Made by a program: the position numbers and the translations under genes | Assembly: GCA_903928965.1 (NCBI GenBank) | Contig: CAIYSZ010000096.1 | Coordinates: forward strand, 1-33,603 | Direction: 5' to 3' | DNA from: an uncultured Pseudomonadota bacterium | Lineage (GTDB): Bacteria > Pseudomonadota > Gammaproteobacteria > Methylococcales > Methylomonadaceae | DNA length: 33,603 bases | Notes under the pieces: model-generated | What the model saw: the letters and a program-made list of their open reading frames with translations, nothing else | Told to the model about the DNA's origin: nothing | The model's database searches: none | Part shown: positions 1 to 33,603 of the stretch, piece after piece | How positions within the stretch are numbered: position 1 is the stretch's first letter | Layout of the letters: each line of letters starts with the position of its first letter

Positions 1-368
1 ACTAGAAAATCGATACGTTTTTGCGATTGAGGGCTTGATAAAGGGGGTTTGTAGTTTTGATTGATGAAGGATATATTTTAAAAATCGAGCCGAAAACTCG
101 GATGACCTCCCTTAAACTACTCGTAACACGGATTCAGGTTATATGAATCAATGTGTGTGTCTGGATATATTTCATATTAAAATCAATGCTGTACAAGGCT
201 GGTGCGAGCGGTTGTCCGGCGTCGGCCGCCAATAATAACGTTCAGATTTAGTTTATTTGCCCAAAGTAGTAACCGTCGCACCACAATCTAGCAGTGGCGC
301 TTGGCTAGCGAGGCGCGCCGCAACCGTATAAAATTTGAACCCAAGAGGCACTAAAAAATGGATTTGAA
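1..368. other. Non-coding left edge of window
   Basis: No convincing coding region lies in this stretch. It is AT-rich and sits downstream of the minus-strand glycosyltransferase operon, whose last stop codon is at its right border. I see no clear Rho-independent terminator for that operon here. Confidence 0.5.
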
Positions 369-1445
369 TTATTCTGTAATGAATTCAAATAGTTGACGAG
401 CGCAGGCCTGCCAGGAATATACTTCTAAAATTTTTTGCCGGAGGACCCGTTGTGCATGGAAATCCTCTTTGTCAATGATTTCAGCAATTTTTGCGCCAAT
501 TTTATTGGCATCGTCGAGAGGGGTATATTCAGCCAGATTGCGCGTAACTTCGCGCAATACCGGAAGATCGCTGCATAGGACTCTGGCGCCGTGAGACAAG
601 GCTTCCACCGGCGGGAAGCCGAAACCTTCCGCGCGTGAAAGAAAAATGAATAATTCGGTGTGCGCGTAATAGGCGTGCAGGTCGCTGTCGTAGACGCCGG
701 TAATTGAAGTGACGCCAGTTTCCCGCACATCGGGCACGCCGCAAAGCATTAAAGGGAGCGGTTGGTCAACCAGGGAGCGGTAGGCTTGGTAAGCGGCCAA
801 CACGCCTTGAGCGTTTTTATGCGGCAAAAGTGATGCCATGGCGAATAAATAAGGTTCCGGGTGCGGTCTAGGTCCCGGCGACCGGAAGGGAATGCCGTTG
901 TAAATGACTTTAAGCCCGCGCCGGCGTCCGGTGCGCGCCTCAATATCGGCGGCCGTGGCCTGGGAGATGGCGATGATTTTGTCGGCGTATTTGGCGCTGG
1001 CGGTCAAGGAACGGTTGATGAATAGTTCTTCTAGGCGGCCGAAGTGACCTGGAAAATGTTCGGCGTACCATAGGGGGATCAAATCATGTATCACAACGGC
1101 GGTCCGGGTTTTGGGCGAACCTAGCTTGACGCCGAACGGGCAGAATCCCTTGGGTGAAAAATACCAGTCGGCATTCATGGATTTTATGCGCCAGGCCGCG
1201 GCGCCGAAATGCCAAATCAAGCGTTGGGTTTTGCTGGGCGCGCTGCTTTGGACGCAAATGGGAATGATGCGCGGATGTCCGGTGGTGAAGTCGGCTAGGT
1301 TGACGCCGTTGCACAGAACGCTGATTTCGATTGGCGGCGGCAAGTTTTCCGCCATGGCGTGCAGCAGATTTTTAGCGTAATTGTAGATACCTATGCTTTT
1401 TCCTTGGCCGCGAACTAATTCGTAGGCATCGAACACGATGCGCAT
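369..1445 (-). CDS. GT4-family glycosyltransferase
   Basis: Probable retaining glycosyltransferase that moves a sugar from a nucleotide donor onto a glycan or lipid acceptor at the cytoplasmic membrane face. The C-terminal half has the GT4 signature AEGFGFPPVEALSHG, which contains the conserved E-x7-E donor-binding pair, followed by the usual CSDLPVLREV stretch. The N-terminal half has the glycine-rich RGQGKSIGIYNYAKNLL segment of the GT-B fold. Length (358 residues) is normal for the family. I start at the ATG at 1445 rather than one 21 nt upstream because AGGGATCC lies 1 nt beyond it as a Shine-Dalgarno sequence. It is the last gene of a three-gene minus-strand operon, about 50 nt after its neighbour. 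Acceptor and donor cannot be deduced; exopolysaccharide or lipopolysaccharide assembly is likely. Confidence 0.85.
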   Translation of the reverse strand: MRIVFDAYELVRGQGKSIGIYNYAKNLLHAMAENLPPPIEISVLCNGVNLADFTTGHPRIIPICVQSSAPSKTQRLIWHFGAAAWRIKSMNADWYFSPKGFCPFGVKLGSPKTRTAVVIHDLIPLWYAEHFPGHFGRLEELFINRSLTASAKYADKIIAISQATAADIEARTGRRRGLKVIYNGIPFRSPGPRPHPEPYLFAMASLLPHKNAQGVLAAYQAYRSLVDQPLPLMLCGVPDVRETGVTSITGVYDSDLHAYYAHTELFIFLSRAEGFGFPPVEALSHGARVLCSDLPVLREVTRNLAEYTPLDDANKIGAKIAEIIDKEDFHAQRVLRQKILEVYSWQACARQLFEFITE

Positions 1446-1495
1446 GGGATCCCTCCGGGTTTGCATGCAACTGCGGTTGATTCAGTCTTGGAATT

Positions 1496-2653
1496 CTATC
1501 CTAATTGACGGTAAAGGAAGTCAATTAATTTTGCGGCGGCGGTCTCTTCGGCAAAAAACTGTTGGTAGCGTCGTCTTGCCTCCACGGCTGCCATTGCCGG
1601 CCAATTTGGATCGGTGAGCGCTTCGGCGATGATGTGCGCGGCTTGCGCCGGGTTTTCCAGCGGGATGGCGCGGCCGGCGATTCCGTCAGGGCCGATGATT
1701 TCGCCGACGCCGCCTTGGCGCGCGGCGAAAATCGGTTTGCCCTGCGCCAAGGCTTCGATTAAGGTTAAAGGCAGGTTTTCCAGTTTGGCGGTATGCAGGC
1801 AGGCGCGGTAATACGGAAGCATGGCGGATGCGTCCGGCCTAAAGCCGTGAAATTTGACCGTGGAAGTCAGGCCGAGCGCGGCGGCTTTTTGTTGCAATAG
1901 CCCGCGGTCGGGACCGTCGCCGTAAAAATCCAGGGTCCATGGATGGCCGGAGCGGTGAAGTTCCGCTAATATATCAAGGGCGTATGTTTGATTTTTACGG
2001 CTTTCCAGGCTGCCAATGGCGATCAGGTCGCCTTTGTTTTCCAATGCCGCCGCGCCGGCGGGGCCGGGATCGGCGATAAAGTTGGGAATTACGCTTTGCG
2101 CCAGTGTCCGTAGGGCCGGAATGCGGCGGTTTAATTCAAGCCGCATGAATTCGGATACAAATATGAGACCGTCCAGGCGCGGCAGCAGGGTTTCCTCGAA
2201 GGCGCGCATACTTTGGTATTGCTTGGAGCCGAAGGCGATGCGGCCTTTTTCCGCCCATTCGTCGGCTTGCGAAATATTGAAATGCACAATCAGGACGATT
2301 TTTTGCCGGACGCCGGAGCGGGCTTTTAGCGCGGCGGCGGCCGATACCGGGCATTGAGCGTAAATGACGCAATCTTCTTGGCGGGCCAGTAAAGGTTTAA
2401 GCGCCAGTTGCAGAAAGAAGCCATGCCAATAGCGATACCACCAGACGCTGAGGCCGCCGGATAGTTTATCTATGATTTTGCGCATCGCGAATACCGGATA
2501 AACGGCGGATTTGGGATAGGAATACGGGGTTATTAGCCGCCACGGCAGGCCTTTGCGCCGCAAATAGGCTGCAAAGGCGTTAATGTGCGTTTGCACGCCG
2601 GTTTCTCCCCGCGGGCGGGTGATGGTCGCGATGATAATTGGTGGCTGGCGCAT
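1496..2653 (-). CDS. GT4-family glycosyltransferase
   Basis: Second gene of the glycosyltransferase operon, about 385 residues. The N-terminus has a GT-B start with the donor/acceptor loop TRPRGETGVQTHINAF. The C-terminal nucleotide-sugar domain has IAIGSLESRKNQ, LDFYGDGP and KLENLPLTLIEALAQGKP, the last holding the GT4 E-x7-E pair. The reading frame stays open further upstream to 2761, but that part overlaps the preceding gene. The ATG at 2653 (MRQPPIIIATITRPRG) gives a normal beta-strand start and a 34-nt gap. Its product probably acts on the same surface glycan as its two neighbours; the sugar is unknown. Confidence 0.85.
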   Translation of the reverse strand: MRQPPIIIATITRPRGETGVQTHINAFAAYLRRKGLPWRLITPYSYPKSAVYPVFAMRKIIDKLSGGLSVWWYRYWHGFFLQLALKPLLARQEDCVIYAQCPVSAAAALKARSGVRQKIVLIVHFNISQADEWAEKGRIAFGSKQYQSMRAFEETLLPRLDGLIFVSEFMRLELNRRIPALRTLAQSVIPNFIADPGPAGAAALENKGDLIAIGSLESRKNQTYALDILAELHRSGHPWTLDFYGDGPDRGLLQQKAAALGLTSTVKFHGFRPDASAMLPYYRACLHTAKLENLPLTLIEALAQGKPIFAARQGGVGEIIGPDGIAGRAIPLENPAQAAHIIAEALTDPNWPAMAAVEARRRYQQFFAEETAAAKLIDFLYRQLG

Positions 2654-2687
2654 GCGTGAATTAGGCGTAGTGAGGCGATCGGCGGGC

Positions 2688-3788
2688 TTATAGCCCCCCG
2701 GCGGCTTGTTTGATGGCCGCCAGCATGCCCCGCGCCGAGGCGTCGTAGGTGTAATGCGCAACTTGGTCGCGGCTGTTGGCGGAAAACCGGGCGTATAGCT
2801 CGGCGTCGGTCAGCAAACGGGCGGCGGCGTCGCTCCAGGCTTCCGTTTCCAGTTCGCGAATGTAGCCGTTGACGTTGTCCAGCACCAATTCGCCGGCGAC
2901 GCCGGCGTGCGGGGATACGATGACCGGCAGACCGGCGGCGCAGGCTTCGTTGGCGACTACGCCCCATGGGTCCCAGGCGGTGGGAAATAAAAAAACTTTG
3001 GCGTTGGCGTAATGTTGCGGCAAATCTTCTTGGCTGGCGTATCCGAGAAACCGGCAAGTAACGCGCTCTTCAAGCTCTTGCGCCAGTTGGCGCATTTCCG
3101 CCAGCATTTCTCCGTCGCCGAGGAAGTCCAGGCTGACTTTACGCCCCAGTTTGCGGGCGGTTTGCTCGGCTACGCGCAAGGCGAACAACGGCTGTTTGTG
3201 CGGGATGAAGCGTCCGCAAAAAATGAAGTCGGATTGCGCTTGATTGGGGGGGCGGCCGAATCGGCTGTTATCCGCGCACAAATAAGCTATATGAATGTGG
3301 TCGGCGGCTATGCCGTAACCGCGAAACAGTTCGGCCGAGCCTTGACAGGCGCCGATAAAGGCTTGGCTGCGTTTAAACACCCAGCGGCGGACGATTCTGT
3401 GCAGGGGGGTTAAGGTTTGTTCGGAGAACAGCGTGCCGTCGGTCATGACGACGTGTTTGACGCGATGCAGCCAACTCCAGGCGAAGGCGAATAAAAAGGT
3501 CGGAATATAGCCGGTGGTGATGACTAGGTCAGGGTTTAAACGCCGCAGTTCGCCCCAGATGCCGAGGTCGCAATGCATAAAACGGCGTTGCATGGCCAAG
3601 TAGGGAGCGGTTAGGAATAAATGTTTGAATCCGTAGCTATCGGGAGCGGTTTGGGTGTCGATATGCGGTTTAGAGCAGAAGATGACGCTTAAATCGACTT
3701 CAGGATCGGCGGCGACACGGCGCCATACTGGAACCCGGTAGGGCGCGGGTACGTTGGTGACGATGACGGTTTTAATTCTTTTAGTCAC
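2688..3788 (-). CDS. GT4-family glycosyltransferase
   Basis: First gene of the three-gene glycosyltransferase operon, 366 residues, with a GTG start at 3788. The N-terminus TVIVTNVPAPYRVPVWRRV is typical of GT4 enzymes that act on exopolysaccharide intermediates. The C-terminal part has FIFCGRFIPHKQP, LDFLGDGEM and WDPWGVVANEACAAGLPVIVS, containing the E-x7-E-like donor site. No ATG lies in frame just upstream and the Shine-Dalgarno is weak, so the start is the least certain part. Three adjacent, differing GT4 enzymes suggest stepwise assembly of a repeat unit. No polymerase, flippase or priming enzyme is present in the window. Confidence 0.83.
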   Translation of the reverse strand: MTKRIKTVIVTNVPAPYRVPVWRRVAADPEVDLSVIFCSKPHIDTQTAPDSYGFKHLFLTAPYLAMQRRFMHCDLGIWGELRRLNPDLVITTGYIPTFLFAFAWSWLHRVKHVVMTDGTLFSEQTLTPLHRIVRRWVFKRSQAFIGACQGSAELFRGYGIAADHIHIAYLCADNSRFGRPPNQAQSDFIFCGRFIPHKQPLFALRVAEQTARKLGRKVSLDFLGDGEMLAEMRQLAQELEERVTCRFLGYASQEDLPQHYANAKVFLFPTAWDPWGVVANEACAAGLPVIVSPHAGVAGELVLDNVNGYIRELETEAWSDAAARLLTDAELYARFSANSRDQVAHYTYDASARGMLAAIKQAAGGL

Positions 3789-4187
3789 TGATTGCTGGGG
3801 TTTGACAACGTAAGTTATGCGCGTTTTCTTGGCAAATTACCCAAATTATACACTATCCGGCTTTCAATTATGGACTTTGGAATAGATTGTTTCCGGCATT
3901 CCATGGCAGGGGGCGGCGCAACCGGATTATGGCAGTGGCAGGGGGCAAGGCGCGGGGCAGGGGGCATTTATGGAATTTGGACTTGGTTGCGAGTTGGCTG
4001 CAAGTTGGTTGCAAGTTGGTTGCAAGTTGGTTGCAAGATTGAAGCGCTTTTAGTCTTGTTTTCGGCCTGAAAAAACAGCGGGAGCTTGGCGGCCATTGGT
4101 TATAATGCCTCTTAAGGGAGATATGGGACAGATCTTAAGGACTTACTCCAATTGCCGGATTTACTGTTGCTGACTAGGGGAAGCATA
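3789..4187. other. Intergenic region between GT operon and ndh
   Basis: This divergent intergenic region holds no credible gene. It contains G-rich repeats (GGCAGGGGGC twice near 3905-3964), the 11-bp tandem repeat listed separately, and a TATAAT box at 4101-4106 about 85 nt before the downstream start. That box may be the -10 element for the NADH dehydrogenase gene, but I see no good -35 at the right spacing. A 92-codon open frame here (3792-4070) reads through the repeats and is unlikely to be real. Confidence 0.5.
3982..4036. repeat. 11-bp tandem repeat, five units
   Basis: Five consecutive 11-nt units, the last three identical (GTTGGTTGCAA) and the first two differing by one to three bases. 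It lies in non-coding DNA between the glycosyltransferase operon and ndh. Perfect 3' units beside diverged 5' units suggest recent slippage expansion. Confidence 0.9.
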
Positions 4188-5489
4188 ATGGCTGACAATA
4201 AACACAAGATTTTGATAGTTGGCGGCGGGGCCGCCGGTTTGGAGCTGGCGACCCGACTGGGACGAAAGCTGGGGAAACCCGGATTGGCTGAAGTCACGTT
4301 GTTGAATGCCGTTTCAACGCATATTTGGAAACCTTTATTGCATGAGGTGGCCTCCGGAACCTTGGCGGAAGCCGAGGAAATTGAATATCTGGCCCAGGCG
4401 CACCGCAATCATTTTTTGTTTCGCTTGGGCCGCATGGAGGGCTTGAATCGCGCCGCCAAGGAAATTTACGTGAGTCCGACGGTCAACGAGGAGGGTAAGG
4501 TTTTAATTCCGCGACGGATTTTTGAATACGATACCTTGGTGATGGCGGTGGGCAGCGTCAGCAATACTTTTGGCATTAAGGGGGTGGAGCGGTATTGCAT
4601 GTTTATCGATACTATTGCCCAGGCCTACCGTTTTCAAAAGCAGTTGGTTGAGACTTATTACGTTAAATCCTACGCGGGGGAAAATAGTCTGAAGGACAAG
4701 CCTTTGTCGGTGGTGATCGTCGGCGCGGGGGCGACCGGGGTGGAATTGGCGGCGGAGTTGCATCAAGTCACGCGTTTGTTGGCGACTTACGGTTTGGAGA
4801 ATTCCGACCGGGTGAACATTACCATTATCGAGGCCGCCACTCAATTGCTGCCGGCTTTGCCGCCGCGCTTGTCCGCCGCTACACAGCAGCAATTGATCAA
4901 GCTGGGCATCCAGTTAAAATTGGGCCGGCGGGTGATCGAGGTGACTGAAAACGCTGTATTGACGCATGACGGCGAGGTTTTCGACGCCGATTTGAAGGTG
5001 TGGGCGGCCGGGATCAAGGCGCCGGATTGGCTGCGCGATTTGGATGGATTGGAAGTGAGCGGAAATAATCAGTTGCTGGTCGATGCTACTCTGCGCACGG
5101 GCGATCCGGATATTTTCGCTATCGGCGATTGCGCGGCGTGCAAATGGGCCGGCCATACCGGCAACGTGCCGCCGCGGGCGCAAGCCGCGCATCAAATGGC
5201 GACCGCTTTGGCGCAAACCTTGGTTAATCGTTTGTACGGCAAGCCGCCGGTTGAATTTGTGTACCAAGACTATGGTTCGTTGGTTTCGTTGGGTAAATAC
5301 AGCACGGTGGGCAGTCTGATGGGCAGTCTGATGGGTACGGTCAGTGTTGGCGGTTTTATCGCTTATATGGTGTATTTGTCGTTGTATAAGATGCATCAGG
5401 TGGCGATTCATGGTTATTTCCGCACCGCGATGTTGACTTTATCCAATATTTTTCGGCGCAGTACGCATGCCAAGATCAAAATGCATTGA
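4188..5489 (+). CDS. ndh: Type II NADH:quinone oxidoreductase (NDH-2)
   Basis: Single-subunit flavoprotein that oxidises NADH and reduces quinone without pumping protons, bound to the inner face of the membrane. The FAD Rossmann motif ILIVGGGAAGLELATRLG begins at residue 7. The NADH-binding dinucleotide fold VVIVGAGATGVELAAELH lies near residue 180. IFAIGDCAA near residue 310 closes the FAD site, and the C-terminal segment (VSVGGFIAYMVYLSLYKMHQ) is the hydrophobic/amphipathic membrane anchor of the family. The 433-residue length is typical. The ATG at 4188 is chosen because AGGGGAAG sits 4-5 nt upstream and the protein starts MADNKHKILIVGG; an upstream in-frame ATG at 4152 has no such support. 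In a methanotroph this enzyme could balance NADH from formate oxidation against monooxygenase demand (inference). Confidence 0.93.
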   Translation: MADNKHKILIVGGGAAGLELATRLGRKLGKPGLAEVTLLNAVSTHIWKPLLHEVASGTLAEAEEIEYLAQAHRNHFLFRLGRMEGLNRAAKEIYVSPTVNEEGKVLIPRRIFEYDTLVMAVGSVSNTFGIKGVERYCMFIDTIAQAYRFQKQLVETYYVKSYAGENSLKDKPLSVVIVGAGATGVELAAELHQVTRLLATYGLENSDRVNITIIEAATQLLPALPPRLSAATQQQLIKLGIQLKLGRRVIEVTENAVLTHDGEVFDADLKVWAAGIKAPDWLRDLDGLEVSGNNQLLVDATLRTGDPDIFAIGDCAACKWAGHTGNVPPRAQAAHQMATALAQTLVNRLYGKPPVEFVYQDYGSLVSLGKYSTVGSLMGSLMGTVSVGGFIAYMVYLSLYKMHQVAIHGYFRTAMLTLSNIFRRSTHAKIKMH

Positions 5490-5532
5490 TTTTGGTTTTT
5501 TTCACTAATCAACCGATAATAAAAATAAAGCT

Positions 5533-6054
5533 ATGTTGGAGCTAGAGTACGAATTCCGGGAACAAGATTTGTTGTATTTTAACGAGACAAGATTGGCCAA
5601 CGATCTTGAGTTGCAAAAGAAAATACGCATGAACCGGTTTATAACGCCGACTATTATGTTGTTTTTCGGGATGTTTTATTACTTTTATTACGCCGATTGG
5701 ACCACGACGGCTTATATCGCGGCCTTGGCGGTGGCTTGGACTTTCGCTTCGCCGTTTATCATGCGCATTGATATGCGGCGGCAGTTTTTCAAGCAATATA
5801 GCGCGGCCGAGAAAAAAGCCCTATTCGGTGTGCACCGGTTGAGTATAGAGCCGGACTGTTTGCAGGAGCGCTCTCCGGGCGGCAAGCATAAAACCCCTTG
5901 GGCTGAAATGCTGCGGGTGGAGAAACATAAGGATTATGTCTTGATTTATGTGGCGCTTGACGCGGCCATCGTGATCCCTAGGGAAACGGTGAAAAGCGGC
6001 GATCTGAAAGCATTCGCCAAGCAAGTGGAGGGTATGATCGAGCGCGCCGCCTAG
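5533..6054 (+). CDS. YcxB-like membrane protein
   Basis: A 173-residue protein resembling YcxB-like proteins: a short N-terminal region, two adjacent membrane helices (about residues 38-54 and 60-78), then a soluble C-terminal domain with the PWAEMLRVEKHKDYVLIYV pattern, which resembles a small PH-like beta domain. It ends with IVIPRETVKSGDLKAFAKQVEG, also usual for the family. It starts 43 nt after ndh on the same strand and may be co-transcribed, though its Shine-Dalgarno is weak. Its molecular role is not known. Confidence 0.75.
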   Translation: MLELEYEFREQDLLYFNETRLANDLELQKKIRMNRFITPTIMLFFGMFYYFYYADWTTTAYIAALAVAWTFASPFIMRIDMRRQFFKQYSAAEKKALFGVHRLSIEPDCLQERSPGGKHKTPWAEMLRVEKHKDYVLIYVALDAAIVIPRETVKSGDLKAFAKQVEGMIERAA

Positions 6055-6060
6055 GGTTTT

Positions 6061-6645
6061 TTAGTCCGCGTCGGGCTCGGCGTCGCCGGTAAAGTCGTCG
6101 GCTTCGTTTTCGCCGCCAAGGGTTTGCTTTATATAACGATAAAGCTGGCGCGCGGATTTCGGCGGCTTGCCGGTTTGGGCTTCCTTTTGCGCGTTGCGCA
6201 ACAGTTGCCGGATGTGCTGGCCGTCCGCGTGCGGGAAATCCGCGAGAAAATGGGTCAAGGCCGCGGGTTCGCCGGATAGTAGGGCGTCGCGCCAGCGTTC
6301 GGATTGGTGGTGTTCGCGAGTGGCGTGGGCGCTTTGGTTTTTCATGCGCGCCAGTTTTTCGCGTACGCTGTCAACGTCTTGGCTTCTCAATTGTTGGGTA
6401 ACGTACTTCAATAGACGTTTGCGCGCCGAATTGGCGGGCATTTTGCCTGCTTCGGCTAGACTGTTGCGGATATCCTCGGCCAGCGGCAGTTCTTGCATCT
6501 GGGCCGGCGAAAATTGGCTGATTTCCTCCGCCATGGCGAAAACGTCGGCGATTTGTTTTTTAATTTGCGTTTTATTGGGCCGGATTGCGTAATATTCGAC
6601 GCCTTCTTCCGCTTCGGCGTTTTCGTCTGGATAGTATTCGTTCAT
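6061..6645 (-). CDS. darP: DarP/YjgA-type ribosome-associated protein (DUF615)
   Basis: A small, highly charged protein associated in Escherichia coli with late assembly of the 50S ribosomal subunit. The C-terminal GKPPKSARQLYRYIKQTL closely matches the invariant KPPKSARQ core of the E. coli protein as I remember it. Upstream features also match: an acidic N-terminus, KTQIKKQIADV, LPLAEDIRNSLAEA, LLKYVTQQLRSQDVDSVREKL, and DFPHADGQHIRQLLRNAQKE. Length (194 residues) is slightly above E. coli because of acidic tails at both ends. It is convergent with the YcxB-like gene, with only 6 nt between stop codons. Confidence 0.9.
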   Translation of the reverse strand: MNEYYPDENAEAEEGVEYYAIRPNKTQIKKQIADVFAMAEEISQFSPAQMQELPLAEDIRNSLAEAGKMPANSARKRLLKYVTQQLRSQDVDSVREKLARMKNQSAHATREHHQSERWRDALLSGEPAALTHFLADFPHADGQHIRQLLRNAQKEAQTGKPPKSARQLYRYIKQTLGGENEADDFTGDAEPDAD

Positions 6646-6884
6646 GCGCTGGTGCTGCTCGCTGGCGTGTTCTGGGTCTGGCGGACCGTTATGGAACGCA
6701 ATTTTAGCATTACTGGCGCGGGCGCTGGGGTTTTTCCGCGGCTTGCGGCGGACCGAAGTTCAAGCAGCGGGCGGTTTAATGAGAGCGCCTTGGGTTCGGC
6801 GCGGCGCTAAGCTGGAACAGATTGCTTCATGGCCGGCATTTTTCGGGTATTCGCCGGTTTTTCAAATCATCTGTTCGGAATTAC

Positions 6885-6912
6885 TTGACAATAAAGTCTG
6901 CTAAAGTAACAT
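6885..6912 (+). promoter_or_regulatory. Sigma-70 promoter for 43-residue peptide
   Basis: A perfect -35 TTGACA (6885-6890), a 16-nt spacer and a -10 TAACAT (6907-6912) precede a short leader and the small gene at 6981. The 240 bp before it (6646-6884) show no other gene; they should include the darP promoter on the other strand. Confidence 0.7.
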
Positions 6913-6924
6913 ATGCGCTTCAAC

Positions 6925-6946
6925 TGCCAATGAGTTGGCATTTTTT
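6925..6946 (+). terminator. Leader hairpin with T-run (possible attenuator)
   Basis: TGCCAA and TTGGCA pair around a 4-nt loop and are followed directly by six T residues, inside the 5' leader about 12 nt after the predicted transcription start. CAACT (6921-6925) can pair instead with AGTTG (6933-6937), so two exclusive folds are possible. This resembles an intrinsic attenuator. Confidence 0.5.
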
Positions 6947-6980
6947 GATAACTACAAACAATTTTAGGTAGGAGGCACCC

Positions 6981-7112
6981 ATGGGAGCGATTTTAGATTT
7001 AACAGAATTACTGAAAGAACCGTCAGGCATGATCGGGGCGGTTGTGATTATTGCCTTAGGCTATTTTTTCGTAAAATGGGTTTTTGCCGAGCCTAAAGAC
7101 GAAGATAAATAA
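6981..7112 (+). CDS. 43-residue single-span membrane peptide
   Basis: The frame starts at an ATG with GTAGGAGG 5-12 nt upstream, a near-perfect Shine-Dalgarno. The product has a short N-terminal amphipathic part (ILDLTELLKEPSG), one membrane helix (about residues 17-35, IGAVVIIALGYFFVKWVF) and an acidic/basic C-terminal tail (AEPKDEDK). It has its own promoter, a leader hairpin and a strong terminator, so it is a real monocistronic unit despite its size. Function is unknown. Small single-span proteins like this often act as accessory subunits of membrane complexes, which is only a guess here. Confidence 0.75.
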   Translation: MGAILDLTELLKEPSGMIGAVVIIALGYFFVKWVFAEPKDEDK

Positions 7113-7139
7113 GTTTTACGCCAAGCAATAATTTCTGAG

Positions 7140-7169
7140 GGCGGTTCGGGATTCCCAACCGCCTTTTTT
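7140..7169 (+). terminator. Rho-independent terminator
   Basis: GGCGGTT (7140-7146) pairs with AACCGCC (7157-7163), with an inner GGG/CCC, followed by six T residues. It lies 27 nt after the stop of the 43-residue peptide gene. Confidence 0.85.
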
Positions 7170-7445
7170 GTTGCCCAAAATATTCCGGCTTAATCCTTAA
7201 GCGGTTAACAAAAAGTCTCCATGTCTATAGTCATGGGCGGCTTACGGCCTGGTAAACCCCTGAAATTGGTCAAAGGACGCCCTGTATCCCTCTCCGTGAG
7301 CTTGACGCCGGCATCCTAAGCCGGGCGAGACTTTCGCCAAGCATGCTTAGGTTCACAAGACCTTATAAATTTCATTGACATAGTCTTCTTTTGCTGGCTG
7401 CTTAAATCACTTATAATTCGTAGTTTTTTTAACCGGCGCTGACAA
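7170..7445. other. Non-coding gap with a bipartite hairpin
   Basis: No gene is supported here. The notable structure is at 7315-7351: CCTAAGC pairs with GCTTAGG, enclosing a second stem GGCGA/TCGCC around a 5-nt loop. A TATAAT box at 7412-7417, with a poor -35 (TTGCTG, 15-nt spacer), probably starts the following gene. The hairpin lies upstream of that promoter, so it is not obviously a leader of that transcript. Confidence 0.4.
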
Positions 7446-9353
7446 ATGTATTCGTGGTTGTTCTCCAAAATTCTGACGCTGTACCAGAAACCGGCGCCCG
7501 CTGTCGGCATCGGCTTGTTCCGTTGTTTGTTCGGATTGGTTACGCTACAGGAAATTTTATTTTTGATTTTTTTCAATCACCTGATTTTCGATCCGATACC
7601 TTATCTGGATGTCGAATTTCCGTTGATACCGTTATTCCTTTGGCTGTGGGCGGCGATAGCGCTTTGTTTGGCCTTGGGTTACCAGAGCCGCGCCGCGGCG
7701 GCGGCCAACTATGGTTTTTGGTTGATTTTCGTCAATTTCACCCCTATGCAGCGCGATTTTGACGGCGGCTTCGATTTATTCATGATCGGCGCTAATTTTT
7801 TTCTGCTATTTATGCCCTTGGATCGCGCCTTGGCGCTGGACGGTTTGCGTGAAAAATGGCGCGCGCCGTTTTTCGATCATGCCGCGCGCGGGCCGCGCAC
7901 GGTCAGCGCCTTGGCTTATGTGTTGCCGGTGGCGATTTGTTTGGGATTGTTGTATTTCGATTCGGCGGTGCATAAGTTGTTCGCGCCGCATTGGCGTAAC
8001 GGCCTGGGGGGCTGGCTGCCGTCTTCGATGCCGTATTATATTTCGGCGTTGGACATGTCCTGGTTGCTGGATCAGGAGGGGTTGCAAAAATTCATAGGTT
8101 ACACCATTGTCGTGTTTCAGTTGACCTTTTTACCCGGATTTTACCGGCGCGGTTTGCGGCCGTGGTTTTTTGCCGTCGGCGTCTGTCTGCATGTGGGGAT
8201 TACCCTGTCCTTCAATATTTATCCGTTCGGCCTGGGGATGTTGATTTTTTACGCCTTGATGGCGCCGTTTGCCTGGTATAGGGCCTTGGGCCGGTATTTG
8301 CGTCGGGCCGGGCCGCGTTTGACCGTGTATTTCGACGGCCTGTGCCCGTTATGCCGCCGCACGGTGTTGGCTATCAATCATTTCGACGTCTGCGGCGGCG
8401 TGACGTTTTTGACGGCGCAGGAGTTTGCCGCCGCGAATCCTGCTTTGCGCGACGTCGAGCCGCAAACCCTATTGACCGATTTGTATGCGGTGGATGCGCA
8501 AGGCCGGGTATTCAGCGGCGTGGACGCCTATGCGCGTATTTTAATCGCCGTGCGCTATTTGGCGGCCTTGGGTTGGTTGTTGCAGGCTCCCGGTTTGCAT
8601 GAATTGGCTGGCCGTTATTATCGAAATATCGCCGATAACCGGTTGCGCGTATCGTGCGACGCGGCTTGTCTCCCGCCCGATGCGACAGAGCCGCCGGTGG
8701 ATGGTCCGGCGCGGATTTTCGAGGCGCAGGAGCCGCGCCAGGCGCGCAGAATGGCGCATCGAATCGCTAAGTGTCTGGTGTTGGTGTTGTTGCTGCAATT
8801 GAATTCCACCGTGCATTACGGTTTATTGTACCGCCTGCACGTCGATACCCGGGAAAACGCACTGACCAGCCTGTTGAACGATATGAGTAACGCGCTGGTA
8901 TTGTGCTCAGGCTCGTTTCTTGGGATTACCCCGCATGCGCTTTACCTGCACGATCATTTTGCCGGGTATGAGCATATTATAGGGTTGACGTATGTTGATA
9001 GCCAAGGACGCGAGCGTTGGCTGCCTTTCGTCAATGAGCAGGGCCGGCTGTTGGCTCCGAATTGGGGGCGGGTGCATTCGATGTGGGCGAACATAGCGGT
9101 TACCCCTAAAATTGACGAATTTAGGCTAAAAAAATTCATCATGAAGGTCACTGCTTTTTGGGGCGTGCGTTCCGGCCTGGATTTGCAACAGACTCAATTT
9201 TTAGTCAAAATGAAAAAAATCCGCGCGCCGGAAGATTGGGAAAAAAGTTTAAGAAACAAAAACTTGTCGGGTGATTGGCAAACGATTGGCACGGTGCGTT
9301 GGCGCGGCCGTGAAGCGCTGATTAATTTGCCGGAGGATATTGACGCGCTGTAA
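7446..9353 (+). CDS. HTTM (VKG-like) membrane protein fused to a DCC thiol-oxidoreductase-like domain
   Basis: The 635-residue protein has three parts. Residues 1-285 carry about six membrane spans with the pattern of HTTM/vitamin-K gamma-carboxylase-like proteins (GLFRCLFGLVTLQE near residue 25, FTPMQRDFDGGFDLFMIGANFF near 100, FDSAVHKLFAPHWRNGLGGW near 175). From about residue 293 follows a DCC (DUF393) domain with the hallmark VYFDGLCPLCRRTV, giving a CxxC pair. After one more hydrophobic segment (about 443-465), the C-terminal 170 residues form a soluble domain I do not recognise. HTTM and DCC genes are often neighbours; here they are one polypeptide. A membrane redox or carboxylase-like activity is possible but not demonstrable. 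No clear Shine-Dalgarno precedes the ATG. Confidence 0.8.
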   Translation: MYSWLFSKILTLYQKPAPAVGIGLFRCLFGLVTLQEILFLIFFNHLIFDPIPYLDVEFPLIPLFLWLWAAIALCLALGYQSRAAAAANYGFWLIFVNFTPMQRDFDGGFDLFMIGANFFLLFMPLDRALALDGLREKWRAPFFDHAARGPRTVSALAYVLPVAICLGLLYFDSAVHKLFAPHWRNGLGGWLPSSMPYYISALDMSWLLDQEGLQKFIGYTIVVFQLTFLPGFYRRGLRPWFFAVGVCLHVGITLSFNIYPFGLGMLIFYALMAPFAWYRALGRYLRRAGPRLTVYFDGLCPLCRRTVLAINHFDVCGGVTFLTAQEFAAANPALRDVEPQTLLTDLYAVDAQGRVFSGVDAYARILIAVRYLAALGWLLQAPGLHELAGRYYRNIADNRLRVSCDAACLPPDATEPPVDGPARIFEAQEPRQARRMAHRIAKCLVLVLLLQLNSTVHYGLLYRLHVDTRENALTSLLNDMSNALVLCSGSFLGITPHALYLHDHFAGYEHIIGLTYVDSQGRERWLPFVNEQGRLLAPNWGRVHSMWANIAVTPKIDEFRLKKFIMKVTAFWGVRSGLDLQQTQFLVKMKKIRAPEDWEKSLRNKNLSGDWQTIGTVRWRGREALINLPEDIDAL

Positions 9354-9454
9354 TAAAGATTTGGTCTTGCATAGCGGGTGTGGCCGTGATATAAATTTGT
9401 TGTGCTTTTTAAGTACGCATACTATTAAAAAAAACAATTTACCTGGAGGATGTA

Positions 9455-9583
9455 ATGAAAAAAGTACTTTCTGTATTGGCTATGGTAGTAATGATGGTCG
9501 GCTTGACCGCTTGCATGGACAGCCCGGACCAAGGCAACAAAAAGCCTGCAAACTACGGCACTCCTGCTCAAGACAAAGGTTAA
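9455..9583 (+). CDS. 42-residue lipoprotein (entericidin-like size)
   Basis: A tiny exported lipoprotein. CTGGAGG lies 5 nt before the ATG. The product starts MKKVLSVLAMVVMMVG and has a lipobox LTAC ending at Cys20. The mature part is only 23 residues, rich in Pro, Asn, Gly and Lys (MDSPDQGNKKPANYGTPAQ). The gene lies 101 nt after the HTTM-DCC gene and is followed by a strong terminator. It has the size of entericidin-type lipoproteins but I see no sequence match to them, so function is unknown. Confidence 0.75.
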   Translation: MKKVLSVLAMVVMMVGLTACMDSPDQGNKKPANYGTPAQDKG

Positions 9584-9614
9584 AACCTCTCCGGCTTCGC
9601 CGGCATGGTTTAGG

Positions 9615-9647
9615 CATAAGGCCCGTTTTTGCGGGCCTTATGTTTTT
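9615..9647 (+). terminator. Rho-independent terminator
   Basis: A perfect 11-bp stem, CATAAGGCCCG with CGGGCCTTATG, around a 6-nt loop, followed by five T residues. It ends the small lipoprotein transcript. The stop of the convergent acyltransferase gene is only 8 nt further on. A smaller stem CCGGC/GCCGG (9591-9603) precedes it. Confidence 0.88.
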
Positions 9648-9654
9648 AGCGGGC

Positions 9655-10422
9655 CTAGGCGCTTTCTTCTGTTATGCGTTGCATGGCCTGTTCTATCCAA
9701 GCTTCGGCTTCGGCGTTAATTTCCTTCGATTTTTTTCCCGCCGTTTCAATGGCCGGCCCAATTTTAACCTTGATGCATCCCGGGTATTTTAGAAAGCTGT
9801 TACGCGGCCAGAATTCTCCGGCGTTATGGGCTAGGGGTACGACAGGGTAACCGGTTTTTTGCGCCAGCATGGCGCCTCCGGCGTTGAATTTTTTGCTTTG
9901 ACCCGGCGCTACGCGGGTGCCTTCTGGAAACACCATAATATTAAGCCCTTCTCTTAGCCGGGCTTCGCCTTGCTCGAGCAGCATGCGCAGGGCTTCTTTT
10001 TGATTTTGCCGGTCTATGGCGATAGGCTTAAGGGTGGCTAGCGCCCAGCCGCCGAACGGAATCTTCAATAGGGATTGCTTTAATAACGCGGTCTGCGGGC
10101 GAATAAATTGCCGGGTGGCTATGGTTTCCCAGGCGGATTGGTGTTTGCTGAGGATAATGGCCGCTTTATCCGCGGGTAGATTTTCAAGTCCTTCGACTTC
10201 GTAGCTGAGTCCGCAACAGTGTTTCAGGGCAAAAAGAAAGCAGTTGATCCAGAGGTCGGCGATTTTGTAACGCAAGTTAAACGAGAACGGGCTGCAAAGC
10301 AATATCGCCGCGCCGCCGATAAAGGTGGAGATGAGGATGTAAAGCAGTAGTAGCGTGGAGCCGAGGTAGACTCTAAAGCCGGGTATGCGAACTGGGGGAT
10401 TTGTTGCCATATCGGTTGCCAT
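9655..10422 (-). CDS. Lysophospholipid acyltransferase, PlsC-like (1-acylglycerol-3-phosphate acyltransferase)
   Basis: Membrane acyltransferase that likely adds the second acyl chain to lysophosphatidic acid or a related lysolipid. It has an N-terminal membrane span (STLLLLYILISTFIGGAAIL), the catalytic block SKHQSAWET (an H-x4-E form of the usual H-x4-D), the FPEGTR substrate motif near residue 165, and GYPVVPLAHNAG. The 255-residue length is normal. Two ATGs (10422 and 10410) are possible starts; neither has a strong Shine-Dalgarno. It follows glyS on the same strand. I recall pseudomonads having glyQ-glyS-gmhB-acyltransferase in this order; here gmhB is absent and a large hairpin occupies the junction. 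Confidence 0.88.
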   Translation of the reverse strand: MATDMATNPPVRIPGFRVYLGSTLLLLYILISTFIGGAAILLCSPFSFNLRYKIADLWINCFLFALKHCCGLSYEVEGLENLPADKAAIILSKHQSAWETIATRQFIRPQTALLKQSLLKIPFGGWALATLKPIAIDRQNQKEALRMLLEQGEARLREGLNIMVFPEGTRVAPGQSKKFNAGGAMLAQKTGYPVVPLAHNAGEFWPRNSFLKYPGCIKVKIGPAIETAGKKSKEINAEAEAWIEQAMQRITEESA

Positions 10423-10479
10423 TTCTCGTGTTATTAGCAGGTTGGTTTTCGGATGGGTAAGCGCCTGTTGCGAACGAGC

Positions 10480-10529
10480 GCCGCCGCCCCAAGCCGGACG
10501 GCGCGGCGCGTCCGGCTTGGGGCGGCGGC
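10480..10529. repeat. Perfect 21-bp inverted repeat (8-nt loop)
   Basis: Arms 10480-10500 and 10509-10529 are exact reverse complements, very GC-rich, with an 8-nt spacer, starting 4 nt beyond the glyS stop. No T-run follows on either strand, so it is not a standard intrinsic terminator. It may stabilise the 3' end of the glyS transcript or block read-through into the acyltransferase gene. Confidence 0.9.
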
Positions 10530-10532
10530 GGC

Positions 10533-12602
10533 CTAGGCTTGCAGTTTTCCGATGTCGGCGATGTCTAGGAACAAGGCGGCGATAAATTGCAATAGAGCTA
10601 GGCGGCTGTTGCGCAAGGCTTCATCTTCGACATTGACCATGACTTGATCGAAAAAGAGGTCTACCGGCTCGCGCAATTGCGCCAAGCGGTTTAAAGCCGC
10701 CGCATAGTCTTGCGCGGCAAGTAATGGCGCGATGGCTTGTTGCGTGGCTTGGGCCGCGGTTAGCAAGGCGAGTTCCGCCGGTTCGCGCAAGGCGTCAAGG
10801 CCGCCGTCCGCAGGGGCGGCGGATTTTTTTAAAATATTGCCTATGCGTTTGTTGGCGGCGGCCAGGCTTTCGGCTTCCGGCCGTTGACGGAAGTTTTGCA
10901 CGGCTTGTAAGCGCTGCATGAAGTCTAGCGGACGGCTGGGTCTGACCGTCATCACCGCTTCAAAGGCGTCGGCGGCGTAGCCTTGCTCCAGGCAATAGCC
11001 TTTGAGCCGATCAAATATAAAATCGACTAAGCGGGCGCGGGTTTCCTCAAGATTGAAGGCATGCGTGAATTGGGTTAACGCGGCGTCGAGCAAGGCCGTT
11101 ACGTCCAGCGGCAGCCGGTTTTCGATGAGTATGCGCAGGATGCCAAGCGCGGCGCGGCGCAGGGCGTAAGGGTCTTTGTCGCCGGTAGGCGTCAGGCCGG
11201 CGCTGAAAATGCCGGCTAGGCTGTCGATTTTCTCGGCCAGGGCGACGATTTGGCCGGTGGTTTGCTCCGGGGTGGGGCCGCCGGCTTGTTTCGGCCAATA
11301 GTGTTGCTCTAGCGCTAGCGCCACTTGAGGATCTTCGCCGTCGGCCAAGGCATAGTAGCGGCCCATGACGCCTTGAAGATTGGCGAATTCGCCAACCATC
11401 TGAGTCAGCAAATCGGTTTTCGCCAGTAAGGCGGCGCGGTCGGCCAAGGCGGCGTCGGCGCTGAGTTGCGCGGCCAGGGCGACGGCTAGTGTACGCACGC
11501 GCCCGGTTTTGTCCAATAGGCTGCCGAGGTCTTTTTGGAAAATAATGTCCGCCAGCGGGTCCACGCGGTCCGCCAGGCTGTGTTTGCGGTCTTGCTTCCA
11601 GAAAAATTCGGCGTCGGTCAGCCGCGGCAGCACCACGCGTTCGTTGCCATGTTGAATGGCGGCCGGATTTTTGCTTTCGATGTTGCTGAAGGTGATAAAG
11701 TGCGGCAGCAGGGCGTTTTGGTTGTCGGTGACCGGAAAATATTTTTGATTGGCCTGCATGGTGGTAATCAGCACTTCCTTCGGCAGCTCTAAAAAGCGCG
11801 GGTTGAAATTGCCGACGATGGGGGTTGGCCATTCGTTCAACGCCGCCACTTCCTCCAATAATTCTTCCTCAATGTGGGTGATGCCGCCCAGGGCGGCGGC
11901 GGCCTGTTGCGCCGCGGCGCGGATGGTTTCCAGGCGCTGGCCGAAGTCGGCGATGATTTTACCTTCCTGAAGCAGAGTGTCGGCATAGGCGTCGGCTTGG
12001 GCTATGCGGATAGGCCGCGGGGCGTGAAACCGGTGGCCGCGGCTGTATTCTCCGCTGTTTATGCCTAAAATTTCGGCGGGTATGACGTCCGAACCGAGCA
12101 GCAGGACTACCCAATGCACCGGACGGGCGAATTCGTTGTCTCCCGCGCCCCAGCGCATGCGTTTGGCGATCGGCAGTTGCCGCAGGCTTTTGCGGAGGAT
12201 ATCCGGAATCAGCGCGGCGGCGGCTTGTCCGGCAACCGCTTGTTGGTATATCAGCCATTCGCCTTTATCCGTGACGAGCTTTTCCAGTTGTTCAAAGGCG
12301 ACGCCGCAGCTGGCGGCAAAGCCAAGCGCGGCTTTGCTGGGCGAGCCGTCAGCCTGGTATGCGGCCTGTAGTGCGGGGCCGCGCTTTTCGACGATTTTGT
12401 CCGGTTGCTGTAGTTCCAGGTCGCGCACCAGCACCGCCAAGCGGCGCGGAGTGGCATAGCTGCTCGCCTGGCCATGGCCTAGCCCGGCCTCGGCCAGGTC
12501 GGCTAGAATGTTTTCCAGCAGGGATAAACTGAGTTTTTTCAGGGATTTCGGCGGCAGTTCTTCACAGCCTAGTTCAAATAATAGATGTTCGGTTTGTTTC
12601 AC
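10533..12602 (-). CDS. glyS: Glycyl-tRNA synthetase, beta subunit
   Basis: Beta chain of the bacterial alpha2-beta2 glycyl-tRNA synthetase, which contributes tRNA recognition to glycine charging. The N-terminal LLFELGCEELPPKSL is the family signature. Other typical stretches are ATPRRLAVLVRDL, EKRGPALQAAYQADG, RPVHWVVLLLG, FNPRFLELPKEVLITTMQANQKYFPV, GVMGRYYALADGE, SLAGIFSAGLTPTGDKDPYALRRAALGILRIL, and the C-terminal DALRE anticodon-binding part (FFDQVMVNVEDEALRNSRLALL). The 689-residue length is normal. It follows glyQ after about 52 nt in one operon. Confidence 0.97.
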   Translation of the reverse strand: MKQTEHLLFELGCEELPPKSLKKLSLSLLENILADLAEAGLGHGQASSYATPRRLAVLVRDLELQQPDKIVEKRGPALQAAYQADGSPSKAALGFAASCGVAFEQLEKLVTDKGEWLIYQQAVAGQAAAALIPDILRKSLRQLPIAKRMRWGAGDNEFARPVHWVVLLLGSDVIPAEILGINSGEYSRGHRFHAPRPIRIAQADAYADTLLQEGKIIADFGQRLETIRAAAQQAAAALGGITHIEEELLEEVAALNEWPTPIVGNFNPRFLELPKEVLITTMQANQKYFPVTDNQNALLPHFITFSNIESKNPAAIQHGNERVVLPRLTDAEFFWKQDRKHSLADRVDPLADIIFQKDLGSLLDKTGRVRTLAVALAAQLSADAALADRAALLAKTDLLTQMVGEFANLQGVMGRYYALADGEDPQVALALEQHYWPKQAGGPTPEQTTGQIVALAEKIDSLAGIFSAGLTPTGDKDPYALRRAALGILRILIENRLPLDVTALLDAALTQFTHAFNLEETRARLVDFIFDRLKGYCLEQGYAADAFEAVMTVRPSRPLDFMQRLQAVQNFRQRPEAESLAAANKRIGNILKKSAAPADGGLDALREPAELALLTAAQATQQAIAPLLAAQDYAAALNRLAQLREPVDLFFDQVMVNVEDEALRNSRLALLQFIAALFLDIADIGKLQA

Positions 12603-12654
12603 GGTGATTTCCTAAGGCATGGGGTCCAAGGTGGTTGATTAGCTAAGGCCGTTG

Positions 12655-13560
12655 TTAGCTATTGCATAATGGGAAACCAAGCGACTCGCGTCGGGCGTAA
12701 TAGGCTTCAGCCACGGATTTAGCCAAGTTGCGCACTCTTAGGATAAAACGTTGGCGTTCAGTGACCGAGATGGCGCGCCGGGCATCCAGTAGATTGAAGG
12801 CATGCGAGGCTTTCAAAACCATTTCGTAGGCCGGCAGCGGCAGGTTTTTTTCCAGTAGCGATAGGCATTCGCGTTCATAGGTATCGAAGCAGGTGGACAG
12901 AAACGATACATTGGCCAGTTCAAAGTTGAATTCCGACATTTCGATTTCGTTTTGGCGAAACACGTCGCCGTAGGTAACCACGCCCTGCGGGCCGCGGGTC
13001 CAAATCAAATCGTAGACGCTTTCCACGCCTTGCAAGTACATGGCGATCCGTTCCAAGCCGTAGGTAATTTCACCGCTGACGGGTTTGCATTCCAAGCCGC
13101 CGACTTGTTGGAAGTAGGTGAATTGAGTGACTTCCATGCCGTTCAGCCATACTTCCCAACCCAGGCCCCAGGCGCCTAGGGTCGGCGATTCCCAGTTGTC
13201 CTCGACAAAGCGCACGTCGTGCTCCAGCAAGTCCAAGCCTAGATGCTCCAGAGAGCCGAGGTAAAGCTCTTGTAAATTGTCCGGCGAGGGCTTCATCACG
13301 ACTTGATATTGGTAGTAATGTTGCAAGCGGTTCGGATTTTCGCCGTAACGACCATCCGCGGGGCGGCGCGAGGGTTGCACATAGGCGGAATTCCAAGGCT
13401 CCGGGCCGATGGAGCGTAAAAAGGTGGCTGGGTGGAATGTCCCCGCGCCGACTTCTTGGTCCAGGGGCTGTAATAAGACGCAGCCTTGCGCCGACCAATA
13501 TTGTTGCAATGTCAGGATTAAGCCTTGGAACGTGGATACGTCATTGTTAGCGGTAGACAT
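12655..13560 (-). CDS. glyQ: Glycyl-tRNA synthetase, alpha subunit
   Basis: Catalytic alpha chain of glycyl-tRNA synthetase. [94 protein letters not shown] and [15 protein letters not shown] are nearly identical to the E. coli protein as I recall it. I place the start at the ATG at 13560 ([13 protein letters not shown]), which leaves a 28-nt leader after the predicted promoter; the in-frame ATG at 13578 would leave only about 10 nt. Both lack a clear Shine-Dalgarno. Confidence 0.97.
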
Positions 13561-13594
13561 GGGGAAGCTTAAGTGCATGGTTAAATAGAATGAT

Positions 13595-13623
13595 TATATA
13601 CTAATTGCTTATCCCTTAAGCAA
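13595..13623 (-). promoter_or_regulatory. Sigma-70 promoter for glyQ
   Basis: On the minus strand, TTGCTT (13623-13618) and TATATA (13600-13595) are separated by exactly 17 nt. An overlapping TATAAT reading also exists. A terminator for the upstream kinase gene lies immediately before it. Confidence 0.6.
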
Positions 13624-13645
13624 GACGCCAGCGCGGGGAAAGGTA

Positions 13646-13668
13646 TAAAAAACCCGCTTATCATAAGC
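13646..13668 (-). terminator. Minus-strand terminator after hybrid kinase gene
   Basis: On the minus strand a palindrome GCTTATGATAAGC is followed by GGG and six T residues. It separates the upstream sensor kinase transcript from the glyQ promoter. The stem is short, so efficiency is uncertain. Confidence 0.55.
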
Positions 13669-13729
13669 TTAGGCGATGGCGTGGCGTTTCATCCTCCTAT
13701 TTGAGTAAAAAGGAGGCGTTTATAATGAT

Positions 13730-16700
13730 TTAGTTGGGATTGATATAGGCCTTGGTTTCGACGCATAGCCGGCGGAATTGTTGCGCCAGCCGCTCTACTT
13801 CTTGTGCGTCGATTAGGCCTGCCCGCGCATTCTTTTCAATTTGCGCGGCTAGGTTTTTTACGGATTCCGCGCAAAATTGGCTGGCCATGCCTTTAATGGT
13901 GTGCGCGACATAGACAATTTCGGCCGCGTTTTGTTGTTCTAGCGCGCGTTGTAAGCGGTTAAGGTGTTCCGGGCATTCTTCGTCGTTGAGAATGTCGATC
14001 AGTTCTCGCATTAAATCTTGGTCGCCGCCTAGGGAGGCCTCCATTTTTTCCGGAATCCATAATGTTAGCGGTTCGTCTTCGGTCATCGTCAGCCAGATTT
14101 GCAGGATGCTTTCCAGCTTTTTTATGTTGAACGGCTTGCTTAGATGGCTGTTCATGCCCGCGGCCAGACATTCGTCTCGGTCCGATTGCATGGCGTTGGC
14201 GGTGAGCGCGATGATGGGCGTGGCAGGCAGCCGCCGGATTTTTTCTTGCTCCCGCCACATACGGGTGGCGGCGTAACCGTCCAGTTTGGGCATTTGGCAG
14301 TCCATGAAAACGAGATCGAATTTTTTCTTGTTCAACCATTCCAGGGCTTCTTCGCCGTCCGCCGCCAATTGCGGTTGAATGCCCAGGCGGTTTAGCATAT
14401 GCAGCGCCACTTTTTGGTTAACCGGATTATCCTCCACCAGCATGATTTGGTAGCGGCTGAAATCCAGCTGTTCGTATGAAGGTTCGAGTTCCGGCGGCTC
14501 GATTTCCATGGAGGGTTGGGTTAGCTCCAGCAGGGTGTTGTACAGATAGGATTGGCGTATGGGTTTGCCCAGCACTTTGTAAATGCCGGCTTGTTGCATG
14601 TCAGTGGTGGATATCATGGCGCCGGAGCTTAAGATAATGCGCTTGATCTCTCTAAGATCGGGGTCTTGCTGCATTTGTTTCGCTAAATTGAGGCCGTCCA
14701 TGCCGGGCATTTGCATATCCAGAATCACCACGTCAAAGGGTTGTTGTTCACTAATCGCTTGGCGCAGTTCGATGAGGGCTTGCAGCGAGTTTTCGGTGAC
14801 TATGCACTCGGCGTCCCAATTTTGCAGCGAGCGTTCAAGAATTTTGCGGTTGGTGCTGTTGTCGTCAACGATAAGGAAGCGGGAGCCGCTCAAGGATTTT
14901 CGGCTGGACGAGTCTTCGGGTTTGTTGTGGTAAGGCAGTTGTAAGGTAAACCAGAAGGTGGCGCCTTGTCCCGGCGCGCTGTTTAAATGGATCTCGCCGC
15001 CCATGCGTTCAATGAGGTTTTTGGCGATGGACAAGCCGAGACCGGTGCCGCCGAAGTTGCGGGTGGTGGTGGAGTTGGCTTGCATGAAAGGTTGAAATAG
15101 ACGGGATTGTTGCTCCAGGCTGATGCCGATGCCGGTGTCTTTAACGGTAAAGCAGATCGAGGCTTTATCGTCTGTTAGATCGGTACAGGTCATTTCCAGC
15201 GAAACTTCGCCGGAGGCGGTGAATTTGACCGCGTTGCCGATTAGATTATTCAGAATTTGACGCAGGCGGGTGGGGTCCCCATTGAAGGCGCGCGGTAAAT
15301 CCGGTTGGATGTAACAGTTTAATTCTAATCCCTTGGCGTGAGCGCGGCCGGCCAATAGTACGCATATTTCCTCGGCCAGTTCGCGCAAGTCGAATTCGAT
15401 TTCCTCTAAATCCAGTTTGCCGGATTCGATTTTAGAAAAATCCAGAATATCGTTGATGACGTTTAGCAAGGATTCGGCCGAGTTGTAAGCGATTTTGGCG
15501 TATTCATATTGTTCTTTGTTTAACTGGGTTTGCAAGAGTAAATCCAGCATGCCGAGCACTCCGTTCATCGGGGTGCGGATTTCATGACTCATATTGGCGA
15601 GAAAATCGCTTTTGATGCGCGAGGATTCTGTCGCCAAATCGCGCGCGGATTTAAGCGCTTGTTCCACTTCGGCTTGTAAAATAGCCAAGCCCATTTTCTG
15701 GCCGATGAGCAATAAAATTTCCAGGTATTTTTGGTCGTGCGGTGGCTGGGGTTCGGTGTATAAAAACATCACGCCCAGCATGTTGCTGTTGGCTTGAATA
15801 GGGACAATGTAGTGGCCGTGGTTTTGCATGCCCGCGTAACTATTTTCGTGCCGGGGATCGCAAAAACAGTCGTCGGAGACCAGCATTTCGCCGCTGACGG
15901 CGGCGCGGCCGCAGAGGCATTTTCCAAAGGCGACGCATTGTTCTTTTTCCAGGAATTCGGCGGAAAATTCGCCGCGCGTGACAAACAATTGCAGGGTTGG
16001 GGAGGATTCTTGCTTCAGGAATACGCCGCCCTTGGGTTGCAACGGCAAGCTGCGCAGTTGGAACAGTTCTTCCAGCACGGCGCCGAAGCGGTCGGCTAGC
16101 GGCTCGCGCCGGTACAGGATATTGGCGATGCGCAGCCGCAATTCAGCGTCGTGTTGGTCCTTGTTGATTGCAATTTCATTGGCGACTTGTTCGCTGATGT
16201 CGCGTTGTATGGAAACATAGCCTATTCTTTCGCCTTGCGGGTCGAGGATTGGGGTGATGCTGATCTCGGCCCAGTAATAATCGGATTCGCTTCTTTGGCC
16301 GAAGTTGCGCGGCTTGCGGCAATTCTGCAAGCGGCCTTGCCAGGATTCGCCTTTTTGCAGGTTTTCATACATTGCCATATAGATAATGTCGTCGTTTTTA
16401 CCGCTTTTCAGTATGCGCGGGGTTTTGCCTATGATTTCGGTAAAGTCCCAGCCGGTCTGGCGGCAAAAACTGGGGTTGGCGTATTCGATGACGCCTTTAA
16501 GGTTGGTGATGAAGATCATGTCGACGCTGGCCTCGGCGGCCATGCGCAGGCGCAGTAATTCTTGTTCGTGGCGTTTGACGCCGGTAATGTCCAGCCAGGA
16601 GCCGACGATCATTTCCAGTTTGCCGTGCTGGTCCCGAATTAGCCGCGCGTTGTCCTTGATCCAGATGTATTCTCCGTCGGCGGTCAAGAAACGGTAGTCG

Positions 16701-17194
16701 GCGGTGATCTCGGAGTCAGTCGAGGACAGCGCCTGGTTTATGATGTTCAGGACGTATTCGCGGTCTTGCGGATGCAGATGCTTGATCCAGAAGTTGGGAT
16801 CAGCTAGGATTTGTTTGGAGCTGTAGCCTATCATGTTGCTAATGCCGTCGGTGATATAGGTGCACTCGTGCGGCGAGGTTGCGGCATTTTCGTGGGCGTA
16901 AAGTATGGACGGGCTGGTTTCCAGGAGTAGATTCTGGCGCCGCGTCATCTGGTGCTTGGTTTCCCGCGCTTCGGCGTTTTTTCGAGCGAGATTGGGCCGT
17001 AAGCGCGGGTTTGCAATCAGGCCGATAAAGCTGGTTAGGGCGACTTGCAACAAGACGGCCAAGGCTAGCGGATTCTTTTCTTCAAACGCTTGCCGCCAGG
17101 CCATGGGAGAGAATAGGTAGAACAATTCGATCATGGCGAGAAGCGTGAAGCCTAGAATTAAGCCCGACGCCCATGTGATTGCATTGTTTTTCAT
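13730..17194 (-). CDS. Hybrid sensor histidine kinase, PAS-PAS-GAF-HisKA-HATPase-REC-REC-HPt (MmoS-like architecture)
   Basis: A 1154-residue phosphorelay kinase. Two membrane spans lie within residues 8-65. PAS1 is at about 90-205, with a PAS_3-type end DGEYIWIKDNARLI. PAS2, about 213-335, has the NifL/Aer-like flavin pattern (FCRQTGWDFTEIIGKTPRIL, then ESWQGRLQNCRK). A GAF domain (about 375-515) has a Cys-rich stretch CLCGRAAV...DDCFCD. HisKA has His near 536 (FLANMSHEIRTPMNG), followed by HATPase (FGGTGLGLSIAKNLI). Two receivers have Asp near 825 (ILDMQMPGMDG) and 963 (VFMDCQMPKLDG). The C-terminal HPt has His near 1097 (VAHTIKGM). From memory, this is the domain order of MmoS, the flavin sensor linked to sMMO in Methylococcus capsulatus. 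The link is inference: the gene is about 14 kb from mmoX and no partner regulator is adjacent. Confidence 0.88.
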   Translation of the reverse strand: MKNNAITWASGLILGFTLLAMIELFYLFSPMAWRQAFEEKNPLALAVLLQVALTSFIGLIANPRLRPNLARKNAEARETKHQMTRRQNLLLETSPSILYAHENAATSPHECTYITDGISNMIGYSSKQILADPNFWIKHLHPQDREYVLNIINQALSSTDSEITADYRFLTADGEYIWIKDNARLIRDQHGKLEMIVGSWLDITGVKRHEQELLRLRMAAEASVDMIFITNLKGVIEYANPSFCRQTGWDFTEIIGKTPRILKSGKNDDIIYMAMYENLQKGESWQGRLQNCRKPRNFGQRSESDYYWAEISITPILDPQGERIGYVSIQRDISEQVANEIAINKDQHDAELRLRIANILYRREPLADRFGAVLEELFQLRSLPLQPKGGVFLKQESSPTLQLFVTRGEFSAEFLEKEQCVAFGKCLCGRAAVSGEMLVSDDCFCDPRHENSYAGMQNHGHYIVPIQANSNMLGVMFLYTEPQPPHDQKYLEILLLIGQKMGLAILQAEVEQALKSARDLATESSRIKSDFLANMSHEIRTPMNGVLGMLDLLLQTQLNKEQYEYAKIAYNSAESLLNVINDILDFSKIESGKLDLEEIEFDLRELAEEICVLLAGRAHAKGLELNCYIQPDLPRAFNGDPTRLRQILNNLIGNAVKFTASGEVSLEMTCTDLTDDKASICFTVKDTGIGISLEQQSRLFQPFMQANSTTTRNFGGTGLGLSIAKNLIERMGGEIHLNSAPGQGATFWFTLQLPYHNKPEDSSSRKSLSGSRFLIVDDNSTNRKILERSLQNWDAECIVTENSLQALIELRQAISEQQPFDVVILDMQMPGMDGLNLAKQMQQDPDLREIKRIILSSGAMISTTDMQQAGIYKVLGKPIRQSYLYNTLLELTQPSMEIEPPELEPSYEQLDFSRYQIMLVEDNPVNQKVALHMLNRLGIQPQLAADGEEALEWLNKKKFDLVFMDCQMPKLDGYAATRMWREQEKIRRLPATPIIALTANAMQSDRDECLAAGMNSHLSKPFNIKKLESILQIWLTMTEDEPLTLWIPEKMEASLGGDQDLMRELIDILNDEECPEHLNRLQRALEQQNAAEIVYVAHTIKGMASQFCAESVKNLAAQIEKNARAGLIDAQEVERLAQQFRRLCVETKAYINPN

Positions 17195-17522
17195 TGCTCA
17201 AGTTTCCTTGGAATTCGCTGAGTCGCCATTATATTGCTCAATTAGTATAACTGAAGATTAGTGTAACTGAAGATGGGCAAGAAATCATTGCTGCGTTTGT
17301 TGAAGCATTATACATGTTAGTATGTGTGTTTCTATCATTATAATAGTCGTTTTCGGTCAGTATTTTTTTGAATATATCCATGGAGATTAAAACGTTGCAA
17401 TGAACGCGCTTGATAACATATAAAATAAAGTAAAATGTTGGGTCAGGTTGAATAATTAGGCGGGTCATTTTAATTATCAATACGTGACGGATGCGGATTG
17501 TCTGCTGGCAAGGGATAAGTGT
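17195..17522. other. Intergenic region between two kinase genes
   Basis: No gene is supported. The region is AT-rich and has a 16-bp direct repeat (listed separately) 47 nt upstream of the MmoS-like kinase start, where an upstream control site would be expected. I see no clear terminator for the preceding kinase gene. Confidence 0.45.
17241..17272. repeat. 16-bp tandem direct repeat, two units
   Basis: ATTAGTATAACTGAAG is followed at once by ATTAGTGTAACTGAAG, a single mismatch. It lies just upstream of the minus-strand kinase gene and could be a paired regulator site or simple slippage. Confidence 0.75.
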
Positions 17523-20500
17523 TTAGTCTGGGCGTGGTGAAGAATTTTCGCTAGATTGCATATCTTTAAATTTAAGGATGCTTTTAATCAACTTCGCGGC
17601 GTCTACCGGCTTGATTAAGAAGTCGTTCATGCCCGCCAGCATCGCTCGCTCGCGTTCCGTGGCGGTGGCGCCGGCGGTTAGGGCTATGATCGGGAGGTCG
17701 AGCCGGAGATTCCGGCGGATTTGCTCCGTGGCCTCGCAACCATCCATGCCCGGCATTTGGATATCCATGAGGACTTCATGATACGCGGACGGGTTTTGTG
17801 TTAGTGCGTTTATGGCCGCTTGGCCCGAGTCGCATTCGGTGCAAATCGCGCCTTCGTGCGCCAATATACGTTTTACCACGGTGCGATTGAGGCTGTTGTC
17901 GTCCACGATAAGCACATGCATATCGGTCAAGAGTTTACCGGAGGCGAAGGCAAGCGGCAAGTCGGCCCCCGCGTTTTCGCCGGACGCGTTGGGAGCGGCG
18001 CCGGATTCGGCCGGCGCGATTTGTTCCGCATCGCCTATTTGCAACGGCAACTGCAAGGTAAAATTTGAGCCTTCCCCTGGCGCGCTGGTAACGCTCAGCG
18101 TTCCGTTCAAAAGTTTGGCTAGGCGTTTAACGATGGCGAGTCCTAGGCCGGCGCCGCCATAATCGCGGTTGATGTAATTATCCGCTTGCATAAAGGGTTG
18201 AAACAAATCGGATAGCATGGCTGGCGTCATGCCGATGCCGGTGTCGGTTACGCTAAAGCGCAGTCTAATGCTAGGGGTTTGATCGCTTTCCAGCCGCTTG
18301 ATTTTTAGCGAGACTTCCCCGCGTTTGGTGAATTTGACGGCGTTGCCGAGTAGAATAGTCAAGATTTGCTTGAGGTGTTTTCGGTCAGCGTAAAAGGTGT
18401 CTGGAATGTCGGCGTCAAGTTCCGGAATATCGAGTCCGAGACCTTTAGCCTCGGCAATGGGGTGAAAATGCGTTTTGAGTTCCCGCATCATCTCCGGCAA
18501 GGAAAATTCTTGCGGTTCCGGCTTGAGTTCTCCGGCCTCAAGCATGGATAAATCGAGAATGTCGTTAATCAGCGTTAGCAGGCTGTCGCCGGCGGTTTTT
18601 ATTATTTTTAGATCAAGGATTTGCTGTTCTGTCAATCCGGTTTGACATAGCAAATGAGCGACGCCAATGATGGCGTTCAAGGGCGTGCGTATCTCGTGGC
18701 TCATGGTCGCCAAAAACGAGCTTTTGGCGATATTGGCTATTTCCGCTTTTTCCTTGGCTTCGCGCAATTGGGTTTCATTTTGCTTTAAGGCTGTGATGTC
18801 GCGTATGACCATGGAAATCGAATCCGCATGCCCGTATTGGTCGCGATGCAGGATCAATAACTCGGAGACGGGAATTTCATGGCCGTCTTCATGCAGCAAT
18901 GCGCTTTCCGCGCACCAATACCCTTGATTTAACAGCTTGGGAATGCTTTCTTGCATAATTTTGCGCGCCGCCCAGGCCGGATGGATTTTTTCCAAGGTAC
19001 GCGCGGACATGTCTTGCGCGGCGTCAAGGCCCAGCATGCGTTTGGCGGCCTGATTGTGGTAAACAATGTGTCCGGCCAAATCGGTGCGGGCGACAAAATC
19101 GGTGGAGGCTTCTAGAAGTTCGATTAAACGTTTTTGTTCCTCCTTGGCTTTTTTGCGTTCGGTTATGTCCAGCACCGTGGTTCTGGTTCTTAGGAAGTTG
19201 CCGTTTTCGTCTAAAATCGCGGTGGAGGATACCAGGGCGCTGAAAATAGTACCGTCCTTGCGCAGGAAATCCAGTTCCAGGTCGTTGATTTTTTTATTTC
19301 GCATGAATTCGGGCAGCGCGGCTTCGCACCGGCGTTTGCTTTCCGGGGAAAGAATTTGAAAAATCGACAATTTGTTTTCAATTTCCTCGCGCCGGTAGCC
19401 TAGCCAACCGAGTTCGGTATCGTTTATTTTTACTATGACGCCGTCCGGACCCACGGAATGATAGCCGGTGGCGGAGTTGTTATACAGGTCGTTGATTTCT
19501 TCAAGCGATTTGCGCAATAATTGGTTGGCGTCGGCTAGCTGGTTTCTGGCCTGCCGCAAGGCGGCGTTTGTTTGTTTATGGCTGGTAATATCGAAATAAT
19601 GCGCTAAGACCATATTATTTAATAAGGGAATGACATGAAATTCGATCCAAGCGCCATTACCTTGCAGGCGTTCGCCCTTGAGCGTTTGCCGGGTTTGTAA
19701 ATGTTGAATGACATTGGCGATAATTTCATCCACGCTGACGTTCGGGCCGTAATCCCCGCGATCCACGCAATAGGTGATTTGATCGCGCAGCCGGAACGGG
19801 TTGCATTCCAGCAATGCGGGCGGTAAATCCAGAATACGTTCAAAATTGGCGTTCTTGAGGATGCATTCCCCGGTTTCGTTGTACACCGCCAGCCCGGAGG
19901 GCGAAAATTCGACTATTTTTTGTAACAGGGTTCGGTTTACCTCCAATGCGGCGAGGGCGGCTTTTTTTTCTGTAATATTTTGCGCCGCCGCGTAATAAAA
20001 TATTTCGCCTTCAATGGTTACCGAGCGCGCGGAAATTTCCACGTCGATTATCGCGCCGTCCTTGGTACGGTGTTTGGTTTCAAACACGGCAGGTGATTCA
20101 TCCAGTTTCCGAATATTTTCCAAGTGTTGAGATCGGGTAAACTGGATGTCTATGTCCGCGAGATTGAGTTTGAGGATTTCCTCGCGCGTATAGCCTAGCA
20201 TAGTGGCGAAAAGATGGCTGCAATCGATAATGTCCCCTTTCCGATTCATAATGTGAATGCCGTGCGAGGCGGCCAGCATCAAGGCTTTGAGTCTATGCCA
20301 GGAGTATTGGCTTTTTAATTTGAAATAGGCGATTATCAGGCTGAGGATGGCGATGATGGTGAACGTGAGCGCCATCCAAAGCATGCGGTTGGGGCCGAAT
20401 AAAATGGAGTTTGCATATAATGAATGGTTGGGGATGAAGCGTACCAGCCGCCAGCGGGTATTCAAGTCATTGGGCCGCGGGCCGGCGTCAAGTTGATTGG

Positions 20501-21380
20501 CTTGATTTAACCAGGGCAGGGCGGCGTCTAGTGTTTTGAGCAGATAAAGCCCTTCGGCGGTTATTACGCTTTCCTGGCCGGCGTTGATGGCTTGCCAGAT
20601 ATCAGGGTTGTCGCGCATGAAATTATCTTGCTCCCTGCCGAACATGAAGCCGAATTCCTTGGCCGGCGTATTCTCGGATTTGAGATAGTAGCCTTGATCG
20701 TTTAATAGTAAGTTAATGGATTCCACGCCTGAAGATTTTTGGTCAAAGGCGAAAATTCTATCCAGCAGGTCTTGCGCCAGATAATTGACCACCAGCAGCA
20801 TGCGCGCGTTTTCGGTTGGCCCGGTCAGTCTGGCCACGACCCGAATGGCCGGCTTGAGGGGAATTTCCAATTGATCTTGGTCCATTTGTAAGTCCAACGG
20901 TGAAACGTAGACTTGGTTGGGTCCCAGTTTCAGACCTTCTTGGATAAAATAGCGGTGGAATTTATTTCGTAATTCCGGTTCCGGGACGTCCACGCATTCG
21001 CCGTTGACTAAACGGACGCGTATCAGTTCTTGGCCTTTTTCATCAAACAGGCGGAGTTGGTCGTAGCGTAAATAAGAGGTGCAAAAAGCTTTTAACAGGT
21101 TAACCGCGGTTTCGCGGGTCATTTTTCCAGGGTGATTGACATAGTTTTGAATTTCGGGAGACAGGGTGATGGTTTTGGCGTCGCCCAATAGTTCTTTAAA
21201 TGTGGCGCGGATGGTTTGCGCGGAGGAAATAATATTGCTGGTTTCTCTGATCTTAATGATTTCGACCCGCTCTTGTTCATTATGCAGCAAGAGCGGATAA
21301 AATGAGGCCGATAACAGCAGCAAACAGGCGGTGAAAACAAGCAGCCAAAGTATCAGGAATTTAAGATTTTGTTTTTTCAT
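17523..21380 (-). CDS. Hybrid sensor histidine kinase with periplasmic sensor and four PAS domains
   Basis: A 1285-residue membrane sensor kinase. A first membrane span (residues 8-30), a periplasmic region of about 300 residues resembling a double-Cache sensor (LLRYDQLRLFDEKGQELIRVR, PLKPAIRVVARL, VNYLAQDLLDRIF) and a second span near 330-350 give the classic N-terminal sensor. Four PAS-type modules follow (about 365-490, 490-610, 620-745, 745-865). Then come HisKA with His near 894 (FLATMSHEIRTPLNAI), HATPase (YGGAGLGLAIVKRL), and one receiver with Asp near 1204 (VLMDIQMPGMDG). There is no HPt domain, so its phosphate must pass to an HPt elsewhere, perhaps that of the neighbouring kinase. 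The ligand is unknown. Confidence 0.88.
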   Translation of the reverse strand: MKKQNLKFLILWLLVFTACLLLLSASFYPLLLHNEQERVEIIKIRETSNIISSAQTIRATFKELLGDAKTITLSPEIQNYVNHPGKMTRETAVNLLKAFCTSYLRYDQLRLFDEKGQELIRVRLVNGECVDVPEPELRNKFHRYFIQEGLKLGPNQVYVSPLDLQMDQDQLEIPLKPAIRVVARLTGPTENARMLLVVNYLAQDLLDRIFAFDQKSSGVESINLLLNDQGYYLKSENTPAKEFGFMFGREQDNFMRDNPDIWQAINAGQESVITAEGLYLLKTLDAALPWLNQANQLDAGPRPNDLNTRWRLVRFIPNHSLYANSILFGPNRMLWMALTFTIIAILSLIIAYFKLKSQYSWHRLKALMLAASHGIHIMNRKGDIIDCSHLFATMLGYTREEILKLNLADIDIQFTRSQHLENIRKLDESPAVFETKHRTKDGAIIDVEISARSVTIEGEIFYYAAAQNITEKKAALAALEVNRTLLQKIVEFSPSGLAVYNETGECILKNANFERILDLPPALLECNPFRLRDQITYCVDRGDYGPNVSVDEIIANVIQHLQTRQTLKGERLQGNGAWIEFHVIPLLNNMVLAHYFDITSHKQTNAALRQARNQLADANQLLRKSLEEINDLYNNSATGYHSVGPDGVIVKINDTELGWLGYRREEIENKLSIFQILSPESKRRCEAALPEFMRNKKINDLELDFLRKDGTIFSALVSSTAILDENGNFLRTRTTVLDITERKKAKEEQKRLIELLEASTDFVARTDLAGHIVYHNQAAKRMLGLDAAQDMSARTLEKIHPAWAARKIMQESIPKLLNQGYWCAESALLHEDGHEIPVSELLILHRDQYGHADSISMVIRDITALKQNETQLREAKEKAEIANIAKSSFLATMSHEIRTPLNAIIGVAHLLCQTGLTEQQILDLKIIKTAGDSLLTLINDILDLSMLEAGELKPEPQEFSLPEMMRELKTHFHPIAEAKGLGLDIPELDADIPDTFYADRKHLKQILTILLGNAVKFTKRGEVSLKIKRLESDQTPSIRLRFSVTDTGIGMTPAMLSDLFQPFMQADNYINRDYGGAGLGLAIVKRLAKLLNGTLSVTSAPGEGSNFTLQLPLQIGDAEQIAPAESGAAPNASGENAGADLPLAFASGKLLTDMHVLIVDDNSLNRTVVKRILAHEGAICTECDSGQAAINALTQNPSAYHEVLMDIQMPGMDGCEATEQIRRNLRLDLPIIALTAGATATERERAMLAGMNDFLIKPVDAAKLIKSILKFKDMQSSENSSPRPD

Positions 21381-21622
21381 TTTTTGCGTCGGCGCCTGCT
21401 GAAACAGGTTATTTGGCCGGGCTAGCGGCTGTTATGGTCTCCATGAACGTGGCGAATGTCATTTAACATGAATACCCCATGGTCATTGTAATGGCAAGTA
21501 ATCGTCTTGGGAAGTCGCTAGGGTGCGTATGTTTTTTAACGGCCTTGGCTGGTTGGCTTGCATCGGGGGGTGTACCGGCTTAGACTGGTCGCTTAAATTT
21601 ATCAATTTGCGATGAGGTGGCT

Positions 21623-22375
21623 ATGTATGGAAATCTGCCGCGCCTGATAGGCGTGTTTTGTTTGGTTTTGGCGTTGCCCGCGTTCGCCGCGGAGTTAACC
21701 CGCGCCGAAGTGACCGATTTGTTGGCGCATGCCGGGAAAGAGCATCCGGCGGATTTACGGCGCAGGGATTTGACCGATTTGGATTTGTCCGGCCTGGATT
21801 TTAGACACGCGGATTTATGGGGGGCTGATCTTAGGCGTTCCAATTTGAGCGGTTCTAATTTGCACGGTTTGGTGTTGGATTTGACCGTCATGACGAAGGT
21901 CAATTTGAGCCGCGCGGATTTGGCCGATACCAGTATTTTTGGGGTGAGCCTGATGCATGCGAATTTGAGCCGCGCCAATTTAAGCGGCAGCCGGGTGATC
22001 GCGGTGATGGAAGGGGCGGATTTAAGTTACGCTAATCTTAGCCGGGTGGATTGGGCGGCGGATATGAAAAATCAGTCCATGGGTTTGATGCGCGCCAATC
22101 TGAAAGGCGCGGATTTGACCGGGGCGGATTTGAGCGGCGCGAAGCTTGGCCGTGCTATGTTGCGGCACGCTAAACTGGCCGGCGCCAGTTTGCGCGGGGC
22201 GGATTTATTTTCCGCCGATATGGACGGCGCGGATTTGAGCGGGGCGGACGCCAGCGGCGCCAATTTTTCGGACGCTAAATTGCACGATGCCAAGTTTGTG
22301 AATACTCGGTTGCTTGGCGCGCGTTTCGACGGGGCTGTTAATGTCCCCGCCGAGGTTGCGGCGGGCGCGCGTTAA
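21623..22375 (+). CDS. Exported pentapeptide-repeat protein
   Basis: Starts at an ATG with GATGAGG 6 nt upstream; an in-frame GTG 6 nt earlier is less likely because it overlaps that site. The N-terminus is a signal peptide (LIGVFCLVLALPAFA, cleavage before AELTRAEV near residue 24). From about residue 45 to the end the protein is built of A(D/N)LXX pentapeptides (ADLRRSNLSGSNLHG, ANLKGADLTGADLSG), which form a right-handed quadrilateral beta-helix. Export suggests a periplasmic or surface role rather than gyrase protection. It precedes the permease gene by 21 nt, so they are likely co-transcribed. Confidence 0.85.
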   Translation: MYGNLPRLIGVFCLVLALPAFAAELTRAEVTDLLAHAGKEHPADLRRRDLTDLDLSGLDFRHADLWGADLRRSNLSGSNLHGLVLDLTVMTKVNLSRADLADTSIFGVSLMHANLSRANLSGSRVIAVMEGADLSYANLSRVDWAADMKNQSMGLMRANLKGADLTGADLSGAKLGRAMLRHAKLAGASLRGADLFSADMDGADLSGADASGANFSDAKLHDAKFVNTRLLGARFDGAVNVPAEVAAGAR

Positions 22376-22396
22376 TCTTGAACATAAGGGGGGCTT

Positions 22397-23785
22397 ATGG
22401 CGAATAATGAAGGATTGTGGCGGCGTAAACCGCTGGCGGCGTTTAGCATTAAGGAAAATCCGCTGCATAGAACTTTGAATGCGCGGGATTTGACGGTATT
22501 GGGCATCGGGGCGATTATCGGGGCTGGGATTTTTGTGTTGACCGGCATCGCCGCCGCTAAGTACGCAGGTCCGGCGATTGTGTTGTCATTTGTGATGGCG
22601 GGGGCCGCGTGCGCCATGGCCGCTTTATGTTACAGTGAGTTGGCGGCGATGTTGCCGGTTTCCGGCAGCGCGTATAGTTACGCTTATGCGACCATGGGTG
22701 AGCTTTTGGCCTGGGTCATAGGCTGGGATCTGATTTTGGAGTATGCCTTGGCCAGCAGTACGGTAGCTATCGGTTGGTCGGGTTATTTGAATAGTTTTTT
22801 GGAAGGCTTGGGGCTACGTTTGCCAAAGGGCTTAACCACGGCTTATTTAGCCGACGCGGAAGGCGGTTTTGTCAATTTGCCGGCGATGCTGATTATTTTG
22901 TTGTTGACCGGGTTGTTGATTTCCGGCATCCGTCAGTCGGCGTTTTTCAATAACGCCATGGTGTGGCTGAAACTAGCGGTGATCGTGGTATTCATTCTGG
23001 CCGCCGGCGGTCAGGTGCAAGCCGATAATTGGGCGAATTTCATGCCGTTCGGTTTTAGCGGGGTGTTGACCGGGGCGGGGGTGATTTTTTTCGCTTATAT
23101 CGGTTTCGATGCTGTGTCCACCGCGGCGCAAGAGGCAATTAATCCGGAAAAAGACGTGCCGGTCGGCATTATTGCGTCTTTGGTGATTTGCACCGTGATT
23201 TACATTACGGTCGCCGCGGTGTTGACCGGGGTGGTGTCTTATACTGAATTAAACGTGGCGGCGCCGATAGCGCTGGCGATAGACCGTATCGGCATGGCTT
23301 GGTTGTCGCCCTTCATTAAATTGGGGGCGATTGCCGGATTAACCTCGGTGATGCTGGTGATGCTGCTGGGACAAAGCCGGATTTTTTTCGCCATGGCGAA
23401 GGATGGTTTGTTGCCGCCTTTGTTTGCGCGGGTGCATCCCGAGTGGCGGACGCCTTATTTATCCACGGCTATTGTCGGCGTGGCGGTAGCGTTGCTGGCG
23501 GGGTTCATGCCGATTGAGAAATTGGGGGAGTTGGTCAGTATCGGCACTTTATTCGCATTTGCGGTGGTCTGCGGCGGGGTGTGGGTGCTGCGGGCGAGGC
23601 ATCCGGAATTGCCGCGCCGGTTCAGGTGTCCGGCCATGCCGTTTACCCCGTTGGCGGGAATTCTGATTTGTCTATGGTTGATGAGTGGTTTGCCGAAAGA
23701 TACCTGGGTGCGCTTGGTGGTGTGGCTGTTGTTGGGATTTGTCATTTATTTCGGTTATGGCGTGAGGCATAGCCGTTTGAATTAG
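22397..23785 (+). CDS. APC-superfamily amino acid permease (CAT-like)
   Basis: A 462-residue inner-membrane transporter with about 12 spans. The N-terminal LTVLGIGAIIGAGIFVLTGIAAAKYAGPA is the APC substrate-binding helix 1 with the unwound GAIIGAGIF motif. SGSAYSYAYATMGELLAWVIGWDLILEYALASSTVAIGWSGY is typical of the cationic amino acid transporter (CAT) branch. YIGFDAVSTAAQEAINPEKDVPVGI is the helix 6 region. GGGGGGC lies just before the ATG as Shine-Dalgarno. Substrate cannot be fixed from sequence; uptake or exchange of amino acids is likely. Confidence 0.9.
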   Translation: MANNEGLWRRKPLAAFSIKENPLHRTLNARDLTVLGIGAIIGAGIFVLTGIAAAKYAGPAIVLSFVMAGAACAMAALCYSELAAMLPVSGSAYSYAYATMGELLAWVIGWDLILEYALASSTVAIGWSGYLNSFLEGLGLRLPKGLTTAYLADAEGGFVNLPAMLIILLLTGLLISGIRQSAFFNNAMVWLKLAVIVVFILAAGGQVQADNWANFMPFGFSGVLTGAGVIFFAYIGFDAVSTAAQEAINPEKDVPVGIIASLVICTVIYITVAAVLTGVVSYTELNVAAPIALAIDRIGMAWLSPFIKLGAIAGLTSVMLVMLLGQSRIFFAMAKDGLLPPLFARVHPEWRTPYLSTAIVGVAVALLAGFMPIEKLGELVSIGTLFAFAVVCGGVWVLRARHPELPRRFRCPAMPFTPLAGILICLWLMSGLPKDTWVRLVVWLLLGFVIYFGYGVRHSRLN

Positions 23786-23827
23786 CGGGCGGTTGGGGGT
23801 ATTTGGTTGTCATTGGTTTATTTGAGC

Positions 23828-23865
23828 CGCAATTTTTCAGTCTTTTGTAAGGCTGGAAGTTGCGG
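23828..23865 (+). terminator. Imperfect hairpin after permease gene
   Basis: CCGCAA (23828-23833) pairs with TTGCGG (23860-23865), with further partial pairing inside. No T-run follows, so it may be a 3'-end stabiliser or weak terminator. A TATAAT box (23871-23876) directly after it may start the next small gene. Confidence 0.4.
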
Positions 23866-23956
23866 TGTTATATAATTTATTGATTTCGTTTAACTATATT
23901 GTTGTGGCATGGATTGAGCTTTATTTTAGTTGTCTCAACAAGTTTGGCAGGTGAGC

Positions 23957-24106
23957 ATGCCTAAATCAATGAATTTTTATCGTGATATCGTGATTAGTGT
24001 GTTGTTATTGGCGGGTGTGATGGTATTCATGTCCGGAGAATTTGTAATTTCCACCGCGCTGTTTTGCGCGACGTCGTTATTGAGCAATATCAATTTCACC
24101 GTTTGA
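23957..24106 (+). CDS. 49-residue membrane peptide
   Basis: A short frame (MPKSMNFYRDIVISVLLLAG, one membrane span at about residues 10-26, then a second hydrophobic stretch STALFCATSLLSNINF). A GTG two codons earlier (23951) could also be the start. AGGTG is only 3 nt from the ATG, so initiation is not ideal. Support comes from a TATAAT box about 80 nt upstream and a strong terminator 70 nt downstream, making a self-contained unit. Function is unknown. Confidence 0.5.
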   Translation: MPKSMNFYRDIVISVLLLAGVMVFMSGEFVISTALFCATSLLSNINFTV

Positions 24107-24176
24107 GGTAAGTTGAAATTTCGGTGAATTGATTTTTTTCGGTTTTAGCGGTTGTTACCATGGCTGCTAAGTTTGG

Positions 24177-24211
24177 GCCTTCGCCTACGCTCCGGGCGAG
24201 GGCTTTTTTTT
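24177..24211 (+). terminator. Rho-independent terminator
   Basis: GCCTTCGCC pairs with GGCGAGGGC (one G-U pair) around an 8-nt loop, followed by eight T residues. It closes the small membrane peptide transcript. Confidence 0.85.
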
Positions 24212-24225
24212 GTGCGGGGGAAGGG

Positions 24226-24263
24226 AAAAAAGGAGAGACGCGGCTTTGGGCGCGCGCCTCTCC
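24226..24263 (-). terminator. Rho-independent terminator for haloperoxidase operon
   Basis: On the minus strand, GGAGAG pairs with CTCTCC around a GC-rich interior with further pairing, followed by six T residues. It lies 28 nt past the stop of the PEP-CTERM-like gene and is back to back with the plus-strand terminator. Confidence 0.85.
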
Positions 24264-24291
24264 AAGGGAAGAGGAGGAATGCTTGAGGTGA

Positions 24292-24864
24292 TCAGACGCG
24301 CGTTTTGCGGTGGCTGGCGCGCAAGGTTAGCACGCCGAGAAGGAAGCAGGTGATCGCGCCGGGGGTAGGCACCGCGGCGACCGCGAACGTACCGACTTGA
24401 CCGAAATCGGATGCGTTAGTGGCATTGCCGAAAAAGTCTAAACCTAAGAACGCCGGGCCGGAAAAGCCGTCGCCGCCGTTAAAGCTGATTTGAAACGCTT
24501 GGCCTTGGACCAGACCGCTGAGTTCATAGGTCAAATCCGCGGGCGTTACGTTGGTGTTGGCGTAGTTGGCGGGAAAATCGGTTTGGAAGGCTTGGGTTCC
24601 GGTGAAATAATCCACGGCGAAGTTTCCGGCGCTGACATTGGCGACGTTCCAGCTGTCGCTCCAGCCATAATCCGGGCTGGTAGTGTCGCTGTTATTGCTA
24701 ACGGCGGTGAATACCAGATTGGTCAGGTCGTAGCTGGTGTTGTCCTGGATTTCAAAATAGGTGTTGCTTGCGCCGGCGTCGTAGCCGGCGAACAAGTCTA
24801 TGCTATCCGCCCAGGCCGGCGCCGCCGAAGATAGGGTGATAATTAGGGGTATCAGTTTTTTCAT
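24292..24864 (-). CDS. Secreted protein with PEP-CTERM-like sorting signal
   Basis: A 190-residue exported protein of unknown role. Residues 1-19 are a signal peptide ending APAWA. The middle is an acidic, Asn/Ser/Thr-rich beta-type domain with few Lys or Arg and no recognised catalytic motif. The C-terminus VPTPGAITCFLLGVLTLRASHRKTRV has the three-part PEP-CTERM arrangement: a Pro-rich motif (VPTPG in place of VPEP), a hydrophobic helix, and a basic tail. In PEP-CTERM systems an exosortase removes this tail and often the protein joins an exopolysaccharide matrix; no exosortase gene is in the window. It lies 72 nt after the haloperoxidase-like gene and shares its terminator. Confidence 0.7.
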   Translation of the reverse strand: MKKLIPLIITLSSAAPAWADSIDLFAGYDAGASNTYFEIQDNTSYDLTNLVFTAVSNNSDTTSPDYGWSDSWNVANVSAGNFAVDYFTGTQAFQTDFPANYANTNVTPADLTYELSGLVQGQAFQISFNGGDGFSGPAFLGLDFFGNATNASDFGQVGTFAVAAVPTPGAITCFLLGVLTLRASHRKTRV

Positions 24865-24888
24865 GGCGATTTCTCATTCATTGAGGGC

Positions 24889-24924
24889 CGCAAACAGCGT
24901 CTTGCACAGGCAGCGCTGTTTGCG
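24889..24924. repeat. Intercistronic 11-bp inverted repeat
   Basis: CGCAAACAGCG (24889-24899) and CGCTGTTTGCG (24914-24924) are perfect complements around a 14-nt loop, between the haloperoxidase-like gene and the PEP-CTERM-like gene. No T-run follows on the minus strand. It may adjust relative expression of the two genes. Confidence 0.8.
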
Positions 24925-24936
24925 CCGTTGGTTGGC

Positions 24937-26544
24937 TTATAAACCGAAGAATCCGGAATTGGTGGAATTATTAACCAAGATGTTGTGCAAATTGGCTCCG
25001 GTGGCTACGCTGGCGTTGCCTTTGTAGGTTTTGACTCCGGCGACGGCTGGGTCCAGTTGTGCGTTGACGATGAGGTCGCCGACGGCCAGGCCCAGGGTTT
25101 GGCCTTGGAAGTTGTCGGCGCCGAAATGCACGCCCAGGTAAATGCGGCTTTGGCCATTTTCCAATTGCAATTGCGTCAGGCTGGAGACGGTGCGGCTGGT
25201 CGCATCTTGACCGCCAATCGGCGTTGCTAACTGACCGGTGCCATTATTCGTGCCGATCAGCCATGGCAGGCTGGTCAGGGTAATTGAGCCGCCGCCAGGT
25301 TGCAGGTTGTCGCTTTGCAGGAAGGCGCGCAGAATTTCCACGCCGGCGGAGACCGTGGCGCTATGGCCGGAGGTGCTGGACGGATGGGCTGGGGTGGCGG
25401 CCAACGGCTGCCAAGCGTTGTAATTGGCTATGTTGCCGTTGGCGTCCGCGTTCAGCGCGGAGATGGGGCGCCAGAAGTCCAAATCGTATTTGGATTGGAA
25501 GGCGGAAATTCGCGCGTCGGCCAAGGCGTTGTCCAAGGCGGCGAACAGTTGGGCGTTTTTGTTCAAGCTAAAGTTGTAGGCGGCCGATACTTGGCGCGCC
25601 GCGTCGTTGATGGTCAGCTCTGCGTCTTGTTTATAGAACAAGGCTTGCAGCAATTGGTCGTTGGTGCGGTTGCCTGGATTGGCGGAGTTTTGACCATGGG
25701 TTTGTACGTAAGCTAATTCTTGCTGGTATTCCGCGCTGCCGATGACTAAAGACGCCGGTACGCTAGCCACCAATTGTTGTTTTTCCAAGGTGCTGAGGCT
25801 GAATGGGGTGACGTTTTTCCAGTTGAAATCAATGGCCGCCGCGGGTTGGATGTTGCCGCTGGCGTCGAAGCCGGTAGGCGCGCCGGTAATCGGGTCGATG
25901 GCTCCGGCATTGCCGTTATTAGGACGCCACAGGCCGAGGCCGGGGTTGCCGGTGGCGTTGATGGCCACGGCGTTGGAGGCGTTGACGTATAGATTGGTGG
26001 ATGGGGTGTATGTGGTTCTGATTTGGGCGAAGTCATGCGCGCGCGCGGCGACGGCCGCCGCGGCGGCGGCTTGGCCCACGGCAATGCCTGGGTCTGAACT
26101 GCTGGCGCCGATGGCGGCCAGGTCATTGGTCAATTGGCTGTTAATCCAGGCGATGGTGTTGGTCCAGACGGCGGTGCTAGGCAGTTCCGCCAGTAATACG
26201 TCATGCGCGGCCTGGGCGGCGGCGGCTTGGGCCGAGACGGAGGTCAAGCCGGAAAGCGTGCCGTTGTTGGTGTAGTAATAGCTTTTGTTGCTGAATTGGT
26301 TAATGGCGTTTACGGCGTCGAATACCGCGCGGGCTTCAATGGCCAAAATACGAGTGACGACGTTGGAATTTTGCGCGTTAGCCGGGACCCCGGTGGTTGT
26401 GGAGGTAGCGCCTTTAGCCGCCAGCAGGGAGTAATGATTCCAGTTGGTAATTTCGTCGGCATGCGCGGCGAATGAAAGGATCATGCCTAAAGACAAGGCC
26501 AACGGTTTTTTTGAAAATAGTCTGTGTGTGGTTGAACGCTTCAT
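24937..26544 (-). CDS. Secreted vanadium-dependent haloperoxidase/PAP2-superfamily protein
   Basis: A 535-residue exported protein related to vanadium haloperoxidases, which share an active site with acid phosphatases of the PAP2 superfamily. A signal peptide (LALSLGMILSFAAHA) is followed by an alpha-helical domain rich in Ala. The vanadate/phosphate site is recognisable: KYDLDFWRPISAL (Lys and Arg of the first motif, near residue 350), HPSSTSGHSATVSAG (the SGH motif with catalytic His, near 390), and SRIYLGVHFGADN (Arg, His and the following Asp, near 470). Whether it oxidises halides or is a phosphatase cannot be told from these motifs. The C-terminus ends SGFFGL. It is first in an operon with the PEP-CTERM-like gene. 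Confidence 0.85.
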   Translation of the reverse strand: MKRSTTHRLFSKKPLALSLGMILSFAAHADEITNWNHYSLLAAKGATSTTTGVPANAQNSNVVTRILAIEARAVFDAVNAINQFSNKSYYYTNNGTLSGLTSVSAQAAAAQAAHDVLLAELPSTAVWTNTIAWINSQLTNDLAAIGASSSDPGIAVGQAAAAAAVAARAHDFAQIRTTYTPSTNLYVNASNAVAINATGNPGLGLWRPNNGNAGAIDPITGAPTGFDASGNIQPAAAIDFNWKNVTPFSLSTLEKQQLVASVPASLVIGSAEYQQELAYVQTHGQNSANPGNRTNDQLLQALFYKQDAELTINDAARQVSAAYNFSLNKNAQLFAALDNALADARISAFQSKYDLDFWRPISALNADANGNIANYNAWQPLAATPAHPSSTSGHSATVSAGVEILRAFLQSDNLQPGGGSITLTSLPWLIGTNNGTGQLATPIGGQDATSRTVSSLTQLQLENGQSRIYLGVHFGADNFQGQTLGLAVGDLIVNAQLDPAVAGVKTYKGNASVATGANLHNILVNNSTNSGFFGL

Positions 26545-26796
26545 TTTTTGAGTTCCTTAATAATCCATATCAAAATGTAATGTCGTCTCCTCGCTTGCCG
26601 TTTATATGCCGCTCAAGCGATTACTGGTCTATCAGCATTTTGTGTGCCAATTACATGATATTGATTTTTAATGACTTATTTTATGAGCTGATAGAGGGGC
26701 TGTTAGCGGAGCATCAGGTTATGTTGATTTGATGTTGATTTTTCTGCAGTTTAATTAAAGGTTGGGCCAGTAAAAACTTTTGGCGGAGCGTTTTGA

Positions 26797-26998
26797 GTTA
26801 AGGAATCTCTGATTAAATCAATTTTTCAAGAAAACGTTGTCTGTAAGTACTTACGCATAAATAATCCGGCATTTATGTCATTAAAAATCAATTAGTTATC
26901 ATTCAGAAATACCAAATTTGTTATGAACAAGCGCTTAACTAATTGATTTAATTATTAATCAAGTGTAATGAAACGAGTTCATTCGAGATTCCCTAAAG
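26797..26998. repeat. MITE-like element with TTAAGGAATCTC ends
   Basis: The left end TTAAGGAATCTC and right end GAGATTCCCTAA are near-perfect inverted repeats about 200 bp apart. The left 45 bp also align with the start of the element at 27593 (about three in four bases identical by eye, including ATTTTTCAAGA). No transposase frame is inside, as expected for a non-autonomous element or remnant. I could not identify a target duplication. Confidence 0.5.
26845..26936 (-). repeat. 92-bp repeat, copy A (inverted to copy B)
   Basis: Its reverse complement aligns without gaps to 27884-27975, with about 10 mismatches in the 88 bases compared by hand. Both copies end in palindromic octamers of the form AAGNNCTT (AAGTACTT and AAGCGCTT here). 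No coding potential. Confidence 0.8.
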
Positions 26999-27071
26999 AT
27001 AAACGTGTCGGGTAGGGAGTGTGGAGGCCCGCGGCCAAGAAAGTGTGTGGCGGGTTGTAAAGCAATAGGTT

Positions 27072-27102
27072 TGGGCGGCCACCGCATGCCGGAGGTCGCC
27101 CA
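27072..27102 (-). terminator. Hairpin after zinc-ribbon gene
   Basis: TGGGCG (27072-27077) pairs with CGCCCA (27097-27102), with more pairing inside. It lies 17 nt beyond the stop of the minus-strand zinc-ribbon gene. No strong T-run follows, so it may be only a weak terminator. Confidence 0.4.
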
Positions 27103-27118
27103 GATTAGGCTGCAACTA

Positions 27119-27454
27119 TTAGCCGGTTCGGTTATTGACGTGATTATTGACCGCGATTTTTAAGATGGGGTTTTCAATTTGGATTTCCGCTTCGCAAGCC
27201 GGGCAGGCGTACCAGGTTTCCGCGGATTGCTCCAAAGAATAGATGTCATGCTCGTCCTGCTCCATGGGCGCTAAATCCCGGCCCCGGCCGCGCCAGCCAC
27301 AGTCGGGACATAAATACACGGATTGCTCCATTTCGTCGAGAAATCTTTGAAACGCCACGTAACTGACTTTTTTTATGGACATACGGGCCGAACTGATATG
27401 AAAACGGATTTTAGCTTCTTTGTCGTCTGTTTGTTTATCTATGCGTTTAGACAT
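27119..27454 (-). CDS. Small zinc-ribbon protein
   Basis: An 111-residue cytoplasmic protein. Two CxxC pairs, CPDCGWRGRG and CPACEAEIQ, separated by about 33 residues, can form a zinc ribbon. The N-terminal half is charged (KRIDKQTDDKEAKIRFHISS) and may be a helical or partner-binding segment. The ATG at 27454 is chosen over one 27 nt upstream because GGGGGAGG sits about 8 nt before it. Its function is unknown; zinc ribbons of this size often bind nucleic acid or protein. It is flanked by the inverted 92-bp repeats, which suggests the gene may have been inserted with them. Confidence 0.75.
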   Translation of the reverse strand: MSKRIDKQTDDKEAKIRFHISSARMSIKKVSYVAFQRFLDEMEQSVYLCPDCGWRGRGRDLAPMEQDEHDIYSLEQSAETWYACPACEAEIQIENPILKIAVNNHVNNRTG

Positions 27455-27592
27455 GGTACTGCCTCCCCCGAGTTTAGTCATGCCGAATGGGTGCGTTTAA
27501 ATTATTACAGGATTTTGAAATAATTGGGAAGCGTTTTTTCGGCTGCCGAGCAAAAAAATGTCGCTATCATAAAATATCGTTTTATTCCAATA

Positions 27593-27702
27593 GCTTAAGG
27601 AATCTCGGCTTAATCCATTTTTCAAGACCATCCGGATTGTAACTCATTGATTTAGATATAGGCGAGAGGTAGGTAAACGAATTAATCGGAGTTTCCTTAA
27701 GC
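27593..27702. repeat. Short MITE-like element with GCTTAAGGAA inverted ends
   Basis: GCTTAAGGAA at the left and TTCCTTAAGC at the right are perfect inverted repeats; similarity extends inward to about 20 bp (TCTCGGCTTAAT against the complement of ATTAATCGGAGT). Total length is about 110 bp, with no coding content. Its left end resembles that of the 26797-26998 element, so both seem to be one family. Confidence 0.65.
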
Positions 27703-27883
27703 GCTTGCAAATGTCTTGAAATTAAACACTGTTCAGAAAATGTGCGTATAACGCTGTATTCTAAACCGAGCTATTTTAGTTATAAGCATTAAACATGCCA
27801 TGCGGCTGCGGAATTTGTGCCCAATTTAGTGGTTGACACTGGGCTTAATTATGGATTTTCTTGTTGTAATTGATTGGATAAAT

Positions 27884-27975
27884 AAGTACTTGTTCATGAC
27901 AAATTTGGTATTGCGGCATTATAAATCATTGATTTTTAATGGCATGAATGCCGGGTTATTTATGCGTAAGTACTT
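27884..27975 (+). repeat. 92-bp repeat, copy B
   Basis: Inverted copy of 26845-26936, about 950 bp away, roughly 89 percent identical by hand count without gaps. Both of its ends are the octamer AAGTACTT. Equal length and lack of indels point to recent duplication or constraint. Confidence 0.8.
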
Positions 27976-28024
27976 AGCAATGCGGGTTGATTTGTCAGCC
28001 GCTTGGATTAGGCATTTAAAAAAA

Positions 28025-28041
28025 TTGGTACAATAACTGCA
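28025..28041 (+). promoter_or_regulatory. Sigma-54 promoter of first small RNA unit
   Basis: TTGGTACAATAACTGCA has GG (28027-28028) and GC (28039-28040) exactly 10 nt apart, the -24/-12 spacing. It matches the mmoX promoter at 14 of 17 positions. Transcription should begin near 28052. Confidence 0.75.
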
Positions 28042-28051
28042 TGGTGTTAGT

Positions 28052-28188
28052 GGGGATATTGCTTGTCCTCCGACAGACAACCTTAACAGGTAGTCCGGTC
28101 TTTTGTGCGTTACTTCTACCCCCTAAAATTGCTCCTTTCTGAGCTAAGGGCAAGGCGGTTAATCTAGGCCTTGCCCTTTTTCTTTTTT
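28052..28188 (+). ncRNA. Putative sigma-54-dependent small RNA 1
   Basis: The transcript from the -24/-12 promoter to a strong terminator would be about 135 nt. I find no frame with a Shine-Dalgarno; the only ATG overlaps the promoter. Visible structures: a TTGTC/GACAA hairpin (28063-28080) presenting CTCC in its loop, an ACCT/AGGT mini-hairpin right after, a single-stranded C-rich stretch CTACCCCCTAA, GCTCCTTTC, and the terminator. CTCC and CCCC motifs could pair with ribosome-binding sites. It shares several of these features with the second unit at 29047. Role and targets are inference. Confidence 0.6.
28148..28188 (+). terminator. Rho-independent terminator of small RNA 1
   Basis: GGGCAAGG (28148-28155) and CCTTGCCC (28169-28176) form a perfect 8-bp stem, followed by TTTTTCTTTTTT. 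This is the strongest evidence that a transcript ends here without coding for a protein. Confidence 0.88.
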
Positions 28189-28316
28189 GTGTTGACCAGG
28201 GGAGGCGATTCTTCTCGCCGGGCTTTCAAATTTCAAATTAGGCGTTGAGGCAATTTGTTCAACACACCGCTTTTTTGCACGAAATTTAATTAGACTTTGA
28301 CAATAATGTGATTACT

Positions 28317-28565
28317 ATGAAAATTATTACCTTTGCCTGCTTGATGCTGGTCTCCAGGGTTGTCGGCGCCGAGAACTATCCGGCTGCCTATTTTCAACCG
28401 AAAGTGATTTTTATGTCAGATCAGAATGCGCCGGAACCCGCGGTTTCGGCGGGAGAGGTCGGAACGGCGGAGAATAGTGATGATGTTAATTATCCAGCGG
28501 CTAATTTTCAGCCTAAGGTGATTTTCAGCTCCGCCGATGAAAATGTGAAATCGGATGTTAAATGA
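28317..28565 (+). CDS. 82-residue secreted protein with duplicated NYPAAxFQPKVIF motif
   Basis: I do not recognise a family. The N-terminus is a signal peptide (ITFACLMLVSRVVGA, cleavage before ENYPAA near residue 19). The mature part holds two copies of a 13-residue motif, NYPAAYFQPKVIF (20-32) and NYPAANFQPKVIF (58-70), joined by an acidic linker (SDQNAPEPAVSAGEV). The copies are coded by different codons, so the identity is held at protein level. An ATG at 28317 is preferred; a GTG three codons earlier is possible. No clear Shine-Dalgarno or promoter is visible. It sits between the two small RNA units upstream of mmoR, so it might be co-regulated, perhaps by read-through of the first terminator. 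Confidence 0.6.
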   Translation: MKIITFACLMLVSRVVGAENYPAAYFQPKVIFMSDQNAPEPAVSAGEVGTAENSDDVNYPAANFQPKVIFSSADENVKSDVK

Positions 28566-29018
28566 TCATTAATTCGTTTTGGGAAGTCTAGGCGTTATAT
28601 ATTGATCAAGTCCGACAACATTTTTAGAAATTTGACAGCTTGTTAAATGTTAATCAAGTGCTTTAATTTGCCGTTTGAATTGGCCTAGATAAACTGCTTT
28701 CCGTCGGGGGCTAGGCTGGCGTTGACAGGCTGGCGGCGGGGCCGGATGCATGTTTTGGCGCGGCGAAGCAGGTGTATTAGCCGCCGGGGACGACGGGGTC
28801 GGTTAAGAAAGTTGGACAGTGTCCAATTTTTGCGCCTGCCGGGTCTGATTTCGCGTCGATTTCGCAAATCCGTAGAGCGGGGCTAATGTTATCCTGCCGC
28901 ACCCATGATGACGCTATTTTTAAATAACTTTTTGATATATTAGTGTAATTAAATTTTTTGACGCCGCCGGGCCGATGGGTCGGTGAGATTGTGATCTTGA
29001 TGGGGTGTGAAATTTATT
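28566..29018. other. Non-coding region with palindromic site
   Basis: No supported gene. A GC-rich patch (28700-28870) contains an Arg-rich minus-strand frame that I reject. At 28812-28826 is a perfect palindrome, TTGGACAGTGTCCAA, followed by five T residues. It could be a terminator, but its ACAGTGT core also fits the dyad seen upstream of the other two sigma-54 promoters, and it lies about 205 bp before the next -24 box. Confidence 0.5.
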
Positions 29019-29035
29019 ATGGCATGATTAATGCT
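29019..29035 (+). promoter_or_regulatory. Sigma-54-like promoter of second small RNA unit
   Basis: ATGGCATGATTAATGCT has GG (29021-29022) and GC (29033-29034) exactly 10 nt apart and a TGGCA -24 box. The -12 box (ATGCT) deviates slightly from the usual TTGCT. The predicted start is near 29047. Confidence 0.65.
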
Positions 29036-29046
29036 TTTTTTATTTG

Positions 29047-29178
29047 TGTGAGTGAACGCCTTTCTTCTTGCCGGCACTCTGCCTAGAAGGTGGTTAGGCT
29101 AGTATGTTTGCTCTATCTCCTAAGTTTCTCTGAAGTGCGCTTAGGCAATGTGACAATATGTCACATTGCCTCTTTTTC
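29047..29178 (+). ncRNA. Putative sigma-54-dependent small RNA 2
   Basis: About 130 nt from the predicted start to a strong terminator, with no credible frame (the only ATG gives nine codons). It contains a CCTA/TAGG stem enclosing AAGGTGG, then the C-rich stretch CTATCTCCTAAG followed by TTCTCTGAAG. These line up in the same order with unit 1 (CCT-loop-AGGT, then CTACCCCCTAA, then TTTCTGAG), suggesting paralogues. CCTAAG can also pair with CTTAGG at the terminator base. Located 127 nt upstream of mmoR; its function is inference. Confidence 0.55.
29143..29178 (+). terminator. Rho-independent terminator of small RNA 2
   Basis: AGGCAATGTGACA and TGTCACATTGCCT form a perfect 13-bp stem around a 3-nt loop, followed by CTTTTTC. 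It separates this unit from mmoR. Confidence 0.88.
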
Positions 29179-29268
29179 TAAATTTGTTATTTTTTGCCTT
29201 CTAAATTGAGTGGAAATTTCTCTAGTCCACTGATTTTAAATTAGTTTTGTGGCGAAACAGATTGGATG

Positions 29269-29286
29269 CGTTGCCGTTCGGCAACG
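29269..29286 (+). promoter_or_regulatory. Hairpin near mmoR ribosome-binding site
   Basis: CGTTGCCG and CGGCAACG are perfect complements separated by two T residues, ending 10 nt before the GGAG Shine-Dalgarno of mmoR. It may influence translation start. If the upstream GTG (29249) were used, it would lie inside the gene. Confidence 0.55.
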
Positions 29287-29305
29287 GCGTAACCATGGAG
29301 AATTT

Positions 29306-31078
29306 ATGGGTTTTGATTTGAATGTTCCTACCAAGGTTAGGGTGGTGCAAGAGGCCTTTTTAACCAGAAAATTGGTCGAATACACCCTGGATCGTCCTTC
29401 CGAGGCTTGGCAGTGGATGAACCAAAGCCGAATTTTACCTCCCGATAAATATGATTGGGTAAGAGGCGAGGTGTTTGATTCCTGGCAGCGTTGTCTGGAG
29501 GATTATCAACTCCCATTGGGCAAGTTCGCCTATTGGGACCGCTTTCCCTGTATCCAACGCTCCTCTCAAACCAATAATTCAAATACGCTTGAAATCAGCC
29601 GCTTGTTGAGGCAACTTAGCCATAACTTTGAGGTTTTTTTGCGGGACGCGGGTTTGATGCTGGTTTTGGCGCATAAGGACGGTTCCTTGGCTCATATCAT
29701 AGGCGACAGTATTTTTACCGGCGAACCGGCGGATAGTTTGTTTCACCCGAATACACTTTGGAGTGAAAACGTGTTGGGGACTAATGGCATCGGCACGGCG
29801 CTTTACGCCAAACAACCCATGGCGTTTCAGGGCATGGAGCATTATTTGAGCTTGCTGCATCCGTTGACTACGATTGGTTATCCGCTATTGGATGACAATG
29901 GGGAGTTGGTGGCCGTGTTGGGTTTAATCGGCGGCCGTCAGGAGCGGGTGAATTCTTTGTTTGCTTTTTTGCATTTGATCAGCGTGTTGGTGAATACGAA
30001 TCTGCCGTTGACGCGGGACGCGGAGGCGCAGCAGCGGGTGCTGGATAAGATTCCACTGAAAACGGTAAAAAAATGTCCGGTTTCGGAGGGGGAATATTCC
30101 GAGGAATTCCGCGCTATGTTGCATAAAGCAGTCCGGTTGCTGCAACACAAGATTCCGATTCTGATTACCGGCGAGTCGGGGGTGGGTAAGGATCATTTTG
30201 TTAATTTGTTAAAAAATTCCGGTCCGCGCCGCGATCAACCGTTGGTTGCCATCAATTGCGCTTCGATTCCGCATGATTTGATTGAAAGCGAATTATTCGG
30301 CTATGAGGCGGGAAGTTTTACCGGCGCTAAGAATAACGGTAAGCCGGGGAAATTTCTGTTGGCCGACAAAGGGATTTTGTTTTTGGACGAGATTGGCGAT
30401 ATGAGTTTGGATTTGCAAGCCACGTTGCTACGCGTGCTGGAAACTTCCGAATTCACGCCGGTTGGCGGTACTAAGCCGATTAAGGTGGATGTGCAGATTG
30501 TCGCCGCCACCAATGTGCGGTTGTTGGATGCGGTTGAGGCCGGCCGGTTTAGAAGGGATTTGTATTACCGTTTGAATGGCGCGCAGATTAAACTGCAACC
30601 CTTGCGTGAACGCAGTGATAAGGTTTGGATTATTCGGCAAATCATGCAAAGGGAGTTGGCCCGGTTGCCGGAAGGGCATGTTGTCCAATTTTCCGATGAT
30701 GTGCTGGAGTTGATTGACAATCATCCTTGGCCGGGCAATATCAGACAGTTAATCAATGTGTTGCGCACGACTATTTTTACCGCGGCGGATAGTTTAATTA
30801 CCACGGCCGATTTGCCTACCGATTTCCTGGCGGAAATTAATCGAGAGTCCGCGGCAAGAGGCGCTCCGACTCGGGTTCCCGCCGAGCCGGTGATGGAATT
30901 ACCCTTGGCGGAGAGCGCCATGAGTTTAATGGATTGGGAGCGTCACGGTATTACCATGACCTTGCGGGAGTGTGAGGGCAATATTTCCATCGCCGCCAAG
31001 CGGCTGGGCATCACGCGCACCACGCTGTATAAAAAGATTGAACGCTTTGGCTTGAACCGGTTGGGCTTGGCCGGTTAG
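29306..31078 (+). CDS. mmoR: Sigma-54-dependent activator of sMMO genes (MmoR)
   Basis: An AcoR-type enhancer-binding protein of 590 residues. The N-terminal half has a GAF-type sensor (LRDAGLMLVLAHKDGSLAHI, LWSENVLGTNGIGTALYAKQP, FQGMEHYLSLLHPL). The AAA+ domain has Walker A GESGVGKDHF, the sigma-54 contact loop GSFTGA (Ser instead of the common Ala), Walker B GILFLDEIGDM and the sensor RRDLYYRLNG. The C-terminal Fis-type helix-turn-helix is NISIAAKRLGITRTTLYKKIERFGL. There is no receiver domain, so it is ligand- rather than phosphorylation-controlled. Start 29306 is chosen for GGAG 5 nt upstream; a GTG at 29249 is less likely. The position just before mmoX and the -24/-12 promoter of mmoX support the name, though the protein match alone only gives the AcoR family. 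Confidence 0.85.
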   Translation: MGFDLNVPTKVRVVQEAFLTRKLVEYTLDRPSEAWQWMNQSRILPPDKYDWVRGEVFDSWQRCLEDYQLPLGKFAYWDRFPCIQRSSQTNNSNTLEISRLLRQLSHNFEVFLRDAGLMLVLAHKDGSLAHIIGDSIFTGEPADSLFHPNTLWSENVLGTNGIGTALYAKQPMAFQGMEHYLSLLHPLTTIGYPLLDDNGELVAVLGLIGGRQERVNSLFAFLHLISVLVNTNLPLTRDAEAQQRVLDKIPLKTVKKCPVSEGEYSEEFRAMLHKAVRLLQHKIPILITGESGVGKDHFVNLLKNSGPRRDQPLVAINCASIPHDLIESELFGYEAGSFTGAKNNGKPGKFLLADKGILFLDEIGDMSLDLQATLLRVLETSEFTPVGGTKPIKVDVQIVAATNVRLLDAVEAGRFRRDLYYRLNGAQIKLQPLRERSDKVWIIRQIMQRELARLPEGHVVQFSDDVLELIDNHPWPGNIRQLINVLRTTIFTAADSLITTADLPTDFLAEINRESAARGAPTRVPAEPVMELPLAESAMSLMDWERHGITMTLRECEGNISIAAKRLGITRTTLYKKIERFGLNRLGLAG

Positions 31079-31298
31079 GCGCTTTTTGGCGCGTTGCCGC
31101 GCCACCCGTATGTGTTAATCAGGGGGAGGCTTTGTGGTCTCCCTTTTTTTTGGGGTAAGCGCTAATAATCGAATTGTGCGTATTATTAATAAACACTGTC
31201 TAGATTATGAACAAGTCTTAATTATGACTATTTTGTTAATCCTGAATGAAGGTTTTTTTATCCTTTTGAATTAGTTGGTAAAGAGCTGTTAATTGAAA
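31079..31298. promoter_or_regulatory. mmoX upstream region with candidate activator site
   Basis: Contains the mmoR terminator, then AT-rich DNA typical of an enhancer region. ACACTGT at 31193-31199 (complement reads CTAGACAGTGTTTAT) is a candidate activator site about 105 bp before the -24 box. ATGAACAAGT at 31207-31216 also occurs at the end of the 92-bp repeats. Confidence 0.5.
31121..31151 (+). terminator. Terminator after mmoR
   Basis: GGGAG (31124-31128) and CTCCC (31139-31143), extended by G-T pairs, are followed by eight T residues. It ends the mmoR transcript, so mmoX depends on its own promoter. Confidence 0.75.
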
Positions 31299-31315
31299 TT
31301 GGCACGCTAACTGCA
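31299..31315 (+). promoter_or_regulatory. Sigma-54 promoter of the sMMO operon
   Basis: TTGGCACGCTAACTGCA has the near-consensus -24 TGGCACG and -12 box with GG (31301-31302) and GC (31313-31314) 10 nt apart. Sigma-54 control of mmoX is established in other methanotrophs. Transcription should start near 31326. Confidence 0.92.
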
Positions 31316-31326
31316 CTATAAGCGGC

Positions 31327-31405
31327 GAGGCGGATGTTTGTTTCAGATAAAGACAATTCATTTCAAGACGGAACTGTTAACCCCCCCTGCATAAGCATCC
31401 GCCTC
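31327..31405 (+). promoter_or_regulatory. Long-range stem-loop in mmoX leader
   Basis: GAGGCGGATG (31327-31336) pairs perfectly with CATCCGCCTC (31396-31405); four more pairs (two A-T, two G-U) extend it inward. It would close nearly the whole 5' leader, beginning at the predicted first base of the mRNA, with a 50-nt loop including a run of seven C. It ends 34 nt before the ATG. It may stabilise the 5' end or, with the weak TTGAATTTTT behind it, act as an attenuator. Confidence 0.65.
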
Positions 31406-31439
31406 CTTGAATTTTTCATAACAACAATGAGGATTAATT

Positions 31440-33023
31440 ATGGCTATAAGTGCTGCTACAAAAGCCGCTACCGACGCACTTGCGGTGAACCGCGCGCCAG
31501 TTAGCGTCAATGCTCAAGAAGTGCACCGCTGGTTGCAAAGCTTTACTTGGGATTTCGCGAAAAATCGCACCAAGTATCCTACCAAATACAAAATGGCGAA
31601 CGAAACCAAGGAGCAATTCAAGCTGATCGCGAAAGAATATGCTCGCATGGAGTCCGTGAAAGACGAACGCCAATTCGGCAGCTTGCAAGACGTGTTGACC
31701 AGGGTCGACGCCGGCAACCGCGTGCATCCAAAATGGAATGAAACCATGAAAGTGGTTTCCAACTTTCTGGAAGTGGGTGAATACAATGCTATCGCCGCCA
31801 CCGGTATGTTGTGGGATTCGGCTACCGCTCCAGAGCAAAAAAACGGTTATTTGGCGCAAGTGTTGGATGAGATTCGGCATACCAACCAATGCGGTTACGT
31901 GAACTATTATTTCGCGAAACACGGTCAAGACGCCGCGGGTCACAACGACGCGCGCCGTACCCGGGCTATCGGTCCGCTGTGGAAAGGCATGAAGCGCGTG
32001 TTCTCCGACGGTTTTATCTCCGGCGACGCGGTGGAATGTTCCATTAACCTGCAATTGGTAGGCGAAGCTTGCTTCACCAATCCGTTGATCGTTGCGGTAA
32101 CCGAGTGGGCGGCCGCGAACGGCGACGAAATCACGCCAACCGTGTTTTTGTCGATTGAAACCGACGAGTTGCGCCACATGGCCAACGGTTATCAAACCGT
32201 GGTGTCCATTGCCAACGACGAAGCGGCTTCAAAATACTTGAACACCGATTTGAACAATGCATTCTGGACCCAACAAAAATACTTTACTCCAGTATTGGGC
32301 ATGGCGTTTGAATACGGCAGTTATTTTAAGGTTGAGCCTTGGGTTAAAACCTGGAACCGTTGGGTTTACGAAGACTGGGGCGGCATCTGGATCGGTCGTT
32401 TGGGCAAATACGGCGTTGAGTCTCCACGCAGTTTGCGCGACGCGAAAAAAGACGCTTACTGGGCGCATCACGATTTGTTTTTGATTGCCTATGCCTTGTG
32501 GCCAACCGGTTTCTTCCGCTTGAACCTGCCTACTCCGGAAGAAGCGGAATGGTTTGAAGCCAACTATCCCGGTTGGTATGACCACTACGGCAAAATCTAT
32601 GACGAGTGGCGCGCCCGCGGTTGCGAGGACCCAAGCAGCGGTTTCATTCCATTGCAATGGTTCATTGAAAACAACCATCAAATCTATATCGACCGCGTTT
32701 CTCAAGTGCCTTTCTGCCCTACTTTGTGCAAAGGCGCCAGTACTCTGCGCGTGCATGAGTGGAACGGTAAAAAACATTCGTTCAGTGACGATTGGGGCGA
32801 GCGCATGTGGTTGATTGAGCCTGAGCGTTATGAGTGCCAAAACATTTGGGAACAATACGAAGGCCGCGAATTGTCCGATGTAATCGCAGAGTTGCACGGC
32901 GTGCGCAGCGATGGAAAAACCTTGATCGCGCAACCGCACACCAATAAAGACGGCAAGCTGTGGACCTTGGATGATATTAAACGCATCAATTGCGTATTTA
33001 AGGATCCGGTGAAAGCGCTGTAA
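31440..33023 (+). CDS. mmoX: Soluble methane monooxygenase hydroxylase, alpha subunit
   Basis: Catalytic subunit of the sMMO hydroxylase (alpha2-beta2-gamma2), which oxidises methane to methanol at a carboxylate-bridged di-iron centre in the cytoplasm. All six iron ligands lie at the classical numbers: Glu114 (VGEYN), Glu144 and His147 (DEIRH), Glu209 (GEACF), Glu243 and His246 (DELRH). Thr213 and Cys151 near the active site are also present. The 527-residue length is normal. The ATG is preceded by GAGG 7 nt upstream. It is the first gene of the operon behind a sigma-54 promoter; mmoY follows after 45 nt. Copper is known to repress sMMO in methanotrophs; the sequence shows the promoter type but no copper site. 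Confidence 0.99.
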   Translation: MAISAATKAATDALAVNRAPVSVNAQEVHRWLQSFTWDFAKNRTKYPTKYKMANETKEQFKLIAKEYARMESVKDERQFGSLQDVLTRVDAGNRVHPKWNETMKVVSNFLEVGEYNAIAATGMLWDSATAPEQKNGYLAQVLDEIRHTNQCGYVNYYFAKHGQDAAGHNDARRTRAIGPLWKGMKRVFSDGFISGDAVECSINLQLVGEACFTNPLIVAVTEWAAANGDEITPTVFLSIETDELRHMANGYQTVVSIANDEAASKYLNTDLNNAFWTQQKYFTPVLGMAFEYGSYFKVEPWVKTWNRWVYEDWGGIWIGRLGKYGVESPRSLRDAKKDAYWAHHDLFLIAYALWPTGFFRLNLPTPEEAEWFEANYPGWYDHYGKIYDEWRARGCEDPSSGFIPLQWFIENNHQIYIDRVSQVPFCPTLCKGASTLRVHEWNGKKHSFSDDWGERMWLIEPERYECQNIWEQYEGRELSDVIAELHGVRSDGKTLIAQPHTNKDGKLWTLDDIKRINCVFKDPVKAL

Positions 33024-33045
33024 TTCGCGGAAGCGCTTTATTTTT
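33012..33045 (+). promoter_or_regulatory. Intercistronic stem-loop at end of mmoX
   Basis: AAAGCGCT (33012-33019), just before the stop codon, pairs with AGCGCTTT (33032-33039), followed by ATTTTT. The stop codon is in the loop. It could be a partial terminator or a protection site for the mmoX part of the mRNA. Confidence 0.65.
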
Positions 33046-33068
33046 AACCTACTAACTGGAGACAGAGA

Positions 33069-33603
33069 ATGTCCGTACAAATTCAACAAGGTAGCAGAGG
33101 TTTAACGGATCCGAAATTGGCGCAAGTCATTTTGGACGCGATACCTGATCAGCCGCTGGAAACCAATCGCAAAATGAATTATTTCGTCAAACCGCGTGGC
33201 CGCCGTTTGTCTGAATATGAAGTTTTGACCGTTTACTCACAACCCACTCCCGATTGGATTCCCGGTGGTCTGGATTGGGGTGATTGGACGCAAAAATTCC
33301 ATGGCGGCCGTCCGTCTTGGGGCAATGAGACCACCGAACTGCATAGCACCGATTGGCATAAACACCGTGACCCGGCCAGACGCTGGCACGGGCCTTATGT
33401 TAAGGATAAAGCCGAGGAATGGCGTTATACCGAACGTTTTCTGGAAGCTTATTCCGCGGAAGGCCAAGCTCGCACCATCGATCCGGCTTGGTTGGATGTG
33501 CTGAATGTTTTGTGGGGCGCTTATATTTTTAACGAATACGGTTTGTTCAACGCGCATTCGTCCGCTTCCCGCGATACTTTGGGCGACACTTTGCGGGTAA
33601 GCA
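33069..33603 (+). CDS. mmoY: Soluble methane monooxygenase hydroxylase, beta subunit (partial)
   Basis: Beta subunit of the sMMO hydroxylase, a structural partner of MmoX without its own iron site. GGAGA lies 6 nt before the ATG. The 178 residues present contain MmoY-like stretches: RRLSEYEVLTVYSQPTPDW, WGDWTQKFHGGRPSWGNE, DPARRWHGPYVKDKAEEW and WGAYIFNEYGLFNAHS. The window ends inside the gene; the usual length is about 390 residues. The rest of the operon (mmoB, mmoZ, mmoD, mmoC) presumably lies beyond. Confidence 0.97.
   Translation, partial: MSVQIQQGSRGLTDPKLAQVILDAIPDQPLETNRKMNYFVKPRGRRLSEYEVLTVYSQPTPDWIPGGLDWGDWTQKFHGGRPSWGNETTELHSTDWHKHRDPARRWHGPYVKDKAEEWRYTERFLEAYSAEGQARTIDPAWLDVLNVLWGAYIFNEYGLFNAHSSASRDTLGDTLRVS

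Follow-up and report, generated by a model that had tools for sequence, protein, structure and literature searches.

Introduction

Qrr, GlmY and CrcZ are stand-alone small RNAs driven by sigma-54 promoters, with enhancer sites upstream and an intrinsic terminator at the end of the gene. How methanotrophs change between their two methane monooxygenases has long been debated, and accounts of the switch usually invoke MmoR, MmoG, MmoD, methanobactin and copper. Two accounts bear most closely on the locus studied here. GlnZ is described as an sRNA derived from the glnA 3'UTR that pairs with its target far upstream of the translation start (PMC9731577). MmoR, together with MmoG, is described as acting upstream of the mmo promoter, and the relevant passages of that account mention neither an RNA gene nor a binding-site sequence (PMC5874634). 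The transcription map of Methylosinus sporium 5 names EcpR1 and alpha-r45 (PMC12403871). Among open-access methanotroph papers, screened by titles and the first part of abstracts, we found no description of RNAs such as the two presented below.

Results

The sMMO locus and its gene order

The window, i.e. the whole 33,603-nt stretch of DNA that was analysed, is a methanotroph sMMO locus, as follows from the presence of mmoX and an adjoining sigma-54 activator gene, mmoR:

29309..31078, + strand: mmoR, sigma-54 activator, counted from the ATG; open frame from 29249 (Pfam PF00158, PF02954)
31440..33023, + strand: mmoX, hydroxylase family (Pfam PF02332)

The activator gene was named mmoR because it is kin to the activator beside mmoG in relatives. 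MmoX is 90-94% identical to its family matches; the letters of the other mmo genes we take from gene order. The contig end falls inside mmoY, and mmoY-B-Z-C-orf-mmoG was found on a second contig of the same genome. Since mmoR is absent after mmoG there, the order in this genome is presumably mmoR-mmoX-Y-B-Z-(D)-C-orf-mmoG. Most relatives seen have the order mmoX...mmoG-mmoR, and genus g14 has mmoR at a distance from the sMMO operon. At a guess, the organism resembles Methylomonas.

Two non-coding units with sigma-54 promoters

Upstream of mmoR the following features were identified, together with the promoter of mmoX:

28026..28041, + strand: unit 1 sigma-54 -24/-12 promoter TGGTACAATAACTGCA, GG-N10-GC
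28052..28184, + strand: unit 1 predicted sRNA of about 133 nt, its start placed from the -12 element
28146..28178, + strand: unit 1 terminator hairpin AAGGGCAAGGC/GCCTTGCCCTT, 11 bp, with a T-rich run to about 28189
29020..29035, + strand: unit 2 sigma-54 -24/-12 promoter TGGCATGATTAATGCT, GG-N10-GC
29046..29177, + strand: unit 2 predicted sRNA of about 132 nt, start likewise putative
29143..29171, + strand: unit 2 terminator and palindrome AGGCAATGTGACA/TGTCACATTGCCT, perfect 13-bp stem with T-run, kept before mmoR in the family
31300..31315, + strand: mmoX sigma-54 promoter TGGCACGCTAACTGCA

The initial annotation had proposed two -24/-12 promoters with exact GG-N10-GC spacing, and both were recovered at 28026 and 29020. 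Direct comparison confirmed that promoter 1 is identical to the mmoX promoter at 14 of 17 positions. The terminators begin 120 nt (unit 1) and 123 nt (unit 2) after the first promoter base, and in both units the hairpin with T-run stands about 95 nt beyond the inferred start. The absence of a credible ORF also held, as overlapping frames (counted from 20 aa) reach 53 aa at most and none is credible. In each unit a -24/-12 promoter thus precedes a short non-coding sequence with a terminator, the arrangement of a sigma-54 sRNA gene. The combination of a promoter score of at least 14 with a terminator within 60-220 nt occurred twice in the window, at the two units, and in none of 20 Markov-shuffled windows. 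Other stretches of the same genome, 394 kb in all, contained three such combinations with weaker hairpins (score 17-19 vs 29 and 32).

The predicted RNAs fold more stably than shuffled sequences (z -2.98 for unit 1 and -3.40 for unit 2), a signal that stems mostly from the terminator; without it the z values are -1.43 and +0.88. The units share the CCT-loop-AGGT mini-hairpin and the CTAYCYCCTAA core noted initially. The TTCTGAR stretch is exact in unit 1 but reads CTCTGAA in unit 2. That the units are paralogues is suggested rather than established, since the full-length local alignment score was equalled by 14 of 2000 shuffles and that of the pre-terminator part by 162 of 2000. Neither unit matched Rfam at the gathering score, and four sub-threshold matches (E 0.21 to 5) were at chance level. 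A BLAST search with unit 1 in 37 genomes of the genus returned the own genome only.

Some other features were noticed nearby. On the minus strand, high-scoring sigma-54-like sites lie at 27785-27800, upstream of a 120-aa ORF with a weak zinc-ribbon match, and at 26634-26649, upstream of a 535-aa ORF with a PAP2 match below cut-off. Positions 28596-28654 hold a copy of an interspersed repeat around TATATTGATCAAGTCTGACAA, with 11 other matches in the genome at 81-88% identity.

MmoR-type palindromes upstream of the promoters

The regions upstream of mmoX in 38 relatives, without the window, served to train a profile of a 17-bp palindrome (ACTGGACAGTGTCCAGT). It was seeded with a by-eye consensus of these regions and then iterated, and it replaced a palindrome k-mer search from which little was gained. 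In the training set the best site begins 101-126 nt before the mmoX promoter in 36 of the 38 relatives, and 34 of them have a site of at least 12 bits upstream of mmoX. The held-out window gave just three sites above 7 bits, the next best scoring 6.8:

27721..27737, + strand: MmoR-type enhancer palindrome ATTAAACACTGTTCAGA, 19.7 bits, 305 nt before the unit 1 promoter
28811..28827, + strand: MmoR-type enhancer palindrome GTTGGACAGTGTCCAAT, 18.2 bits, 209 nt before the unit 2 promoter
31188..31204, + strand: MmoR-type enhancer palindrome of mmoX, 19.2 bits, 112 nt before the promoter

Each site lies upstream of one sigma-54 promoter, and 346 kb of the own genome contained a single profile site of at least 14 bits. 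MmoR-type palindromes thus precede both units as well as mmoX and are absent from the rest of the window, so that MmoR and sigma-54 seem to drive both units; this supports the co-induction with sMMO suggested initially. The palindromes at 27721 and 28811 are the putative enhancer-protein sites that sigma-54-dependent sRNA genes carry upstream; that MmoR binds them we infer from their place. The distances of 305 and 209 nt count against this assignment, being unlike the 101-126 nt before mmoX. It is very probable that both units are MmoR/sigma-54 sRNA genes.

In relatives' loci that show the mmoG-mmoR junction, no profile site of at least 12 bits occurred inside the junction. Three loci of genus g14 (L107:5616, L108:5301, L109:6127) have a weaker MmoR-type palindrome of 13.5 bits, 493-533 nt before the match to the family model R1 described below, and no sigma-54 site of at least 12 in the last 300 nt. 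Elsewhere, two PEP-CTERM-like genes (by eye; L263:9425 and 10834) have a different palindrome, ATTTAACAWTGTTTAAT, some 150 nt ahead of their -24/-12 promoters and probably belong to another sigma-54 regulon.

A conserved RNA element in the family

Thirty-two sMMO loci of relatives were fetched, 27 with mmoR in the stretch and 5 without an MmoR match. The unit 2 terminator palindrome precedes mmoR in 27 of 27, a C-rich stretch stands before it (with CTACC in 17 of the 27 elements), and most relatives have two small hairpins, A and B, ahead of the palindrome. In most relatives seen the element follows mmoG and precedes mmoR; it closes the sMMO operon at its 3' end and has no enhancer of its own. 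By position it appears there as a 3'UTR-derived sRNA would, between the mmoG stop codon and the operon terminator, whereas the window units are stand-alone.

A covariance model, R1, was built from 24 of the 27 elements with the window sequence excluded; alignment A1 omits L044, L047 and L059 (for a replaced hairpin, as a duplicate and as divergent, respectively). R1 finds unit 2 at 29098-29180 (49.6 bits, E 6.9e-10) and, weakly, unit 1 at 28101-28185 (21.3 bits, E 0.0064). In a whole-genome search with 150 of 522 candidates scored, unit 1 was not among the matches listed. No R1 match follows mmoG in the own genome, where a separate enhancer and sigma-54 promoter serve the element instead.

Across 151 family genomes, 39 gave an R1 match at E<=0.01 and 32 contained MmoX. 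The match was present in 30 of the 32 MmoX genomes, though many of these supplied the model. The two without it are G041, where the contig ends at mmoG, and G009, a possible exception with about 380 nt past mmoG and no R1 match. Nine genomes had an R1 match without MmoX; in G057, G064 and G070 mmoG and/or mmoR adjoin it. The matches in G056, G097, G109, G118, G137 and G149 (29.6-41.5 bits) have no sMMO neighbours, look like unrelated terminators and were not counted, and the same applies to G187 from another family (34.2 bits). Order-wide, R1 matched 50 of 251 genomes at E<=0.001, weak matches included, 49 of them within the family. Ten further loci from nine genomes were picked by MmoR, which is present in 59 of 237 family genomes. 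R1 scored 60-74 bits in all eight that show the mmoG-mmoR junction, among them G160, which an earlier R1 search had also matched; the two without mmoG in the stretch did not match. A contig scan for MmoR with generic peptide words yielded many unrelated activators and one Methylosinus locus that was kept (L123), in which R1 had no match at E 0.05.

To the proposal that the units are RNAs, the relatives add a conserved, covarying structure adjoining sMMO genes across the family. Two-sided pair changes in alignment A2 (46 distinct sequences) numbered 109 vs 40.9 in shuffles, none of 500 being as high; A2 was built from 47 chosen sources, and as a model-fitted alignment it leans towards structure. 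In the unfitted A1 (24 sequences) there were 40 such changes vs 21.7 in shuffles, again with 0 of 500 as high. Three of five covariation measures on A1 exceeded all 500 shuffles and two were not above them (144 and 69 of 500). RNAalifold on a plain MAFFT alignment gave the terminator only. As the three helices were set by column counts after RNAalifold, the A1 test concerns a chosen structure. Covariation is clear in hairpins A and B. The terminator shows little variation, with two-sided change in 2 of 13 pairs, and contains G-U pairs in its stem.

Predicted pairing with the pmoC start

The initial annotation had guessed particulate MMO as a target, and the C-rich cores of the units fit this guess:

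28113..28128, + strand: unit 1 C-rich core CTTCTACCCCCTAAAA, predicted unpaired at 0.68-0.99
29112..29124, + strand: unit 2 core TCTATCTCCTAAG, predicted unpaired only in part, at 0.02-0.94

In the own genome the pmoC leader is CTTTTAGGAGGTAGAAATGG. Unit 1 pairs through 28114-28128 with pmoC UUUUAGGAGGUAGAA at 14 of 15 positions (UUCUACCCCCUAAAA), and the unit 2 core pairs with pmoC UUUAGGAGGUAGA over 12 bp including one G-U (UCUAUCUCCUAA), or over 13 with two. The core pattern YTTAGGRGRTAGAR has three exact sites in 3.25 Mb of the own genome, the two units and the pmoC Shine-Dalgarno (SD) sequence; at 91.9% completeness of the genome, another exact site may have escaped the count. The pattern was trimmed to the 14-nt overlap of both cores after the pmoC leader had been seen, and the untrimmed 16-mer has one mismatch to pmoC. 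With up to one mismatch, 7 sites were found vs 17 for the pattern read backwards.

Ranked by ungapped helix among 333 own start regions, pmoC was beaten by none for unit 2 and by 2 for unit 1, and 6 of 1000 composition shuffles of each unit did as well on pmoC. For the gapped core duplex pmoC was beaten by 6 (unit 1) and 0 (unit 2) of the 333, and for the whole-transcript cofold by 3 and 25. The whole pre-terminator duplex placed 72 and 162 start regions above pmoC; its energies are dominated by GC-rich pairing, and cores and ungapped helices were preferred. In the own genome, predicted seed complementarity to the pmoC start thus stands above that to other genes by ungapped helix, pattern and shuffles, and less so by whole-transcript measures. 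An hfq gene is present in this genome.

The motif GGAGRTAGAAATGGC occurs in the pmoC leaders of the own genome and of 30 of 30 relatives. Strong pmoC pairing was found in 6 of the 24 relatives tested (G141, G117, G038, G015, G096 and G081, with at most 13 of 300 shuffles as good), and in G096 and G081 it runs through a hairpin arm, not the C-rich stretch. Combined Fisher p values were 0.006 for 8 relatives of the same genus and 0.010 for 16 others, for genomes that are not independent. In genus g24 pmoC reads GGAGATAG and the RNA has no matching change, and a scan of 22 relatives' pmoC loci gave no pairing site shared by all. Because the pairing is so uneven in relatives, a target conserved throughout the family is not established. 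As side observations, the gene after pmoC in g24 loci L248, L249 and L256, taken as pmoA, has a similar SD (TTTTAGGAGGTAAG), and the element of G146 pairs with the presumed pmoA SD over 13 nt.

Since the cores resemble an anti-SD sequence, some pairing with SDs is expected. The units could then be genuine MmoR/sigma-54 sRNAs that act mainly on other mRNAs or on SDs broadly, the fit to pmoC reflecting in part the anti-SD likeness of the C-rich loop. The weak pmoC pairing in most of the 24 relatives, despite a conserved element, and other start regions that score near pmoC would agree with this. We nevertheless regard it as unlikely, given that pmoC is the only exact core-pattern site genome-wide besides the units and stands at or near the top for both by ungapped helix. 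Repression of pmoC is the best-supported function of the units and is somewhat more likely than not.

The operon-end element and the mmoR-side palindrome

Unit 2 overlaps a possible promoter of mmoR:

29166..29193, + strand: candidate mmoR promoter, TTGCCT-16-TATTTT plus an extended -10 (TGT), sharing sequence with the T-run

Just after the palindrome, 24 of 27 relatives have an extended -10-like TTGTTAT, and one sequence may be shared by terminator and mmoR promoter. In three g14 genomes the operon end retains the C-rich stretch, hairpins A and B and the terminator, and the copy before mmoR retains the palindrome and the TTTTGTTATCTT stretch without the C-rich part and hairpins. This split assigns the RNA element to the end of the operon, and it ties the palindrome to mmoR as well, probably as part of the mmoR promoter.

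The immediate downstream neighbour of unit 2 is mmoR, in the same orientation, and the relatives seen mostly have the element between mmoG and mmoR. Unit 2 could thus be a leader under sigma-54 control whose leaky terminator lets transcription into mmoR, a positive feedback that would replace read-through from mmoG to mmoR; its RNA would then have no role in trans. In g14 the palindrome and the TTTTGTTATC stretch indeed follow mmoR out of the operon, but the hairpins do not: the C-rich stretch and hairpins A and B remain at the operon end, away from mmoR, and are therefore not for mmoR. Unit 1, moreover, lies 1 kb off with its own promoter, enhancer and terminator, and the unit 2 terminator is a perfect 13-bp stem. 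A mere leader role is accordingly rather improbable.

Less probable still is that the palindrome acts as DNA, as an operator within the mmoR promoter, with RNA features that are mere by-products. Its 29 bp are conserved in sequence and not in pairing alone, few of its pairs show two-sided changes, and the -10-like stretch follows it. This would leave two sigma-54 promoters and unit 1 unexplained, however, and it does not account for hairpins that vary in sequence while covarying or for the G-U pairs in the terminator stem. The palindrome may serve as an operator in addition to its RNA role.

Positions 28320-28565 (+) encode a small secreted-type protein (by eye) with two NYPAAxFQPKVIF repeats, which has no Pfam or NCBIfam match and has a paralogue on another contig (L073:285-566, 41%, E 2e-11). 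That unit 1 is an untranslated leader or attenuator of this downstream gene on the same strand is hardly credible, given what lies in between, namely the 11-bp terminator with its long T-rich run and then another 130 nt or so, and given the lack of a counterpart of the ORF by tblastn in 32 relative sMMO loci.

Discussion

In the reading that we prefer, the MmoR regulon includes units 1 and 2 as two related sRNA genes whose products block pmoC translation; taken as a whole, this explanation is somewhat better than an even bet. MmoR at 27721 and 28811 would activate sigma-54 polymerase at 28026 and 29020, as at mmoX, and transcription of each unit would stop at the terminator and give an RNA of about 132 nt. 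The C-rich core would then pair with the SD region of pmoC, probably assisted by Hfq, and stop pMMO translation when sMMO is on. In most relatives the element forms the 3' end of the sMMO operon and would therefore be made under the same control; it may be freed from the mRNA by processing. In the own lineage mmoR stands before mmoX and the RNA would be under its own MmoR/sigma-54 promoter. The strongest case for the importance of the RNA is that MmoR/sigma-54 control appears to have been kept although the genes were rearranged. More tentative is the full history, in which MmoR makes sRNAs that shut off pMMO (pmoC) translation. Here the RNA would have started out as the 3' terminus of the sMMO mRNA, and the move of mmoR to a place before mmoX would have turned it into two stand-alone genes driven by enhancers.

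If true, an MmoR-driven RNA acting on the pmoC start would provide a direct path from sMMO on to pMMO off, and the locus would show how an operon 3'-end RNA becomes a stand-alone gene as gene order changes. The palindrome model of MmoR sites can be used to seek further members of the regulon.

Compared with known systems, the units resemble Qrr, GlmY and CrcZ as independent genes with a -24/-12 promoter, enhancer sites, a terminator and a predicted pairing stretch. They differ in their activator, MmoR, in structure and in having no Rfam match. With the mmoX promoter of the MmoR regulon, both units share promoter type and upstream palindrome. Like GlnZ (PMC9731577), the element of the relatives is an RNA that forms the 3' end of a metabolic mRNA under sigma-54 control and adjoins genes of a sigma-54 activator system (glnA-glnLG there, mmoG-mmoR here). 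GlnZ represses a gene of another pathway by pairing, and the same is proposed here by prediction. Unlike GlnZ, which pairs far upstream of the start of its target, the RNA in the own lineage occurs as stand-alone copies, each with its own enhancer and sigma-54 promoter. The comparison concerns arrangement and proposed action, and no claim of sequence kinship is made.
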